Positions 1-64,000 of a stretch of DNA of 64,000 nt are shown piece by piece. The notes under the pieces are model-generated. The model saw only the letters and a list, made by a program, of their open reading frames with translations, was not told the DNA's origin and did not search any database. The position numbers were made by a program, and so were the translations under genes. Numbering within the stretch: the first letter of the stretch is position 1; each line of letters opens with the position of its first letter. Location: the NCBI GenBank assembly GCA_023129715.1, contig JAGMBO010000004.1, forward strand, positions 62,001 through 126,000, given 5' to 3'. The stretch comes from Candidatus Eiseniibacteriota bacterium. GTDB lineage: Bacteria; Eisenbacteria; RBG-16-71-46; CAIMUX01; WJJG01.

Positions 1-621
1 CGCGACCCGGCCGCCATCCTGCCGGTGACGCCCTCGGTGGGGGAGTCGGGTGGTTGGGGATCAGCGGGGGGGGCCTGCCCCGCTCATGGGGCTGCCGAGC
101 GCGAGGCCCTGTGCGCCGAGGCGTACCGCAGCGGCTTCGAGGCGGGAGAACAACGCGGGGGCGAGCGTTTGGCGCACGTTTGGCAGAGCCTCTCCACGGC
201 GGTGGACGAGATGGAGGGCGAGCGCAAACGCATGGTTGCTCCCCTGCGCGAGGAACTGACCCGGTTGGTGCTCGCGATGACCGAGAAACTCCTCCGCCGC
301 GCCGTCGAACTCGATCCCGAGACCGCGCGACGCACCGTCACCGCCGCCCTCGAGGCGGTGGGGGGGGCGCGCACGGTCGAGATCCACCTGCATCCCGAAG
401 ATCGCGAGCTGCTCGAGACCGAGGTCGCGGCGTGGCGCCAGGGGCCGCCGGAGCGGGAGCGGGTGACCCTGATCGCCGACGCCGGCGTGGGTCGTGGCGG
501 TTGCCGGGTGGTGACGGCGTCCTTGACGATCGACGCGACCCTCGAGGGCCTGCTCGAACGCTTTGCCGAGGGGCTCGGCGATTGGGCGCCCGAGGCGCAG
601 GAGGTGGCCGATGCGGCTTGA
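1..621 (+). CDS. fliH: Flagellar export ATPase regulator FliH (5' end outside window)
   Basis: FliH holds the export ATPase FliI at the cytoplasmic face of the flagellar type III secretion gate. The reading frame is open from the first base of the window, so the true start probably lies upstream; an internal GTG at 25 is the first possible start seen. Typical FliH features are visible: an Ala/Gly-spaced helix (AYRSGFEAGEQRGG) matching the family's GxxxG repeats, then a helical region, then the C-terminal domain ending with GGCRVVTASLTIDATLEG, close to the GGC..T..G.IDA.LE signature. Its 3' end overlaps fliI by 11 bases, indicating translational coupling. Confidence 0.9.
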   Translation, partial: RDPAAILPVTPSVGESGGWGSAGGACPAHGAAEREALCAEAYRSGFEAGEQRGGERLAHVWQSLSTAVDEMEGERKRMVAPLREELTRLVLAMTEKLLRRAVELDPETARRTVTAALEAVGGARTVEIHLHPEDRELLETEVAAWRQGPPERERVTLIADAGVGRGGCRVVTASLTIDATLEGLLERFAEGLGDWAPEAQEVADAA

Positions 622-1936
622 TCTCACTGGCGCCTGGAGCGCGGTCGATGCGGTATCCCCCTTCGTCGAGACGGGGTGGGTGCGGCGGGTGGCCGGCGGA
701 GTGGTCGAGGCGACCGGTCCGCGGCTGCCGGTGGGGGCCCTCTGTCTAATCGACGATCCGGTCGCCACGGCGGCGGAAGTCGTCGGTTTCCGGGAAGATG
801 CGCTCCTGCTGATGCCCCTGGGGGGGGCGGGAGGCCTGCGTCCCGGGGCGCCGGTGAGGAGCGGTCGCGTGCCGCTGGGGGTCAAGACGGGCCCTGGGTT
901 GCTCGGCCGCATCCTCGACGGATTGGGCGAGCCGATCGATGGGCGTGGTCCGCTGCCCGGTCGCACGCAGCCGGTCGTCGCCCAGCCGCCCGCGCCCCTG
1001 GAGCGCCGGCGCATCCGTGAACCGCTGGTCACCGGAGTGCGGGTGATCGACGGGCTGTTGACCTGTGGCAAGGGGCAACGCCTGGGCATCTTTGCCGGCT
1101 CGGGCGTGGGGAAGTCGATCCTCTTGGGCAGCATCGCGCGTCATGCGGTCGCCAACGTCAACGTCATCGCCCTGATCGGTGAGCGCGGGCGCGAGGTGCG
1201 CGACTTCCTCGAGCGCGACCTGGGCGCGGCGCTCTCGCGCTCGGTCGTCGTCGTGGCGACCGCGGAACAACCGCCCCTGGTGCGGATCAAGGCGGCCCTG
1301 GTGGCGCTGACGATTGCCGAACACTTCCGCGACCGCGGCGAGGATGTGCTCTTCATGATGGATTCCCTCACCCGAGTGGTGATGGCCCAACGCGAGATTG
1401 GTCTTGCCGCGGGAGAGCCGCCGACGACGAAGGGTTATCCGCCGTCGGCCTTCGCGCTCCTGCCCGGCCTGCTGGAACGTGTCGGCACGTCCCGCCGCGG
1501 GAGCGTCACCGGGTTCTTCGCCGTGTTGGTGGAGGGGGACGATCTCAGCGAGCCGGTCAGTGACGCCGCCCGCTCGGTGCTCGACGGTCACATCACGCTC
1601 TCGCGTCGTCTGGCGCATCGCAATCACTACCCGGCGGTCGATGTGCTCGGCAGCGTCAGCCGCGTGATGCCCCAGGTGGTCAGCGAGGTTCATCAAGCCG
1701 CGGCCGACGAGGTCCGGCGCGTGCTCGCCGTCTACGCCGAAGCGGAAGACGTGATCAACCTCGGCGCCTATGTCGCCGGGTCGAATGCGGACGTCGATGA
1801 GGCCATCCGGCGCCTGCCGGCGGTGCACCGTTTCCTGCGCCAGCGGCCGGAGGAGGGCAGCGCATTGGATGATACGCTGCGCGGCCTCGAACAACTCGCC
1901 CGGGAGCGCGGGCCCGTGGCGGTGGGGGATGAGTAG
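611..1936 (+). CDS. fliI: Flagellum-specific export ATPase FliI
   Basis: FliI is the hexameric ATPase that unloads substrates at the flagellar export gate and is related to the F1 beta subunit. The 441-residue product has the usual family length. Walker A (GSGVGKS) lies near residues 162-169, Walker B is in LFMMDSLTR, and the conserved block AGEPPTTKGYPPS follows. The ATG at 611 was chosen over upstream starts because it gives the normal N-terminus (MRLDLTGAW) and overlaps the fliH stop. It is followed two bases later by fliJ, in the standard fliH-fliI-fliJ order. Confidence 0.97.
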   Translation: MRLDLTGAWSAVDAVSPFVETGWVRRVAGGVVEATGPRLPVGALCLIDDPVATAAEVVGFREDALLLMPLGGAGGLRPGAPVRSGRVPLGVKTGPGLLGRILDGLGEPIDGRGPLPGRTQPVVAQPPAPLERRRIREPLVTGVRVIDGLLTCGKGQRLGIFAGSGVGKSILLGSIARHAVANVNVIALIGERGREVRDFLERDLGAALSRSVVVVATAEQPPLVRIKAALVALTIAEHFRDRGEDVLFMMDSLTRVVMAQREIGLAAGEPPTTKGYPPSAFALLPGLLERVGTSRRGSVTGFFAVLVEGDDLSEPVSDAARSVLDGHITLSRRLAHRNHYPAVDVLGSVSRVMPQVVSEVHQAAADEVRRVLAVYAEAEDVINLGAYVAGSNADVDEAIRRLPAVHRFLRQRPEEGSALDDTLRGLEQLARERGPVAVGDE

Positions 1937-1938
1937 TT

Positions 1939-2385
1939 GTGAGGCGGTTCCGGTTTGCACTCGCGGGCCTCGTCAAGGTCCGGGACGCCAAGGTCGATCG
2001 CGCCCGCCGGCAGCTCGCGGCGAGTGAACGGGGGCGACGGGTAGAGGAGGAACAGATCATGAAGCTCGAGGCAGCGATGGTGCAGGAACGGGGTGTGGCG
2101 CGGCGGGAAGGACGGTTGGATGCCGCGGCGCTGGTCGCTGAAGACCGTCACATTGCGGGGCTGCGCGACCAGCGGGGCGCGGCGCTCGGCCGGCTGCAGC
2201 GCTGGATCACCGCGGTCGATCGCGACCGCCGTGTCCTGCTCGGCGCTCGCCAGGAGCTGCGTGCCCTCGAGCGCCTGCGCGAACGGCGCTATCTCGAGTT
2301 CGTCCGGGAAGTTCTGCGTGAGGAAGGCCAGGCGCTCGATGAGAGCGGCGCGGTGCGCTTCGTGCGCCAGCGGCAAGCGGCCTAA
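1939..2385 (+). CDS. fliJ: Flagellar export chaperone FliJ
   Basis: FliJ is the coiled-coil stalk of the export ATPase ring and helps recycle export chaperones. The 148-residue product has the typical FliJ start (RRFRFALAGLVKVRDAK) and is almost wholly charged alpha-helix with heptad spacing, as expected of a two-helix coiled coil. The start is GTG, two bases after the fliI stop. Sequence conservation in FliJ is low, so position in the operon and length carry part of the call. Confidence 0.88.
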   Translation: MRRFRFALAGLVKVRDAKVDRARRQLAASERGRRVEEEQIMKLEAAMVQERGVARREGRLDAAALVAEDRHIAGLRDQRGAALGRLQRWITAVDRDRRVLLGARQELRALERLRERRYLEFVREVLREEGQALDESGAVRFVRQRQAA

Positions 2386-2400
2386 CCGGGGAGGCGAAGC

Positions 2401-2988
2401 GTGAATCAGCGCGGAGGGACCGGCATTCTCGGACTCCTGGCGGTCTTCGCCGCCACGGCGATTGTGCTGACCGTGGTGATGCTCTTTGCGACCGGGGTCG
2501 CGCAACGCACCTTGATCCCACGCCTCCAGCAACGCGCGGCGAATGCCGTGTCGGCGCCGGTGTCCGCGCCGGCGCCCGAGGCCGCGGTAGCCCCGCTGTT
2601 CGACACCGGCGCGGTGGCGGTCGATTCGCTCCGCATCGTGCGCCGGCAGTTAAGTCTTGAGGAAGGGCGCATCGCGGCGCAGACCGCGGCCTTGCGCGAA
2701 CTCCTCGATCAATGGGCCGCGCGGCGGGCGGAGGCCGATGCGGAGACCGCGCAACGCATCGCCTCGCTGGCCAAGGTCTACAGCAACATGAAGCCCGAGG
2801 CGGCGGCGCGCGTCATGGTGCGCTTGGACGATGAGGTCTTCGAGCAGGTCTTCCGGCAGCTCGACAAGCGTCAGGCGGGGAAGGTCCTTGCCTTGATCGA
2901 TCCCGAGCGCGTCGCTCGCATGACCCGCCGGGTGGCGAGCGCCGCGGTGAGCGCCCGAGTGGGCGACGGGGGGCAGGAGGCACGGTGA
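2401..2988 (+). CDS. MotE-like flagellar protein (MgtE-N/FliG-like helical domain)
   Basis: The 195-residue protein has one N-terminal membrane helix (about residues 9-31, GLLAVFAATAIVLTVVMLF), a charged periplasmic coiled coil, and a C-terminal helical segment containing YSNMKPEAAARVMVRL and VLALIDPERVARMTRRV. This resembles the MgtE N-terminal/FliG-like fold of MotE family proteins, which assist stator assembly or are encoded between fliJ and fliK in many flagellar operons. The GTG start at 2401 follows a GGGAGG ribosome site. The last four bases overlap the fliK start. Function is inferred from fold and position; motA and motB are not in the window. Confidence 0.72.
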   Translation: MNQRGGTGILGLLAVFAATAIVLTVVMLFATGVAQRTLIPRLQQRAANAVSAPVSAPAPEAAVAPLFDTGAVAVDSLRIVRRQLSLEEGRIAAQTAALRELLDQWAARRAEADAETAQRIASLAKVYSNMKPEAAARVMVRLDDEVFEQVFRQLDKRQAGKVLALIDPERVARMTRRVASAAVSARVGDGGQEAR

Positions 2989-4286
2989 GCGCGATGATGG
3001 CCAGCCATGGCGGGGGCGTGGCGCCGGCGGCCGGCATGACGCCGGAAACGCGCCGGGTGGAACCCGAAGCAGCGCACGCGGTGACCGCGGGCCTCTACGA
3101 GTTGCTCGCAGCGAGCGCGCAGCTCACCCGGCAGTGGCAGGCGCCCGAACCCTTCCTGCCGTCTCCCACGGGCGGGAACGGCGATGAGTCGCGTCAATCC
3201 GCGGGCCGCAGCCCCGGGACGGCGGGAGGCCCCCCGGATTCGAAGGGCCCGGAATCGACGCCCCGACCGACGGGTCCGACCGCGGGGGATGCGAGCGACC
3301 CCCGGTCGGCGAGAACGCCGCAGGCCGAGTCGGCGTCGGCCGCACCCGCTGCGGATGCCGGTGGCCAATCCTCTGCGGCGCCGGGTGGCGAGGGAATCGC
3401 CTTGGCGGAGGGCGCGACCGCGACGTTGCCGGCGGCGACGGGCGCGTGGGCCCGAGGGGAGGCTTGGCGGGGGATCGATCCGCAGGCCGCGGCAAGGGAG
3501 GGGGCGCGGGGCGCATCCGAGTCGACGAGTGAACCGATGGGCGTGGGGAAGGCCGGGACCGTCGAGCCGCGGGCCCAGGGAGAGGGCGCCGGCACTCCGC
3601 TCGATCACGGGGGATCCGAAGGGGACCTCCGTGGGGCGGGAGGCGAACGGCCCATGGAGGGGTCCTCGTCCTGGCCTTCCCCATTCGCATCGGCACTCGA
3701 TGTCACCACCGGTGAGATCACTAGTTCGGCCGGGGGATCGCTCGCGGAGGCGACCCTCGCCGGAACCGGTGCGCCACCCCTGCCGTCGGCGGCCAGCAGC
3801 GCGTGGCTCGGCGCGCTGCAGGCGAGTCTGCGCTCGCAGGCGGCCCAGGGGCTGCGGCTGGCGTTGGCCGAAGGGCGCCGCGAGGCGCTCATCGATCTCA
3901 CCCCGCCGCACCTGGGGCGGCTGCGGATCCGGGTCAGCCTGCAAGGGAACCAGGTGCAGGCGCACGTGCAGGCCGAGCGCCCCGATGTCGGCGCCTGGCT
4001 CGAGAGCGATCAGGAATGGCTCCGGCAGCGCCTCGCCGAGCAGGGCCTGCAGTTGACCGAATTGCGGGTGGCGGTCACGGGGGAAGAGACGACGAGCGCG
4101 GAAGAACGCCCGGGAGCCGATGCACCGCGCTCCGACCACGACTCGAGGGATGGTGGGGGAGGGACCGGACGGAGTGCGGGCGCGGCGTCCGCGCCCGGGG
4201 TCAGCGATCTGCGCGGCGCACCGTCGGAGACGGCCGACGGCACCGCCCGCGCAGAGCAGCGTGCGGGGATCGATCTGCGCGTCTGA
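2985..4286 (+). CDS. fliK: Flagellar hook-length control protein FliK
   Basis: FliK is the secreted ruler that stops hook growth and switches export to filament substrates. The 433-residue product has a long disordered middle rich in Gly, Ala, Pro and Glu and a C-terminal hook-length domain from about residue 285, with the family-like block IDLTPPHLGRLRIRVSLQGN followed by VQAHVQAERPDVGAWLE. The start is GTG in a GTGA overlap with the preceding gene, preceded by GGAGG. After the folded domain a further disordered tail of about 65 residues is present. Its place just before flgD and flgE is standard. Confidence 0.9.
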   Translation: MSAMMASHGGGVAPAAGMTPETRRVEPEAAHAVTAGLYELLAASAQLTRQWQAPEPFLPSPTGGNGDESRQSAGRSPGTAGGPPDSKGPESTPRPTGPTAGDASDPRSARTPQAESASAAPAADAGGQSSAAPGGEGIALAEGATATLPAATGAWARGEAWRGIDPQAAAREGARGASESTSEPMGVGKAGTVEPRAQGEGAGTPLDHGGSEGDLRGAGGERPMEGSSSWPSPFASALDVTTGEITSSAGGSLAEATLAGTGAPPLPSAASSAWLGALQASLRSQAAQGLRLALAEGRREALIDLTPPHLGRLRIRVSLQGNQVQAHVQAERPDVGAWLESDQEWLRQRLAEQGLQLTELRVAVTGEETTSAEERPGADAPRSDHDSRDGGGGTGRSAGAASAPGVSDLRGAPSETADGTARAEQRAGIDLRV

Positions 4287-4313
4287 GCTGCGCGCGAGGC
4301 AAGGAGGCTAGGA

Positions 4314-5015
4314 ATGGACGTTTCCCAAGTGACGGCCGGCACCTCGGCGATGTTGACGGGACAGCACCGCACCGAGACGCTCGGCAAGGATGACTTCCTG
4401 AGGCTGCTCGTCACTCAGATGACCCACCAGGATCCGCTCAATCCGATGAAGGATACCGAGTTCATCGCCCAGCTGGCGCAGTTCAGCTCGCTCGAGCAGA
4501 TGCAGAACCTCAACACGCAATTCGCCGAGCAGAGCGCTCTGATCCAGTCGCTCAATAACAACATGGCCGCCGGCCTGGTGGGGCGCATGGTCTCGGTGGC
4601 CAGCGATACGGTTGAACTCGATCCCGGCACGCCGGTGACGATCGGCTTCCAGCTCGGCGAGGCGGCCGCGCGCGCCGTCGTCGAAGTCTACGATGCGGCG
4701 GGCACGCGGGTAGAGACCGTTGAGCTCTCCGATCTGAAGGCCGGCGTCCAGCAGATCGAGTGGGACGGCCTGGCGAGCGACGGCTCGTCCCTCGCCGCGG
4801 GCCGCTATCGGTTCCAGGTCACGGCGAGCGACGCCGAGGGGGCCGCCCTGGCCGTGCGCCCGCTGGTCTATGGGCGGGTCGAGAGCGTCGCCTTCGAGAA
4901 CGGCGGCGCCTATGTCACCGTCGCCGGTGTGGCGCTGCCCCTCGGGGCGTTGGTCGAAGTTCTCGCCGGCAGCAGCAGTGAGCTGCCCGCCGACGAGAGC
5001 GGCACCGAGGGATAG
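4314..5015 (+). CDS. flgD: Flagellar hook assembly scaffold FlgD
   Basis: FlgD caps the growing hook and is needed for polymerisation of FlgE. The N-terminal FlgD domain is clear: [20 protein letters not shown] then [20 protein letters not shown] near residues 22-63. The C-terminal half (about 105-215) is the FlgD tudor/Ig-like region, including [17 protein letters not shown] and [13 protein letters not shown]. Length (233 residues) is normal. ATG at 4314 follows a strong AAGGAGG site. It lies between fliK and flgE as in many bacteria. Confidence 0.96.
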
Positions 5016-5090
5016 TCGCCCCGGTGAGTGAGAGATCGAGTGGCGTTGCCGGGGGAAACGGCACGCTCACCACGAGGAGGACCCCACGCC

Positions 5091-6791
5091 ATGATGCGAG
5101 CGCTCTACGCGGCAGTTTCGGGGCTCACCGGACACATGCTGCGGATGGATGTCATCGGTAACAACATCGCCAATGTCGATACGACCGGCTTCAAGGCGGG
5201 GCGTCTTGATTTCGCCGAGGCCTTCGCCCAGACACAGCGCGCGGGAACCCCGCCGGCCGGTAATCGCGGCGGCACCGATCCTTTCCAGATCGGCACGGGC
5301 AGCCGCGCCGGCGCCACGCGCCAGCTCTTCACCCAGGGGAGTCTACAGGTGACCGGGGTCGCCACCGACGTTGCCATCCAGGGCACGGGCCTCTTCGTGC
5401 TGAGCGATGGCGCGCAGCAACTCTACACGCGCGATGGCGCCTTCCAGATCGACAGCGCCGGGAATCTGATCAGCTCCCTCTCCGGATACGCCGTGCAAGG
5501 GCATGCCTATGACCGCGCGGCCGGCACCTTCGGCACTACCCTGCAGGGCCTGGCGATCCCGCTCGATTCCGTCGAGCCGCCGCAGGCGAGCAGCGTGCTG
5601 ACCCTCGCGGGCAATCTGGACGCTGATTCCGAGCCACTCGGCAGTTTGCTGCGCTCCCGGGCGCTCTACGACGCCACCGGGGCGGCCGCGACCCGGGCGA
5701 CCGTGCTGCGCGAGCTCTACGCCGACACGAGTGGGGCCGATCCACTGCTCGCCGCGGGGGATGTCCTGACTCCGTCGGCGACCGTCGGGGGGGAAGCGGT
5801 CACGGCTGAGATCGTCATTGGAACCTCAACAACCGTTGGGGATTGGATCGATGTCCTTGAGTCGATGCTCAACTCGCCGGCGGGCGTCTCGGGCCTGACG
5901 GTCACGTTGGAGGAGACGGGGCGCCTGACGGCAGCATCCCCTGCTGATGCGGGCGAGACGGCGGAGATCGGCGCCCTCCAACTCGGGGTTGCCGATGACT
6001 CCGGCGCCGCGCGGCCGGCGAGCGAGACGGCGCTACGGTTCAACGAGGTCCAGTCGGCACGTGATGCCGGGTCCTTCGTCACCGAGGCGTCGGTCTGCGA
6101 CGCCCTCGGCAATGTCCACCGCCTGCGCTTCGCCTTCACGCGCCTCCCCGGGACGAACGAGTTCCAGTGGCAGGCCGAGGTTTCCGGGGCCGGCGTCGAG
6201 ATCCTGGAAGGCGCCTCCGGGCGGGCGCGCTTTGCGGCCGACGGCAGCCTGGCGGGCCTGACCTTCGATGCCGAGGGCGGGCGCGCCCCGCAGGCGCTGC
6301 AGATCTCGATCGAGCAGGGCGCCGGCGAGACGCTCTCCCTCTCCCTGGCGGGGGGCACGGTCGGTGCCTTCGACGGCCTGACGATGTTTGCCGGAGAGAG
6401 CACGCTGCAGGGAACTGCCGACGGGCTCCTCGCGGGCGAGTTGCTCTCCTTCGAAATCGACGCCCAGGGCCAGTTGATGGCGCTCTTCAGCAACGGCGTC
6501 TCCCGGCCGGTTGGGCGCTTGGTGCTTGCTGAGTTCATCAATCCGGGTGGGCTGACCCGCGTCGGTGACAACGCCTATCTCGCCGGCAGCAACTCGGGCA
6601 CCGCGCGTCTCGGAGCGGTCGGCGAGGGCATTGCCTCGACGGTCTCGCCCGGAGCGCTCGAGCAATCGAATGTCGATCTGGCGCGGGAGTTCACCGACAT
6701 GATCGTCGCCCAGCGCGGATTTCAGGCGAATGCGCGGGTGATCACCGCGAGCGACGAGGTGCTGACGGAACTGATCAACGTCAAACGCTAG
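5091..6791 (+). CDS. flgE: Flagellar hook protein FlgE
   Basis: FlgE is the hook subunit. The N-terminal rod/hook signature is clear (ALYAAVSGLTGHMLRMDVIG then NNIANVDTTGFKAGRLDFAE), and the C-terminal D0 helix has SNVDLAREFTDMIVAQRGFQ and ITASDEVLTELINVKR. The product is 566 residues, longer than the roughly 400 of enteric FlgE, with the extra length in the exposed middle domains (about 150-450). The ATG at 5091 is preferred to an upstream in-frame start because a GAGGAGG site lies ten bases before it and the family N-terminus begins there. Confidence 0.96.
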   Translation: MMRALYAAVSGLTGHMLRMDVIGNNIANVDTTGFKAGRLDFAEAFAQTQRAGTPPAGNRGGTDPFQIGTGSRAGATRQLFTQGSLQVTGVATDVAIQGTGLFVLSDGAQQLYTRDGAFQIDSAGNLISSLSGYAVQGHAYDRAAGTFGTTLQGLAIPLDSVEPPQASSVLTLAGNLDADSEPLGSLLRSRALYDATGAAATRATVLRELYADTSGADPLLAAGDVLTPSATVGGEAVTAEIVIGTSTTVGDWIDVLESMLNSPAGVSGLTVTLEETGRLTAASPADAGETAEIGALQLGVADDSGAARPASETALRFNEVQSARDAGSFVTEASVCDALGNVHRLRFAFTRLPGTNEFQWQAEVSGAGVEILEGASGRARFAADGSLAGLTFDAEGGRAPQALQISIEQGAGETLSLSLAGGTVGAFDGLTMFAGESTLQGTADGLLAGELLSFEIDAQGQLMALFSNGVSRPVGRLVLAEFINPGGLTRVGDNAYLAGSNSGTARLGAVGEGIASTVSPGALEQSNVDLAREFTDMIVAQRGFQANARVITASDEVLTELINVKR

Positions 6792-6861
6792 CCGATCGTC
6801 ACGCGGCCGGCGCTCCGGGGGGGGTGCGGCGCGGTGCGGAGGGCAGCGGGAGGATGAGACG

Positions 6862-7470
6862 ATGGCAGACGAGCGGCGCGAGGAAGTGCAGGACGAGGCG
6901 GCGGACCCGGCGGAGTCCCGCGAGCTTGCCCAGGAGGACGAGACCTCTGCGGCGCAGGAACGCAAACGCGCGACGGTCTTCGGTCCGATCATGCTCCCCG
7001 GCGCGATCGTGCGCGTCGCCCTCGGATTGCTGATCCTCGGGGGCATGACGACCGGCACGTTCTTCCTGGTGACCGACGTCATCGGTCCCGGCCTGGGCGG
7101 CTCCACCGTTCAGGAAGTGGCAGAGTCGCCCCGGCAAGGGGAGCCGGGAGCTGGACCGGATTTGCCGGGCGATCAGTTCCTCGTCGACCAGATGACGATC
7201 AATCCGGCCGAGACGCGCGGGAAGCGCTTCTTGCGCCTGGGTGTCGCCCTGGAGACCCAGGATGGACCCGAGGTGATCGCGGAACTCGAGACTCGCAAGG
7301 CCCAGGTACGCGATCTGCTGATCCGGGAATTCTCGGCGCGCAATCTCGATGAGCTGACCGATCCGACGGTGCGCGAGGAGATCCGGGTCGCCTGCGTTGA
7401 CAAGATCAACGGTTTCCTGGCCGGCGGGCGGGTCTCGAATCTGTACTTCACCGACTACGTGCTGCAGTGA
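6862..7470 (+). CDS. fliL: Flagellar basal-body-associated protein FliL
   Basis: FliL is a single-pass inner-membrane protein that rings the stator and supports torque. The 202-residue product has an acidic cytoplasmic N-terminus, one membrane helix near residues 47-70 (IVRVALGLLILGGMTTGTFF), and a periplasmic domain ending in EIRVACVDKINGFLAGGRVS and FTDYVLQ, which is the typical FliL C-terminus. ATG at 6862 follows GGGAGG. It is placed directly before fliM, as in most flagellar operons. Confidence 0.92.
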   Translation: MADERREEVQDEAADPAESRELAQEDETSAAQERKRATVFGPIMLPGAIVRVALGLLILGGMTTGTFFLVTDVIGPGLGGSTVQEVAESPRQGEPGAGPDLPGDQFLVDQMTINPAETRGKRFLRLGVALETQDGPEVIAELETRKAQVRDLLIREFSARNLDELTDPTVREEIRVACVDKINGFLAGGRVSNLYFTDYVLQ

Positions 7471-7480
7471 GGGTAGAATA

Positions 7481-8686
7481 GTGGCCAACATCCTCTCTCA
7501 GGATGAAGTGGATGCTCTGCTGAAGAGCTTCCAGGAAGAAGAAGAGAGCGGGCCGGAGGCGGTCGATGAGTCCGACCGGTCGCCCTCGCTGGTGACGGCG
7601 GGGGCCCCGGGGACGGTGTGGAACTATGACTTCCGCCGTCCGAATCGGATCTCGAAAGACCAACTCCGCCAGCTGCAGAGCTTGCACGAGGCTTATGCCT
7701 TCGCGACCTCGGGGGTGCTCTCGGGCTACCTGCGGACCTTGGTCGAGGTGCAGGTGGTCTCCCTGGAGCAACTCACCTACGCGGAGTGGGTCCACGGGCT
7801 TCCGGAGATTGCCTGTCTCTATCCCTTCTCGATGGAGCCGCTGCAGGGCTCGGGCGTCATGGAACTCACGACCGAGACGGTCTTGAGTGTCATCGATCGG
7901 CTCCTGGGGGGACGCGGCGACAACGTCTCCTCGTTGCGCGAACTGACCCAGTTGGAGGCCACCCTCGCCTCGCAGCTCGTCGACGACAGTCTGCGCGTGC
8001 TCGGCGATGCGTGGGCGGAGGTGATCCGTTTCACCCCGCAGCGCCAGGGCTATGAGAAACACCCGAGCATGCTGCGCCTCCTGCCCGACACCGAGACGAT
8101 CCTGCTGGCGACCTTCAAGCTGAAGACCCAATACGCCCAGGGGACCTTCTCGCTCTGCTATCCCTTCGTGGCCGTCGAGCCCGGGATCGCCAATCTCACC
8201 TCGGCCTACTACGCGGTAGGCTTCCGGCCGCAGGGCAGCCCCGAGGGGACCGCCTGGCTGGTCGCCGGGCTCGAAGAGGGACGGGTGCCCGTCTCGGTGC
8301 GGCTCGGTGAGGGCGGTGTGACGATCGGCGAGTTCATTCATTTGAGACCGGGCGATGTGATCCGTCTCGGCACCCGGATCGCGGAGCCTTTGCGGATCTT
8401 CGTCGGGGGAAGACCGAAGCTGAGCGGTCACCCAGGTCTGGTCGGCAGGCAGTTGGCCGTCCGGCTCGGTGGACGGCTGGCGCCGCTCACGAGCGGCGCG
8501 GGTGCGGAGCCAGGGAACGAAGCTGTGGAACAACAGCGTCAGGGACGGGAGCACCCGTCCGAGGGAGGAGCGCGGGATGAGCGAGGAACGCCACCCCAAG
8601 GAAGAAGCGATGGAGCCGCGGGTTCAGCAGAGCCCTCCGGAGGAGCACACGCCCTCAGCGGGCGAGACGTTGCCGGCGGACGCTGA
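7481..8686 (+). CDS. fliM: Flagellar motor switch protein FliM, with long C-terminal tail
   Basis: FliM forms the middle of the C-ring and binds CheY-phosphate. The N-terminal CheY-binding peptide is present (ILSQDEVDALLKSF, residues 3-16). The central domain contains the FliG-binding region, and the SpoA-like C-terminal domain ends with FVGGRPKLSGHPGLVGRQLA near residue 325. The GTG at 7481 gives the normal start; an upstream in-frame start would overlap fliL. The folded protein should end near residue 330, but the frame continues about 70 residues as a Gly/Ser/Arg-rich tail that overlaps fliN by 110 bases, which is unusual. Confidence 0.95.
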   Translation: MANILSQDEVDALLKSFQEEEESGPEAVDESDRSPSLVTAGAPGTVWNYDFRRPNRISKDQLRQLQSLHEAYAFATSGVLSGYLRTLVEVQVVSLEQLTYAEWVHGLPEIACLYPFSMEPLQGSGVMELTTETVLSVIDRLLGGRGDNVSSLRELTQLEATLASQLVDDSLRVLGDAWAEVIRFTPQRQGYEKHPSMLRLLPDTETILLATFKLKTQYAQGTFSLCYPFVAVEPGIANLTSAYYAVGFRPQGSPEGTAWLVAGLEEGRVPVSVRLGEGGVTIGEFIHLRPGDVIRLGTRIAEPLRIFVGGRPKLSGHPGLVGRQLAVRLGGRLAPLTSGAGAEPGNEAVEQQRQGREHPSEGGARDERGTPPQGRSDGAAGSAEPSGGAHALSGRDVAGGR

Positions 8687-9161
8687 GAGCCCGTCGCCCG
8701 AGGTACCTGCGGCCGAGGAGAGCGCCGCGGATACGCCGGGAGCGCAGAGCGTGGCAACCGGGGATGCCGGGGATGCGGGGAATGCCGGGGATGCCGGTGA
8801 GTCCGAGGCGTTCGGTAACGTGGACGACGACGGACCGGTCGTGCGCGCGGTCAGCTTCCAGCCGATCGAGTCGCGACACGATGCCCACGAGCGGGCCAAC
8901 ATCGACTTGTTGCTCGATGTCAAGCTGCCGGTGACCGTCGAGCTGGGACGCACCGAGGTGCCGGTCAAGGACATCCTCGAGTTCGGCCCCGGCTCGGTGA
9001 TCGAGCTTTCCAAGGAGGCGAACGAACCGGTCGACCTATTCGTCAACGGTGTCCTGGTTGCCCGCGGCGAGGTGGTTGTCTCCGATGACCGATTTGGGAT
9101 TCGCTTGACGTCGCTGATCTCACCCGAAGAACGCATCATGAGCCTGGGAGGCGCGGCATGA
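8577..9161 (+). CDS. fliN: Flagellar motor switch protein FliN
   Basis: FliN is the base of the C-ring. The C-terminal SpoA domain (about residues 105-190) is typical: NIDLLLDVKLPVTVELGRTE, KDILEFGPGSVIEL, VDLFVNGVLVARGEVVVSDD. The N-terminal 100 residues are acidic and proline-rich and include a GDA/GNA tandem repeat from a 9-base DNA repeat. ATG at 8577 has a good GGGAGGAG site seven bases upstream and overlaps the end of fliM; an alternative ATG lies at 8610. The stop overlaps fliO by four bases. Confidence 0.94.
   Translation: MSEERHPKEEAMEPRVQQSPPEEHTPSAGETLPADAESPSPEVPAAEESAADTPGAQSVATGDAGDAGNAGDAGESEAFGNVDDDGPVVRAVSFQPIESRHDAHERANIDLLLDVKLPVTVELGRTEVPVKDILEFGPGSVIELSKEANEPVDLFVNGVLVARGEVVVSDDRFGIRLTSLISPEERIMSLGGAA
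8758..8793 (+). repeat. Four tandem 9-base units inside fliN
   Basis: Four head-to-tail copies of CCGGGGATG (third copy imperfect) encode the Gly-Asp-Ala/Gly-Asn-Ala run in the disordered N-terminal part of FliN. The unit keeps the frame, so copy-number change would only lengthen or shorten a linker. Confidence 0.85.
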
Positions 9162-9703
9162 GCGAGCCGCTCACCCTCTCCGCCGGAGCCATGCTGCTGC
9201 GCGTCGTCCTTGCCCTGGGCCTCGTCTTCGGGCTGCTGGCCGCCGTGCTCTACCTCTACCGCCGGGCGTCACGGCGGGGCACCGCGTCGGCGCGCCGTAG
9301 CCGAATCGAGATCATCGCCCAGCGTTCGCTCGGTTCGCGAACTTCGTTGGCCCTCGTCGAGGTGGCGGGGGAGGCGTTGCTGATCGGGATCACGCCGCAG
9401 CAGATCTCCGCGCTGCGAACGCTGGGGGTGCCGGCGAAGGCGCCCGGGACGGCCGCGGCGCAATCGGCGCTCGCGGTTGCGGGTGGCACCGGGCCACTGG
9501 GTGTGGGAGCGCTCGGGCGGATCGCCGGAGAAACACCGGCAGGGAACATGGCTCCGCGCCCGACGGCGCTGGGCGAGGAGGCCGCCGACTCGCCCTTCGC
9601 GGCGACCCTGCGCGGCGAGGTCCATCGCGTCGGCCGCCACCTGGCCGCAGTTCTCGCGGGAGACACCGGGCGCCGGGGGGATCCCGGGCGTGGGGAAGCC
9701 TAG
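9158..9703 (+). CDS. fliO: Flagellar biosynthesis protein FliO
   Basis: FliO is a single-pass membrane scaffold that helps assemble the FliP ring of the export gate. The 181-residue product has one N-terminal membrane helix (about residues 12-33, MLLRVVLALGLVFGLLAAVL), a basic stretch, and the small cytoplasmic FliO domain with IEIIAQRSLGSRTSLALVEV and LLIGITPQQISALR. The remainder is low-complexity. It overlaps fliN by ATGA and ends one base before the fliP start, in the fliO-fliP-fliQ-fliR order. Confidence 0.88.
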   Translation: MSEPLTLSAGAMLLRVVLALGLVFGLLAAVLYLYRRASRRGTASARRSRIEIIAQRSLGSRTSLALVEVAGEALLIGITPQQISALRTLGVPAKAPGTAAAQSALAVAGGTGPLGVGALGRIAGETPAGNMAPRPTALGEEAADSPFAATLRGEVHRVGRHLAAVLAGDTGRRGDPGRGEA

Positions 9704-9704
9704 C

Positions 9705-10451
9705 ATGCGCCCGCTCGCGCTGATCCTACTGCTCCTCGTCGCCGGCGGCTGGTTCGCCACTGCGCAGGCGGGCCCCTCGGTGACCTTCAGCCTCGATGAC
9801 CAGGGCGACGCCGATGCGGGGCCGCGCCAGGTCGCCACCGCGCTTCAAGTCCTGCTGATGATCACGGTGCTGACCGTCGCTCCCGCCCTCGTGCTGATGG
9901 TGACGGGCTTTGCGCGCATCGTCGTCGTGCTCTCCTTCGTGCGCCAGGCGCTCAGCACCCATCAGATGCCTCCCAACCAGATTCTGGTCGGGCTAGCCCT
10001 GCTGATGACCTTCTTCGTGATGAGTCCCACCTGGCACGCGGTGCACGAATCGGCCGTGCGTCCCTATCTGACCGGTGAGCTCTCCGCCGATCAGGCGCTG
10101 AAAGAGGGGACCGGGCCGCTGCGGGACTTCATGCTCGAACAGACGCGCGAGAGGGATCTGAAGCTCTTTGCCGGCATGGCGGCGATCGAACAGCCCGAGG
10201 GCCCCGAGCAGCTTCCGCTGACCGTCGTCATCCCCGCCTTCATGATCAGCGAGCTGCGCACCGCCTTCCAGATGGGGTTCGTCATCTATCTGCCCTTCCT
10301 GATCGTCGACATGGTGATCGCCAGCGTACTGATGTCGATGGGGATGCTCATGCTGCCGCCGGCGATGATCTCTCTGCCCTTCAAGATCCTGCTCTTCGTA
10401 CTCGTCGACGGATGGCATCTCGTGGTCAGTAGTCTGGTGCGCAGCTTCTGA
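9705..10451 (+). CDS. fliP: Flagellar type III export gate protein FliP
   Basis: FliP forms the pentameric core of the export gate. The 248-residue product starts with a cleavable-looking signal peptide (LALILLLLVAGGWFATAQA), as FliP does, followed by four membrane helices. Diagnostic blocks include GFARIVVVLSFVRQALSTHQ, MPPNQILVGLALLMTFFVMS and PAFMISELRTAFQMGFVIYL. The ATG at 9705 was chosen because it places the signal peptide at the N-terminus and follows the fliO stop directly; longer in-frame starts would read through fliO. Confidence 0.97.
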   Translation: MRPLALILLLLVAGGWFATAQAGPSVTFSLDDQGDADAGPRQVATALQVLLMITVLTVAPALVLMVTGFARIVVVLSFVRQALSTHQMPPNQILVGLALLMTFFVMSPTWHAVHESAVRPYLTGELSADQALKEGTGPLRDFMLEQTRERDLKLFAGMAAIEQPEGPEQLPLTVVIPAFMISELRTAFQMGFVIYLPFLIVDMVIASVLMSMGMLMLPPAMISLPFKILLFVLVDGWHLVVSSLVRSF

Positions 10452-10519
10452 GGATCCAAGACATGAGCGGAACGCTCCAAGAACCCGTTCGGCAATAGGT
10501 TACGAAAGGGAATCAATCG

Positions 10520-10786
10520 ATGACCGCAACCGATGCGATTGCCCTCTTCCAGCAGGCGTTGATGCTGGCGCTGATGGTCGCCGGTCCGATGCTGCTCTTC
10601 GGCCTGATCGCCGGCTTGCTGGTCTCGGTTTTCCAAGCGGTGACCCAAGTCCATGAGATGACGCTGACCTTCATCCCGAAGATCCTCGCCGTGCTGCTCA
10701 GCCTATTCCTCTTCCTCCCCTGGATGGTCAACCACATCCTCGACTTCAGCACACGGCTGCTCGGTGGGCTGGATGGGTTCCGCTGA
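10520..10786 (+). CDS. fliQ: Flagellar type III export gate protein FliQ
   Basis: FliQ is a small two-helix subunit of the export gate. The 88-residue product has two membrane helices (about 15-38 and 52-72) and the conserved motif VSVFQAVTQVHEMTLTFIPK between them. Length is exactly that of the family. The stop shares a base with the fliR start (TGATG), so the two are translationally coupled. A 68-base spacer separates it from fliP. Confidence 0.97.
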   Translation: MTATDAIALFQQALMLALMVAGPMLLFGLIAGLLVSVFQAVTQVHEMTLTFIPKILAVLLSLFLFLPWMVNHILDFSTRLLGGLDGFR

Positions 10787-11556
10787 TGTTGCTCTTCACG
10801 CTGCAAGGCGCCGAGGCCTTCGGGCTGCTCCTGGTCAGGTGCATCAGCTTCTTCATCGCCGGTCCCATTTTCGCCCAGCGGGGCATCCCTGCGCACATTA
10901 AGATCATGCTCGGTGCCGCCTGCACGTTGCTGCTCTGGCCGCTCGTTCCATCTGCCGATCTGCCCGCGGCCGGTAGTCTCATCGCCTTCCTCATCGCCGT
11001 CGCGGGGGAGACCTTCCTCGGCATCCTGCTCGGACTCGCCGCCGCCCTGCCCTTCGCCGGCCTGCGGATGGCCGGATCCCTGGTCGGCGTTCAGATGGGT
11101 TTCGGGATCGTCAACGTCTGGAGCCCCCAGGATGAGGGGCAGGTCTCGATCATCGGTGGGTTCTACGGGATCCTTGCCCTGATCCTCTTCCTGGTCCTCG
11201 ATGGGCACCACCTGCTGCTGCGGGCGATGGGCATGAGTCTGAAGGTCGTCCCGCTCGGCGGAGCGCTGTTCTCGGCCCCCCTGCTGGCCCAGATCGTCGG
11301 AATGGCGGGGAGCCTCTTCGTCGTGGCGGTGGCGGTCGGCGGGCCGCTGATCGCTGTCCTGTTTCTGGCCGATGCTGCCATGGGATTTGTCGCCCGCACG
11401 GTGCCCCAGATGAACATCTTCATCGTCGGATTTCCGGTAAAGATCGGCCTGGGATTGCTGGGAATCGCCGTAACCCTCCCATTTTTCAACAGAACCGTCG
11501 GACACCTGATCTCCGGCATCGAGCACGATTTGTTACTGCTTCTTGCTGGCATGTAG
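10786..11556 (+). CDS. fliR: Flagellar type III export gate protein FliR
   Basis: FliR is the single-copy subunit that completes the FliP-FliQ-FliR export gate. The 256-residue product is very hydrophobic with about six membrane segments and carries family features such as GLRMAGSLVGVQMGFGIVNV and FIVGFPVKIGLGLLGIAVTL. Its start overlaps the fliQ stop. A terminator-like hairpin with a T-run overlaps its 3' end, so it may be the last gene of the first flagellar transcript. Confidence 0.95.
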   Translation: MLLFTLQGAEAFGLLLVRCISFFIAGPIFAQRGIPAHIKIMLGAACTLLLWPLVPSADLPAAGSLIAFLIAVAGETFLGILLGLAAALPFAGLRMAGSLVGVQMGFGIVNVWSPQDEGQVSIIGGFYGILALILFLVLDGHHLLLRAMGMSLKVVPLGGALFSAPLLAQIVGMAGSLFVVAVAVGGPLIAVLFLADAAMGFVARTVPQMNIFIVGFPVKIGLGLLGIAVTLPFFNRTVGHLISGIEHDLLLLLAGM

Positions 11557-11572
11557 GTTGCCAGGCCTTTTT
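11546..11572 (+). terminator. Candidate intrinsic terminator after fliR
   Basis: CTGGCA (11546-11551) and TGCCAG (11559-11564) form a 6-bp stem with a 7-base loop, followed after GCC by five T (11568-11572). The hairpin covers the fliR stop codon. It is the only hairpin in the window that is followed by a T-run. The stem is short, so termination may be partial. Confidence 0.5.
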
Positions 11573-11573
11573 G

Positions 11574-11619
11574 AGCGCCCGTGCGCCATCCCGGAGGGGA
11601 AGCGCCCGCGCGCCATCCC
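11574..11619 (+). repeat. 19-base direct repeat in the fliR-flhB gap
   Basis: Two copies of AGCGCCC(G)(T/C)GCGCCATCCC lie at 11574-11592 and 11601-11619, with one mismatch and a 27-base period, in the 142-base spacer between fliR and flhB. A C/G-rich run follows. No gene is visible in this spacer. The role is unknown; paired sites for a regulator of the flhB operon are possible but not shown. Confidence 0.6.
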
Positions 11620-11698
11620 CCGGGGGGGGGCTGCAGTGCCGGCCCGCTCCAGCGGCGGGAAGAGTTTTCGCCCGAACCGAGTCTGAGCAGGAGCCAAG

Positions 11699-12781
11699 AT
11701 GCCCGAGGCCGCCTTTCACGAACGGACCGAGCCCGCCACGCCGCGGCGGCGGCGGCAGGCCCGGGAAGAGGGAAAGGTCGCCCGCAGCCAGGAAGTCAAT
11801 TCCGCCTTCATCCTTCTGGCCAGCTTGGGGGTACTCGCCCTGGCCGGTCCCTTCATGCTCCGGCGCATGATGGGCCTGACCCGCGCGATTCTCGGCGCCA
11901 CCGGGCAGGTCGATCTGCGCGCCGATCTCCTGATGGGCTATTTCAGCCAGGGACTCCCGGAAGTGCTGCTGACCCTCGTCCCGCTTGCCGGCACCGTCCT
12001 GGCCGTCGGCCTGCTGGTCAATTTCGCCCAGGTCGGTCTGGTCTTTAGCTGGAAGCCGCTGGCGCCGCGTCTCGATGCGCTGAGCCCGACGCGCGGCGTC
12101 GGCCGCATCTTCTCGAAGCGCGGCGCGGTCGAGTTGCTGAAATCCCTGATCAAGATCGCCCTGATCGGCGGAATCGCCTACGTGACCCTGCGCGAGGAGA
12201 TCCCGCGGATCAATGCGTTGCTCGGCGCCGATCCGTTGCCTCTCTACGGCTACGCCGCCACGGTGGTGCTCAAGCTCGGCCTGCGCGTCGCGCTGGTGAT
12301 GATCGGCCTGGCGATCGCCGACTACGCCTTCCAGCGCTGGGACTTCGAGCGCAGCATCATGATGAGTCACCGCGAGGTGGAAGAAGAGCTGCGCCACACC
12401 GAGGGAGATCCCCGGGTGCGCGCACGGGTGCGCGCCGTCCAACGCGAGATCTCAAGGCGCCGGATGATGGAGAACGTCAAGACCGCCGACATCGTCGTCA
12501 CCAACCCGACCCGCGTGGCGGTGGCGCTGCGTTACGAGCGCCAGTCGATGGATGCGCCGAAGGTCGTCGCCAAGGGCGAGCGACTCCTGGCGCAACGGAT
12601 CAAGGATCTCGCGCGCAAGCACGGCGTGCCGGTCGTCGAGGACCGCCCGCTGGCTCGCATGCTCCTGCGGGTCGAGATCGATGCCGAGATTCCCGTGACC
12701 CTCTATCGCGCCGTCGCCGAGCTGCTCGCTTATGTCTTCCGGCTCAGGCAGCAGCGCTACAGCGTGGCGCACCCGGCCTAG
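11699..12781 (+). CDS. flhB: Flagellar export substrate-switch protein FlhB (NPTR variant)
   Basis: FlhB switches export specificity from hook to filament proteins after cleaving itself. The 360-residue product has the normal start (ERTEPATPRRRRQAREEGKV), four membrane helices and a cytoplasmic domain. The autocleavage site normally reads NPTH-YAVAL; here it reads NPTR-VAVAL at residues 269-277. The scissile Asn269-Pro270 pair and Thr271 are kept but the His is Arg. DLARKHGVPVVEDRPLARML follows as in the family. A terminator-like element and a direct repeat lie just upstream, so a separate promoter is likely. Confidence 0.95.
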   Translation: MPEAAFHERTEPATPRRRRQAREEGKVARSQEVNSAFILLASLGVLALAGPFMLRRMMGLTRAILGATGQVDLRADLLMGYFSQGLPEVLLTLVPLAGTVLAVGLLVNFAQVGLVFSWKPLAPRLDALSPTRGVGRIFSKRGAVELLKSLIKIALIGGIAYVTLREEIPRINALLGADPLPLYGYAATVVLKLGLRVALVMIGLAIADYAFQRWDFERSIMMSHREVEEELRHTEGDPRVRARVRAVQREISRRRMMENVKTADIVVTNPTRVAVALRYERQSMDAPKVVAKGERLLAQRIKDLARKHGVPVVEDRPLARMLLRVEIDAEIPVTLYRAVAELLAYVFRLRQQRYSVAHPA

Positions 12782-12797
12782 GAGGTAGGGAAGCACG

Positions 12798-14855
12798 ATG
12801 GCGACCAGCCGACTACAGCAACGCAGCGACCTGCTCCTCGCGGCGGGCGTGCTGCTCGTGCTGGCGGTGATGATGATTCCGGTGCCGGCGGCGATGCTCG
12901 ACCTGCTGCTGGTCGCCAATCTCGGCTGCGCGCTGCTGATCCTCTCCCTGACGATCTACGTGCAGCGGCCGCTGAACTTCAATGCCTTCCCGACCGTGCT
13001 CTTGCTGGCGACTCTCTTCCGACTCGCCCTCAACGTCGCCACCACCCGCCAGATCCTGCTCCATGGCTATGGGGGGAAGGTGATCGCCGCCTTCGGCAGT
13101 TTCGTCATTGGAGGCAACTACGCGGTCGGGGCGGTCGCCTTCTTGATTCTGGTCGTCATTCAGTTCCTGGTGATCACCAAGGGCGCCCAGCGCATCGCCG
13201 AGGTCACCGCGCGCTTCACCCTCGATGCGATGCCGGGACGCCAGATGGCGATCGACGCCGACTTGAATGCGGGGCTGATCGACGAGCATGAAGCGCGCCG
13301 CCGCCGCCAGGAAATCTCCCAACAAGCCGACTTCCATGGCGCCATGGATGGAGCGGCCAAGTTCGTGCGCGGCGATGCCGTCGCGGCGATCGTGATTACT
13401 CTGATCAACATCCTTGGCGGATTCGTCATCGGAATGGTGCAACTCAACATGAGTCTCGGCGAGGCGCTGCGGACCTTCACGATGCTGACCATCGGTGACG
13501 GTCTCGTCGCCCAGATTCCGGCGCTGATCGTCTCGACCGCCTCGGGCATCCTGGTCACCCGCACCGAGGGACAACGGCATCTCGGCGAGGAGCTCTTCCA
13601 TCAAATGCTCGGTGAGGCCCGCGCGCCCCTGGTTGCCGCCGGGATCCTCTTCCTGCTCGGCTGCGTGCCGGCGCTGCCCCTGGTGCCCTTCTGGCTGCTG
13701 GCGGCCCTCGCCGCCGCCGCCGGGATGCTCGCCCGCCGCGAGCAGCAGCGCAGCGCGGCGGTGCAACGCGAGGAGGCGGCCAAGCCGGCTGAGGGACCCG
13801 AGCCCGCCGAGCAGCTCCTGCAACTCGACGAACTGGAGATCGAGATTGGCTTCGGCTTGATTCCCCTGGTCGATGAGTCGGCCGGGGGTGATCTGCTCCA
13901 CCGGGTGACACTGACCCGCCGCCAGATCGCGCACGAGCTCGGTTTCATCGTCGCGCCGGTGCGCATTCGGGACAACGTGCGTCTGAACGCCGAGAGCTAC
14001 GTGATCAAGATGCGCGGCGAAGAGATCGCCCGCGGCGAGCTGGTCATGGGTCGCCTGCTGGCGATGGGGCCGGCGGCGAATGGCGGCAAGATCATCGGTC
14101 TGAAGGTGCAGGAGCCGGTCTTCGGCCTCCCCGCCGTGTGGATCACCCCCGAGCAGCAGAGCGACGCCGAGCGCGAGGGGTTGACGGTCGTCGAGCCGGG
14201 CGCGGTGCTGGCCACACACCTGACCGAGGTCGTGCGGACCCACGCCGGCGAGCTCCTCACCCGCCAGGATGTCCAGGTGCTGATCGATGCGGTCAAGGCG
14301 ACCCATCCGGCGCTGGTCGAAGAACTGATTCCCAACCTGCTCACCTTGAGTGGTGTGCAGCAGGTGCTCAAGCGCCTGCTACGCGAGCAGGTCTCGATCC
14401 GTGACCTGGTCACCATCCTCGAGGTCCTTGCCGACACCGTCCCGGCGGTCAAGGATCTCGACGCTCTGGTCGAGCGCTGCCGCGAGGCGCTTGGGCGCAC
14501 GCTCGTGCGGCCCTACCGTGACGAGCGCGGCCGGCTCTCGGTCGTGACCCTCGATCCGAAGTTGGAACAGAGGTTGAGTGAGTCGATCGTGCCCGCCCAG
14601 GAGGGGCGCCAGCAGCTGCTGCTCGATTCGGCGCGCTCGCAACGGCTCGTGGCCGGCATCTCCGAGGCGGTGCAAACCGCACTCGCGGTGGCCCAGCATC
14701 CGATCCTGCTCTGCAGCGAGTACCTCCGTCCCCACCTGCGTGACTTCATCGCCCGCTTCATCCCGCAAATCGTGGTGCTCTCCTACCCGGAGGTGACCCA
14801 GGCGGCGACGGTGCAGACGGTGGCGACGGTCAAGGGTGAGAGTCTCGCCGCCTAG
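12798..14855 (+). CDS. flhA: Flagellar export gate protein FlhA
   Basis: FlhA is the large nonameric export component that drives substrate entry and docks chaperones. The 685-residue product has eight membrane helices in its first half, the FHIPEP signature region (QRPLNFNAFPTVLLLATLFR and LNVATTRQILL), the cytoplasmic loop with RFTLDAMPGRQMAIDADLNA, and the large C-terminal cytoplasmic domain including LVEELIPNLLTLSGVQQVLK. Length is typical. ATG at 12798 follows GGAGG and lies 16 bases after flhB. Confidence 0.98.
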   Translation: MATSRLQQRSDLLLAAGVLLVLAVMMIPVPAAMLDLLLVANLGCALLILSLTIYVQRPLNFNAFPTVLLLATLFRLALNVATTRQILLHGYGGKVIAAFGSFVIGGNYAVGAVAFLILVVIQFLVITKGAQRIAEVTARFTLDAMPGRQMAIDADLNAGLIDEHEARRRRQEISQQADFHGAMDGAAKFVRGDAVAAIVITLINILGGFVIGMVQLNMSLGEALRTFTMLTIGDGLVAQIPALIVSTASGILVTRTEGQRHLGEELFHQMLGEARAPLVAAGILFLLGCVPALPLVPFWLLAALAAAAGMLARREQQRSAAVQREEAAKPAEGPEPAEQLLQLDELEIEIGFGLIPLVDESAGGDLLHRVTLTRRQIAHELGFIVAPVRIRDNVRLNAESYVIKMRGEEIARGELVMGRLLAMGPAANGGKIIGLKVQEPVFGLPAVWITPEQQSDAEREGLTVVEPGAVLATHLTEVVRTHAGELLTRQDVQVLIDAVKATHPALVEELIPNLLTLSGVQQVLKRLLREQVSIRDLVTILEVLADTVPAVKDLDALVERCREALGRTLVRPYRDERGRLSVVTLDPKLEQRLSESIVPAQEGRQQLLLDSARSQRLVAGISEAVQTALAVAQHPILLCSEYLRPHLRDFIARFIPQIVVLSYPEVTQAATVQTVATVKGESLAA

Positions 14856-14875
14856 GCGAGGGGAGTGCGAGAGCG

Positions 14876-16198
14876 ATGAAGATCCAGCGATTCACGGCCG
14901 GCAGCATGGCGGAGGCGCTCGCGGCGGTGCGCCGCGCCCTCGGTCCCGATGCCGTGATTCTGGAGGCCGAGGCGGCGAGAGGGGCCGGGAGGGACGCGCG
15001 GGTGATCGTCCTCGCGGCGGCCGACCGGCATCCCCAGACCGTGCATCCCGTAGACGCGGCGGCCGACCGGCATCCCCACACCGCGCATCCCCCAGACGCG
15101 ACGGCGCGGTCGCGGCCGCGGGTGACCAGCCTCGACCGCCGGCGCGTGGGGACGCCGCCGACGGCGGACGCTGCTCCGCAGGAAGAGGCAGCTCGGCTGC
15201 GCCAGCGCCTCGAACACCTGAGCCGCCTGGTGACCAGCGATCACTTCTCGCGCATTCCGCTCCCGCTGCGCGATCTCTACTTCGATTTGGTCGCGGCGGA
15301 AGTCGACTCGAACCTCGCCTTCGCGCTGCTCGAAGAGATTGCTGAACGCGGGCCGGTCAGCCTGGTAGGCGATCTCGATCTGGCCCCGTTGCGCCGGCGT
15401 CTCTGCGACCTGCTCGCCGAGCCGGCGCGCTTGCCGGCCGGCACGGCCGGGGATGTCCTCCTCCTCGTCGGGCCGCCGGGCGCCGGAAAGACGACGCTCG
15501 CCGCCGCGCTGGCGATCCGCGCCCGACAGCGCGGATTGGTGCCTGGATTGATCTCGCTCGACACCTTCCGGGCGGCGGGCGGACGGGCCTTGGCCCACTA
15601 CGCCGGGGTACTCGGAGTGCCGTGTGCGACCCTGGCCGGGCCCGAGGATCTGGCGGCCGGAGCGCCCGCCTGGCGGGAGGGATGCGACGTGCTGATTCTC
15701 GACGCTCCCGGCCTCGTGCGCGATGACCGGGAGGCGCTCGAGGAACTTGAGCGCTGCACTGCCGCGCTGCCCGCCGCCACCGCTCACGCGGTCCTGCCCG
15801 CGACGATGAAGGTCCGCGATCTGGCGGCCGCCCTGGATTCGCTCGCCGGCCTGGATCCAAAGACGCTTCTGTTCACACGACTCGATGAAACAAGCAGTTA
15901 CGGCGGTATCTTGAGTCTTTCTCTGAAGGCACGCCTGCCCGTCTCCTACCTCCAGTGGGGACGCGATGTGGCTGGCATGATCGAGGCAGCGACGCCCGAG
16001 CGGATCGTCGATCTAGTACTCGGTAAAGGCGCGCCGGTGGAGCGCGTCCCGGTGGCCCCCGCCCGCCGGCTCGATCCGGCAGCGGCTCGTGGTGCGCACG
16101 GTGAGGGAACCGCTCCGCGCCGCCGTGCCCGCCGCAGCAGGGTGCGGCCGGGCGGTGCCCGGCACGAGGCCTTCCGCCAGACAGGAATCATCCGATGA
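14876..16198 (+). CDS. flhF: SRP-like flagellar GTPase FlhF (diverged G motifs)
   Basis: FlhF is an SRP-family GTPase that sets flagellar position, usually polar, with FlhG as its activator. The 440-residue product has the FlhF N-terminus (MKIQRFTAGSMAEALAAVRR) and P-loop (GPPGAGKT, about residues 199-206). Other GTPase motifs differ from the norm: DTFRAAGGRAL for DTYRxAAxEQL, LDAPGL for DTAGR, and TRLDET for TKLDE. A linker contains two 14-residue repeats. The C-terminus has a long basic tail. Four bases overlap flhG. Identity is secure from order and ends; the catalytic state is uncertain. Confidence 0.92.
   Translation: MKIQRFTAGSMAEALAAVRRALGPDAVILEAEAARGAGRDARVIVLAAADRHPQTVHPVDAAADRHPHTAHPPDATARSRPRVTSLDRRRVGTPPTADAAPQEEAARLRQRLEHLSRLVTSDHFSRIPLPLRDLYFDLVAAEVDSNLAFALLEEIAERGPVSLVGDLDLAPLRRRLCDLLAEPARLPAGTAGDVLLLVGPPGAGKTTLAAALAIRARQRGLVPGLISLDTFRAAGGRALAHYAGVLGVPCATLAGPEDLAAGAPAWREGCDVLILDAPGLVRDDREALEELERCTAALPAATAHAVLPATMKVRDLAAALDSLAGLDPKTLLFTRLDETSSYGGILSLSLKARLPVSYLQWGRDVAGMIEAATPERIVDLVLGKGAPVERVPVAPARRLDPAAARGAHGEGTAPRRRARRSRVRPGGARHEAFRQTGIIR
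15017..15100 (+). repeat. 42-base tandem duplication inside flhF
   Basis: Units at 15017-15058 and 15059-15100 differ at four positions and each encode a 14-residue segment of the form AADRHPxTxHPxDA in the FlhF linker between the N-terminal and NG domains. The frame is kept. Confidence 0.9.
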
Positions 16199-17022
16199 AC
16201 TTCCATGCGCCACAGACGGTGGGGCCCCTCTCGGTCGCTTTCCTCAGCGGAAAGGGCGGCGTCGGCAAGAGCAACCTGGTCGCCAACCTCGCCATCCTGA
16301 TGGCCGAAATGGGCCAGCGCACGCTCGTCCTCGATGGGGATCTCGGGCTTGCCAATGTCGATCTACTGCTCGGGCTCGTGCCTCAGCAGACGCTCCTCGA
16401 CGTCGTCGAGGGGCGCTGCCGCCTCGAGGAGATCCTGCTCCGGGGACCTGCGGGCATCGAGATCCTGCCCGCCTCGTCGGGAGTGGAGAAGATGGCTGAT
16501 TTGGACGATTACCGAAGAGAAGTCCTCTTGCGCTCTCTGGAAGCCGTCGCCCGCGATCGGGATGTCCTGCTGATCGACACCGGCTCGGGCATTCATCGCC
16601 AGAGCCTTCGTTTGGGACAGGCGGCGGACGAAATCGTGGTGGTCACAACGCCGGAACCGCCGGCGTTTGCCGACGCCTACGCGATGCTCAAGGTACTCAG
16701 TGGCCGGCCGATCAACCGCTTCCCGGGACTGGTGGTCAACATGGCCCGCACGACGGATGAGGCGCTGCGCATCACCCGCCGTCTTCAGCGCGTTGCTCGG
16801 CGGTTCCTCGGCCAGGCCCCCGAGCTCTATGGCGTGATCTTGGCCGACGAGACCGTCGGGCGCGCAGTGCGGGAGCGGCAGGCCTTGGTGCGGGGCTATC
16901 CCACCGCCCGGGCGGTGGCCGGGATGCGGGCGCTGGCCCAGCGCCTCATGGGGTTGAGCGCCGGAGTCGGCGACGAGGCGGGGGGTGAGCCCGCCTCGCT
17001 GTCTGCTGCGGCGATGAGGTAG
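16195..17022 (+). CDS. flhG: MinD-like flagellar number regulator FlhG/FleN
   Basis: FlhG is a ParA/MinD-type ATPase that limits flagellar number and stimulates FlhF. The deviant Walker A KGGVGKS is at residues 20-26, followed by LDGDLGLANVDLLLGL and later LLIDTGSGI for Walker B. The membrane-targeting helix expected near the C-terminus is replaced here by a small-residue tail (GEPASLSAAAMR), so membrane association is unclear. The 275-residue length is normal. The start overlaps the flhF stop by four bases. Confidence 0.95.
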   Translation: MNFHAPQTVGPLSVAFLSGKGGVGKSNLVANLAILMAEMGQRTLVLDGDLGLANVDLLLGLVPQQTLLDVVEGRCRLEEILLRGPAGIEILPASSGVEKMADLDDYRREVLLRSLEAVARDRDVLLIDTGSGIHRQSLRLGQAADEIVVVTTPEPPAFADAYAMLKVLSGRPINRFPGLVVNMARTTDEALRITRRLQRVARRFLGQAPELYGVILADETVGRAVRERQALVRGYPTARAVAGMRALAQRLMGLSAGVGDEAGGEPASLSAAAMR

Positions 17023-17024
17023 GT

Positions 17025-17306
17025 ATGCACGCGTGGATCCGATCGTGGGCGCAGATTTTCGGCGTCGCGGGAGCGGCGCTGATGATGGTGGCCGGTGTGG
17101 CGCTGGGTCTCAGCGTTCCGGCGATCGTGCTGCGCAGCCTGGTCGTGGGCGGCGTGCTCTATGCAGCGGTTCTGATCCTCGGTCGTCTGGTGGGTCATGC
17201 CCTCCTGCGGGTCATCGTGACGCAACGTGTTGCCCACGAGAACCACGCGCAGACGGGGTCTGATGGGGGTGCGGCCGGGCTGGATGAGCAGAAACGCGCC
17301 GCCTAG
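17025..17306 (+). CDS. Small two-helix membrane protein of the flhFG-fliA region
   Basis: The 93-residue protein has two membrane helices (about residues 10-32 and 37-60) and a short polar C-terminus. I do not recognise a named family. It starts two bases after the flhG stop and is co-oriented with fliA, so it is most likely co-transcribed with the flagellar genes. Small membrane proteins occupy this slot in other bacteria too, but no function is assigned here. Confidence 0.7.
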   Translation: MHAWIRSWAQIFGVAGAALMMVAGVALGLSVPAIVLRSLVVGGVLYAAVLILGRLVGHALLRVIVTQRVAHENHAQTGSDGGAAGLDEQKRAA

Positions 17307-17315
17307 CGGCGCGTT
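17293..17315 (+). terminator. Perfect hairpin at the end of the small membrane gene
   Basis: AACGCGCCGC (17293-17302) and GCGGCGCGTT (17306-17315) form a 10-bp perfect stem around a 3-base loop that holds part of the stop codon. A second GC-rich inverted repeat follows near 17322-17345. There is no T-run, so it could attenuate, stabilise the upstream mRNA end or limit read-through into fliA rather than act as a classical terminator. Confidence 0.45.
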
Positions 17316-17382
17316 GCGTCTCGCGCGGCCGGCGGGCCGGCGCGGGACGCCGGACAGCACGACAACTGACAGCGGAGGAAAC

Positions 17383-18165
17383 ATGGGAGAGACCAGCGCA
17401 CTGCTGAAGCTTGCACGGCGGCCGATTCCATCACGCCTGACCGACGCGGAGCGGGTCAGGGCGGAGGCGCTTCAGAAGTACGCCCCCTTGGTCAAGTACG
17501 TCGTCGACAGAATCGCGAGTACGTTGCCCAAGAACATCGACAAGGAGGACCTGATCCATACCGCGGTGATCGGTCTCTTCGATGCCTTGGAACGTTTCGA
17601 CGAGAGCCGGGGCACGAAGTTTGAGACCTACGCCGTCTGGCGCATCAAGGGCGCCGTGCTCGACGAGCTGCGCTCTCTCGACTGGGCCAGCCGTTCGACG
17701 CGGCGCAAGGCGCGCGAGATCGATCGGGCCTGCCGGGAACTCGAGCAGCGTCTCGGGCGCGCGGCAACCGAGATGGAAGTCGCGGCCGAACTCGACGTGC
17801 CGGTTGGCGAGTACAACCGTCTGGTCGAAGAAGTCCGCGGCGCCACGCTCCTCAGCCTTGACCAGACGCTGACCGTCGACGACGAGCACGATCTGGCCGG
17901 GCTCACGGATGTGATCGCGGATGTCGCCGCCGAGAACGTTCTCGAGACGATTCAGGAAGAGGAGTCGCGCGAGCTGTTGCTCGATGCAATCAACGGGCTG
18001 CTCGAACAGGAGCGCCTGGTGATCGCCCTCTACTACTACGAGGAGATGACCCTGAAGGAGATCGGGGAGACCCTGGGGATTTCCGAGTCCCGCGTCTCTC
18101 AGATCCACACCAAGGCGATCGGTCGCCTCAAGGGGCGCATGCAGCCGACCCTGATGGCTGCGTAG
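17383..18165 (+). CDS. fliA: Flagellar sigma factor FliA (sigma-28)
   Basis: This is the alternative sigma factor for late flagellar and chemotaxis genes, normally held by the anti-sigma factor FlgM. The 260-residue product has sigma region 2 (DLIHTAVIGLFDALERFDES then YAVWRIKGAVLDELRSLDW), region 3, and region 4 with a helix-turn-helix (LKEIGETLGISESRVSQIH). Lack of region 1 and the WRIKGA..DELR motif are typical of sigma-28/WhiG. The ATG at 17383 follows GGAGG; an upstream in-frame start would overlap the preceding gene. No flgM is seen here. Confidence 0.95.
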   Translation: MGETSALLKLARRPIPSRLTDAERVRAEALQKYAPLVKYVVDRIASTLPKNIDKEDLIHTAVIGLFDALERFDESRGTKFETYAVWRIKGAVLDELRSLDWASRSTRRKAREIDRACRELEQRLGRAATEMEVAAELDVPVGEYNRLVEEVRGATLLSLDQTLTVDDEHDLAGLTDVIADVAAENVLETIQEEESRELLLDAINGLLEQERLVIALYYYEEMTLKEIGETLGISESRVSQIHTKAIGRLKGRMQPTLMAA

Positions 18166-18214
18166 GTTCGCACACCGGTGCTCGGGGGCGCGCCACGGTA
18201 GACGGGAATGGATC

Positions 18215-18571
18215 ATGGCCGAGGTCACCAATCTGAAACAGGTGCTCGTCCAGGCGTTGGCGGTGGAACGCATGCAAGAGAAGTCCCGGCGCCAGAGCGA
18301 GGTCGATCAGCAACAGACGACCCGCCGCCTGGCCGACCAGGCCGAGATCCATGGACGGCAAGTTGAGGAGGCGCCCGAAGCGGATGAGTTGCGCCTCGAT
18401 CCCGAGAAGGAAGGCAACGGGCGGCCCGACGGAAAGCCGTCGGGGAAGCACCCGCAGGAGCCTGAGGAATCTACGGAGTCGCCCGAGTCCCAGGACAGGG
18501 ACTCGGAGGAGGGCCCGGAGGCAGGTGGGGCGGGGGCTGCCAAGGGCCGCCGGATCGATCTGCAGGCCTAA
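18215..18571 (+). CDS. Small acidic charged protein, function unknown
   Basis: The 118-residue product begins with a helical segment (AEVTNLKQVLVQALAVERMQ) and continues as a highly charged Glu/Asp/Pro/Gly-rich, probably disordered region, ending in GRRIDLQA. No membrane helix or catalytic motif is seen. It lies between fliA and a two-helix membrane protein in the same orientation, with few intervening bases, so a flagellar role is plausible. I do not recognise a family. Confidence 0.65.
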   Translation: MAEVTNLKQVLVQALAVERMQEKSRRQSEVDQQQTTRRLADQAEIHGRQVEEAPEADELRLDPEKEGNGRPDGKPSGKHPQEPEESTESPESQDRDSEEGPEAGGAGAAKGRRIDLQA

Positions 18572-18585
18572 GGGAGTTGGGAGCC

Positions 18586-19773
18586 ATGGAAGGTAGGAAG
18601 TCAGTGCGGCGGTTGCCGGTTCTGCAGTCACGCAGTCTCTTGATGATGCTCGTTGGCGGCGGCGCCTTCGGCTTGCTGCTCGCGGTGGCGCCGCTGGTCA
18701 AGGATCGCCTGCCCGCTCAGCCGGTGGCCGGCGAGAGGGCCACGCCGGCGCCGGCCGCCGAGCTGGATGCCGCTGCGCTGGGTTCCGCCGAGCTGGGTGC
18801 CGCTGCGCTGGGTACCGCCGATCCGGGTGTCGCCGCGCCGCGTGGTGCCGCGCCGGGTGGCTCCTCGACGCAGTGGTCTGCGGTCGCCGCGCCCGACGGG
18901 TCGACGATGCGGCGCGCCGAGCAGCTCGCGCTGGCCCGCGACGAGTTGCTCGCCCGGGAGTTCCGTCTCGCCGAGGGGGCCGCGGCGCTCGGCGGGCGAG
19001 GTTTTTCTTGGCGCCGTCAAGCCATGGTTGCCTTGGGCACCGTGGTGCTCGCGCTCACCGCCGTCTCCCTGGCCCTCAAACTGGGGCTCGGTTGGAGCAC
19101 GTGGAGCCGGCGCCTGCACGCCGAGGAATCGCGCCTGCGCACGCTGCAGCTCTCCGTACTCGGGGCGCTGGAAGAGCTCCAGGCGACGCTGGCAACGGCG
19201 CAGGCCGAGGCCGAGCGGGCAGGGACCATGGCTGCGCCCCCGGCGGCGCGTGAGACGGGCGGAGTGCACACGCCGTCTCTGTCCGGCCACGATGCCGAAC
19301 TCGTTGAGCCCCTGGATTCGGGCCGGGCGGTTGAGTCCACCGAGCGTGGGGAGCCGATCGAGAACTCCGCTTACCGCGATCTCGGAGACAGGAGTGAAGG
19401 GGCGAGGCTGGAAGAGGGCGCGGTGAGGGGTGCAGTTGCACCGCCTCCCGCTAGCTGGGCGGCGCGGCTGCTCGGCGACGATCAGGCCGTCGAGGCGGCG
19501 CCGACGCGCCCGCAGCGGCCGTTGGAAGGGCCGTGGCAGGAACCGGTGCATCGTCGCGCCCCGCCGAGGCAACCGCCCGCGGCCTCGACGGCGCCTTGGG
19601 TGAGCCAATTGAGCGACCTGGTCGCTCAGGGTCTGACAATCCCGCAGATGGCCCGCCGCCTGCAGGTTTCGCGTGAGGAAGTCACCTTGGCGTTGGCCGT
19701 GCATGAGCGGCGCACGCCGGTACCGGTAGTTACCGAACGCAGTCGAGAGAAGGAGGGAGACCGCGAGGCTTAG
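18586..19773 (+). CDS. Two-helix membrane protein with C-terminal helix-turn-helix-like segment
   Basis: The 395-residue product has membrane helices near residues 16-35 and 145-168, a pentapeptide-periodic linker between them, a coiled coil near 172-211, a disordered region, and a C-terminal HTH-like segment near 338-376 (LVAQGLTIPQMARRLQVSRE). The layout resembles DUF2802/DUF6115-type proteins found at the ends of flagellar operons, but that family link is by resemblance only. ATG at 18586 with GGGAG upstream is preferred to a TTG at 18577. It closes the flagellar block. Confidence 0.7.
   Translation: MEGRKSVRRLPVLQSRSLLMMLVGGGAFGLLLAVAPLVKDRLPAQPVAGERATPAPAAELDAAALGSAELGAAALGTADPGVAAPRGAAPGGSSTQWSAVAAPDGSTMRRAEQLALARDELLAREFRLAEGAAALGGRGFSWRRQAMVALGTVVLALTAVSLALKLGLGWSTWSRRLHAEESRLRTLQLSVLGALEELQATLATAQAEAERAGTMAAPPAARETGGVHTPSLSGHDAELVEPLDSGRAVESTERGEPIENSAYRDLGDRSEGARLEEGAVRGAVAPPPASWAARLLGDDQAVEAAPTRPQRPLEGPWQEPVHRRAPPRQPPAASTAPWVSQLSDLVAQGLTIPQMARRLQVSREEVTLALAVHERRTPVPVVTERSREKEGDREA
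18757..18846 (+). repeat. 30-base tandem repeat encoding (A-x-L-G-x) pentads
   Basis: Units 18757-18786 and 18787-18816 differ at two or three positions, and a degenerate third unit follows. They encode an Ala/Gly/Leu pentad repeat (AELDA-AALGS-AELGA-AALGT) in the linker of the membrane protein. The frame is kept. Confidence 0.85.
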
Positions 19774-19824
19774 GGAGGAGGCGCTTCCCTTGGTTGTGCG
19801 GTTCGATTCCAGGGAGAGGTTGTG

Positions 19825-20679
19825 ATGGAAACGGACAAGAAGAAGCTCATCCAGATCGATCAGTTCCTCGAGAAGCTTGGGGGCATCCCGCCGATTCCGG
19901 CGGTCGCCCGCAAGGTGCTGCGTCTGGCAGGTTCCGACGACGCCCGCCTGGCCGACATCGCGCGCCTGATCGCCACCGATCAGGGCTTGGCGACCCAGAT
20001 CCTGCGCATGTGCAACTCGGCCTACTACGGCATTCCCCACCGCGTCAAGTCGCTCAGTCGGGCGGTGGCGCTGCTGGGGTTCAAGTCGGTGCGCAATCTG
20101 GTCGTGATTCACTCCCTGCCGCGACGGCGCTCGGGGACCCCGACCTTTGCCGAGGCGGCGATCTGGACGCACTCGACGGCCGGGGCGATTGTCGCCCGTC
20201 TGCTCGCGCTCGAGACGCAGGCGGCCGACCCGGAAGAGGCGATGCTCGGCGGGTTGATCCACGATACGGGACGGCTGGTCCTCAATATGCTGATTCCGGA
20301 TCACTACGAGCCGGTCATGCGCGCGATCTACAACCGGGAAGGCCCCAGTGTGGAGATTGAGCGTGAGGCCATGGGCATCGACCACACCACGGTCGGCGAG
20401 GCGGTGCTGCGCAAGTGGAACTTCCCCGATGAGCTGGTCGACACCGTCCGCCGGCATCACGATGCCTCGGATACACTCGATCCGCTGACGCTGATCGTCC
20501 AAGCCGCCAACGAAGAACTCTGGATCCTCGGGATGGGCGTACGCGAGCCCGCTGAGCCGGTGACCGAGCTTCCCCCCGCCCTGGGCCGACTCGGCTACAG
20601 CCTCGAGGAGCTTCCCGAACTCGAGGAGCGGATGCGCGCGGCGATGGAATCGGGCAAAGAATTCTTCGGTCAGGTCTAG
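19825..20679 (+). CDS. HDOD-domain signalling protein
   Basis: HDOD domains are HD-related helical output domains common in motility and c-di-GMP signalling proteins. The 284-residue protein is essentially one HDOD domain: PPIPAVARKVLRLAGSDDAR, IATDQGLATQILRMCNSAYY and SRAVALLGFKSVRNLVV are typical. HD-like residues remain in GGLIHDTGR and in FPDELVDTVRRHHDA, so residual metal binding cannot be excluded. ATG at 19825 is preferred to the GTG at 19822 for spacing from GGGAGAGG. It directly precedes a diguanylate cyclase. Confidence 0.9.
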   Translation: METDKKKLIQIDQFLEKLGGIPPIPAVARKVLRLAGSDDARLADIARLIATDQGLATQILRMCNSAYYGIPHRVKSLSRAVALLGFKSVRNLVVIHSLPRRRSGTPTFAEAAIWTHSTAGAIVARLLALETQAADPEEAMLGGLIHDTGRLVLNMLIPDHYEPVMRAIYNREGPSVEIEREAMGIDHTTVGEAVLRKWNFPDELVDTVRRHHDASDTLDPLTLIVQAANEELWILGMGVREPAEPVTELPPALGRLGYSLEELPELEERMRAAMESGKEFFGQV

Positions 20680-20723
20680 GAAGGACAGCCGGTGTTTGCC
20701 GCCAACCTAAGGAGAGGAGACCG

Positions 20724-22091
20724 ATGCGACGCAGAAACGGCGCAGGATCACGCCAACTCGTCGATGCGACGGAGAAGTTCCGCAAGGGCCAGCTCAAGCT
20801 CATCCGCGTGCTCGAGGAACGCGGCCTGACCAGCGAGAAGGAATCCCGCACGCTCAGCGACCAAGTCGACCGGGCGGCGGCGCAGAAACGCTCATCCGAC
20901 GTGCTCGCGGCGGCGTTGACGTTGAACAACAAGGTCGCGCGGATTCTCATGCGCGAAAACTTCGGCGAGATCGCCCGGCAAGACTCGGAACTTGAGATTC
21001 TCTTCGAGGTTAGTCGGATGACCCAGACCTCACTGAGCAAGGCCGAGGTTTTTGAGCGCCTCCTCGACCTCATCCAGCAAGCGATTCTCTACAAGAACGC
21101 GACTCTCTTCCTCCGCGAGGACTGCCACGGCAGCCTGCAGCCGGTGGCTTGCCGCGGGCAGCACGTCGATCTGATCGGCGGCGTCCGCTTCGATCGTGGG
21201 GAGGGGTTCAGCGGATGGGTGGCTACGCAGAAGCGTCCGATCCTGCTGAGTGAACTTCATCGCGGGCGGCGTCCCGACGATACGATCGTCGGCAGTTTCA
21301 TGTCGGTGCCGCTGGTCGTTCAGGGAGAGCTGATCGGTGTGCTCAATCTGAGTCATCCGCGCCCGAAAGCCTTCAGCGAAGACCATCTGCGACTGCTTGC
21401 CTTGATCGGCGGGCAGGCGGCGGCGACGATCCAGCGCCTGTTGCTCTACGAAGAGATGCAACGATTGGCGACGGTCGACGATCTGACGACGGTCTACAAC
21501 CGGCGTCACTTCATCGAGCGGTTGGACAGCGAGATCGCCCGCGCGCGCCGCTATGGCGTGCCGTTCGGGCTAATGTTCCTCGACATCGACAACTTCAAGG
21601 AACTCAACGACAACTTCGGCCATCAGGTGGGAGATCGCATCCTCACCGAGTTGGGCACGATTCTGAAACACTGGGCGCGCAGCTCTGACATCGTGGCGCG
21701 GTACGGCGGCGAGGAATTCATCGTGCTGCTGCCGATGACGGAGAAGAATCGCGCGATGATCGCCGCCGAGCGGCTGCGCACGCGCATCCAGCGGCACACC
21801 TTCTACCGGCGCAAGAAGCTGACCGTCAGCGTCGGCGTGGCCGGTTTCGCCGCCGACGGCGATACGGCCGAGCACCTGCTCGGCTGTGTCGACGAGGCGC
21901 TCTACATGGCCAAGAACACCGGGCGCAACCGGATCTGCGCATTCGGCGAGCCGGTCGGCGCCCTCCCGGCGCAGGCGCCGACCGACGGCGAGGTAGAGAC
22001 CGCGGGGCCGGCTGACGCCGGCGCTGAGGTGGAGGTGGGGCCGGCGGCTGAGGCCAAGGAGAACCCGCTGGCGAGGGAGTTCGCCGCCTAG
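20724..22091 (+). CDS. GAF-GGDEF diguanylate cyclase
   Basis: This enzyme should make c-di-GMP from two GTP. The N-terminal 90 residues are helical and charged, about 90-235 form a GAF sensor domain (GVRFDRGEGFSGWVATQKR, SVPLVVQGELIGVLNLSH), and about 245-415 form a GGDEF domain. The active site is GGEEF at residues 328-332. An RSSD inhibitory site (319-322) sits exactly five residues before it, so product feedback is expected. The start of the catalytic domain, DDLTTVYNRRHF, is canonical. It follows the HDOD gene by 44 bases. The input signal of the GAF domain is unknown. Confidence 0.94.
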   Translation: MRRRNGAGSRQLVDATEKFRKGQLKLIRVLEERGLTSEKESRTLSDQVDRAAAQKRSSDVLAAALTLNNKVARILMRENFGEIARQDSELEILFEVSRMTQTSLSKAEVFERLLDLIQQAILYKNATLFLREDCHGSLQPVACRGQHVDLIGGVRFDRGEGFSGWVATQKRPILLSELHRGRRPDDTIVGSFMSVPLVVQGELIGVLNLSHPRPKAFSEDHLRLLALIGGQAAATIQRLLLYEEMQRLATVDDLTTVYNRRHFIERLDSEIARARRYGVPFGLMFLDIDNFKELNDNFGHQVGDRILTELGTILKHWARSSDIVARYGGEEFIVLLPMTEKNRAMIAAERLRTRIQRHTFYRRKKLTVSVGVAGFAADGDTAEHLLGCVDEALYMAKNTGRNRICAFGEPVGALPAQAPTDGEVETAGPADAGAEVEVGPAAEAKENPLAREFAA

Positions 22092-22115
22092 TGCACAATT
22101 GACGCGCTTCACCGA

Positions 22116-22144
22116 TTGTGTGCCGTTCCGCCCTGACGTAGCCT
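22116..22144 (+). promoter_or_regulatory. Candidate promoter of the Wzi-like gene
   Basis: TTGTGT (22116-22121), a 17-base spacer and TAGCCT (22139-22144) match the pattern of other candidate promoters in the window. The expected transcription start falls at about the ATG at 22152, and no Shine-Dalgarno sequence is seen, so the mRNA could be leaderless. Match to consensus is weak. Confidence 0.3.
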
Positions 22145-22151
22145 GGGACGC

Positions 22152-23525
22152 ATGCATTGGGTGGCTTGTTTGCTCGGCCCCGGCGTCATCCTGGTTCTCG
22201 GACTGGGATCGGCCGGGGCCGTTCTCTCGACCGCGGCGGCGGGCGCGGCCCCCGATTCCAGCGCCTGGAGCTGGGAGGCGCCGCGTTTGGCGATCACTCA
22301 TGCCCGCGGCGTTGGCGGCGACCGGTTCTTGCGCGACGAGGAGCAGGGCTGGTGGCGCTCGACGGCGGGCGAGCTGAGCTTCGAGACGGGCGTCCGCCTC
22401 CGCCGCGGCGGCCTGCGCGGCGCCCTGCGCTGGAGGGGCGCGCTGGGCGAACACTTGTCTGCGCGCGGACGGCTGCTCGAGGTGTGGCTGGGGTGGCGCA
22501 CCGCCCACTGGTACCTGCGCGCCGGCCGCATCCCCGTGCACTGGGGACCGGCGGGCGGGGCGTTGCTGATCAGCCACCAGGCGGCGCCGCTCGCTCAGGT
22601 CTCGCTGCGGACCGAGGGATGGTCGCTCCCCGGAGTCGGCGGGCGGCTGGGCGCGGGGAGTTTTCTCGGCTATCTCGACGATGCCCAGCGGGTCGTACCA
22701 TATCCGCTGCTCTGGGGCATGCACGCCACCTACGCGCCCCGTGCGTGGATCTCGGCCGGGGCGCGGCGGACGATTCTCTTCGGCGGGGCGGGCCGCGGCT
22801 CGCGGCTCACGCCCCGCGACCTCTGGCACATCTTCTGGGGCCAAGGAGAGGGGTCGAGTGCGGAGGTGGCGGGGCCGGAGTTGTTTCCCGCCCGCGAGAG
22901 CGATCAGAAATTCGCCTGGCACGCCTGCCTGCACCCGCAGGACTGGGTGCAGCGGCGCCTGGGCCTCCACGACCTGGAGATGGTTTACACCTATGCGGGC
23001 GAGGACCGCTTCAGCGGTATCGCCCCGATGGCCCCGGCGCGCTCGTTCGGTGCCCGTCTCCATCCCGGCCCGCGGCTCGCGCTGGCGTTGCTGCGCGTCG
23101 TCACGGTCGTCAAGCGCAACATCTGGTACCATCACAAGCTTTTCCTTAGCGGCTACAGCTATCGGGGCATTGCCCTGGGCCACCCGATGGGCGGCGACGC
23201 GCGGGGATGGCGCTCTGGGCTCTGGATGATGGCCGGCGATGACCTCCTGCTGGGCCTGCGCGTCGATCGTGAAGAGCGCGGGTTCGAGAAACCGCAGCGC
23301 GTCGCCCCGGGCGGTTTCTGGCGCTGGTGTCTGGAGAGCACGACCTCGATAGGACCGCATCGCCTGCTGGTCGCGCTGGAGGGGGCCGCGCCCTGGGGAG
23401 CCGATCGCGGCTCCGAGCGTCTCGCGGAATCGCTTGTGCTTGTAGAACTTCGCTGGGGAGCGGGGCCGCTTTCCCCCGCCATCGGGCGTGAGGTGGTCTG
23501 GGGAGGCGGGGGCGAAAGCGATTGA
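22152..23525 (+). CDS. Wzi-like outer-membrane beta-barrel (capsule/exopolysaccharide attachment)
   Basis: Wzi family proteins are outer-membrane barrels that hold capsular or exopolysaccharide at the cell surface. The 457-residue product begins with a signal peptide (about residues 1-23), is rich in alternating aromatic/polar strands, and has Wzi-like blocks: IPVHWGPAGGALLISHQAAP and the later YSYRGIALGHPMGGDARGW. Length matches Wzi. It is followed by a sugar transferase and an oxidoreductase, supporting a role in envelope polysaccharide. Family assignment is by pattern, so moderate. Confidence 0.75.
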   Translation: MHWVACLLGPGVILVLGLGSAGAVLSTAAAGAAPDSSAWSWEAPRLAITHARGVGGDRFLRDEEQGWWRSTAGELSFETGVRLRRGGLRGALRWRGALGEHLSARGRLLEVWLGWRTAHWYLRAGRIPVHWGPAGGALLISHQAAPLAQVSLRTEGWSLPGVGGRLGAGSFLGYLDDAQRVVPYPLLWGMHATYAPRAWISAGARRTILFGGAGRGSRLTPRDLWHIFWGQGEGSSAEVAGPELFPARESDQKFAWHACLHPQDWVQRRLGLHDLEMVYTYAGEDRFSGIAPMAPARSFGARLHPGPRLALALLRVVTVVKRNIWYHHKLFLSGYSYRGIALGHPMGGDARGWRSGLWMMAGDDLLLGLRVDREERGFEKPQRVAPGGFWRWCLESTTSIGPHRLLVALEGAAPWGADRGSERLAESLVLVELRWGAGPLSPAIGREVVWGGGGESD

Positions 23526-23550
23526 TTTTCTCACCGGCTTCGCCTAAGGT
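23522..23550 (+). promoter_or_regulatory. Candidate promoter of the sugar-transferase gene
   Basis: TTGATT (23522-23527), a 17-base spacer and TAAGGT (23545-23550) follow the stop of the Wzi-like gene. The predicted start of transcription, near 23557, is at the left edge of a 28-base palindrome. Confidence 0.4.
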
Positions 23551-23558
23551 GCTCGCGC

Positions 23559-23586
23559 GGTAAATCGGCCCGAGGGCCGATTTACC
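23559..23586. promoter_or_regulatory. 28-base palindrome at the predicted transcript start
   Basis: Arms GGTAAATCGGCCC (23559-23571) and GGGCCGATTTACC (23574-23586) are perfect 13-base complements around GA. The AT-rich ends and lack of a T-run argue against a simple terminator. Its position at +1 of the candidate promoter fits an operator or a 5' mRNA hairpin; termination of the upstream gene is the alternative. Confidence 0.6.
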
Positions 23587-23653
23587 TAACTTGTGCGAAA
23601 ACAGTGGGTTGGCTCTTTGGGCGATCGCGGCGCCGGTCGTCGAGGAGGGCTCG

Positions 23654-25234
23654 TTGACGGTACTCGGCACCCAGCCGCAGGTAACCGAGAGCGATGCCGG
23701 GAACGTCTGGCCTCATGATCGGGAAGACGCGCGTGCGCACAAGCGCATCTCCGGGCGGCGAGCCGTCGGGCTCGCCCTGCCGGGGCTATTCATGCTCGAT
23801 GCCGGACTGGTCGCCGGGAGCTTCTGGGCCGCGTTGCAGATCCTTCCGGTGAATGGGGGGATGCTCGCCTCTCCCGCGCGGCAGATGGGCCCTCAGCTGT
23901 TGGCGCTCTTCGCCGTGTTGGTGGTCAGTTTCCTGATCATGGGAGGCATGTTCGGCCTCTACTCACGCCGCAGCCTGTTCGCCCCCCGGCGGGCGATGGC
24001 GGCGGCTGCGCGGGCGCTCTTCTGGAGCGGTACCGTGGCTGTGGCCTTCGCTTTCTTGCTGGCGCTCGATCCTCCGGGCGATTTCCGCTGGCTGCTGTTC
24101 AAGCACGCATTCGTCCTGGCAATCGCCGTGATGGCGGTCCGCCCATTGGTCTGCCGGAGGTTGCTGCGCCTCGCCGAGGTCGGGCCGGTCTCGCCGCAGC
24201 GCGTGCTGATCGTCGGTTACGACGCCGCTGCTCGGCGTTTGGCGGCGGCACTGGAAGCGAACGATCCCGAGGGCGTGGTCGTCGCCGGTCTGGCGGGCGT
24301 GGCGGTTGGGTCCTCGGGGGTGCCGTCCTGCTCGGGCGAGCGTCGCCGCTGGGCATCTTTTCCCCTGCGTGATTGGGAGGAGGCGGGTCCGCTGGCCGAT
24401 GCGTTGGCTGTTGAAGAGGTTTTGATCGCCACTCCCGAGATCGGACGAGTACAGGCCGTCGAACTGGGCGGAGAGCTCCACCAGATGGGCATTGCGGTCC
24501 AGGTCGTCCCTCACTTGACGCGGATGTTCGTGGAGGGGACGCCGATCAATCGGGATCGCGGGATTCCCCTGGCGCGGCTCGACCGCCGCTCTCCCCGCGC
24601 CTGGGAACGGCGGCTGAAGCGCGGATTGGATGTTGGTCTGACCCTGCTGGGCGGTATGATGCTCCTGCCCTTGCTGGTCCTGATCGCCTTCGCCGTCAAG
24701 CTGACCTCGCCGGGGCCGGTTCTCTATGCCCAGAGGCGCGTGGGTCGCAATGGGCGGCAGTTCCGGATGTTCAAGTTCCGCAGCATGTCGACCTGCAACG
24801 ACGACACACACTACCGAAGGTACATCACGACGCTGGTGCGGGAAGGCAATGCCGCGGGCCGGGATGCGCTGGGGCGGCCGGTGTACAAGCTCGTCGACGA
24901 TCCGCGGGTCACGCCGATCGGCCGGCTGATGCGGGCGACGAGTCTCGACGAGCTGCCCCAACTGATCAATGTGCTGCGCGGCGAGATGAGTCTGATCGGA
25001 CCCCGGCCGTGCCTGCCTTTCGAGTACGAGCTCTACGACGACTGGCAAAGGGAGCGTTTGGGGGCAACTCCAGGAATGACGGGGCTCTGGCAAGTCTCGG
25101 GCCGCAATCTGCTGAGCTTCGAGGAGATGGTGCTGCTGGACCTCTACTATGTCGCCAACTGGGGTTTTCTGCTGGACCTGAAGATCCTTTGGCGTACGAT
25201 ACCAGAGGTGCTCTACGGAGCAGGGGCGCGTTAG
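23654..25234 (+). CDS. Polyprenyl-phosphate sugar-1-phosphate transferase (exopolysaccharide initiation)
   Basis: This enzyme class moves a sugar phosphate from a nucleotide sugar to undecaprenyl phosphate, starting a repeat unit at the inner membrane. The N-terminal half has several membrane helices and a Rossmann-like segment (RVLIVGYDAAARRLAAAL). The C-terminal bacterial sugar transferase domain has a membrane helix (LDVGLTLLGGMMLLPLLVLI), RRVGRNGRQFRMFKFRSM, and SLDELPQLINVLRGEMSLIG followed by PRP. The start is uncertain: TTG at 23654 has a GAGGAGG site, but a TTG at 23591 would add 21 residues. Confidence 0.9.
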   Translation: MTVLGTQPQVTESDAGNVWPHDREDARAHKRISGRRAVGLALPGLFMLDAGLVAGSFWAALQILPVNGGMLASPARQMGPQLLALFAVLVVSFLIMGGMFGLYSRRSLFAPRRAMAAAARALFWSGTVAVAFAFLLALDPPGDFRWLLFKHAFVLAIAVMAVRPLVCRRLLRLAEVGPVSPQRVLIVGYDAAARRLAAALEANDPEGVVVAGLAGVAVGSSGVPSCSGERRRWASFPLRDWEEAGPLADALAVEEVLIATPEIGRVQAVELGGELHQMGIAVQVVPHLTRMFVEGTPINRDRGIPLARLDRRSPRAWERRLKRGLDVGLTLLGGMMLLPLLVLIAFAVKLTSPGPVLYAQRRVGRNGRQFRMFKFRSMSTCNDDTHYRRYITTLVREGNAAGRDALGRPVYKLVDDPRVTPIGRLMRATSLDELPQLINVLRGEMSLIGPRPCLPFEYELYDDWQRERLGATPGMTGLWQVSGRNLLSFEEMVLLDLYYVANWGFLLDLKILWRTIPEVLYGAGAR

Positions 25235-25304
25235 AAGCGGGAATCGCCGCGCCGAGGATCTGGCTGCGGCAGCAAGATCGACTGGATCTCAAGGAGAAGA
25301 GAGC

Positions 25305-26330
25305 ATGGTCAACGTGGCCGTCATTGGGGTAGGGTACTGGGGACCGAATCTCGTGCGGAACCTGGTTGAGAACTCGCTCTGCAATGACGTCGTTGTCTGC
25401 GATGTCGATTCCGCTAAGCTTGAGAAGATCCTGCGGCGCTACCCCGGCGTCCGGGTGACCACCCAGGCCGAAGAGGTCTTTGCCTCGCGCGATGTCGATG
25501 CGGTGATGATCTCAACCCCGCCGATGACCCACTACAAGCTGGCCAAGCGATCGATCGAGGCAGGCAAGCATGTCTTCGTCGAAAAGCCCTTCACGCTGGC
25601 TTCCGCCGAGGGCGAGGAGCTGATCGACCTCGCCAGTCGCTCCAAGCGCGTGCTCATGGTCGGGCATACGTTCGAGTACAGCCCGCCGGTGCGCAAGATT
25701 CGCGAGATCGTCCGCTCGGGGGAACTGGGCAAGATCTTCTACGTGAGTTCGACGCGTGTGAACCTGGGGCTGCACCAGAAGGATTCGAGCGTGCTCTGGG
25801 ATCTCGCGCCCCACGACCTCTCGATGCTTTTCTACTGGCTCGATGAGATGCCGACCGAGGTGATGGCGACCGGCAAGGACTTCGTCCAGCCGGGCATTCC
25901 GGATGTCGCCTTTATCTTCATGCGCTTCGGTTCCGGAACGATCGCCCATGTTCAGGTGAGTTGGCTGGCGCCCTCAAAGCTGCGCCGCACGACGGTGGTC
26001 GGCAGCGCAAAGATGCTCGTCTATGACGACACGCAGAACATCGAGCAGGTCAAGATCTTCGACAAGGGTGTCAACTACCGCGACCCGAATACCTTCGGGG
26101 AGTATCAGCTCAGCTACCGCATGGGGGACATCGTCTCGCCTCGTTTGGAGACCTACGAACCGCTGCAGGCCGAGGTGACCGACTTTCTCGAGTCGCTGGT
26201 CAATGGTCGCCGCCCGTCGGCGACCGGCGAGGACGGCCTGCGGGTCGTGCGCGTCCTTGAGGCGGCCGAGCGCTCACTCAGCAACAGTGGTCACGTCGAA
26301 GTTCTGCCCCGCGAAGAGTCGCTCGTCTAG
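25305..26330 (+). CDS. Gfo/Idh/MocA-family NAD(P)-dependent oxidoreductase
   Basis: The 341-residue protein has the family's Rossmann start (VAVIGVGYWGPNLVRNL), the EKPF motif near residue 93, and the catalytic-region motif WDLAPHDLSML. Such enzymes oxidise or dehydrogenate sugars, often nucleotide sugars in surface polysaccharide pathways (WlbA/WbpB-like). Placement right after the sugar transferase supports that use here, but the exact substrate cannot be read from sequence. ATG at 25305 follows AAGGAGA. Confidence 0.9.
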   Translation: MVNVAVIGVGYWGPNLVRNLVENSLCNDVVVCDVDSAKLEKILRRYPGVRVTTQAEEVFASRDVDAVMISTPPMTHYKLAKRSIEAGKHVFVEKPFTLASAEGEELIDLASRSKRVLMVGHTFEYSPPVRKIREIVRSGELGKIFYVSSTRVNLGLHQKDSSVLWDLAPHDLSMLFYWLDEMPTEVMATGKDFVQPGIPDVAFIFMRFGSGTIAHVQVSWLAPSKLRRTTVVGSAKMLVYDDTQNIEQVKIFDKGVNYRDPNTFGEYQLSYRMGDIVSPRLETYEPLQAEVTDFLESLVNGRRPSATGEDGLRVVRVLEAAERSLSNSGHVEVLPREESLV

Positions 26331-26441
26331 TCGCTCCGCAGGCTCTACTGAACGCAGTGCCCGCAAGACAGACGCCCTGGCCCGGCGCATCGGGCCGGAC
26401 TGCGTGCGGTGCCCCGGATCCGATGTGCGGGTGGCGCAACA

Positions 26442-26470
26442 TTGACCACTCCGGGTGCCTCTGCTACCCT
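26442..26470 (+). promoter_or_regulatory. Candidate promoter of valS
   Basis: TTGACC (26442-26447), a 17-base spacer and TACCCT (26465-26470) lie 124 bases before the valS start in a 263-base gap. I looked for a T-box and did not find its conserved antiterminator sequence. Confidence 0.4.
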
Positions 26471-26593
26471 CCATTCTTCTGGAAACCGGATCCCTCTTCG
26501 GCGAATGATGGAGTATCCGAGCGGCCCATGGATCGACGAGGTCCCGATCCGTCTGAGCGGTCGCGCCGCAGCCAGATCCCAGGGAGCAGACCT

Positions 26594-29230
<2,637 letters not shown>

Positions 29231-29241
29231 AATCCCCACGA

Positions 29242-29296
29242 CCTGGGAATACCCAGGCCCTCGGCGGGGTAATCCCCCTGGAGGGAGCGTGCTCCC
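29242..29296 (+). terminator. Two GC-rich hairpins after valS
   Basis: CCTGGG/CCCAGG (29242-29247 and 29252-29257, 4-base loop) and the palindrome GGGAGC-GT-GCTCCC (29283-29296) lie in the 121-base gap after valS, followed by a G-run. Neither has a T-run. They may reduce read-through or protect mRNA ends. Confidence 0.4.
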
Positions 29297-29351
29297 CCGG
29301 GGGGGGCTCCGGCGCTCCGAGCGGCGCAATTTCTGCAAGAGGAGGTGCACA

Positions 29352-30812
29352 ATGTTGCGAACGATGCTCTCGATCGATCAGGTCGCCATGAACCGCGGGG
29401 AGGGAAGCGCGCGGCGGGGCCGCGTGGGCCGGCTGCGGTGGATGACGATGTTCTTGCTGGCGGGGATCGTGCTGGCCGGGATGCCCCTGCCGGCCGCGGC
29501 TGAGGAGGAACGCGCCTTATCGCTGACGATCTACAACCGCGACCTAGGGCTGGTGCGCGACATGCGCTCGCTGGAGGTCGTCACCGGGACCGGCTGGGTC
29601 GACTTCCGTGATGTGCCCGCCCGGATCGACCCGACGTCGGTGCACTTCAAGGCGATCGACGGCAGTCCCCTCGTGGTGCTGGAGCAGAACTACCGCTACG
29701 ACTTAGTGAGCTCGGAGAAGATCCTCGAGCGCTATCTCGATTCCGACGTCAAGGTGATCCTCGAAGAGGGGCGTCTCTACGAGGGGCAGCTGCTCAGCGC
29801 GAGCGGGAAGCATCTCGTCCTCGGTGGGGTCGACCCGGGCGAGGGGGTCACGATCCTGACTCGCGAGAAGGTGACCGACATCCAGTTCCCGGCCCTGCCC
29901 GAGGGGTTGATTACCCGCCCGACGCTCGCCTGGCTGCTCTCGGCCGAGCGCGGTGGGGCGCGGGATGTCGAGGTCAGCTATCTGACCGGGGGCTTCGATT
30001 GGCATGCCGAGTACGTCGCGCTGGTCAATGAAGAAGATACCGGCATGCATTTCTCCGGGTGGGTGAGCATCGACAACCACAGCGGCGCGACCTATCCCAA
30101 CGCCGACCTACAGCTCGTGGCCGGTGACATCAACCGGGTTGCCCCGGTGCAGAGGCTGGCGAAGGGACGCGGCGCGGCGCTCGGCGAAATGATGATGGCG
30201 CAGGCCCCGGGCTTCGAGGAGGAGGCCTTTTTCGAGTATCACCTCTATACCCTCGGCCGGCGCACGACCCTGCGGGACCGCGAGACCAAGCAGCTCGCGC
30301 TGTTCGATCCGGCGACCTGTGATGTCGAGAAGCGCTACGAGTCGAACCCGCGGCGCGACGGCGCCAAGGTGCGGGTCGTGCTCGAGACGACCAACAGCCG
30401 GGAGCTGGGTCTCGGGATGCCGCTGCCCCAGGGGACGGTGCGGGTGTATAAGCGTGACCGACGCGAGAAGCTGCAGTTCCTCGGCGAGGATCGCATCGAT
30501 CACACGCCGCGCGATGAGAAGTTGCGGATCTTCATCGGCAAGGCCTTCGACCTCGTTGTCGAGCGCACCGAGCTTGCCTCGCGCAAGGTGGGCCCCCGCG
30601 ACCGCGAAATCGATGTCGAGATCGAAGTGCGCAACCGCAAGGAGGACGCAGCGGCCACGGTTCTGATCCAGGAAGACCTCTATGGATTCTGGAAGGTATT
30701 GAATGCGAACATGTCCTACGAGCAGAAGTCCTCATCACGCATCGAGTTCACCGTCACGGTCGCCGCGGGTGAGACGGCGACGGTGACCTACACGGTGCGT
30801 TTCACGCGCTAG
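29352..30812 (+). CDS. Exported DUF4139-type protein, function unknown
   Basis: The 486-residue product has a long N-region and a signal peptide ending near residue 50 (MTMFLLAGIVLAGMPLPAAA), then a beta-rich body. YNRDLGLVRDMRSLEV and VDFRDVPARIDPTSVHFKAI resemble the start of DUF4139 family proteins, and the C-terminus has VTVAAGETATVTYTVRF. No catalytic motif is known for this family. The ATG at 29352 has a strong AGGAGGTG site; a later ATG at 29388 is possible. It is flanked by housekeeping genes with no clear link. Confidence 0.78.
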   Translation: MLRTMLSIDQVAMNRGEGSARRGRVGRLRWMTMFLLAGIVLAGMPLPAAAEEERALSLTIYNRDLGLVRDMRSLEVVTGTGWVDFRDVPARIDPTSVHFKAIDGSPLVVLEQNYRYDLVSSEKILERYLDSDVKVILEEGRLYEGQLLSASGKHLVLGGVDPGEGVTILTREKVTDIQFPALPEGLITRPTLAWLLSAERGGARDVEVSYLTGGFDWHAEYVALVNEEDTGMHFSGWVSIDNHSGATYPNADLQLVAGDINRVAPVQRLAKGRGAALGEMMMAQAPGFEEEAFFEYHLYTLGRRTTLRDRETKQLALFDPATCDVEKRYESNPRRDGAKVRVVLETTNSRELGLGMPLPQGTVRVYKRDRREKLQFLGEDRIDHTPRDEKLRIFIGKAFDLVVERTELASRKVGPRDREIDVEIEVRNRKEDAAATVLIQEDLYGFWKVLNANMSYEQKSSSRIEFTVTVAAGETATVTYTVRFTR

Positions 30813-30908
30813 TCGCGCCGGGAGGTCGTGGGAGACCGATCAGACCGGCATGTGCGCGGGCGATGACGAGCCCGCACCGCCGGCGGGGGCAACAGGGAGT
30901 AGGGCGGC

Positions 30909-33041
30909 GTGGAGCAGGGCAGCGTGGAGACACCGGCGAGCTTCGAGCTCGTGGCCCGCTATGCGCCCTTCGGCGATCAGCCGCGGGCGATCGAGGAGCT
31001 TTGCGCCGGACTGGCCGAGGGGCGGCGCCACCAGACGCTGCTCGGCGTGACCGGGTCGGGGAAGACCTTCACGATCGCCAACGTCATCGCGCGGGCCAAA
31101 CGCCCCACGCTGATCATCTCGCACAACAAGACGCTGGCCGCGCAACTCTTCGGTGAGTTCCGGGCCTACTTCCCGCATAACGGCGTCGGCTACTTCGTCA
31201 GCTACTACGACTACTATCAGCCCGAGGCCTATGTCCCGCAGACCGACACCTACATCGAGAAAGACGCGAGCATCAATGACGACATCGATCGCCTGCGGCT
31301 GCAAGCGACCGGGTTGCTGCTGGAGCGCCGTGACGTGGTCGTCGTTGCCAGCGTCTCCTGCATCTACGGCCTGGGGGCGCCCGAAGACTTCCAGGCGCAG
31401 ACCCTGCTGCTCAACCAGGGGCAGGAGATCACGCGTGAGGAGATCCTCGAGCGCCTGGTCGGCATGCAATACCAGCGCAACGACCTCGAGCTGCGCCGCG
31501 GAGCGTTTCGCGTGCGCGGGGATCTGATCGAGGTCTTCCCGGCGCACACGGGAGAGCTCTTTCGTATCTCGCTCCTCGGCGATGAGATCGAATCGATCCA
31601 CGCCGTCGATCCGGTGACCGCCGCCCGGCGGGAGGCGCGCCGGCGCCTGGCACTCTTTCCGGCGACCCACTTCGTGCTGCCACGCGAGCGAATCGCACGC
31701 GCGATCTCCGGCATCGAGAGCGAACTCGGCGAGCGTCTGACCCACTTGCGCCGCGAGGGCAAGCTGCTCGAGGCGCAGCGGCTCGAACAGCGCACGCGCT
31801 ACGATCTCGAGATGCTGCGCGAGATGGGCTATTGCCAGGGGATCGAGAACTACTCGCGGCACTTGAGCGGCCGCGCTCCCGGCCAGCGGCCTGCCTGCCT
31901 GCTCGACTACTTCCCCTCCGATTTCCTGATCGTCATCGACGAGTCGCACGTCAGTGTGCCGCAGTTGCGCGCGATGTATGCGGGGGACCGTTCGCGCAAG
32001 GGGACTCTTGTCGAGTATGGCTTCCGCTTGCCCTCGGCGCTGGATAACCGTCCGCTGCGTTTCGAGGAGTTCAATGACGTGGCGCACCAGATGATCTACA
32101 TCTCGGCGACACCGGCCGAGTACGAAATCGAGTGCTGCCAGGGGGTGGTGACCGAGCAAGTCATCCGCCCGACCGGCCTGCTCGACCCCGAGATCGTGAT
32201 CCATGCCACCGAGGGGCAGATCGACGACCTCCTGGAACGCATCCGGGTCTGCACGGGCCGCAACGAGCGCGTGCTGATTACGACGCTGACCAAACGCATG
32301 GCCGAGGAGCTGACCGACTTCTTTGTCGGCGCCGGCGTGCGCGTGCGTTACATCCATGCGGATGTCGATGCGATCGAGCGGGTCGAGATCGTGCGCGGGC
32401 TGCGGCTGGGGGAGTTCGATGTCCTGGTCGGCATCAATCTCCTGCGCGAGGGGCTCGATTTGCCCGAGGTTGCGCTGGTGGCGATTCTGGATGCCGACAA
32501 GGAGGGATTCCTACGCTCCGGCCGTTCGTTGATCCAGACCGCGGGGCGGGCGGCGCGCAACGTGCATGGCCAGGTCGTGTTCTATGGCGATGCGACGACC
32601 GACTCGATGCGCCGGGCGATCGAGGAGACCCAGCGCCGGCGTGAGCGCCAACTCGCGTACAATGCAGCCCATGGCATCACGCCGCGCTCGATCGTCAAGA
32701 GCGCCGAGGAGATCCTCGGCGTGACTCTGGTCGCCAACCGCGAGGTCGAGCAGCAGGGGAGCGTCGAACCGGACGCGATGCTGCAAATGCTCGATCCGGC
32801 CATCGCGGGAGATCCCCGGGCGATGATTGCGCTGTTGACCCGCGAGATGAAGGCGGCGGCTTCCCAGCTCGAGTACGAGCGCGCGGCCAGCCTGCGGGAT
32901 CGGATCTTCGAGCTGCAGCTTGCGATCGGAGAGGATGAGGGGTCGGGGTCAGGCACGGAGGAACGAAACCACGCGGGAAAGCGGGACCGGGCGCGGAAGC
33001 CGGGGACGTCGGGTCGGCGGCGAGCCAAGAAGCGGCGCTGA
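30909..33041 (+). CDS. uvrB: Excinuclease ABC subunit B
   Basis: UvrB is the damage-verification helicase of nucleotide excision repair. The 710-residue product shows motif I ([14 protein letters not shown]), the beta-hairpin region ([20 protein letters not shown]), DESH ([12 protein letters not shown]), the later helicase motifs ([29 protein letters not shown]) and a C-terminal UVR motif ([20 protein letters not shown]) that binds UvrC. A basic tail of about 35 residues follows. The start is GTG at 30909. uvrA and uvrC are not in the window. Confidence 0.98.
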
Positions 33042-33133
33042 GGCGGTTGGCTCTGTTCCCATACGTCTTCTGTGATGATTGAGGACCGGATGGGATCGCT
33101 CTGGGCCGGTGAGACGGAAAGGAGAGCAGCGCA

Positions 33134-34012
33134 ATGGACGCGATCGAGCGCGAGGAGGCCCTTGGGCGGTTGATCGACCTGGCTCTGGCTGAGGATCTCG
33201 GCCCGGGAGATGCCACCGCCGCTGCGCTCGCGCTCGATGCAGTGGCGGCCGCGGGCGCGATCCGCGCGAAGCAGGCCGGTGTGGTCTCGGGTCTCGCGGT
33301 GGCCGAGCGGGTCTTCGCGACCGTGGACCCCGCGATCGTCTGGGAAGCGGCGCTCGCCGACGGCCGGCCGGTCGAGCCAGGCAGCATTGTTGCGCGGCTG
33401 CGGGGAGCGGCAGCGAGCCTGCTCGCCGCCGAGCGGGTGGCGCTCAACTTCCTACAGCATCTATCGGGTGTGGCCACCCTCACCGCCCGGTTCGCCGCCC
33501 AGGTAGCGGGCAGTGGGGTTGCGATCCTCGACACCCGCAAGACAACCCCGGGGCAACGTTGGCTCGAGAAGGAAGCGGTTCTCCATGGCGGCGGCGGCAA
33601 TCATCGCCAGGGTCTCTACGATGCGCTGATGATCAAGGAGAATCATGCCGTCGCGGCCGGCGGCCTCGGCGAGGCGATCCGCCGCGCCCGCGCGCGAGCT
33701 GTGCCGGGAATAGCGCTGATCGTCGAGGCGCGCGATCTGGCCGAGGTGGAGAGCGCCCTGCAAGCAGGGGTCACCCGGATCTTGCTCGACAACTTCACGC
33801 CCGCACGGGCTCGGGAGGCGGCTGCCCGCATCCAGGCCTACAATCGTGAGCAGCCCGGTGCGCGCGGCGGGCCGATCGCCGTCGAGGTCTCCGGCGGAAT
33901 CACGCTCGAGACGATTGCCGACCATGCTCAGCCGGGGATCGACTACATCTCGATCGGGGCGCTGACCCATTCGGCCCCGGCGCTCGATTTCAGTCTCGAA
34001 TTCGCCCCGTGA
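33134..34012 (+). CDS. nadC: Nicotinate-nucleotide pyrophosphorylase (quinolinate phosphoribosyltransferase)
   Basis: NadC converts quinolinate and PRPP to nicotinate mononucleotide in de novo NAD synthesis. The 292-residue product has the family features AEDLGPGDATAAAL, LNFLQHLSGVATLTARF, LDTRKTTPGQRWLEKEAV, the loop GGGGNHRQGLYDALMIKENH, and C-terminal VEVSGGITLETIADHA and YISIGALTHSAPALDFSL. ATG at 33134 follows AAAGGAGAG. It is 28 bases from birA; nadA and nadB are not here. Confidence 0.97.
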   Translation: MDAIEREEALGRLIDLALAEDLGPGDATAAALALDAVAAAGAIRAKQAGVVSGLAVAERVFATVDPAIVWEAALADGRPVEPGSIVARLRGAAASLLAAERVALNFLQHLSGVATLTARFAAQVAGSGVAILDTRKTTPGQRWLEKEAVLHGGGGNHRQGLYDALMIKENHAVAAGGLGEAIRRARARAVPGIALIVEARDLAEVESALQAGVTRILLDNFTPARAREAAARIQAYNREQPGARGGPIAVEVSGGITLETIADHAQPGIDYISIGALTHSAPALDFSLEFAP

Positions 34013-34040
34013 GTGCGCCGAGCGTTGAGGGAGGAGCAGC

Positions 34041-34889
34041 TTGCCCGAGAGACAATCTTCCCAGGCGAAGAGCGATGATCGTGGGTCCGACGGCGACCTC
34101 GATCAAATGCGCCTCGAGGATGCCTGCCGCGGAATCGCCCTGGTTCGCGAGTGTTTCTGGTTCGCGCAGGTCGATTCGACCCAGGAAGAACTGCGTCGCC
34201 GCCGCGACGAGGTCGGCCCGGGGACGCTGATCGTCGCCGATCTCCAGACGGCGGGCCGCGGGCGCCGGGGGCGCAGCTGGTTCTCGCCCCGCCAGGGCCT
34301 CTGGTTCAGTCTAGGAGTCCGGCCGCCGCGTGAACGGCGCGAGTGGCCGCTGATCACCTCGATCGCCGGGCTTGCGCTCCGGGAGGCCTTGCGAGAGGTT
34401 GCCGGGCTCTCATGCGGGATCAAATGGCCCAACGACCTTCTCTGCCGGGGGCGCAAGATCGCGGGGATTCTCGCTGAATCCTCGGGCAAAGGCGGGGTCG
34501 CCCTCGGCGCCGGGGTCAATCTCGCCCAGGAGCGACGCGACTTCCCGCCCGAGCTTCGCGCGAGCGCCACTTCGGTGCGCCTCGAGGCGGGGCGCGTTCC
34601 GCCCCGCGCGCCTCTGCTGCGGGCGTTCCTCGAGGCTTTCCGGGAGCGCCTCGGGCGGTTCTCCGTGGGGGGGGGGCGTGCCGTGCGAGAGGAGTTGCGG
34701 GCTGCCTCACTGCTGATCGGTCGGTGGATCACCCTCGCCGATGGCAGCGGGGGGCGGGTCGCTGACATTGCCGAGGAGGGGGGGCTGATCCTGGAACCTC
34801 CAGCGACGGACAGCCATGCGGATAGGCGCGCCATCACCGTGACCAGCGGTGAGATCATCGCCATCGAGCCCCCGCTCGATCGGACTTGA
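34041..34889 (+). CDS. birA: Biotin--[acetyl-CoA-carboxylase] ligase, catalytic type without DNA-binding domain
   Basis: The enzyme attaches biotin to the carboxyl carrier protein of acetyl-CoA carboxylase. The catalytic motifs are ADLQTAGRGRRGRSWFSP, KWPNDLLCRGRKIAGIL and GAGVNLAQ, followed by the small C-terminal domain (GRWITLADGSGGRVADI). There is no room for the N-terminal helix-turn-helix of bifunctional BirA, so it should not repress the bio genes. The start is TTG at 34041 with a GGGAGGAG site, which decides it. It is between nadC and ftsY. Confidence 0.92.
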   Translation: MPERQSSQAKSDDRGSDGDLDQMRLEDACRGIALVRECFWFAQVDSTQEELRRRRDEVGPGTLIVADLQTAGRGRRGRSWFSPRQGLWFSLGVRPPRERREWPLITSIAGLALREALREVAGLSCGIKWPNDLLCRGRKIAGILAESSGKGGVALGAGVNLAQERRDFPPELRASATSVRLEAGRVPPRAPLLRAFLEAFRERLGRFSVGGGRAVREELRAASLLIGRWITLADGSGGRVADIAEEGGLILEPPATDSHADRRAITVTSGEIIAIEPPLDRT

Positions 34890-34979
34890 GATCGACGGGT
34901 CTCTGTGAGAGAAGCGTGGCTCGCGCGCCGGTGCTCTCGCGGCGAGCGCGTGCAGAAGACAGCAAGAGGAGGCAGGGGC

Positions 34980-35918
34980 GTGGCCACCCTTTGGAAACGA
35001 GTCGTCGATGGGATGCGCAAGACCCGCGCGGTCTTCGGCGAGGGGTTGCAGCAGGTCTTTCAGCGGTCGGGCAAGATCGACGATTCCTTCTACGAGGAGC
35101 TCGAAGAAGTCCTCTTGGGCGCCGATGTCGGGCTCGAGACGGCCGTTTCCCTGCGTGAGCGGTTCCAGCGCCGCGTCCGCGAGGCGGGCGTCAGCGAACC
35201 CGAGGAGGCCCGCGAGTTCTTGCGTGAGGTGGTGACCGAGACGCTGGCGCGGGCGGCCGCGAACGACGCTCCGGAACGGGGCAGCCCGCACGTGATTCTG
35301 ATCGTCGGGGTCAACGGAGTCGGCAAGACGACTTCGATCGGCAAGCTCGCCTGGCACTACCAGCAGGCGGGGTTGCGTCCGCTGGTTGTCGCCTCGGACA
35401 CCTACCGGGCGGCGGCCCTCGAGCAGCTCAGCATCTGGGCCGAGCGCGCCGGGGCGGAACTGATCCGCAGCAAGCCGGGCTCCGATCCCGCCGCCGTTGC
35501 CTATGATGGGATCAGCGCCGCCCGCGCGCGGGGCTGCGGGGTCGTGCTGGTCGACACCGCCGGCCGCTTGCAGACGAACCGGAACCTGATGGCTGAGTTG
35601 AGCAAGATCCATCGCGTCTTGGGCAAGGCGGAGCCAGGGGCGCCCCACGAGGTGCTGCTCGTCCTCGATGCCACCATCGGCCAGAATGCGCTCTCCCAGG
35701 CGTCGCTCTTCTCCGAGGCGGTCGAGGTCTCGGGCATCGTGCTGGCGAAGCTCGACGGCAGCGCGCGTGGCGGGGTGATTCTGGCGATTGCCGATCGACT
35801 CGGTATTCCGGTGCGTTACGTCGGTCTTGGCGAGACCCTTGAAGATCTGGCCGAGTTCGATCCCGAGACGTTCGCCCGTGCCCTGCTCGAGCCGCCGGGG
35901 CGGGACGCCCAGAACTGA
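34980..35918 (+). CDS. ftsY: Signal recognition particle receptor FtsY
   Basis: FtsY docks SRP-ribosome complexes at the membrane. The 312-residue product has the N domain (about 1-95) and the G domain with GVNGVGKTTSIGKLAW, DTYRAAALEQL, DTAGRLQTNRNLM, AKLDGSARGG and the closing VGLGETLEDLAEFDPETF. The acidic A domain of enterics is absent. GTG at 34980, with GAGGAGG seven bases before, is chosen over an upstream start at 34905. It is the second SRP-GTPase in the window, and unlike FlhF its motifs are canonical. Confidence 0.97.
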   Translation: MATLWKRVVDGMRKTRAVFGEGLQQVFQRSGKIDDSFYEELEEVLLGADVGLETAVSLRERFQRRVREAGVSEPEEAREFLREVVTETLARAAANDAPERGSPHVILIVGVNGVGKTTSIGKLAWHYQQAGLRPLVVASDTYRAAALEQLSIWAERAGAELIRSKPGSDPAAVAYDGISAARARGCGVVLVDTAGRLQTNRNLMAELSKIHRVLGKAEPGAPHEVLLVLDATIGQNALSQASLFSEAVEVSGIVLAKLDGSARGGVILAIADRLGIPVRYVGLGETLEDLAEFDPETFARALLEPPGRDAQN

Positions 35919-35963
35919 TTTCTGGAACCGACTTGGCTATGCCTCTCTCATGGGAGGTAGTGA

Positions 35964-36662
35964 ATGCCAAGATCGGACAGAGTCTCCTACGACAGCGCAA
36001 GCCAGATCGGTGGGCCACGCCGGCTCGATCCCCAGGCGGTGCTGCAACAGGGACCACGCCCCTTCAGCGACCATGAGTTGGTTGCCATCGTGCTCGGCGA
36101 GGGCCTGCCCGAACCGCAACGTCTGGCGTTGGCCGGGCGTCTGCTCGACGGGGGCTCGGCGGCGCTCCTGCGCCGCGTCAGCCCCCGCCGCGTCCGGCGG
36201 CTGCTCGGGGATGTGGGCGGAGCACGCCTACTTGCCTCGCTCGAGCTCGGCTGCCGGGCGATTCGCGGGGGCGGGAGGCGCGCGATCTCATCGCCGCGCC
36301 ATGTTCAGGAATATGCCCGCGTCTACGCCACGGCGCAGAAAGAACACTTCCTCGTCATTCATCTCAACGCCCGCCATGTGCCGATCTCGCTCGAGGTTGT
36401 CAGTATTGGAACGTTATCTTCCAGCCTGGTGCATCCCCGGGAGGTCTTTCGTGCCGCGATCGCCGAGGGCAGCGCCAGCTTGATCCTGGTTCACAACCAC
36501 CCCTCCGGCGATCCCTCACCGAGCCCCGACGATATCGAGATCACCAGTCGACTCGGCAAGGTCGGTGAGCTGGTCGGCATCGAGGTGCTCGATCACGTCA
36601 TCCTTGCTCAGGAGCGCTACTTCTCCTTCCGTGAAGAGGGATTCCTCGGCAAGGGGGAGTAG
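35964..36662 (+). CDS. radC: RadC family JAMM-type protein
   Basis: RadC proteins carry an N-terminal helix-hairpin-helix-like domain and a C-terminal JAMM metalloprotease fold; their biochemical role is unsettled despite the old DNA-repair name. The 232-residue product has the metal-site motif LVHNHPSGDPSPSPDD and an upstream EHFLVIHLNARHVPI. All JAMM ligands (HxH...D) appear present. ATG at 35964 follows GGGAGGTAG. It lies downstream of ftsY in the same orientation. Confidence 0.95.
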   Translation: MPRSDRVSYDSASQIGGPRRLDPQAVLQQGPRPFSDHELVAIVLGEGLPEPQRLALAGRLLDGGSAALLRRVSPRRVRRLLGDVGGARLLASLELGCRAIRGGGRRAISSPRHVQEYARVYATAQKEHFLVIHLNARHVPISLEVVSIGTLSSSLVHPREVFRAAIAEGSASLILVHNHPSGDPSPSPDDIEITSRLGKVGELVGIEVLDHVILAQERYFSFREEGFLGKGE

Positions 36663-36713
36663 GGGGTTGCGATTGAAGACTCACCAGATGCCGGGGTTAC
36701 GAGGGTCATCTTG

Positions 36714-36722
36714 TGGTAGAAT
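36714..36722 (+). promoter_or_regulatory. Candidate extended -10 promoter before the secreted amidotransferase-like gene
   Basis: TGG directly before TAGAAT (36717-36722) forms an extended -10 element in the 122-base gap after radC. No good -35 hexamer is seen 16-18 bases upstream. Confidence 0.35.
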
Positions 36723-36784
36723 AACACTGGATTCGTGCGTACGACCCGGAGCACACACGCCGGGAGACCGACAGGGGGCCTGGA

Positions 36785-39328
36785 TTGGCATCTCGTGCAG
36801 GGAATTCGCGCCCGGCCGCCTGGCTGCTTCTCGTGGCAACGGTTCTCCTCTGGCTTCCCGGTGACTCTGCCGAGCGCACCGGCGAGGCCAGGCGACCCAC
36901 GGCCGCCGCCGCCGCCGACCATGCCTGCCGCTTCTGGGGCCTCGTCACCACGGCGCCGCAAGACAGCCTGCTCGATGATCATCTGGTCAGCGGCACGAGC
37001 CCGTTGCGCGAGCTGGGCACCGCCAACCCCGACGGCTGGGGGCTCTGCTTCTACTCCCAGCTTCTACAGCCCCCAGCCGGGGGCTACCCGCTGACGATCC
37101 GCGGCGGGGTGCCGGCGGACCATGAGCATGACCCCCGCTTCGCCGAGGCGGTTGCACAGATGGTGGCACTGGTGCCCTCACGGGCGATCGCTCATCTGCG
37201 CAATGCCTCGACCGGCTCGACTGGAGTCCCCGATCCCCATCCCTTCACGCGTGATGGGCTAACCTTCGCCCACAACGGGACGATCGATACCACCGCGCTC
37301 CTCGGCCTGCTGACCGAGGGAACCCCCGACTATCTCGACCACCATCCCCCCGACTATTACGACCAGTACCTCGACAGCGAGCTCTATCTGCTCTACGTGC
37401 TCAAGCTGCGCGACCAGGGCGTGGAGGTGGGCGGTCCCGCGCCGAGTCATGCCTTGATCGATGCGCTGGCCGAGGCCGCGCGACGGGTGCACGAGTTGGA
37501 TGCGATCGTCACCGCGGCCAATTGCGTCGCCATCGCCGGGGATACGCTCTTCGCCATGCGCTTCGATCCCGACGACCGCAGCTTCTACGCGGTGTGCTAC
37601 CGCGCGTGCACCGATGGCTGGGAGGTCGCCTCGCAGGCGGTCGGCACCGATCTGAGCGATTGGGAAACCCTGCCGGCGAAGAGCGTCGCCTCATTCCTTC
37701 CCGGCGAGTCGCCCTTGATCCAGAGCGTCTTGCCCCCCGAGATGCCCTATCTCGTGATGACGGGCCATACGCTCGACGACGATCAAGCCGGCGGGAGCGA
37801 CGGCAACGCCGACGGCGGAGCCGATGCGGGCGAGCGGATCGAGCTGCTGGTGACCCTGCGAAATGACGGGCTCGTGGTTGCCTCCGGGGTCGCGGCGACG
37901 CTGGCGACCTCCGATACGCTCTGTCAGATCCTCGACGCGCATGAGACCTTCTCCGATCTCCAGCCGGAGAGCTCGGCGGTCTGCGCCGACGACTTCGATC
38001 TGTTGATCGACCCGGCCGCGCCGCCGGGACACACCATCCCACTCATGCTGACGATGACCTGCACCGGGCGCCCGAGTTGGGTCCATTACTTCTCCTTGGT
38101 GGTCGAGGCGCCACGTATCGAACTCGCAGCCCTCACCGTACTCGATGGGGCCGGGGGCAACGGCAATGGGCGTATCGATCCGGGCGAGACCGTGTTTCTC
38201 GATGCGACCCTCACCAATACAGGCGATGAAGAGGCCAGTGGCCTGCAGGCAATTCTGGCGATCCCCCATCCCGAGGTGACGATTCTTCAGGGCATGGCGG
38301 ATCTCGCCCTCCTGCCCGTCGGCGCGGCAGAGGCGCTCTCGCCGCACTTCGAGATCCACGTTGCGGAGGGTTGCGACGATCCCGATCTGCTCTTCGTCTC
38401 GTTCGCCGTCACCGGCGACTGGGGACAGGCGGTGACGCTCGAGGCCGAGCTCCCGATCGGGGGCTTCTTCGACGACATCGAAGAGGGCGCGGGCGAGTGG
38501 CTGACCTACATCGCGACACCGGACTTCGAGAACCAGTGGCATCGCACCGAAGACCGCAACTTCACCCCCGGCGGGAGCTGGTCGTGGGTGTTCAACGACT
38601 CGGTGACCGGCCTCTACGCCGACCTCGCCGATGGGGCGCTGGTGACCGACACGCTCGATCTCGCCGATCAGAACCACTTGCGCTTCCGGCATTGGATGGA
38701 TGCCGAGACGAGTGGCACTCATCCCGACCATTGTTATGACGGCGGCATCGTCGAGATGTCGGTCAACGGCAACGCCTGGGTCCAGATCGAGCCGGTCGGC
38801 GGCTACCCCTATCTGATCCGCGAGGGGAGCACTCCGGGGCCCTGGCCCGCCGAGACGCCGGTTTTCTCGGGCAGCATTGCCTGGGAGGAGGCGACCTTCG
38901 ACATCAGTGGCTTCAGCGGCACGGTGCGCTTCCGCCTCCGTTTCGGCTCCGATGGTGAGGTGAATGCCGAGGGCTGGTACATCGACGACATCGAGTTCTA
39001 TGGCTACAACGAGATCCCACAGGGTGGGCTGGATGGAGGCGCAGAGCTCCTCTTGCCCGCGGGGCCCCTCAGCCGGCCCAATCCCTTCTCCGGTTCGACC
39101 ACGATCGCCTACCGGCTCGCAGCTTCCCAGCACGTCTCTCTGCGCCTCTTCGATATCGGCGGCCGCTGTGTGCGCACCCTGTTCGAAGGTGTTCAACCCG
39201 CCGGCCTCCACGAACTCGCTTGGGACGGCCGGAACGGGGAGGGCCGGTGGCTGGGGACGGGCGTCTACTTCTGCCGTTTCGAGAGCGGCGCAGCGACTCA
39301 GACTCGCAAGCTGGTGCTAACCCATTGA
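36785..39328 (+). CDS. Secreted class II glutamine-amidotransferase-like protein with FlgD-like C-terminal domain
   Basis: The 847-residue product has a signal peptide (hydrophobic core 11-25), then a class II amidotransferase (Ntn-hydrolase) domain: CRFWGL with candidate nucleophile Cys48, NPDGWG at 81-86, AHLRNASTG from 136, HPF at 152-154 and FAHNG ending at 165. This resembles YafJ-type GATase proteins, which are normally cytoplasmic with Cys at position 2. Then come CARDB-like beta domains, a jelly-roll-like segment, and from about residue 758 a FlgD-Ig-like C-terminal domain (SRPNPFSGSTTIAYRL ... GVYFCRF), as used for surface sorting in FCB bacteria. The start is TTG at 36785; substrate unknown. 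Confidence 0.8.
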   Translation: MASRAGNSRPAAWLLLVATVLLWLPGDSAERTGEARRPTAAAAADHACRFWGLVTTAPQDSLLDDHLVSGTSPLRELGTANPDGWGLCFYSQLLQPPAGGYPLTIRGGVPADHEHDPRFAEAVAQMVALVPSRAIAHLRNASTGSTGVPDPHPFTRDGLTFAHNGTIDTTALLGLLTEGTPDYLDHHPPDYYDQYLDSELYLLYVLKLRDQGVEVGGPAPSHALIDALAEAARRVHELDAIVTAANCVAIAGDTLFAMRFDPDDRSFYAVCYRACTDGWEVASQAVGTDLSDWETLPAKSVASFLPGESPLIQSVLPPEMPYLVMTGHTLDDDQAGGSDGNADGGADAGERIELLVTLRNDGLVVASGVAATLATSDTLCQILDAHETFSDLQPESSAVCADDFDLLIDPAAPPGHTIPLMLTMTCTGRPSWVHYFSLVVEAPRIELAALTVLDGAGGNGNGRIDPGETVFLDATLTNTGDEEASGLQAILAIPHPEVTILQGMADLALLPVGAAEALSPHFEIHVAEGCDDPDLLFVSFAVTGDWGQAVTLEAELPIGGFFDDIEEGAGEWLTYIATPDFENQWHRTEDRNFTPGGSWSWVFNDSVTGLYADLADGALVTDTLDLADQNHLRFRHWMDAETSGTHPDHCYDGGIVEMSVNGNAWVQIEPVGGYPYLIREGSTPGPWPAETPVFSGSIAWEEATFDISGFSGTVRFRLRFGSDGEVNAEGWYIDDIEFYGYNEIPQGGLDGGAELLLPAGPLSRPNPFSGSTTIAYRLAASQHVSLRLFDIGGRCVRTLFEGVQPAGLHELAWDGRNGEGRWLGTGVYFCRFESGAATQTRKLVLTH

Positions 39329-39728
39329 GCCTCCTGCACCTCTGAGCCGCCCACACCGATTAAGCCCGGGATTCCATAGCATGAAAGCGCCCGAAGGTCC
39401 TCACTCGCGAAGGTTCGTTACGCTTCGGCGAAAAAACCTCACTTTGTCGTAATCCCGCACAAGAGAATCAGTTGGGGCGGGGAGGCGACCCACCCCGGTG
39501 CCACAATGCAGTCTACAGAAGCAACTGCGAACTGCCGACATAAATAGCAGTTGTCTGAGAGCTTAGTGGAGAATAGCGTCACTTGGTGGCGGGAGTTGAA
39601 GGACGCCTGCACGCGGAGAACGTTCGCGAAGCGTCGCACATCTTGGACTTGCATCGAGAGTGGGACTGGCGTAGTCGAGGGCGCGCGTTGCTCTCCCGAG
39701 CGCCCTGCGTGGGGGTCTGAGGCGAACG
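39329..39728. other. 400-base intergenic region before the type IV pilus locus
   Basis: No convincing gene is seen. The stretch is visibly less GC-rich than its surroundings. It holds an A-run near 39430, an inverted repeat (AACTGC 39530-39535, GCAGTT 39547-39552) and a candidate promoter at 39551-39579. A minus-strand frame at 39439-39654 has no recognisable product. Confidence 0.6.
39551..39579 (+). promoter_or_regulatory. Candidate promoter of the pilus operon, with overlapping inverted repeat
   Basis: TTGTCT (39551-39556), a 17-base spacer and TAGCGT (39574-39579) lie about 150 bases before pilB. The right arm of an AACTGC/GCAGTT inverted repeat overlaps the -35 hexamer, where a regulator could compete with or assist polymerase. 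Confidence 0.35.
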
Positions 39729-41474
39729 ATGGTCAGGAACCGCATGCAGAGCAGGGCCCCAAGCATCGGCGATCTCCTGCTGCGCCAGGGTCTGATTACT
39801 GAGGTGCAGCTCGAGGACGCCCTGGCCGAACAGTCCGAGACGCGGGAGCGCCTGGGAGAGCTCCTCTGCCGTCGCGGCCACATCTCGGAATCGGATCTCG
39901 TCGACGCCCTCTCTCGCCAACTCGGCTTCCGTCGCTTCGATCCCGCCCGAGATGGCATCGAAGTCGCTGCCCTCGACCTGGTTCCGCTGGAATTCGCCCG
40001 CCGCCACAATGTCTTGCCCGTCCGACTCACGGCCGATGCACTGCAAGTCGCCATGGTCGATCCCCTCGATGTCGAGGCGCTCGACCATCTGCGGCGGCTG
40101 GCGAAGCGCGAGAAGCGCGGGCAGATCGAGATTCTTCTCGAGACGCCCGCGGCGCTCGAGGCCGCGCGTGAGAAGAACTACGAGCGGATCCAGGGTAGCC
40201 GGAGTGTTAGTCAGCTCATCGACAAGGTCGTCGGCGAGGTCGGCAGCACTGCCATCCTCGAGGAGGATGAAGACGAGGAAGAGGCCCAGCGCCGCGCGCA
40301 GGAGGCGGGCGTCGTCAACCTTGTCGACCAGATCATCGCGCAGGCGTTGCAGGCGCGAGCCACCGATATCCACATCGAGCCCCTCGAGAAGGGGCTGGTG
40401 ATTCGCTATCGCGTCGACGGACTGCTCCACGATGCCCTGACGCCCCCGCGGGCCGTCTATACGGGTGTGATCAGCCGGATCAAGATCCTCGCCAACATGG
40501 ACATTGCCGAGCGTCGGGCTTCGCAGGACGGCCGCTTCACCTTTCGCAAGGATGGCCGGGAGGTCGATGTCCGCGTCTCGGACATCCCCACGATCCATGG
40601 CGAGAAGATCGTCATGCGACTGCTCGACAAGACCAGCTTCAACTTTGCGCTGCGCGATCTTGGTTTCGAGGAGGACGACCATCGCATCTTCGTGGATGCC
40701 ATTCATCAGCCCTATGGCATGATCCTGCTCTCGGGACCGACCGGTTCGGGGAAATCGACGACGCTCTATGCCAGCCTGCTCGAGCTACGCAATGAGACGC
40801 TCAATATCACGACCGTCGAAGATCCGGTCGAGTACCAGATGGACCGGATCAATCAAGTGCAGGTCAGCCCGCGCAAGAACGTCACGTTTGCGACCGCCCT
40901 GCGCTACTTCCTGCGACAGGATCCCGACGTCATCATGGTCGGAGAGATTCGGGACCAGGAAACCGCTGATATGGCTGTTCGTGCTGCACTTACCGGGCAC
41001 ATGGTCTTCAGTACGATCCATGCCAACGATGCGCCGGCCACCGCGACCCGGCTTCTCTCCATGGGGGTCGAGTCTTTCATGACGGCCAGTGCCCTCACGC
41101 TCGTGGCAGCCCAGCGTCTGGTGAGACGGAATTGCCCCCACTGCCTCGAGGAGTACACGCCTTCAGACGATGTTCTGATGGCGTTGGGGAGTGCCGAACC
41201 CGACGCTGTTGAGGCGTGGAGTCATTTGGTGCGCGGTGCCGGCTGCGCCGCGTGCAAGAACCGCGGCTTCTCGGGGCGTGTCGCGATCATCGAACGGATG
41301 GTCATGACGCCCGAGCTGCGTCAGGTGATTGCGGAGAATCGCTCCGCCGCGGACATTCGCGCGCTGGCGACCGCGCAGGGTATGCGAACGTTGCGGGAAA
41401 CCGGCTTGGCCAAGGCGCGCGCCGGCGTCACGACCGTCGAGGAAGTTTTGCGCGTCTGCCTGCGGGACGAATAG
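39729..41474 (+). CDS. pilB: Type IV pilus extension ATPase PilB with MshEN-like N-terminus
   Basis: PilB powers pilus assembly at the inner membrane. The 581-residue product has Walker A (SGPTGSGKSTTLYASLLEL), Asp box (TTVEDPVEYQMDRINQVQV), Walker B (DPDVIMVGEIRDQET), His box (LTGHMVFSTIHANDAPATA) and the C-terminal tetracysteine (CPHC, CAACK). Residues 12-35 and 41-64 are two 24-residue units of the form xxGxLLxxxGxIxxxxLxxALxxQ, the second being RLGELLCRRGHISESDLVDA, which matches the c-di-GMP-binding MshEN pattern. First gene of the pil locus. Confidence 0.96.
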   Translation: MVRNRMQSRAPSIGDLLLRQGLITEVQLEDALAEQSETRERLGELLCRRGHISESDLVDALSRQLGFRRFDPARDGIEVAALDLVPLEFARRHNVLPVRLTADALQVAMVDPLDVEALDHLRRLAKREKRGQIEILLETPAALEAAREKNYERIQGSRSVSQLIDKVVGEVGSTAILEEDEDEEEAQRRAQEAGVVNLVDQIIAQALQARATDIHIEPLEKGLVIRYRVDGLLHDALTPPRAVYTGVISRIKILANMDIAERRASQDGRFTFRKDGREVDVRVSDIPTIHGEKIVMRLLDKTSFNFALRDLGFEEDDHRIFVDAIHQPYGMILLSGPTGSGKSTTLYASLLELRNETLNITTVEDPVEYQMDRINQVQVSPRKNVTFATALRYFLRQDPDVIMVGEIRDQETADMAVRAALTGHMVFSTIHANDAPATATRLLSMGVESFMTASALTLVAAQRLVRRNCPHCLEEYTPSDDVLMALGSAEPDAVEAWSHLVRGAGCAACKNRGFSGRVAIIERMVMTPELRQVIAENRSAADIRALATAQGMRTLRETGLAKARAGVTTVEEVLRVCLRDE

Positions 41475-41501
41475 GATCTGGCCCGCAAACCGAGGAGTAG
41501 G

Positions 41502-42746
41502 ATGGGGAATTTCGCGTACATCGTCAAGACCAGGGCAGGTGAAGAGACGAGCGGCTTCGTCTCCGCCGGCACCCAGGATGAAGCGATCAGCGGACTCCAT
41601 GACATGGGGTACGTCGTCCTCCATGTGTCGGAAGATCGCGCCGCGCGCGGAGGCGCATCCTGGGGGCGGCGCTTCTCCCGCTTTGCGATGGGGACGGTCA
41701 AGACGCGCGATCTGGCTCTCTTCACGCGCCAGTTCGCCACGGTGCTCGAGGCTGGGATTCCCGTCGTGCGCGGGCTTCGTGGGCTCGCCGCTGACGCTTC
41801 GAGCCGGGTCCTGTCGCGGGCCGTCTACGATGTCGCCACGCGCATCGAGCAGGGGGAGACGCTCTCGGATGCCATGGCCGCGCATCCCGAGGCCTTCAAC
41901 AAGATGTACATCAGCATGATGCGCGCGGGGGAGCGGGCCGGAACCCTCGATGACATCCTCGAGGATGTGGCCGTCTACCTGGAGAAGATGGACGCGATCC
42001 GCATGAAGGTGCAGTCGGCGATGGCGTATCCAGCCTTCACGATGGTCTTTGCGTTCCTCGCCACGTTGTTCCTGCTGCTCAAGATCGTGCCGACGTTCGC
42101 TGACATCTACGCCGATTTCGGTCAGCGCTTACCGGCTTTCACACAGCTCATCCTGGATATCTCCTACGCGGTGCGCAATAACGCGCTGCTGACGCTCGCT
42201 GGTCTCGCCGGTCTGTTCCTATGTCTCTATCTTCTCAGTCGCACGCGGGTCGGCCGATACCTGTGGGACAGTTTCATTATCCGCGTGCCGATCTTCGGCC
42301 CGATCGTGCGCAAGGCGGTCATGAGCCGCTTCGCCCGGACCTTCGGCATCCTGGTGCGCAGCGGATTGCCGTTGCTGGACTCCTTGGAACTGGTGTGCGG
42401 AACCTCTGGAAACGCAGTGGTTGGGCGGGCTGTGGGGCAGGCGCGTGACTCGATTGCGGCTGGGCACGGGATCACCGCCTCGTTTCGAGCGACTAGAAGA
42501 TTCCCGGAGATGGTGCTACAGTTGATGGCAACCGGGGAGGAATCCGGGGACCTGGATGGCATGCTGATCAAGGTCTCCGACTTCTACGATCGGCAGGTGG
42601 AGGCGGCCGTGCATAGCCTCACATCGCTGATCGAGCCGCTGCTGATTGTGCTGGTGGGAGCGATGATCGGAGTGATCGTGGTGGCCATGTTCCTGCCGAT
42701 ATTCCATCTGGGAGAGGCGATCATGAAGGGGGGCTATAGCTACTAG
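41502..42746 (+). CDS. pilC: Type IV pilus inner-membrane platform protein PilC
   Basis: PilC is the rotor-like platform through which PilB and PilT act on pilins. The 414-residue product has two GspF domains: one with FTRQFATVLEAGIPVVRGLR and a second with FARTFGILVRSGLPLLDSLE, each followed by membrane helices, plus MMRAGERAGTLDDILEDVA and LMATGEESGDLDGMLIKVSD, which are hallmark repeats. Length is normal. It follows pilB by 27 bases and precedes the major pilin gene. Confidence 0.96.
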   Translation: MGNFAYIVKTRAGEETSGFVSAGTQDEAISGLHDMGYVVLHVSEDRAARGGASWGRRFSRFAMGTVKTRDLALFTRQFATVLEAGIPVVRGLRGLAADASSRVLSRAVYDVATRIEQGETLSDAMAAHPEAFNKMYISMMRAGERAGTLDDILEDVAVYLEKMDAIRMKVQSAMAYPAFTMVFAFLATLFLLLKIVPTFADIYADFGQRLPAFTQLILDISYAVRNNALLTLAGLAGLFLCLYLLSRTRVGRYLWDSFIIRVPIFGPIVRKAVMSRFARTFGILVRSGLPLLDSLELVCGTSGNAVVGRAVGQARDSIAAGHGITASFRATRRFPEMVLQLMATGEESGDLDGMLIKVSDFYDRQVEAAVHSLTSLIEPLLIVLVGAMIGVIVVAMFLPIFHLGEAIMKGGYSY

Positions 42747-42846
42747 TCTCGTGTTGTAGTCGGACGAATCGGCTGAAAGAGGATCTGTGCCGGAGCTGCC
42801 CGAGAACGTCCGCGTCGATAACAACGCAAAGGGGAGGTACAAGAGA

Positions 42847-43284
42847 ATGCAGGCACTACGTCGGAGAAAGAACCGCAAGGGCTTCACGATGATCGAGCTG
42901 ATGGTCGTCGTCGTGATCGTCGGGATTCTCGCTGCAATCGCGATTCCGATCTACGGCAAGTACATCAAGAACGCGCGGATGACCGAAGCGACGGGGCGGA
43001 TCGGCGAAATCGTCACCGCGTGTAAGGCCGACGCCCAGGAGAATCCCAATGCAACAACCGGGCTTCCGGAGTGGCATACTGCAATGGCTTCGGGAGCTGT
43101 GGATGGAATCATCGATATGACACAAAGCGACAACTTCAAGTACAGCTTCACGAGTACGAATCCGGCTACCACCGATGCCTTGATAGTGACGGCCACCGGC
43201 ATGAACAAGATGACTGGTGCCAGTGTGGTTGTCACGGTGGACGACATTAACTCGAACGGCTCTCAGGTGGTGACTCTGCCATAG
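42847..43284 (+). CDS. pilA: Major type IV pilin (PilA-like)
   Basis: The 145-residue prepilin has a short basic leader (MQALRRRKNRKG) cleaved before Phe, giving FTMIELMVVVVIVGILAAIA with the required Glu5, and a long N-terminal helix with IPIYGKYIKNARMTEATG. The C-terminal globular part is small and without a Cys pair at the end. ATG at 42847 with GGGGAGGT upstream is preferred to an earlier in-frame start. Position after pilC and the strong hairpin downstream suggest it is the most expressed pilin. Confidence 0.93.
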   Translation: MQALRRRKNRKGFTMIELMVVVVIVGILAAIAIPIYGKYIKNARMTEATGRIGEIVTACKADAQENPNATTGLPEWHTAMASGAVDGIIDMTQSDNFKYSFTSTNPATTDALIVTATGMNKMTGASVVVTVDDINSNGSQVVTLP

Positions 43285-43292
43285 GGCGTGCA

Positions 43293-43326
43293 GTTTCCGG
43301 GGTCCGTCGCGACGGACCCCGGAAAC
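43293..43326. terminator. 34-base perfect palindrome between pilA and the first minor pilin
   Basis: The sequence is self-complementary over 34 bases, starting GTTTCCGGGGTCCG and ending CGGACCCCGGAAAC, so RNA would form a stem of about 14-15 bp with a TCGCGA loop nine bases after the pilA stop. There is no T-run. It may be a partial terminator or a 3' stabiliser that raises pilA mRNA over the downstream minor-pilin mRNA. Confidence 0.65.
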
Positions 43327-43347
43327 CTGTATCCCGGGGAGGGAGCG

Positions 43348-43803
43348 ATGAACGTGTTGAAGCCGCCTCATTTCGGAGTCCTTCGTCGCACCAAAGGCAC
43401 GCAGGGCAGGGAGGGCTTCTCGCTGCTCGAGATCTTGATCGCTGCCTTCTTGCTGGTGATCGTCTTCTTCGGACTGGCCCAGACCTATTGGCGCGGACGA
43501 GTGCAGCTCGGTTACGAGGAGGACCGTCGCAAGGCGACGGCGGTTGCCCAGTTGCGTTTGGATGGAATCCGCCGCGACTACTCCTATGATGACCTAACGA
43601 GTCTAGATGGGATCACGGTGACCGAGCAGGTGGACAACCGCACTTACTCGATGGCCCACGCCATCACTCCCGGACCGGAGAGTCAGTCGGCGACGGTTCA
43701 CCTCACGGTGACCTGGCAAGCGGATGTCGGCGGCACGAGTGTCGATCGCACGCTCGAGGCGACGACGATCCTGGGACGCGGGCTGCCCTTCGGCTCCTCC
43801 TAG
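43348..43803 (+). CDS. Minor type IV pilin, PilV-like
   Basis: The 151-residue protein has a prepilin leader ending RREG, cleaved before FSLLEILIAAFLLVIVFFGL, which keeps Glu5. The remaining sequence has an even beta-rich pattern (ITVTEQVDNRTYSMAHAITP). ATG at 43348 follows GGGGAGGGA. It sits first in a row of three prepilin-like genes, where PilV/FimT-type minor pilins are usual. Subtype is by position. Confidence 0.85.
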   Translation: MNVLKPPHFGVLRRTKGTQGREGFSLLEILIAAFLLVIVFFGLAQTYWRGRVQLGYEEDRRKATAVAQLRLDGIRRDYSYDDLTSLDGITVTEQVDNRTYSMAHAITPGPESQSATVHLTVTWQADVGGTSVDRTLEATTILGRGLPFGSS

Positions 43804-43826
43804 TTGGCTGCGAGACGGAGGTGGGG

Positions 43827-44303
43827 ATGAGAGCGACACGGGGGCACCAGAGTGGCTTGACGATTGTCGAGCTCACCGTGGCCCTCTTCCTGGGGCTCCT
43901 GGTCGTCCTGGCCCTGGGGCGCATCATTCTCGCCAGTCAGAGTTCGTGGGAACAGGGGCGCGACAAGGTGGTCCTGCAGCAGAATGTCACGGAGGCGCTG
44001 GAGGGAATGGCACGCTCGATTCGTGCTGCCAGACAGGTCGTTGTCGTATCTTCTGATCAGTTTGAAACATACGACGAGACCGGTGCGCTGGTGCATACCT
44101 ATGCAGCTATTGGAAGCGGTGCGTCCCGTCGCTTGCAGCAGGATGGCGTTGACTTCGTCGATCGTCAGTGCGTCCAGTTCGGCGTCACACCGAACGCCGA
44201 CACCACAAGTCTATCGATCTTGCTGGAGTTGGCCAATCCGGATGGTGTGCGGATCGGCGCCGAGACCAGGGCGGTGCCGCGGAATATCTCCTATGCGTTC
44301 TAG
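43827..44303 (+). CDS. Minor type IV pilin, PilW-like
   Basis: The 158-residue product has a leader ending HQSG, cleaved before LTIVELTVALFLGLLVVLAL with Glu5, then a coiled region (DKVVLQQNVTEALEGMARSI) and a beta-rich domain, a layout seen in PilW/GspJ-type minor pilins. ATG at 43827 is preferred to the GTG at 43821, which overlaps the ribosome site. It likely joins the priming complex at the pilus tip. Confidence 0.82.
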   Translation: MRATRGHQSGLTIVELTVALFLGLLVVLALGRIILASQSSWEQGRDKVVLQQNVTEALEGMARSIRAARQVVVVSSDQFETYDETGALVHTYAAIGSGASRRLQQDGVDFVDRQCVQFGVTPNADTTSLSILLELANPDGVRIGAETRAVPRNISYAF

Positions 44304-44316
44304 GGAGGGAGGCGTC

Positions 44317-45645
44317 ATGAGACGACGATGGCAGATCCGCCGCCCCAATGAAGCGGGATACAGCCTCCTCACCGTGACGGTATTCGTCTTCGTGGTGATG
44401 ATCTCGGCCGCGGCCTTCTTTGCCATGGCCTCCTATGAGACGAAGGGAGCCCTTCACCGCCAGCGCTCGAGTGAGGCGTTCTACGTTGCCGATGGTGCGA
44501 TCGAGCGCGCCCGGGCCAAGTTCCTTGAGGACCGCTCGTGGAGAGCAGGCTGGTCGGGAGATTCCCTGGGTCGTGGAGTCTATGACTTGTCGGTGACCGA
44601 TACGACCTTTCCCGGGGCGGACAATGTCGTCTATCTGCGTGCCGACGGCACGGTCCGGGCCGTGCAGCGCAGCATCGGCGTCTTCGCCACCGTCCCTCCA
44701 TCGGCCCTGGGGCTGACTCTGCTGATCATGGGGGATGCGACGGTCGGCGGAAACCTGTGCCTCGCCGGAGCGGTCCATGTGAATGGAAGCGCCGATTTCG
44801 GTCCGCAAGACGCGCATCTCAAGTGCGGCGGTACCTACACTACGGGTGATACCATCAATCCGCCGCCGATCTACACGGAAGTCGACTCGTTTCCGAATGC
44901 GACCTATTACAAGGTGCGGGGCACGAAGATCGGGAGTACCTATCAGGCGCGCATCTACAACGGGAACGATGTCGACATCACAACCGCGCTGGGGGACAGC
45001 CTGGTGGATGTCACCACCTACAACCCCGGCCAGAAGATTTTCACCTTCGAGTTCAAGGGGGCCGCGGACATCAACAAGTATTTCGACGATGCCACCGGAA
45101 TCTTCGGACGCAATGCCGGAGACATCGCGGTGGTCATCAACTTCGGCGAAGAGCCGGTGATCAACCCGCCGGGCTCCGACGGGATCACTAAGCTGATTAT
45201 CGATGCCAATCCCAACCAGGTCATCAATGCCACGGTCATCAACACTCGCTTCACCGGAGCAACGCTTGCGGACCGGTACGATTATCGTTGTTGGAAGGGT
45301 GGGGTCACCCTCGTCAAGCAGATCATCTGGGAGCCCTACTATGGGGTTGCCCTGGTGGTGCACGACTTCCAGAAGCAGGGAGGCTCGCTGGTTCGCATGG
45401 GCACGCCAACTTGGCCGGCGCTCGTCTACGTGACCCAAGATGCAGTCTGGGTCAATGCGAACTTCGAGCTTTGTGGTAGCATGATCTGCCTGGGCAACTG
45501 GAACAGCACCGGCGGTCCGGATATGATCTATAATGGGGCGTTCATGGCCAACCTGCCCGACTACTTGATGGATACATGGCCACAGGGGTCGGCGGGAACC
45601 CTCCAGGTACTTCGCTGGCGGGAACTCGCAGCCTCATCGGAGTAG
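44317..45645 (+). CDS. Large PilX/GspK-like minor pilin without Glu5
   Basis: The 442-residue product starts with a basic leader ending NEAG, cleaved before YSLLTVTVFVFVVMISAAAF. Position 5 is Thr, not Glu, as in the GspK/PilX group that sits at the tip. SSEAFYVADGAIERARAKF resembles the PilX N-terminal region. The periplasmic part is about 400 residues, much longer than a common PilX, and beta-rich with Asn/Asp/Gly repeats. It could be a tip adhesin. ATG at 44317 follows GGGAGGGAGG. Confidence 0.8.
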   Translation: MRRRWQIRRPNEAGYSLLTVTVFVFVVMISAAAFFAMASYETKGALHRQRSSEAFYVADGAIERARAKFLEDRSWRAGWSGDSLGRGVYDLSVTDTTFPGADNVVYLRADGTVRAVQRSIGVFATVPPSALGLTLLIMGDATVGGNLCLAGAVHVNGSADFGPQDAHLKCGGTYTTGDTINPPPIYTEVDSFPNATYYKVRGTKIGSTYQARIYNGNDVDITTALGDSLVDVTTYNPGQKIFTFEFKGAADINKYFDDATGIFGRNAGDIAVVINFGEEPVINPPGSDGITKLIIDANPNQVINATVINTRFTGATLADRYDYRCWKGGVTLVKQIIWEPYYGVALVVHDFQKQGGSLVRMGTPTWPALVYVTQDAVWVNANFELCGSMICLGNWNSTGGPDMIYNGAFMANLPDYLMDTWPQGSAGTLQVLRWRELAASSE

Positions 45646-45667
45646 GGACGATTCTCGGAGGCGTCGT

Positions 45668-46648
45668 TTGTTCGGATCAGGGAAGATCCGCACTGGAATC
45701 GACCTGGGCACCGGCAGCGTCAAGATCGTTCGGATCAAAGGGATTGATCAATCCGCGACGATCACGCACGCCGGGTTTGAGCCCTGGCCCCAGGCGGAAG
45801 AGTCTGCGGACTTGGCCGAGCCGGCCGCGGTGGCGTTGAGTCGTCTCCTCGCCCGGTTCGGGCTGCGCAAGAACAGCCTCGGCCGCATTGCGGTTGCCGT
45901 GAGCGGTGAGGAGACGAGCCTGCGCGAGGTCTTCCTGCCTCCCCTGAGCGATGCCGAAATGCGCATGGCGCTTCCCTTCGAAGCGCGCAGGCACCTCAAC
46001 CTCGAAGACATGTCCTCTCCACAGCTGGACTTCCAGATCCTGGGTCCTGCCCCACGGTCCGAAGAGGAGGATCAGGAGCAGGTCCGCGTCCTGTTGGCCG
46101 CCGTGCCGCGGCAGGTACGTGATTTCCCAGTGCGTGTGCTGGCCCGCCTCGGGCTGGAGCCCGAGGTCGTTGACCTGGAGCCGCTCGCGGGCTTGAATGC
46201 GCTGATGGCGCATCAGAATGGAGAGCTTGAGGCGAAGCGCGTTGTTGGCCTGCTCGATCTGGGACGCCGACGAGCCTGCCTGCATGTGACCGGCTGCAAC
46301 GGAGGCTTCTTGAGCCGGACCGTGGGTCCGGGGCACCCCGGCGAGGATGCCGGTGAGCGAGTGGCTGCCTATCGGGAGAGACTCACCGAACGGATCCGCG
46401 AGACGCTCACCTACTACCGCGGGCGCTTTCGCCAGGAGGTCGCCCAGATCCACCTGGCCGGCGGGGGAAGTCTGCTCCGCGATCTAGCCAGCGACCTGCG
46501 GGAAGCGCTCGAGCGTCCGGTTGCCGTCCTCGATCCTCTGACGCACAGACTCGCCAAGACACGCGGCGCGGCGGAGGTCGAGGGTATGGGTTCGCGATTC
46601 GTGGTTGCCTGGGGGCTCTGTCAGTGGTGGAACCGCGGCGATGTTTAG
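45668..46648 (+). CDS. pilM: Type IV pilus actin-like assembly protein PilM
   Basis: PilM is an FtsA-like cytoplasmic ATPase-fold protein that binds the tail of PilN. The 326-residue product has phosphate loops of the actin fold (IDLGTGSVKIVRI near the start; LLDLGRRRACLHV; IHLAGGGSLLRDL) and PilM features (LREVFLPPLSDAEMRMALPF). The start is TTG at 45668, set by GGAGG six bases before it. It overlaps pilN by eight bases, in the standard pilM-N-O-P-Q order. Confidence 0.93.
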   Translation: MFGSGKIRTGIDLGTGSVKIVRIKGIDQSATITHAGFEPWPQAEESADLAEPAAVALSRLLARFGLRKNSLGRIAVAVSGEETSLREVFLPPLSDAEMRMALPFEARRHLNLEDMSSPQLDFQILGPAPRSEEEDQEQVRVLLAAVPRQVRDFPVRVLARLGLEPEVVDLEPLAGLNALMAHQNGELEAKRVVGLLDLGRRRACLHVTGCNGGFLSRTVGPGHPGEDAGERVAAYRERLTERIRETLTYYRGRFRQEVAQIHLAGGGSLLRDLASDLREALERPVAVLDPLTHRLAKTRGAAEVEGMGSRFVVAWGLCQWWNRGDV

Positions 46649-47192
46649 GATCAACCTCTACCCAGAGTATGCCGCCAAGCGGCGCATGGTGCAGCGACGG
46701 GTCCTGTGGACGGCTCTACTTGCGCTGGTCCTCGCGCTGGAGGCGGCGCTATTGGCGGGGCTGACGACGAGCGGGATTCTGCTGCAGGAGCGGGCGAACG
46801 CCCTGCGCAGGCAGACCGACGAGCTTGCGGCTCAGCTTCCTGAACTACCGCCCGTTGATACCGAGTTTGCCCTGGAGGTTCTCGCCGAGCGCCGTGAGCG
46901 CATCGACTGGATGCCCAAGTTAGCGGCGCTCTCGACAGTCATCCAAGAGGGTGTGCGGCTCTCGGAGATCATCGGACAGACAAGCTGGCGCCGGCAGGGT
47001 GCGCGGCTGGAGGTGAGGGGCATTATCCGGGGCGCGCGGCCCCGCATGGAGGATGTCGCCCGCCTCGCCGAGGCCCTGAAGGGAGATGTCCACATCGCAG
47101 AGGATTTTCCGGCCGTGCAGGTCTCGCGCATCGGGAGTGAGACCGACTTTCGGATCATCTGCGAACCCGCGCAGGCGCAGGGAGCTGATTGA
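46641..47192 (+). CDS. pilN: Type IV pilus alignment protein PilN
   Basis: PilN is a bitopic inner-membrane protein linking PilM to PilO. The N-terminal cytoplasmic peptide FRINLYPEYAAKRR is the PilM-binding INLxP motif, followed by one membrane helix (about residues 22-44), a coiled coil, and a ferredoxin-like periplasmic domain. The 183-residue length is normal. The ATG at 46641 overlaps the pilM stop. Confidence 0.93.
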   Translation: MFRINLYPEYAAKRRMVQRRVLWTALLALVLALEAALLAGLTTSGILLQERANALRRQTDELAAQLPELPPVDTEFALEVLAERRERIDWMPKLAALSTVIQEGVRLSEIIGQTSWRRQGARLEVRGIIRGARPRMEDVARLAEALKGDVHIAEDFPAVQVSRIGSETDFRIICEPAQAQGAD

Positions 47193-47734
47193 TGGCGCGC
47201 TCGCAGTCGGATCTGACGGTCTTTGCACTCGGCCTGGGCGTCGCCGTGTTGGTGCTGACGCTGGCCATCGATCTGGGGTTCACCCAGCCGCAGGCCGAGG
47301 AAGTCGAACGCCTTACGGCGCTGCGGGCCCGCTTGCGCCGGCAGGTGGACCTGCGCCAGGCGCGCGATCGGCAGGTCGAAGATCTGCACGAATTCCTGGA
47401 GCAAGAGAATCTGGCCGGTGTGCTGCTGGCCGCGCCGCGCAGCGATCCGGCGACCTATCTGGGTGAGTTGCTCGAGCAGACGCGCATGGTGCGTGAGGAG
47501 TTACGCCACGAGAAGAGTCGTGAGACCGAGAGGTTCAGGATTACTCAGCTCCGACTCGAGGTGCGCGGCAGCTATGGGGCGCTGATCTCCTTCATCCGCA
47601 CGCTCGAACAAGGTGCCCGACTGGCAACCGTCGAGATGTTCATGATCGAAGTGGTGGAGGGCGACCGCACCCGGCGAGGGGAAGTGATGCTGCGGGCTGA
47701 ACTCGCGATCTCGATCTTCGATCCCAAGGGGTAA
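47192..47734 (+). CDS. pilO: Type IV pilus alignment protein PilO
   Basis: PilO pairs with PilN and contacts PilP. The 180-residue product has one N-terminal membrane helix (about residues 9-29, LTVFALGLGVAVLVLTLAID), a coiled coil, and a periplasmic ferredoxin-like domain (RLEVRGSYGALISFIRTLEQ). ATG at 47192 forms TGATG with the pilN stop; a TTG just before is less likely. Weak sequence conservation makes the order important for the call. Confidence 0.87.
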   Translation: MARSQSDLTVFALGLGVAVLVLTLAIDLGFTQPQAEEVERLTALRARLRRQVDLRQARDRQVEDLHEFLEQENLAGVLLAAPRSDPATYLGELLEQTRMVREELRHEKSRETERFRITQLRLEVRGSYGALISFIRTLEQGARLATVEMFMIEVVEGDRTRRGEVMLRAELAISIFDPKG

Positions 47735-47742
47735 CGCTGGCG

Positions 47743-48231
47743 ATGGGCAATCTGATGCACGGCAGTCGCGGATTCTGGATCAGTCTGGGAGTGCTGGTTC
47801 TGATCGGCGTCTTCCTCGGTGCCCGTTCCTGGGGTGCCGTGCGTGCGGTGCTCGCCATCCAACAGGAATCGTCAATGAACCAGGCAACCGATGAGGTTCC
47901 CTGGACGAGTCACGCTGCCGTTATCTCCTATAAGGATAGCCTGTTGGCCAATGTCGTCGTTGCGCAGCGGGATCCGTTCGACAATCCGCCGGTGGAGTAT
48001 CGACCTCGGGTGGAAATCGATCCGGAGCCCCTGGTCAGGGAACCGCTCTTGCGCGCGATTCTCTACGACACGGTCAACCCGAGTGTGATTCTCAGTGTGG
48101 GCAGTGCAAGCTCGCGGTGGCTGCATGAAGGCGAGAGCTTCCTTGGGTGGAGAGTGGCCGATATCGCATCGACCGCCGTCACGGTCACCCACGGTGATCG
48201 GAGCGCTGTTCTCTCCCTTTCCCCTTTCTAG
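47743..48231 (+). CDS. Type IV pilus PilP-like pilotin-bridge protein
   Basis: PilP connects PilN-PilO to the secretin. The 162-residue product has an N-terminal membrane helix rather than a lipobox (FWISLGVLVLIGVFLGA), a linker, and a C-terminal domain with ILYDTVNPSVILSVGSA, WLHEGESFLGWRVADI and AVTVTHGDRSAVLSL, which match the GspC/PilP homology-region pattern. Lack of a lipidation Cys differs from Gammaproteobacterial PilP. Confidence 0.78.
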   Translation: MGNLMHGSRGFWISLGVLVLIGVFLGARSWGAVRAVLAIQQESSMNQATDEVPWTSHAAVISYKDSLLANVVVAQRDPFDNPPVEYRPRVEIDPEPLVREPLLRAILYDTVNPSVILSVGSASSRWLHEGESFLGWRVADIASTAVTVTHGDRSAVLSLSPF

Positions 48232-48241
48232 GAGGAGACGC

Positions 48242-49636
48242 ATGTCAGGGAAACCGAATCGGGTGAATCGGAAGGTCGGGATCACTGCCTTCGGATTGCT
48301 GGTAGTACTGCTGGTGTTCCCGGCGATGGCATCGGGACAGGATCGCGGTGCTGCGTCGCTGATCACGCTGGATGCTGACAGTACGTCGGTCAACGACATC
48401 CTTCAGATCCTCGCGGAACGCAGCAACCTCAATATCGTCACCAGTCCCGAGGTGATGGGCCGGACGATATCGATTCATCTGCGCAACACGCCCTTCGATG
48501 AGGCGCTCAACTTGGTGGTGCGAGCCGCAGGGTTGGGCTACGAGCGCGTGGGGGAATCGATCCTGGTCGCGGATGTCGCCAGGCTCGAGACTCAAACGGG
48601 ACTTGTGACGCGGGTGTTCGATCTGCAGTACGCCAACGCGGATGAGGTGGGCCGGATGCTCGAAGTGCTCACCAAGAATGCAGCCGCCAATGCGGCCGGC
48701 GACCGGATCGTCGTCCGAGCTTCGCAATCCGTGGTCGAGCAGATCGAGGAGATCATCGCGCTTCTGGACCGCAAACCAATCCAGGTCCAGCTCACCGCCC
48801 GCCTGATCGAAGTCAACACCTCCGCGCTGCAAGAACTCGGAATCGACTGGGAGAGAATCACTGACTGGTCGACCGTGATTGCCGAGGGGCCGTTTCGGGA
48901 GACGGCTCGCGGGGCGTTGCCCAACGAACTCGGCGTGATCAAGGCCGACGAGACGCTGGACTACTACCGCCAGGTGAACGCCTTCGAGATCGCCCTCGAT
49001 GCAATGCTGACGGACGGCACGGCGCGGCTGCTCGCCGACTCGAAGGTCGTCACGATCAATGGCGCCTCTGCGGAGTTCTTCGCCGGCGAGACGGTGCCGG
49101 TCGTGATCACATCATTGTCGAGTGCGGGTGTTGGCGGTGCTGCCCTGCAGACCGTACAGCTCGAGAAGATCGATGTGGGTGTGCGTCTCAGAATCACGCC
49201 GCGTGTCTCCGCCGACGGGTTCATTACGACGCTTGTCGAACCGGAGGTTTCACGAATCATCCGCTTCGTCGGTCCCGACGATGATCTCCCCCAGACCTCG
49301 ACCAGGCGGGTGCGGACGCAGGTGCGCGTGCAGGATGGCGAGAAGATCTACATCGGCGGTCTGCTCTCCGAAGAGGAGCGCAAGACGGTCAAGAAGGTCC
49401 CCATCCTTGGGCAAATCCCCTTGCTCGGCTATCTCTTCCAGCATCGTAGCATCGATAGGACTCGTCTCGACCTGGTGATCGAGATTACGCCGTGTGTGGT
49501 CGGGGATGCGGGGGCTGCTCTTCCCCAGACTCCGGAGATGCATGGCTCGCGACTCGATCCGCGGGATTCGGAAGAGGATGAGGGTTCGGAAGCTCAGGCG
49601 ACCGGCGGGACGCCCGCTGGGGATGACTGGAACTAG
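48242..49636 (+). CDS. pilQ: Type IV pilus secretin PilQ
   Basis: PilQ is the outer-membrane channel for the pilus. The 464-residue product has a signal peptide (to about residue 32), an STN-like domain (LDADSTSVNDILQILAERSN), an N1 domain (VFDLQYANADEVGRMLEVL), and the secretin core with VQLTARLIEVNTSALQELGI, VPVVITSLSSAGVGGAALQ and the closing VPILGQIPLLGYLFQHRSID. It lacks the N-terminal AMIN domains of proteobacterial PilQ, so it is short. ATG at 48242 follows AGGAGGAG. Confidence 0.95.
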   Translation: MSGKPNRVNRKVGITAFGLLVVLLVFPAMASGQDRGAASLITLDADSTSVNDILQILAERSNLNIVTSPEVMGRTISIHLRNTPFDEALNLVVRAAGLGYERVGESILVADVARLETQTGLVTRVFDLQYANADEVGRMLEVLTKNAAANAAGDRIVVRASQSVVEQIEEIIALLDRKPIQVQLTARLIEVNTSALQELGIDWERITDWSTVIAEGPFRETARGALPNELGVIKADETLDYYRQVNAFEIALDAMLTDGTARLLADSKVVTINGASAEFFAGETVPVVITSLSSAGVGGAALQTVQLEKIDVGVRLRITPRVSADGFITTLVEPEVSRIIRFVGPDDDLPQTSTRRVRTQVRVQDGEKIYIGGLLSEEERKTVKKVPILGQIPLLGYLFQHRSIDRTRLDLVIEITPCVVGDAGAALPQTPEMHGSRLDPRDSEEDEGSEAQATGGTPAGDDWN

Positions 49637-49648
49637 GGGAGTCCGAAG

Positions 49649-50710
49649 ATGAGAATCGGTGATGTTCTCGAGGAAGCGGTTCGCCGGGAGGCCTCCGACC
49701 TGATCATCAGTGCGGGGGCTCCGATCACCTATCATGTGCATGGCGTCCTCGAGCCGAATGAGCCGGCCACGCCCCTGACCCCGCGGGACAGCCAGGATCT
49801 CGCCTACCAGCTCCTCAATGAAGAGCAACGCAAGACCTTCGAACAGGTCTTCGAACTCGACCTGGCGTTCCACTATCGCGACCTGGCCCGGTTCCGCGTG
49901 AGTGTCTACCGTCAGCGTGGGACCGTTGCTGCTGTCCTGCGACTCGTGCCGCTCTCGGTTCCTCACTACACCGACATCGGGATTACCGAGAAGCTGATGG
50001 GCCGCTTGCTCACGACCCCCAACGGGCTCGTGCTCGTCACCGGACCGACGGGGGCCGGGAAGTCGACGACGGTGGCGAGCTTCCTATCCTATCTCAACAC
50101 CGAGACGGACATCGCCCGGCACATCATCACGATCGAAGACCCGATCGAGTTCCTGCTGTCCTCGCAGGTCTGCATCATCGACCAGCGCGAACTGGGATCG
50201 GATACGCAGAACTACGCCATTGGGCTGCGTAGTGCCCTGCGGCAGATGCCGCACATCATCTTTGTCGGGGAGATGCGGGATCGTTCAACGATGGAGATTG
50301 CGTTGACCGCGGCCGAGACGGGAAACCTCGTCATCAGCACGCTTTCGACCCAATCCGCTTCGAAGACGATCAACCGGATCATCGACGTCTTTCCCTTGGA
50401 GGATCAGGCCGAGGTCCGGACCCGCCTTGCGCTGACGCTCAAGGCGGTGATCTCGCAGGTTCTGCTGCGGCGCATGGATATGCCGAAGCGCGTCGCCGCA
50501 CGGGAGGTTCTCTATATCACGAGTTCAGTGAGCAATCTGATACGCGAAGGCAAAATCCATCAGATCGATAACGTGATTGCCAGTAGCTACGATCAAGGGA
50601 TGGTCCTGCTGGACGACTCCTTGCTGGAACTGCACCGTAACGGGATCGTGGATGCGGCCAGCATCATCCCCCGCCTTCAGGATACGGAGAAGATCCGCCT
50701 GTTGGTCTGA
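49649..50710 (+). CDS. PilT-family pilus retraction ATPase with altered Walker B and His box
   Basis: The 353-residue product is PilT-like over its length, with Walker A (TGPTGAGKSTTVASFLSYLN), Asp box (IIIEDPIEF-like), catalytic Glu208 in VGEMRD, and the C-terminal SNLIREGKIHQI resembling the AIRNLIRE motif. Two conserved sites differ: the Walker B region reads LRQMPHIIFVGEMRD instead of LREDPDVILVGEMRD, and the His box reads ETGNLVISTLSTQSA, so both His are lost (Asn226, Ser233). PilB here keeps them. It may be a PilU-like partner or a weak retraction motor. Confidence 0.9.
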   Translation: MRIGDVLEEAVRREASDLIISAGAPITYHVHGVLEPNEPATPLTPRDSQDLAYQLLNEEQRKTFEQVFELDLAFHYRDLARFRVSVYRQRGTVAAVLRLVPLSVPHYTDIGITEKLMGRLLTTPNGLVLVTGPTGAGKSTTVASFLSYLNTETDIARHIITIEDPIEFLLSSQVCIIDQRELGSDTQNYAIGLRSALRQMPHIIFVGEMRDRSTMEIALTAAETGNLVISTLSTQSASKTINRIIDVFPLEDQAEVRTRLALTLKAVISQVLLRRMDMPKRVAAREVLYITSSVSNLIREGKIHQIDNVIASSYDQGMVLLDDSLLELHRNGIVDAASIIPRLQDTEKIRLLV

Positions 50711-50740
50711 GGGGTCTGCTGGTGAAAGGAGGGTCTGCAG

Positions 50741-51469
50741 ATGCTCGACTCGGTGCGCGCGAAGGCCAGGCTGCGCAGGTTCATCAAGGGCTGGGTCACC
50801 TACCGCGACCTGGTGCTAGATTGTCTGGGGAAGCGGGAGACGACGGCCGAACAGGAACAGCGGTTCCTGAAACTCCAGGCCCGACTCGCCTCCCAAGTGC
50901 CTTGGTTGACATCAATTGTGCCGCCCAACTTGGGGCAGGAGGCTCAGCGGCAGCTCACCCAGGTGACGGAGCTGCTCAACCGGTACCGCAGCCTGCGAGC
51001 CGAGAGCCTGACGGGGCAACGGGAGCGCGAGGAATTCGAGCGTGAGTGGCACGAGGGCTTCATCTTCCTCAACAAGTTGACCGGTGTGCAGCTTCTCGGA
51101 AGCAAGCAGCCGGCGAAACGCCTGGGCGTAGGTGTGCCCAGGGGGCTGTCGCAGCACACGCGGCGCCAGCGGGGACCGGTGGTGCGTTTCCTCGGATTCC
51201 TGCTTCGCGTTGCCGTAATCTTCGTCGCGATCTATCTAGTCGCGCGTGGTTTGGGGCTGCGCTGGACCGCGGAGGGCCGGTTCACGCCGGTCCTTCCGGA
51301 GAGTTTCATCAGTTGGTGGAGTGGTGTCCAGGGGGGGCTGGGTGACATCTGGGGAAGAATCGCCTTTTTCGCGCAGCCGCTGATCGCAGCCTACGGGCCA
51401 ACGGTCACGATCATCATGTTCGCGGTCTTGCTGTTTGCGATCTTCTATTGGGCTTTTCTGCGTGGGTAG
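50741..51469 (+). CDS. Unknown two-helix membrane protein in the pil locus
   Basis: The 242-residue product has a basic, helical N-terminal half (MLDSVRAKARLRRFIKGWVT), then two membrane helices near residues 149-168 and 217-240. I recognise no family. It starts 30 bases after pilT with a strong AAAGGAGGG site and precedes the Ig-repeat lipoprotein, so it is likely co-transcribed with pilus genes. It could anchor or regulate the pilus machine, but nothing in the sequence shows how. Confidence 0.75.
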   Translation: MLDSVRAKARLRRFIKGWVTYRDLVLDCLGKRETTAEQEQRFLKLQARLASQVPWLTSIVPPNLGQEAQRQLTQVTELLNRYRSLRAESLTGQREREEFEREWHEGFIFLNKLTGVQLLGSKQPAKRLGVGVPRGLSQHTRRQRGPVVRFLGFLLRVAVIFVAIYLVARGLGLRWTAEGRFTPVLPESFISWWSGVQGGLGDIWGRIAFFAQPLIAAYGPTVTIIMFAVLLFAIFYWAFLRG

Positions 51470-51523
51470 CAGGTTCGGCGTGTTCGGTGGCTCGCTGGAG
51501 CGACCTGTACCAAGGAGTGAACG

Positions 51524-54220
51524 ATGAAGTCAGCTCTCTTCGCCCTCGGAATGGCGATGCTTCTCCTGTCTCCCTTCCTCGGCTGCGAGAAACAGAATGA
51601 TGGGCCCACCGGGCCGGGAGGAACTCCAGGGGAACCCTCCGACGTGCCGGATGACATCGCCCTCGCGCGCAGTTTTCCTCCGCTGTTGGCCAATGGTGTC
51701 GATGAGATCACCGTCTACGCGACTGTTGTTGACGCCGCCGGTCGCGGTCTCGATGGCGTGGGCGTGGTCTTTGTGACGACTCATGGTGCGATCGAGCCCT
51801 ATGCGACGACGAGTGGGACGGGTGTCGCCCAGACGACTTTGACCAGCACTGCCTCGACCGAGGACGTGATCGCTGCCGTGACCGCGCAGGCGAGCACGGC
51901 GACGGGAGAGACGATGGCAGCGGCTGCAGGGGCCCGCATTCTGGTCACCCAGACGCCGCTGAAGTCATCGGTACTACAGGAGCCCGCCAATCAAGCTCTC
52001 TTGCGTCCCCGCACGCAGGGGGTGTTTTCCTTGGCTGCGACAGTCATTGAGGATATCGCTCAGATCACGATGAAAGGCATCACGATCACCGCCGAGGCGC
52101 ACCCGGCAGTGATTCCGGCCGACGGCGTGAGCGAGTGCGAGATCGTGGCCATGGTGACCGAGACGACCCGGGGCGTGCCACTGAGCGATGAGTCTCTCAG
52201 CTTCGGCACCAGCGCCGGATCGATCGAGGGACAGATGATCACGGGTAGCGACGGAGTGGTGGCGGCAACACTGAGAGCGAGTCCGGGCGAAACAGCCGCC
52301 ACGGTGACCGTCTACTACGGCCAGACGCTCACCGCGACGACGGCAGTCGCATTCAGTCCGCTGACGCTTTCACTCGCTACCGACATGCCCCCGCTGTTGG
52401 CCGACGGCGCCTCGGAGACCAACGTGGTTGCGCTGTTGGTAAACGATGAGGGCAATCCGATCGTGGGAGCCAGAGTCGATTTCGGAACTACCCTCGGTAC
52501 GGTCACTTCTCCAGTGGACACCGACGCCGATGGCAGGGCAACCGCCCGCCTGATCGCGGGAACCGCGCCCGGAACGGCCACGGTTCGGGCATCGTTTGGT
52601 GATCTCTTGCGGGACAGTGTGACCGTGATGATTGCCGCCTTGCCGACCGCGGCTTCACTCGAGCTTGGGGCCGATCCGGCCATTCTGTCCGCCGACGGGC
52701 TGAGCCAGGCGACGATCATCGCCACAGCTCTCGATGCCGACGGCAACCTGGTGCCGAATGGCACCGCCGTGACCTTCAGCGTTCTCTCGGGCGGCGGGAC
52801 TATCGTCCAGCCCGTACGGCTCACATCCGGCGGTGTTGCCGAGGCGACCTACATTGCCGGGACGACGGCCGGGACGGTGAGCGTCCAGGCCAGCTCCGGC
52901 AGCGCGACGGAGACCACCTCCCTGGAGCTGGTTCATCTCGATGTGGGGCGTCTGACCCTGACCACCGAGAGCCCGACGTTGCTCGCCAATGGAATTGAGT
53001 CGACCCTGCTGACCGCTACGGTCACCGATGTGCATGGCCATCCCGTGCTTCCTGGAACGATCGTGAGCTTTGCGGCGGGCGAGGGCGAAATCGACCGGGT
53101 GTCGCCAACGGATGAGAATGGCGTGGCCACGGCTTGGCTGCGTTCCGACCCGCTGGTCACCGGGACGGCGCGCGTCTCGGCAAGGGCGGGGGAGTTCCAG
53201 CGGACCGTGGATGTCAAGTTCGTCTCTGAGGAAGCCGCTCACATCGAGGAGATCAGCACCGATCCCCCTAGTATTGGCGTTGTGGGCGCCGGAGATCATG
53301 AGACGGCCGTAATGATATTCGAGGTTCAGGACTGCAATGGGATTCCAGTTGATCTCGATCATGCCGTCACGTTGGATTTACATATCGAGCCGGTGACCGG
53401 TGAGACCGATGCATATCTCTGCCCGCTCTCGGCGACGACCAATGATCGTGGACTGGCGACAACGACGGTGAATGCCCAGACGAAGTCGGGTGTCGTGAAA
53501 GTCTCGGCATCGGTTGGGACGCTTCTCGGGGAGCCGATCAAGGTGGCGATCCACGGGGATCAGCCCGACGTTGAACATTTCGGGATCGCCTTCGAACAGA
53601 TCAATATCGCCGGACTAGTGCATGCTGGGATCCACAATCCCGTAACTGGCTACGTCGGGGATGCGTGGGGCAATCCCGTCCCACTGGGAACCCGCGTCTG
53701 GTTCTACAGCGAGTACGGCCTCGTTCAGGGCAGTGCGGGCACCAATGAGCATGGTGAGGCGACGGTGGACGAAGTGACGGCGGCGCCCTTCCCGCAGATT
53801 CCCGGCGGGGATGGGCTCGTCACGGTCTGCGCGCAGACGGTGGACAAGTCAGGTGCCTGGATCGAGACCTGTGGCGATGTGATGTGGTCCGGTTCGACGA
53901 TTGTAGAGATCCTGGAACCTGAAGCAGGATTCGACGTGCCCAATGGGGGTGCGGTCACGATCCAGTTCCAGGTGCGCGACGCCAACTTCAACCCGCTGAC
54001 CGAGGGCACAAGCATCTCCGTCGCTGCCACGGAAGGGAAACTGGCCGGCGTCACCAGTTTCACGCTACCGGATACGCAGAGTTCGGCGTATACGGAGTTC
54101 GAGGTGATCTTGACTGATGACGACGCGCTGGATGTAGATCCGAGGACATCCATCGTCACGATCACGGTCACCAGCTTCAACGGAGACGTCGTGACGACGA
54201 TCTCCGGAACCGTCAACTAG
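51524..54220 (+). CDS. Surface lipoprotein with bacterial Ig-like (Big_1/invasin-type) repeats
   Basis: The 898-residue product has a lipoprotein signal ending FLGC (Cys21) and then repeated Ig-like domains. Five Big_1-like units are clear, each opening like FPPLLANGVDEITVYATVVD, MPPLLADGASETNVVALLVN or SPTLLANGIESTLLTATVTD and closing with a GTATVRA-type strand; two or three degenerate units follow. Such repeats extend adhesins from the surface. Its place between pilus genes and the prepilin peptidase suggests it works with the pili, or shares their expression. No catalytic motif is seen. Confidence 0.85.
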   Translation: MKSALFALGMAMLLLSPFLGCEKQNDGPTGPGGTPGEPSDVPDDIALARSFPPLLANGVDEITVYATVVDAAGRGLDGVGVVFVTTHGAIEPYATTSGTGVAQTTLTSTASTEDVIAAVTAQASTATGETMAAAAGARILVTQTPLKSSVLQEPANQALLRPRTQGVFSLAATVIEDIAQITMKGITITAEAHPAVIPADGVSECEIVAMVTETTRGVPLSDESLSFGTSAGSIEGQMITGSDGVVAATLRASPGETAATVTVYYGQTLTATTAVAFSPLTLSLATDMPPLLADGASETNVVALLVNDEGNPIVGARVDFGTTLGTVTSPVDTDADGRATARLIAGTAPGTATVRASFGDLLRDSVTVMIAALPTAASLELGADPAILSADGLSQATIIATALDADGNLVPNGTAVTFSVLSGGGTIVQPVRLTSGGVAEATYIAGTTAGTVSVQASSGSATETTSLELVHLDVGRLTLTTESPTLLANGIESTLLTATVTDVHGHPVLPGTIVSFAAGEGEIDRVSPTDENGVATAWLRSDPLVTGTARVSARAGEFQRTVDVKFVSEEAAHIEEISTDPPSIGVVGAGDHETAVMIFEVQDCNGIPVDLDHAVTLDLHIEPVTGETDAYLCPLSATTNDRGLATTTVNAQTKSGVVKVSASVGTLLGEPIKVAIHGDQPDVEHFGIAFEQINIAGLVHAGIHNPVTGYVGDAWGNPVPLGTRVWFYSEYGLVQGSAGTNEHGEATVDEVTAAPFPQIPGGDGLVTVCAQTVDKSGAWIETCGDVMWSGSTIVEILEPEAGFDVPNGGAVTIQFQVRDANFNPLTEGTSISVAATEGKLAGVTSFTLPDTQSSAYTEFEVILTDDDALDVDPRTSIVTITVTSFNGDVVTTISGTVN

Positions 54221-54241
54221 AGTCTGAGGTCGATAGGTTCT

Positions 54242-54273
54242 CGCCCGGCTGCTCTATCATGATTGGCCGGGCG
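54242..54273 (+). terminator. Hairpin after the Ig-repeat lipoprotein gene
   Basis: CGCCCGGC (54242-54249) and GCCGGGCG (54266-54273) pair around a 16-base loop, 22 bases after the stop. No T-run follows. It probably ends or weakens the pil transcript before the peptidase gene. Confidence 0.4.
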
Positions 54274-54317
54274 AACTTCTGAGTCGGCGATGCGCAGAGG
54301 ACACCCGAGCGTTTGAG

Positions 54318-54353
54318 CCACAGGACCTCCACCCGGCAGGCGGTGGCCTGTGG
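54318..54353. promoter_or_regulatory. Nested stem-loop before the prepilin peptidase
   Basis: CCACAGG (54318-54324) pairs with CCTGTGG (54347-54353), and inside it CCACC (54329-54333) pairs with GGTGG (54342-54346). The structure ends 24 bases before the ATG and may lie in the 5' leader. Confidence 0.4.
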
Positions 54354-54376
54354 GCCGGTGCCTTGAGGAGGTTGGC

Positions 54377-55165
54377 ATGCCCGCCTGGACCGACACCACC
54401 CCCCTCTTCTGGTTCTGGGTCGTCATGCTCGGGCTCGCCTTCGGCAGCTTCCTCAATGTCGTCATCTACCGCCTGCCTCTGGGGCAATCCCTCTGGCGCG
54501 GCCGTTCCCGCTGCCCGACGTGCGAGACGCGCATCGCGGCCTACGACAACATCCCGCTGCTGAGCTTCATGCTTCTGCGCGCCCGCTGCCGTCACTGCCG
54601 CGCGCCGATCTCGGGGCGCTACCCGCTGGTCGAGCTGCTCGGGGTCCTCTGCCTCGCCCTCGCCGCCTGGGCCTCTCCCAGCCTGCTCTCGGCGATCGTG
54701 CGCGCCGTCTTCCTGCTCGCGATGGTGGTCGTTTTCTTCGTCGATCTCGACCATCGGATCATTCCCGATGAGATCAGCCTCGGCGGCATCGTCGTCGGGA
54801 TTGCCGCCGCCCCGCTCGTCGGCGTCGGGCGGATCGATGCGCTGATCGGCGCTGCCGTGGGCGTGCTGAGCTTCCTGCTGATCGCGGTGGGCTACCAGAA
54901 GCTGCGCGGCATCAGCGGGATGGGTGGGGGAGACATCAAGCTGGCGGGCACGCTGGGGGCCTTCCTCGGCTGGAAGGGCTTTCTGCTGACCGTCGTGCTC
55001 GGCTCACTCGCCGGCTCGGTGCTCGGCATCCTGCTCCTTGCCCGCCGGCGCGCCACGGGCCAGACTCCGCTGCCCTTCGGTTGCTTCCTTGCCCCCGCGG
55101 GGGCGATCGTCGTGCTGGTCGGCGAGCATATCTGGGCCTGGTATCTAGCCCTCCGCGTTTCCTGA
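54377..55165 (+). CDS. pilD: Prepilin peptidase / N-methyltransferase PilD
   Basis: PilD cleaves prepilin leaders and methylates the new N-terminus. The 262-residue product has the methyltransferase zinc site (CPTC, CRHC), the catalytic aspartates in FFVDLDHRIIPDE and GMGGGDIKLAG, and about seven membrane helices. FGSFLNVVIYRLP near the start is canonical. ATG at 54377 is set by GAGGAGG. It is the one peptidase visible and should process the four prepilins at 42847-45645. Confidence 0.96.
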   Translation: MPAWTDTTPLFWFWVVMLGLAFGSFLNVVIYRLPLGQSLWRGRSRCPTCETRIAAYDNIPLLSFMLLRARCRHCRAPISGRYPLVELLGVLCLALAAWASPSLLSAIVRAVFLLAMVVVFFVDLDHRIIPDEISLGGIVVGIAAAPLVGVGRIDALIGAAVGVLSFLLIAVGYQKLRGISGMGGGDIKLAGTLGAFLGWKGFLLTVVLGSLAGSVLGILLLARRRATGQTPLPFGCFLAPAGAIVVLVGEHIWAWYLALRVS

Positions 55166-55327
55166 CGGTCCTCCCGGAAGGTCGGAGGCGGACCGATCCC
55201 TGGCCGGGATGACCCGGCCTCCGAGCAAACCAGACCGGATCGCCCAGCCCTTGCGACGCGCCCGCTCCTGTGGTCAACTTCGTGATCGACCGATTGCAGG
55301 CGCGCCACCATCCGTCGTGAGGGATGC

Positions 55328-56335
55328 ATGCAGCCCGATCTCGAGCGAGTCCGCGAACTTCTGCAGCGCTTCGATGGCCGCCGAGTGCTGATCCTCGGCG
55401 ATGCCATGCTCGATCACTACATCTGGGGCGAGACGACGCGGATCTCGCCCGAGGCCCCGATCCCGGTTGTCACCGTGCGCCGCGAGAGCTCGCGTCTCGG
55501 CGGGGCGGCCAATGTGGCCCACAACGTGCGCCGTCTCGGCGGGGAGCCGGTGCTGCTCTCGGTGATTGGGGAAGACGAGGCTGGGGTTCAACTCAAACGT
55601 GTCCTCGAGGAGCGTGCCATCGACACCTCCGGGCTGGTCACCGATCCCGAGCGCCCGACGATCAAGAAGACGCGGGTGATCGCCCGCAGCCAGCAGGTCG
55701 TGCGCATCGACCGCGAGAGCGACGGCGCGCTCGGCGACGACGCCCGCGGGCGCTTCTCCGAAGCCATCGCCGCCGAACTCGAGCGGGCCGATGCGATCGT
55801 GATCTCCGACTACGGCAAGGGGTTGATCTCGGAGCGCCTGCTCGACCAGTGGTTGCCGCGATTCATTGCCACCGGTCACCCGGTCTGCGTCGATCCGAAG
55901 GAGACCCACTTCCACCGCTATCGCGGAGTCACCGTACTGACTCCCAATGTTCACGAGGCCTCCTTCGCGGCCGGGACCCGGGTTCGTGACGAGGAGACGC
56001 TCGAGGAAGTGGGGCGCCAGCTGCTGCGCCAGCTCCATGCTCGGCACCTGCTGATCACCCGTGGCGAGGCGGGCATGTCGCTCTTCACGCCCGATCACGA
56101 GCGCTGCGACATTCCCTCGGCCGGGCGCGAGGTCTACGACGTAACCGGCGCGGGTGATACGGTCGTCGGCGCTCTGGCCCTGGCCTTGGCGGCCGGAGCC
56201 TCGATGGAAGAGGCGACCCGGATCGCCAACCAGGCCGCCGGGGTGGTGATTCGTGAGCTCGGGACCGCCACGGTGACGCGGGAGGAGTTGCTCGAGAGCT
56301 GGGCCGCGATCGAAGGCGGGCGGGAGCAGGCATGA
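55328..56335 (+). CDS. rfaE1: D-glycero-beta-D-manno-heptose-7-phosphate kinase
   Basis: This PfkB-family kinase adds the 1-phosphate in ADP-heptose synthesis for LPS inner core. The 335-residue product has GDAMLDHYIWGETTRISPEA, GGAANVAHNVRRLGGEPVLL, SDYGKG and the catalytic DVTGAGDTVVGALALAL. It corresponds to the N-terminal half of E. coli HldE. The next gene is the adenylyltransferase half, overlapping by four bases, so the pair is translationally coupled. No gmhA, gmhB or epimerase is in the window. Confidence 0.96.
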   Translation: MQPDLERVRELLQRFDGRRVLILGDAMLDHYIWGETTRISPEAPIPVVTVRRESSRLGGAANVAHNVRRLGGEPVLLSVIGEDEAGVQLKRVLEERAIDTSGLVTDPERPTIKKTRVIARSQQVVRIDRESDGALGDDARGRFSEAIAAELERADAIVISDYGKGLISERLLDQWLPRFIATGHPVCVDPKETHFHRYRGVTVLTPNVHEASFAAGTRVRDEETLEEVGRQLLRQLHARHLLITRGEAGMSLFTPDHERCDIPSAGREVYDVTGAGDTVVGALALALAAGASMEEATRIANQAAGVVIRELGTATVTREELLESWAAIEGGREQA

Positions 56336-56856
56336 GGGTCGAACCGGCCGCAGCGCGGGTGCTTTCGGCGGAGGAACTGCGCCGCCGCTGGCTGCCGGAG
56401 CGGGAGGCGGGGCGGAGGCTGGTCTTCACCAACGGCTGCTTCGACGTCCTGCATGCCGGGCACCTGTCGCTGCTGGAGCGGGCCGCCGCGCTCGGCGATG
56501 ATCTGGTCGTGGGGCTCAATTCCGATGACTCGGTGCGGCGCCTGAAAGGCCCCGGTCGCCCGCTGATGGGAGAGGCCGATCGGGCCGCCCTGCTGGCAGC
56601 CCTGCGCCCCGTCGACTGGGTCGTCCTCTTCGCAGAGGACACCCCGTTGAGACTCATCGAGACGTTGCTGCCCGATATCCTCGTCAAGGGCGCCGACTAT
56701 GCCCATGGTGAGATCGTCGGCCGCGAGGTCGTCGAGGCCCATGGGGGAGAAGTCGTTCGCCTGCCGCTGGTTCCCGGGCGCTCGACCAGCGGCCTGCTGG
56801 CGCGGCTGCGCCGGCCTGCGGATCCCCCAGGCCCCTCCTCCGCTCCGCGCGGCTAG
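56332..56856 (+). CDS. rfaE2: D-glycero-beta-D-manno-heptose-1-phosphate adenylyltransferase
   Basis: This nucleotidyltransferase makes ADP-heptose, corresponding to the C-terminal half of HldE. The 174-residue product shows the family TNGCFDVLHAGHLSLLERA (HxGH motif), VGLNSDDSVRRLKGPGRPL, ADILVKG-like DILVKGADYAHGEIVG and RSTSGLLARLR. The C-terminal tail is short and Pro/Ser-rich. It starts within the rfaE1 stop (ATGA). Confidence 0.95.
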   Translation: MRVEPAAARVLSAEELRRRWLPEREAGRRLVFTNGCFDVLHAGHLSLLERAAALGDDLVVGLNSDDSVRRLKGPGRPLMGEADRAALLAALRPVDWVVLFAEDTPLRLIETLLPDILVKGADYAHGEIVGREVVEAHGGEVVRLPLVPGRSTSGLLARLRRPADPPGPSSAPRG

Positions 56857-56921
56857 TTGGCCGCAGCCGGCCCCCCGGCGTTGGGCGAGGACCGGCGCAT
56901 GCGCCTAATCGCCCGCCCGCT

Positions 56922-56950
56922 TTGACTTCCCGCCACCGATCTGCTATTCT
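56922..56950 (+). promoter_or_regulatory. Candidate promoter of the cDPG synthetase-like gene
   Basis: TTGACT (56922-56927), a 17-base spacer and TATTCT (56945-56950) give the best sigma-70-like match in the window, 45 bases before the chosen ATG. Confidence 0.5.
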
Positions 56951-56994
56951 CCGTCGCTTGCATTTGGAACCTAGGGGACATGGCAGGAGGGATC

Positions 56995-58329
56995 ATGGAC
57001 GGGAAACGCAGGCGCATCGTCATCCTGGGCGCCGGGGGCCGGGACTTCCACAACTTCAACATGGTCTACCGGGAGGATCCCGGTGTGGAGATCGTGGCCT
57101 TCACCGCGACCCAGATCCCGGGAATCGATGCACGTTCCTATCCGGCGTCGCTGTCCGGCCAGCTCTATCCGCAGGGCATTCCAATCGTTCCCGAGAATCG
57201 CCTGCCGGAGCTGGTGGCCGAGCAGAATGTTGAAGAGGTCGTGCTCGCCTACTCCGATCTCTCCAGCGAGACGGTGATGGCCAAGGCGGCCTGGGTGCAG
57301 TCACTCGGTCCCCACTTCACCCTGCTCGGCATCGAGGCGACTCAGGCGAAGAGCACCAAGCCGGTGATCGCGGTCCAGGCGGTGCGCACCGGCTGCGGCA
57401 AGAGCCAGACCTCGCGGCGCATCTCGGCGATCCTGCGGGATCTCGGCAAGCAGGCGGTCGCCGTGCGTCATCCGATGCCGTATGGCGATCTCGCCCGCCA
57501 GGGTGTGCAGCGCTTTGCGAAGATCGAGGACTTGGTCGAGCACCAGTGCACGATCGAGGAGATGGAGGAGTACGAGCCGCACGTCGCCAACGGCACGGTT
57601 TGCTATGCGGGGGTCGACTACGAGGCGATCCTGCGTGAGGCGGAGAAGGAAGCCGATATCGTCATCTGGGATGGCGGCAACAACGACACCTCCTTTTACA
57701 AGCCTGATCTCACGATCACCGTGCTCGATCCCCATCGCCCGGGTCACGAGCTGCTCTACTACCCGGGACGCACGTGTTTCCTGACGGCCGACATCTTGGT
57801 GATCAACAAGATCGACACTGCCGAGCCGGCCGGGATCGAACAGGTGCGGGAGAACATCCGCCAGTACAACCCCGGTGCGGTCGTCGTCGATGCGGCCTCG
57901 CCGTTGACCGTTGAGGATCCGGCGATCATCCGTGGCAAGCGCGTCCTGGTCGTTGAGGATGGGCCGACCCTGACCCATGGCGGGATGCGCTATGGTGCCG
58001 GGATGATCGCGGCGCGCAAGTTCGGCGCCTCCGAGATCATCGATCCGCGGCCCTATTTGGTCGGGGAGTTGGAACAGACTTTCGCCAAGTACCCCGAGAT
58101 CGGCACGTTGCTGCCGGCGATGGGCTATGGCGATCAGCAGGTCCGTGATCTCGAGGCGACGATTGCCCGGGTTCCTTGCGATGCGGTGATCATTGGGACG
58201 CCGATCGATTTGCGGCGCATCGTCGAGATCAAGCAGCCCTCGCTGCGCGTCGGCTACGAGCTGCAGGAGATCGGCCAACCGACGCTCGCCGAGCTGGTCG
58301 CCGAGTTCGTAGAGGCGCAGCAGGCGTAG
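56995..58329 (+). CDS. Cyclic 2,3-diphosphoglycerate synthetase-like P-loop protein
   Basis: The 444-residue product resembles cyclic 2,3-diphosphoglycerate synthetases, known from methanogens as makers of a thermoprotective osmolyte; bacterial members have no settled role. Features are the start RRIVILGAGGRDFHNFNMVY, a P-loop-like VQAVRTGCGKSQTSRRI, IVIWDGGNNDTSFY, and LTADILVINKID. ATG at 56995 with GGAGGG is preferred to the ATG at 56980. It is followed by ndk after 14 bases and preceded by heptose genes. Confidence 0.8.
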   Translation: MDGKRRRIVILGAGGRDFHNFNMVYREDPGVEIVAFTATQIPGIDARSYPASLSGQLYPQGIPIVPENRLPELVAEQNVEEVVLAYSDLSSETVMAKAAWVQSLGPHFTLLGIEATQAKSTKPVIAVQAVRTGCGKSQTSRRISAILRDLGKQAVAVRHPMPYGDLARQGVQRFAKIEDLVEHQCTIEEMEEYEPHVANGTVCYAGVDYEAILREAEKEADIVIWDGGNNDTSFYKPDLTITVLDPHRPGHELLYYPGRTCFLTADILVINKIDTAEPAGIEQVRENIRQYNPGAVVVDAASPLTVEDPAIIRGKRVLVVEDGPTLTHGGMRYGAGMIAARKFGASEIIDPRPYLVGELEQTFAKYPEIGTLLPAMGYGDQQVRDLEATIARVPCDAVIIGTPIDLRRIVEIKQPSLRVGYELQEIGQPTLAELVAEFVEAQQA

Positions 58330-58343
58330 CGTAGGAGGCGAGG

Positions 58344-58766
58344 ATGCCGCAGCAGACGATGCTGATGATCAAGCCGGATGCGGTGGAGCGGAATCTGTGC
58401 GGGAAGATCCTGGCGCGATTGGAGTCCGAGCGTTTCCAGGTGCGGCGGCTGAAGATGATACACTTGCAGCCGGCCGAGGCACAGCGCTTCTACGCTGTCC
58501 ACGAGGGCAAGCCATTCCTGGAAAACCTGGTGGCGTACATGTCGTCGGGACCGATCTGTGCGGCTGTCCTTGAACGGGAGGATGCGGTCAGCCATCTGCG
58601 CCGCGTCGTGGGCGCGACCGATCCTGGAGAGGCCGAGACGGGGACGATTCGGCGGGACTTTGGTATCGACAAGACGCGCAATGCGGTTCACGCTTCGGAT
58701 GCTCCGGAGACCGCCGCGGCGGAGATCGGTTTTTTCGGCCTGACCCTCGATCGCGAAGAGCGCTAG
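58344..58766 (+). CDS. ndk: Nucleoside diphosphate kinase
   Basis: Ndk balances NTP pools by phosphotransfer through an active-site His. The 140-residue product has MLMIKPDAVERN, the phosphate-binding segment RRVVGATDPGEAETGTIRRD and the catalytic NAVHASDAPETAAAEIGFF. Length is normal. ATG at 58344 with GGAGGCGAGG upstream. It probably shares a transcript with the preceding gene. Confidence 0.98.
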   Translation: MPQQTMLMIKPDAVERNLCGKILARLESERFQVRRLKMIHLQPAEAQRFYAVHEGKPFLENLVAYMSSGPICAAVLEREDAVSHLRRVVGATDPGEAETGTIRRDFGIDKTRNAVHASDAPETAAAEIGFFGLTLDREER

Positions 58767-58814
58767 TTGCCGCGTGTCAGCGGCAGCGAGCCTGGGGCGG
58801 GTCCAGGGGGTGCG

Positions 58815-59357
58815 ATGGATGCGCGGAAGCCACTGCGCCTGACCCTGCGCGATGTGCCCCAGGGAGAAAGCACGCTCTCCGAGGAGTTCTCGGCGGGCGA
58901 TCTCGACGTCGTCGAGGTCGACTTTCTCGCGCCGGTTTCGGTAACGGTCGAACTGGTTCGCAGTGGGGAGCAGCTCCAGGTGCGGGGGGCGGTGACCACC
59001 CGGATCCGCCAGCGCTGTGTGCGTTGCCTGGAGGAGATCGATACGGAGATCAGCATGCCGGTCGAAGTGGTGGCCCGCAGGCCGACCGAGCGCGAGCGCG
59101 GAGATGACCCTCCCGAGGGGATGCTCTTTCACGATGGCAAGGAACTCTCCTTGCTGCAAGAGGTTCGGGAATTGATACTCCTGGGGATTCCCCAGACGCC
59201 GGTTTGCCGTCCCGACTGCGCCGGGCTCTGCCCGCATTGCGGGGAGAATCGGAGCAGCGGAGCTTGCCGCTGCGCCGATCGCCCATCCGGCGATCCGCGC
59301 TGGCGGGCATTGGAGAAACTGCCCGGCTCGGGGCCGCAGCAGGAAGGATCGTCTTAG
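58815..59357 (+). CDS. yceD: YceD/DUF177 family protein
   Basis: YceD-type proteins lie beside rpmF in most bacteria and affect 23S rRNA accumulation. The 180-residue product has LRLTLRDVPQGESTLSEEFS, VRGAVTTRIRQRCVRCLEEI, and a C-terminal Cys-rich block (CRPDCAGLCPHCGEN ... CRC), which gives CxxC sets suited to zinc. ATG at 58815 follows AGGGGGTG; a TTG at 58767 would extend it by 16 residues. It is 31 bases before rpmF. Confidence 0.88.
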   Translation: MDARKPLRLTLRDVPQGESTLSEEFSAGDLDVVEVDFLAPVSVTVELVRSGEQLQVRGAVTTRIRQRCVRCLEEIDTEISMPVEVVARRPTERERGDDPPEGMLFHDGKELSLLQEVRELILLGIPQTPVCRPDCAGLCPHCGENRSSGACRCADRPSGDPRWRALEKLPGSGPQQEGSS

Positions 59358-59388
59358 CCGACGGTCCCCGGCATGGAAAGGAGAACCG

Positions 59389-59574
59389 ATGGCGCTGCCG
59401 AAACGAAGACACTCGAAGGCTCGGCGCAGCAAGCGCCGCGCCACCTGGCGGGCATCGACCCCGATGGCGCGCGTGCTTTGCCCGCACTGCGGTCAGGCCA
59501 AGCGACCGCATCGGATTTGTCCTCATTGCGGTCATTACCGCGGCGAGGAAGTCCTGCTGGTCAAGGAGGCCTAG
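59389..59574 (+). CDS. rpmF: 50S ribosomal protein L32
   Basis: The 61-residue product is L32: MALPKRRHSKARRSKRRA at the start, then two zinc CxxC pairs (CPHCGQAKRPHRICPHCGHY). It is the zinc-binding (C+) paralogue type. ATG at 59389 follows AAAGGAGA. Between yceD and plsX as in most bacteria. Confidence 0.99.
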   Translation: MALPKRRHSKARRSKRRATWRASTPMARVLCPHCGQAKRPHRICPHCGHYRGEEVLLVKEA

Positions 59575-59602
59575 GGCCTACGGGAGGCCTCGCGGACGAT
59601 CC

Positions 59603-60655
59603 ATGCCTGCTGCGCAACGCCGCATCCGCATCGCTGTCGACGTCATGGGGGGCGACAACGGCCCGGAGGTCATTGTCCGGGGCGCGGTCGAGGCCCTCCG
59701 CACGATCGACGGGGATTTCGACATCCTGCTCGTCGGAGACGAGCGGGTGGTCTGGGATATCATTGCCCGCTTGAAGCCCGAGCGCCTGCCGCTTTTCAGC
59801 GTCCATGCCCCTGAGCAGATCGCGATGGACGAGAAGGCCCCGCGGGCGCTGCGGCGCGAGAAGCGGGGTGTCTCGATCGTTCGCTGTGCGACCCTCGTCG
59901 GCGAGGGGCGTGCCGATGCTCTGGTCAGCGCCGGGAACACCGGGGCGGTGGTCACCTCCTCGCTCCTCAACCTCGGGCGAATGCCTGGGATCCAGCGCCC
60001 GGCGATCGGAACGACCATCCCGACTCCCGAGGGGCGCTGCGTGATGCTCGATGTTGGGGCGAATGCCGACTGCAAGCCGATGCATCTTTACCAGTTCGCT
60101 CACATGGGCCGCATCTTCGCCCAACTCGTGCTCGAGCAGGAGAACCCTCGCGTGGGGCTGCTCAACATCGGTGAGGAGGAGACGAAAGGGAGTGCTCTCG
60201 CTCAGGCGGCCCACAAGCTGCTGGCCGCCGACCGGGAACGGCTCAATTTCGTCGGCAATGTCGAGGGGCGGGACATCTTCGCTGGGCGGGCGGATGTTGT
60301 CGTCTGCGACGGTTTCACCGGGAACGTGATTCTCAAGCTGGCCGGGGGGATCGCCAATGTGGGGGCCCGCATGGCCGCTCACGAGATCAAGCGCAGCCCC
60401 CTGATTCGTCTCGGGGCCCTGCTGATGAAGCCGGCCCTGGCGGGTATCAAGAGGCGTTTCGATTACGAGGAATATGGCGGCGCTCTGCTGGTCGGCACGC
60501 GGGGCATCTCGGTGATCTGCCATGGTCGCTCATCTCCCCGGGCGATCCGCAATGCCGTCCGGGTCGCCCTGCGTGCGATCCGCGGTGATCTCGAGGGGAC
60601 GATCACCCGGGTGCTGGTCGAGCAAGGTGCCACATCGTTGCCTGCAGCGCCATGA
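59603..60655 (+). CDS. plsX: Phosphate acyltransferase PlsX
   Basis: PlsX makes acyl-phosphate from acyl-ACP for phospholipid synthesis. The 350-residue product has AVDVMGGDNGPEVIVRGAVE, VSAGNTGAVVTSSLLNLGRM, VGLLNIGEEETKGSALAQAA and VCDGFTGNVILKLAGG. ATG at 59603 gives the normal N-terminus. In many bacteria fabH follows; here the next gene is fabD after a 195-base gap that holds nothing I recognise. Confidence 0.97.
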   Translation: MPAAQRRIRIAVDVMGGDNGPEVIVRGAVEALRTIDGDFDILLVGDERVVWDIIARLKPERLPLFSVHAPEQIAMDEKAPRALRREKRGVSIVRCATLVGEGRADALVSAGNTGAVVTSSLLNLGRMPGIQRPAIGTTIPTPEGRCVMLDVGANADCKPMHLYQFAHMGRIFAQLVLEQENPRVGLLNIGEEETKGSALAQAAHKLLAADRERLNFVGNVEGRDIFAGRADVVVCDGFTGNVILKLAGGIANVGARMAAHEIKRSPLIRLGALLMKPALAGIKRRFDYEEYGGALLVGTRGISVICHGRSSPRAIRNAVRVALRAIRGDLEGTITRVLVEQGATSLPAAP

Positions 60656-60850
60656 GGCGGCCGGCGAAAGCCCTTGCGCGGAAGGGGAGATAACGATACA
60701 AACGTGCCGTTTGAGTCGAGGCAGCGGATCTGCCCGGACAGGGGGAGGTGTACCCCAACGGCGCGATGCCGGCCGGGGGCTCCCGAGCGGATACCAACGA
60801 GAGGTCGTGACGGTCGCGAGACGACCGCTAAGCGCAACCAAGGCACACGA

Positions 60851-61771
60851 ATGAGAGTTCTGCTCTTTCCCGGGCAGGGGTCACAATTTGTCGGCATGGG
60901 ACGGGATCTCCATCAGGCGCATCCCGCTGCCCGTGACCTGCTCGATCGGGCCGATCGAATCCTCGGCACCCCGCTGACACGGTTGATGTTCGAAGGCCCC
61001 GAGGAGGAGTTGCGGGCCACCCGCAACGCCCAGCCGGCGATCCTAGCTCATTCCCTGGCCGTCTGGGCGATTCTGGAACCCCGGTGGGGCGCGGAGACCT
61101 TTGTCGCGGCGGGCCACAGCCTCGGCGAGTACTCGGCCCACGTGGTTGCCGGGACGCTTTCCTTCGAGGATGCGCTCCGGCTGGTCCGACGCCGCGGTGA
61201 GCTGATGCAGGCCGCCGGGGAGGCCAGCGCCGGAGCGATGGCCGCGATTCTGGGTTCGGACCGTGAGACGGTCGAGGCCGTGTGTGCGGAAACACAGGGT
61301 CTCGTCGTCCCTGCCAATCTCAACGCCCCCAATCAAGTCGTCATCTCAGGCGAGCGCGCGGCGGTGCGTGCGGCCCTGGAGACGCTCGGCGCGCGCGGGG
61401 CGCGCCGGGTCGTCGAGCTGAAGGTCAGTGGTGCCTTCCACTCCCCGCTGATGGCCCCCGCTTCGGAGGGATTGGCCCAGGCGCTGGCGGATGTCGCGCT
61501 TACGGATGCCCGCTGCGCGGTCTATGCCAATGTCACCGCTGAGCCGGTGACCGAGGAGAGTAGGATCCGCGGCCTGCTGGTCGAGCAGCTTCTCAAACCA
61601 GTGCTCTGGGAGCCGACGTTGAGGAAGCTGATTGCTCTCGACGAGCCGGCCTTCTTCGAAATCGGTCCGGGACAGGTCCTCAAGGGTCTGTTGCGGGCAA
61701 CCGATCGCAGCCTCTCCTGCCGGAGCTTGGGAACGGCGGAGGAAGTGCTGGCGTTTCTGGATGAGGTGTAG
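60851..61771 (+). CDS. fabD: Malonyl-CoA:ACP transacylase
   Basis: FabD loads malonyl groups onto ACP. The 306-residue product has [18 protein letters not shown], the active-site [27 protein letters not shown], and the catalytic-His region [19 protein letters not shown] at 60851 is preferred over a 60674 start because the family N-terminus begins there. It is followed by acpP after 71 bases with no fabG between. Confidence 0.97.
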
Positions 61772-61842
61772 CGCGGGAGGGCTGGGCCTGCCCCGGCACA
61801 TGGCTGTTGTGGAGACTGCCTTCCACTGAGGAGGAGAGGAAC

Positions 61843-62094
61843 ATGGAGAACTACGAGGAAAAGGTCCGCGAGATCATCGTCGAGCAGCTGGGCGTGACGC
61901 CCGAGCAGGTGATTCCCGAAGCATCCTTCATCGACGATCTCGGCGCCGATTCGCTCGACACCGTTGAGTTGGTCATGGCGTTCGAGGATGCCTTCAGTGT
62001 CGAGATTCCCGACGAAGATGCCGAGAAGCTGACGCGCGTCGGGGATGCGATCGACTACCTGAAGAAGCGCTTGGCGGAGAAGGCCAGTAGCTAA
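61843..62094 (+). CDS. acpP: Acyl carrier protein
   Basis: The 83-residue acidic protein has the phosphopantetheine site in [19 protein letters not shown] (Ser in DSL) and the usual four-helix pattern ending [15 protein letters not shown] at 61843 follows GAGGAGGAGAGG, a very strong site as expected for an abundant protein. Between fabD and fabF. Confidence 0.99.
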
Positions 62095-62153
62095 GAGCTG
62101 GCCGGCGCCGCTCGGTCGCGGTCAGACCGCTATGTTCGTCGAAAGGATGTCCA

Positions 62154-63392
62154 ATGAAGAGGCGTGTTGCGATCACGGGGCTTGGCGTGGTCTCGCCGGT
62201 GGGCAACAGTGTTCCCGTTGCCTGGGAGAACATGACGGCCGGACGAGGTGGGATCTCTCGCCTGACCAGCTTCGACTCGGATGAGTTCACGAGCAGGATC
62301 GCTGGTCAGGTGAAGGACTTCGCCCCCGAGAAGTTCATCGATCGTAAGACCCTGCGGCACACTGACATGTTCGTGCAGTACGCATGGGTCTCCGCGGAGG
62401 AAGCCTTCGCGGACGCGGGGCTCGAGAAAGAGAAGGTCCCCTCGGAGCGTTTTGCGGTGATCATCGGCTCGGGCATCGGGGGCATTACGACCCTCGAAGC
62501 CCAACACAAGGTGCTGCTCAAGCGAGGTCCGCGGCGGGTGAGTCCCTTCTTCGTGCCGATGATGATCTCGGACATGGCGAGCGGGCAGCTCTCGATCGTC
62601 TTCGGCGCCAAGGGGCCCAACTTCTGCACCGTCTCGGCGTGTGCCTCCGGCGCTCACGCCGTCGGCGAGGGGTACCGCCTGATCGCCGAGAACAGGTCGG
62701 ATATCGTGATGGCGGGTGGGAGTGAGTCTCCCCTGACTGAGCTTGCCTTGAGCGGCTTCTGCTCGATGAACGCCTTGAGCACGCGCAATGACGATCCCGA
62801 GCATGCCAGCCGGCCGTTCGATAAGGAGCGCGATGGGTTCATCATGTCCGAAGGGGCCGGCACGTTGATTCTCGAGGAGTGGGAGCGTGCGCGCCGCCGA
62901 GGAGCGGAGATCTATGCCGAGCTCGTCGGCTATGGGTCGACCGCCGATGCCTATCATGTCACCGCCCCGTCGCCGACCGGGGAGGGGGCCGGCCGGGCCA
63001 TGGAACTGGCCTTGGAGGATGCGCAGTTGGCGGTCGAGGCAGTCGACTACCTCAACGCCCACGGCACCTCGACGCCGCTGAACGACAAGGGGGAGACGGC
63101 GGCCATTCGGCGGGTCTTCGGCGCCGCTGCCGATCGCCTGCCGGTGAGTTCGACGAAGTCGATGACGGGCCATCTCTTGGGTGCGGCGGGTGCGATCGAG
63201 ATGATCGTCTGTGCGCTGACGATCAAGCATGGCGTGATCGCGCCGACGATCAACTACGAGGTACCCGACCCTGAGTGCGATCTCGACTACGTTCCCAATC
63301 AGGCCCGGGTGAAGCAGGTGAGGGTCGCGCTATCGAATTCTCTCGGGTTCGGTGGGCATAATGTCTCGCTGGTGGTCAAGGCCTCCGCATAG
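62154..63392 (+). CDS. fabF: Beta-ketoacyl-ACP synthase II
   Basis: FabF elongates acyl-ACP. The 412-residue product has VAITGLGVVSPVGNSVPVAW, the active Cys in TVSACASGAHAVGEG, and the His residues in LNAHGTSTPLNDKGET and SMTGHLLGAAGAIEM. Length and start are normal. The 3' end overlaps the candidate rnc start by 32 bases. Confidence 0.98.
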   Translation: MKRRVAITGLGVVSPVGNSVPVAWENMTAGRGGISRLTSFDSDEFTSRIAGQVKDFAPEKFIDRKTLRHTDMFVQYAWVSAEEAFADAGLEKEKVPSERFAVIIGSGIGGITTLEAQHKVLLKRGPRRVSPFFVPMMISDMASGQLSIVFGAKGPNFCTVSACASGAHAVGEGYRLIAENRSDIVMAGGSESPLTELALSGFCSMNALSTRNDDPEHASRPFDKERDGFIMSEGAGTLILEEWERARRRGAEIYAELVGYGSTADAYHVTAPSPTGEGAGRAMELALEDAQLAVEAVDYLNAHGTSTPLNDKGETAAIRRVFGAAADRLPVSSTKSMTGHLLGAAGAIEMIVCALTIKHGVIAPTINYEVPDPECDLDYVPNQARVKQVRVALSNSLGFGGHNVSLVVKASA

Positions 63393-64000
63393 ACACTGGC
63401 TGCGTGGGTTTCGCCGTCTCTTCGGCGAGCGCCGACGTGGGCCTGTGCATCCCGGTGCCGGGCCGGATGTCAACGAGGTGCTGCAGGCCTTCGAGGCCCG
63501 GGCGGGCCTGCGTTTCAACGATACCGGTCTTCTACAGCGGGCCCTGACGCACCGGTCTTACCTCGGTGGGGAAGAGGCCCACGGCCCCGATTCCAATGAA
63601 CGCCTTGAGTTCCTCGGCGATGCGGTGCTCGAACTGATCGTCATCGAGCATCTCTATCACCGCTTTCCCTTCGACCGTGAGGGCGACCTGACCCAGAAGA
63701 AGTCGCTGTTGGTCAGCCGCCCGGTGCTCGCCGACCGGGCCGAGCGGTTGAGGCTCGGCCGGTTCATTCTGCTCAGCGATGCCGAACGCGAGGCGGGGGG
63801 CGGGGAACGCAGTTCGATTCTTGCCGATGGCTTCGAGGCTGTTCTCGGGGCGATCTACCTGGATCAGGGTCTCGAGGGGGCGCGTCGCTTCGTCGGTCGT
63901 TGGCTGCTGCGCCATTCGAGCCGCATCCTGCACGATACCGAGAAACAGAACTTCAAGAGCCTGCTGCAGGAACGCATCCAGGCCCATCTGCGCGTCCATC
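63361..64000 (+). CDS. rnc: Ribonuclease III (3' end outside window)
   Basis: RNase III cleaves double-stranded RNA in rRNA processing. The frame runs open to the window end. It shows LLQRALTHRSYLGGEE, the signature NERLEFLGDAVLELIVIEHL and ILADGFEAVLGAIYLDQG with acidic metal ligands, and the start of the dsRNA-binding domain (EKQNFKSLLQERIQAHL). The ATG at 63361 lies inside fabF, giving a basic N-terminal stretch (WLRGFRRLFGERRR); a GTG at 63352 is also possible and the exact start is uncertain. fabF-rnc order is common. Confidence 0.93.
   Translation, partial: MSRWWSRPPHRHWLRGFRRLFGERRRGPVHPGAGPDVNEVLQAFEARAGLRFNDTGLLQRALTHRSYLGGEEAHGPDSNERLEFLGDAVLELIVIEHLYHRFPFDREGDLTQKKSLLVSRPVLADRAERLRLGRFILLSDAEREAGGGERSSILADGFEAVLGAIYLDQGLEGARRFVGRWLLRHSSRILHDTEKQNFKSLLQERIQAHLRVH

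Follow-up and report, generated by a model that had tools for sequence, protein, structure and literature searches.

The gene and its neighbourhood

The window, by which we mean the whole 64,000-nucleotide stretch of DNA analysed here, contains on its forward strand an open reading frame (36785-39328) that encodes a protein of 847 residues. Translation begins at a TTG codon, with the purine-rich sequence AGGGGG a short way upstream. The source genome (G000; 4.8 Mb, 96% complete) is of a Candidatus Eisenbacteria lineage, its nearest named records being Candidatus Eisenbacteria MAGs. Read by eye, the neighbouring genes are radC upstream and pilB downstream, with no peptidase gene adjoining. From the N- to the C-terminus the protein is laid out as a Sec signal, a pro-segment, a class II glutamine amidotransferase (GATase) domain with the candidate nucleophile Cys48, a beta-sandwich carrier of ∼440 residues, and a sorting domain of type A for the type IX secretion system (T9SS). 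The features are collected in Table 1.

Table 1. Features predicted in the exported GATase gene, in window coordinates
Feature	Position	Strand	Basis or remark
Sec signal region, residues 1-28 (cleavage site approximate)	36785..36868	+	Hydrophobic core to residue 22; candidate SPase I sites 26, 28, 35
Pro-segment, residues 29-47, ending Asp-His-Ala before Cys48	36869..36925	+	Variable in relatives except at the junction
Class II glutamine amidotransferase (Ntn) domain, residues 48-312	36926..37720	+	Pfam GATase_4; AlphaFold2; Foldseek to EgtC
Cys48, candidate N-terminal nucleophile	36926..36928	+	Alignment conservation (A1, A3, A4)
Arg139 (HxR motif), alpha-carboxylate ligand by homology to Arg73 of PurF/GlmS	37199..37201	+	Invariant in A3 and A4
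His163-Asn164-Gly165, oxyanion hole by homology	37271..37279	+	In A3, His and Gly without exception and Asn in at least 90%
Asp197-Ser-Glu, alpha-amino ligand by homology	37373..37381	+	In A3, Asp without exception and both Ser and Glu in at least 90%
Carrier, tandem beta-sandwiches and MAM/reelin-like jelly roll, residues 315-740	37727..39004	+	All-beta AlphaFold2 model; weak hits below cut-off
T9SS type A / FlgD-like C-terminal sorting domain, residues 765-847	39077..39325	+	TIGR04183 and FlgD_ig, both over cut-off

We regard the gene as real rather than as an artefact, because proteins with the whole architecture, at 42-50% identity, recur in four further genera of its family. A wrong start call, with the cysteine in truth at position 2, was ruled out: the codons GAC CAT GCC precede the TGC of Cys48, and there is no start codon among them.

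The GATase domain and its likely substrate

Two Pfam families match the protein above their cut-offs, GATase_4 (1.4e-7) and FlgD_ig (2.7e-8). The first-pass annotation of this DNA had recognised a class II GATase from Cys48 and the motifs NPDGWG, AHLRNASTG, HPF and HNG; all of these are present (NPDGWG at residues 81-86, AHLRNASTG with Arg139, HPF at 152-154, HNG at 163-165), and to them we add a DSE motif at 197-199. The Ntn-hydrolase fold that it proposed also agrees with an AlphaFold2 model of residues 40-320, made with 46 aligned sequences as input, which has the alpha-beta-beta-alpha arrangement at a pLDDT of 91.5 and a pTM of 0.91. Foldseek with this model returns EgtC as the best match (4zfk/4zfl, with glutamine or the natural substrate bound; TM 0.80-0.82 by target length), followed by GlmS and PurF, all three with probability 1.00. 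When a profile of the GATase alignment (A3) is compared with the PDB, the YafJ structure 1te5 is the top match by sequence (E 2.5e-49), and EgtC and PurF are also found. Thus, of the structural comparisons suggested at first pass, those with YafJ (by sequence) and PurF yielded matches, while penicillin acylases were absent from the Foldseek top list.

Conservation is concentrated at the active site. In the nine-row alignment A1 the invariant columns are Cys1, HxR, HPF, HNG and DSE; the Cys48 column is likewise invariant in A4, is conserved to at least 90% in A3, and is lost only where the second domain of a tandem copy has decayed. From PurF and GlmS we take, by homology, Cys1 as the nucleophile, HxR as the ligand of the alpha-carboxylate, HNG as the oxyanion hole and DSE as the ligand of the alpha-amino group. 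Since these glutamine-site residues are conserved, the predicted substrate has a free alpha-amino and a free alpha-carboxyl end. The conserved Arg, Asn-Gly and Asp-Ser-Glu, together with EgtC, GlmS and PurF as the closest folds, make a gamma-glutamyl amide more likely than an acyl amide, and the likely substrate is free glutamine or a gamma-glutamyl compound.

The earlier suggestion of an acylase of unknown substrate, with penicillin acylases as a comparison, is not supported by these observations. An enzyme of the penicillin acylase or bile salt hydrolase type, working as an acylase or amidase on non-glutamine amides, would at least share the manner of activation: secreted Ntn enzymes of that type use a processed N-terminal Cys or Ser, and in penicillin V acylase and bile salt hydrolase (both Ntn, Cys1) it is processing that frees the N-terminal Cys nucleophile. 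These enzymes are, however, of another subfamily with no sequence or Foldseek top-list match to our protein; no Pfam match to the penicillin acylase or choloylglycine hydrolase families was found up to E = 1, the nearest solved folds are all glutamine-dependent, and the glutamine ligands are conserved. We therefore consider such an activity extremely unlikely.

Among characterised proteins, EgtC (PDB 4zfj, 4zfk, 4zfl), the gamma-glutamyl hydrolase of ergothioneine biosynthesis, is alike in having a class II GATase fold that stands alone, with no acceptor domain attached, and in its active-site motifs, which are the same; it hydrolyses a gamma-glutamyl bond. In contrast to the window protein, EgtC is cytosolic with its Cys at position 2, and has no counterpart of the export signals, the pro-segment or the T9SS tail; against the EgtC equivalog model TIGR03442 the window protein scores 31.8 bits, far below the cut-off of 218.65. 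YafJ (1te5) is the best sequence relative in the PDB, and GATase_4, the family to which it belongs, is over cut-off, yet YafJ-type proteins start Met-Cys and lack signal, pro-segment and carrier, and the exported proteins form a clade of their own. No amide acceptor domain was recognised in the window protein, so that "amidotransferase" here names the fold and not the reaction.

Relatives and the probable release of Cys48

Relatives were sought in ∼85,000 species genomes by means of two conserved peptide patterns; for this purpose alignment A1 proved too divergent, while A2 served. The scan yielded 57 relatives, and most of those read were ordinary Met-Cys cytosolic proteins. The two patterns select narrowly, and the family is probably larger than this count. 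Relatives are known from metagenome-assembled genomes. The exported members, a rare group, occur in Eisenbacteria, Zixibacteria, a Bacteroidetes MAG, WOR-3 (a partly masked record, left outside the tree), Cloacimonadota and a Bathyarchaeota MAG, and a separate genome search added further exported lineages (G123, G148, G265). The Bacteroidetes and Cloacimonadota relatives also carry a T9SS tail over cut-off. A tree of 69 domains unites 25 that are exported in a single clade (support 100/97). The tree holds one other exported protein, L120 of G021, of separate origin; this protein (G021:C1:991764) is plain YafJ-like, with its own signal peptide ending ATG|C. Searches of the open literature for class II GATases that are exported, and for type IX secretion in connection with either GATases or Eisenbacteria, returned nothing relevant. 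Both the domain and the secretion route are known; it is their combination that is unusual, and within the exported proteins a motif ahead of the nucleophile, absent from the first-pass annotation, is conserved across phyla.

The N-terminus of the window protein has an Arg-containing n-region and a hydrophobic core at residues ∼11-22, and looks like a Sec-type signal, as the first-pass annotation had it. A lipoprotein reading, with cleavage by signal peptidase II, was dropped: a lipobox before the Cys (PROSITE-like pattern) is absent from the window protein and from the 16 relatives tested. The core ends 25 residues ahead of Cys48. The earlier proposal that exposing Cys48 takes a further cut is upheld by this distance; its open choice between trimming and self-processing can now be narrowed to likely self-cleavage, for the reasons that follow.

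We compared the sequence before the Cys in 21 cases, namely 19 exported relatives including the window protein and two internal second domains. The spacer between core and Cys varies from 11 to 81 residues among the exported relatives, and varies in sequence as well. The junction does not: His is found at −2 in 18 of the 21, and only Asn, Ala, Gln or Glu stands at −1. The entropy at −2 is 0.72 bits, whereas positions −4 to −12 have 2.7-3.5 bits. The pro-segment typically ends in [D/P]H[N/A]. In the AlphaFold2 model the pro-segment is of low confidence (∼64 over the first 10 modelled residues).

The simplest route to an N-terminal Cys48 would be direct cleavage of Ala47-Cys48 by signal peptidase I, with no further processing. 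Ala at −1 is compatible with this, and acceptable sites lie right before the Cys in two exported relatives (AGS|C in G005, ATG|C in G021). The Asp at −3 is unfavourable, though, the distance from the hydrophobic core is long, and the motif is kept by internal second domains, where a signal peptide is absent; we consider this route very unlikely for the window protein. The exceptions are instructive in another respect. In the Cloacimonadota relative (ISA|D-C) one residue still stands between the signal peptidase I site and the Cys, and the motif is absent from all three of the G005, G021 and Cloacimonadota proteins (Fisher p ∼0.01, with kinship ignored). As the G005 and Cloacimonadota proteins are nested inside the exported clade of the tree, they have probably lost the motif along with the pro-segment.

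In four Eisenbacteria proteins a single chain contains a pair of GATase domains. In two of the four, the second domain has both motif and Cys intact; in the other two, the Cys is replaced by Gly or Val. Signal peptidase cannot free an internal Cys, which counts for self-cleavage. Of the decayed copies, L072 (G002:C49) has lost Cys (to Gly), HNG (to HAG) and DSE (to DAE) from its second domain and retains the pre-Cys His, while L071 (G003:C390; 907 residues) keeps the Cys of domain 1 with HSG and DAE, and keeps HNG and DSE in domain 2 with Val for Cys. This decay, read from the sequences, shows that loss of catalysis is tolerated in parts of the family. It might be taken further, to suggest that the GATase domain has no catalytic role and serves a surface protein as a module for binding or as a scaffold: the Cys is gone from two second domains, L071 is damaged in both of its domains, and in the archaeal L075 HHG replaces HNG in a GATase domain set between DUF2341 and LamG. 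Against this, every catalytic and ligand residue is retained in the single-domain copies and in most first domains at only 25-50% identity, and we think a purely structural role unlikely. The Bathyarchaeota protein (L075:5250-8171) has, besides its inserted GATase domain, cohesin and dockerin domains.

The precedent for self-cleavage comes from the cytosol. GPRAT propeptides are removed autocatalytically, freeing the Cys (PMC7056826), and MEROPS family C44 includes the self-processing precursors of PurF and glutamate synthase (PMC5753285). These are class II GATases made with a propeptide whose removal exposes the Cys (PMC7056826, PMC5753285), and the window family resembles them in having sequence upstream of the nucleophile and a conserved junction; the C44 enzymes differ in being cytosolic or plastid and in possessing an acceptor domain, whereas the pro-segment of the window protein comes after a Sec signal. 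Given a junction conserved across phyla, a spacer that is not, and a motif missing where the Cys lies at or next to a signal peptidase site, self-cleavage is the best-supported route, and we infer that autocatalytic removal of the pro-segment, as in PurF but outside the cytoplasm, is the most likely one.

A possible, if rather improbable, alternative is that another secreted protease, for example a neighbouring C25 (gingipain-type) or papain-type peptidase, removes the pro-segment. C25 genes adjoin the GATase gene in several genomes, as a C1 peptidase gene does in G148, and conservation before the Cys is equally compatible with recognition by a processing protease. Gingipain-type enzymes, however, prefer Arg or Lys at P1, unlike the Asn, Ala, Gln or Glu found before the Cys. 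Furthermore, the same motif is present with or without a peptidase neighbour, and class II GATase precursors are known to process themselves (PMC7056826).

Probable type IX export and possible peptidase partners

The C-terminal tail, which had been read at first pass as suggesting surface export, is over cut-off for the T9SS type A sorting domain (NCBIfam TIGR04183; 28.9 bits for the protein and 34.0 bits in the genome search, cut-off 23). The search for T9SS genes that had been recommended was productive: translocon and sortase are both encoded in this genome, as SprA (492.5 bits when in-frame neighbours are included, cut-off 200; control genomes gave no match) and PorU (484.3 bits, cut-off 420), and ∼148 of its reading frames, the window protein among them, bear a type A tail over cut-off. 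The Sec-like signal, SprA, PorU and the T9SS tails in one genome lead us to place the protein, with high but not complete confidence, at the surface by way of the T9SS. In addition to these tails the genome holds 18 C25 peptidase matches, a large T9SS cargo set for this lineage.

The carrier between GATase and tail gives an all-beta AlphaFold2 model (mean pLDDT 70.8, pTM 0.43), and the Pfam families InhA-like_MAM and Reelin match it weakly, below cut-off. Foldseek on the carrier was set aside, with generic multi-Ig proteins as its sole matches and a model of such low pTM. More informative is a comparison within the genome: the last 531 residues of the window protein (37727-39319) align without gaps, at 56% identity, with a C25 gingipain-type peptidase (L162:1029-4811, G000:C108). 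In sequence, then, G000 appears to have used one carrier with exchanged catalytic domains, GATase in one protein and C25 peptidase in the other. The window protein is thus like T9SS type A cargo such as the gingipains in its Sec signal, sorting domain and carrier, and unlike them in its catalytic domain.

The two kinds of gene are also neighbours elsewhere. In G001, G003 and G004 a C25 gene with the same kind of tail lies directly upstream of the GATase gene on the same strand, at gaps of ∼28, 87 and 900 bp; the C25 copy of G003 is cut by the contig end and scores 19.3 bits, below cut-off. The GATase gene of G002 comes after a C25 gene and a FIST gene on the same strand, and in G004 there is a FIST gene ahead of the C25 gene. 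These FIST sensory-domain genes (L056:57-1361, L061:3951-5417) are thus found in two Eisenbacteria C25-GATase clusters, in differing order. Altogether, four of the seven single-domain copies have a C25 gene upstream on the same strand, directly or across one FIST gene; a crude estimate of the chance of this is ∼4e-6 at 3-6 C25 genes per Mb, under a distance and strand rule that was set post hoc. In the unrelated lineage G148 the tail of the exported GATase is Golvesin_C, and the adjoining gene encodes a papain-type peptidase (L164:7221-9941) that has Golvesin_C as well, together with a Lectin_like domain. We read the shared carriers and neighbourhoods of GATase and peptidase as pointing to joint extracellular use of proteins and peptides.

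Our explanation for these results, which we hold to be somewhat probable as a whole, is that the window gene encodes an exported amidohydrolase of class II GATase fold, made as a zymogen. Sec would export the precursor and signal peptidase would take off the signal, leaving a short pro-segment in place. The folded domain would then cut its own Ala47-Cys48 bond, like the cytosolic precursors of PurF and glutamate synthase, making Cys48 the N-terminal nucleophile, and the C-terminal sorting domain would direct the protein through the T9SS to the surface. There it would hydrolyse free glutamine or gamma-glutamyl compounds at the side-chain amide, probably serving extracellular protein and peptide use together with C25 peptidases on the same kind of carrier. 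Of this account, the identity of the domains, the conserved active site, the predicted fold, the T9SS genes, the conserved motif before the Cys and the pairing of genes in relatives come from the analysis itself; the autocatalytic cut, the exact substrate and the joint function with the peptidases are the inferred steps.

A bolder version, which we offer as speculation and think doubtful, is that the exported zymogen-type branch constitutes the amidohydrolase half of two-gene surface systems whose other half is a cysteine peptidase on the same kind of carrier. The substrate would then be that peptidase's product, such as gamma-glutamyl isopeptides or glutamine-rich breakdown products, and His-Asn/Ala-Cys would be a self-processing site that works also inside tandem polypeptides, in several bacterial phyla and one archaeon.

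Class II GATases are the textbook cytosolic modules of nitrogen transfer. In an exported, monophyletic branch that combines a conserved motif before the nucleophile with tandem copies and peptidase partners, this fold would be seen at work as an extracellular hydrolase. Such proteins offer a natural test of how enzymes with an N-terminal Cys are activated outside the cytoplasm, and they add a type of T9SS cargo in phyla beyond Bacteroidota.
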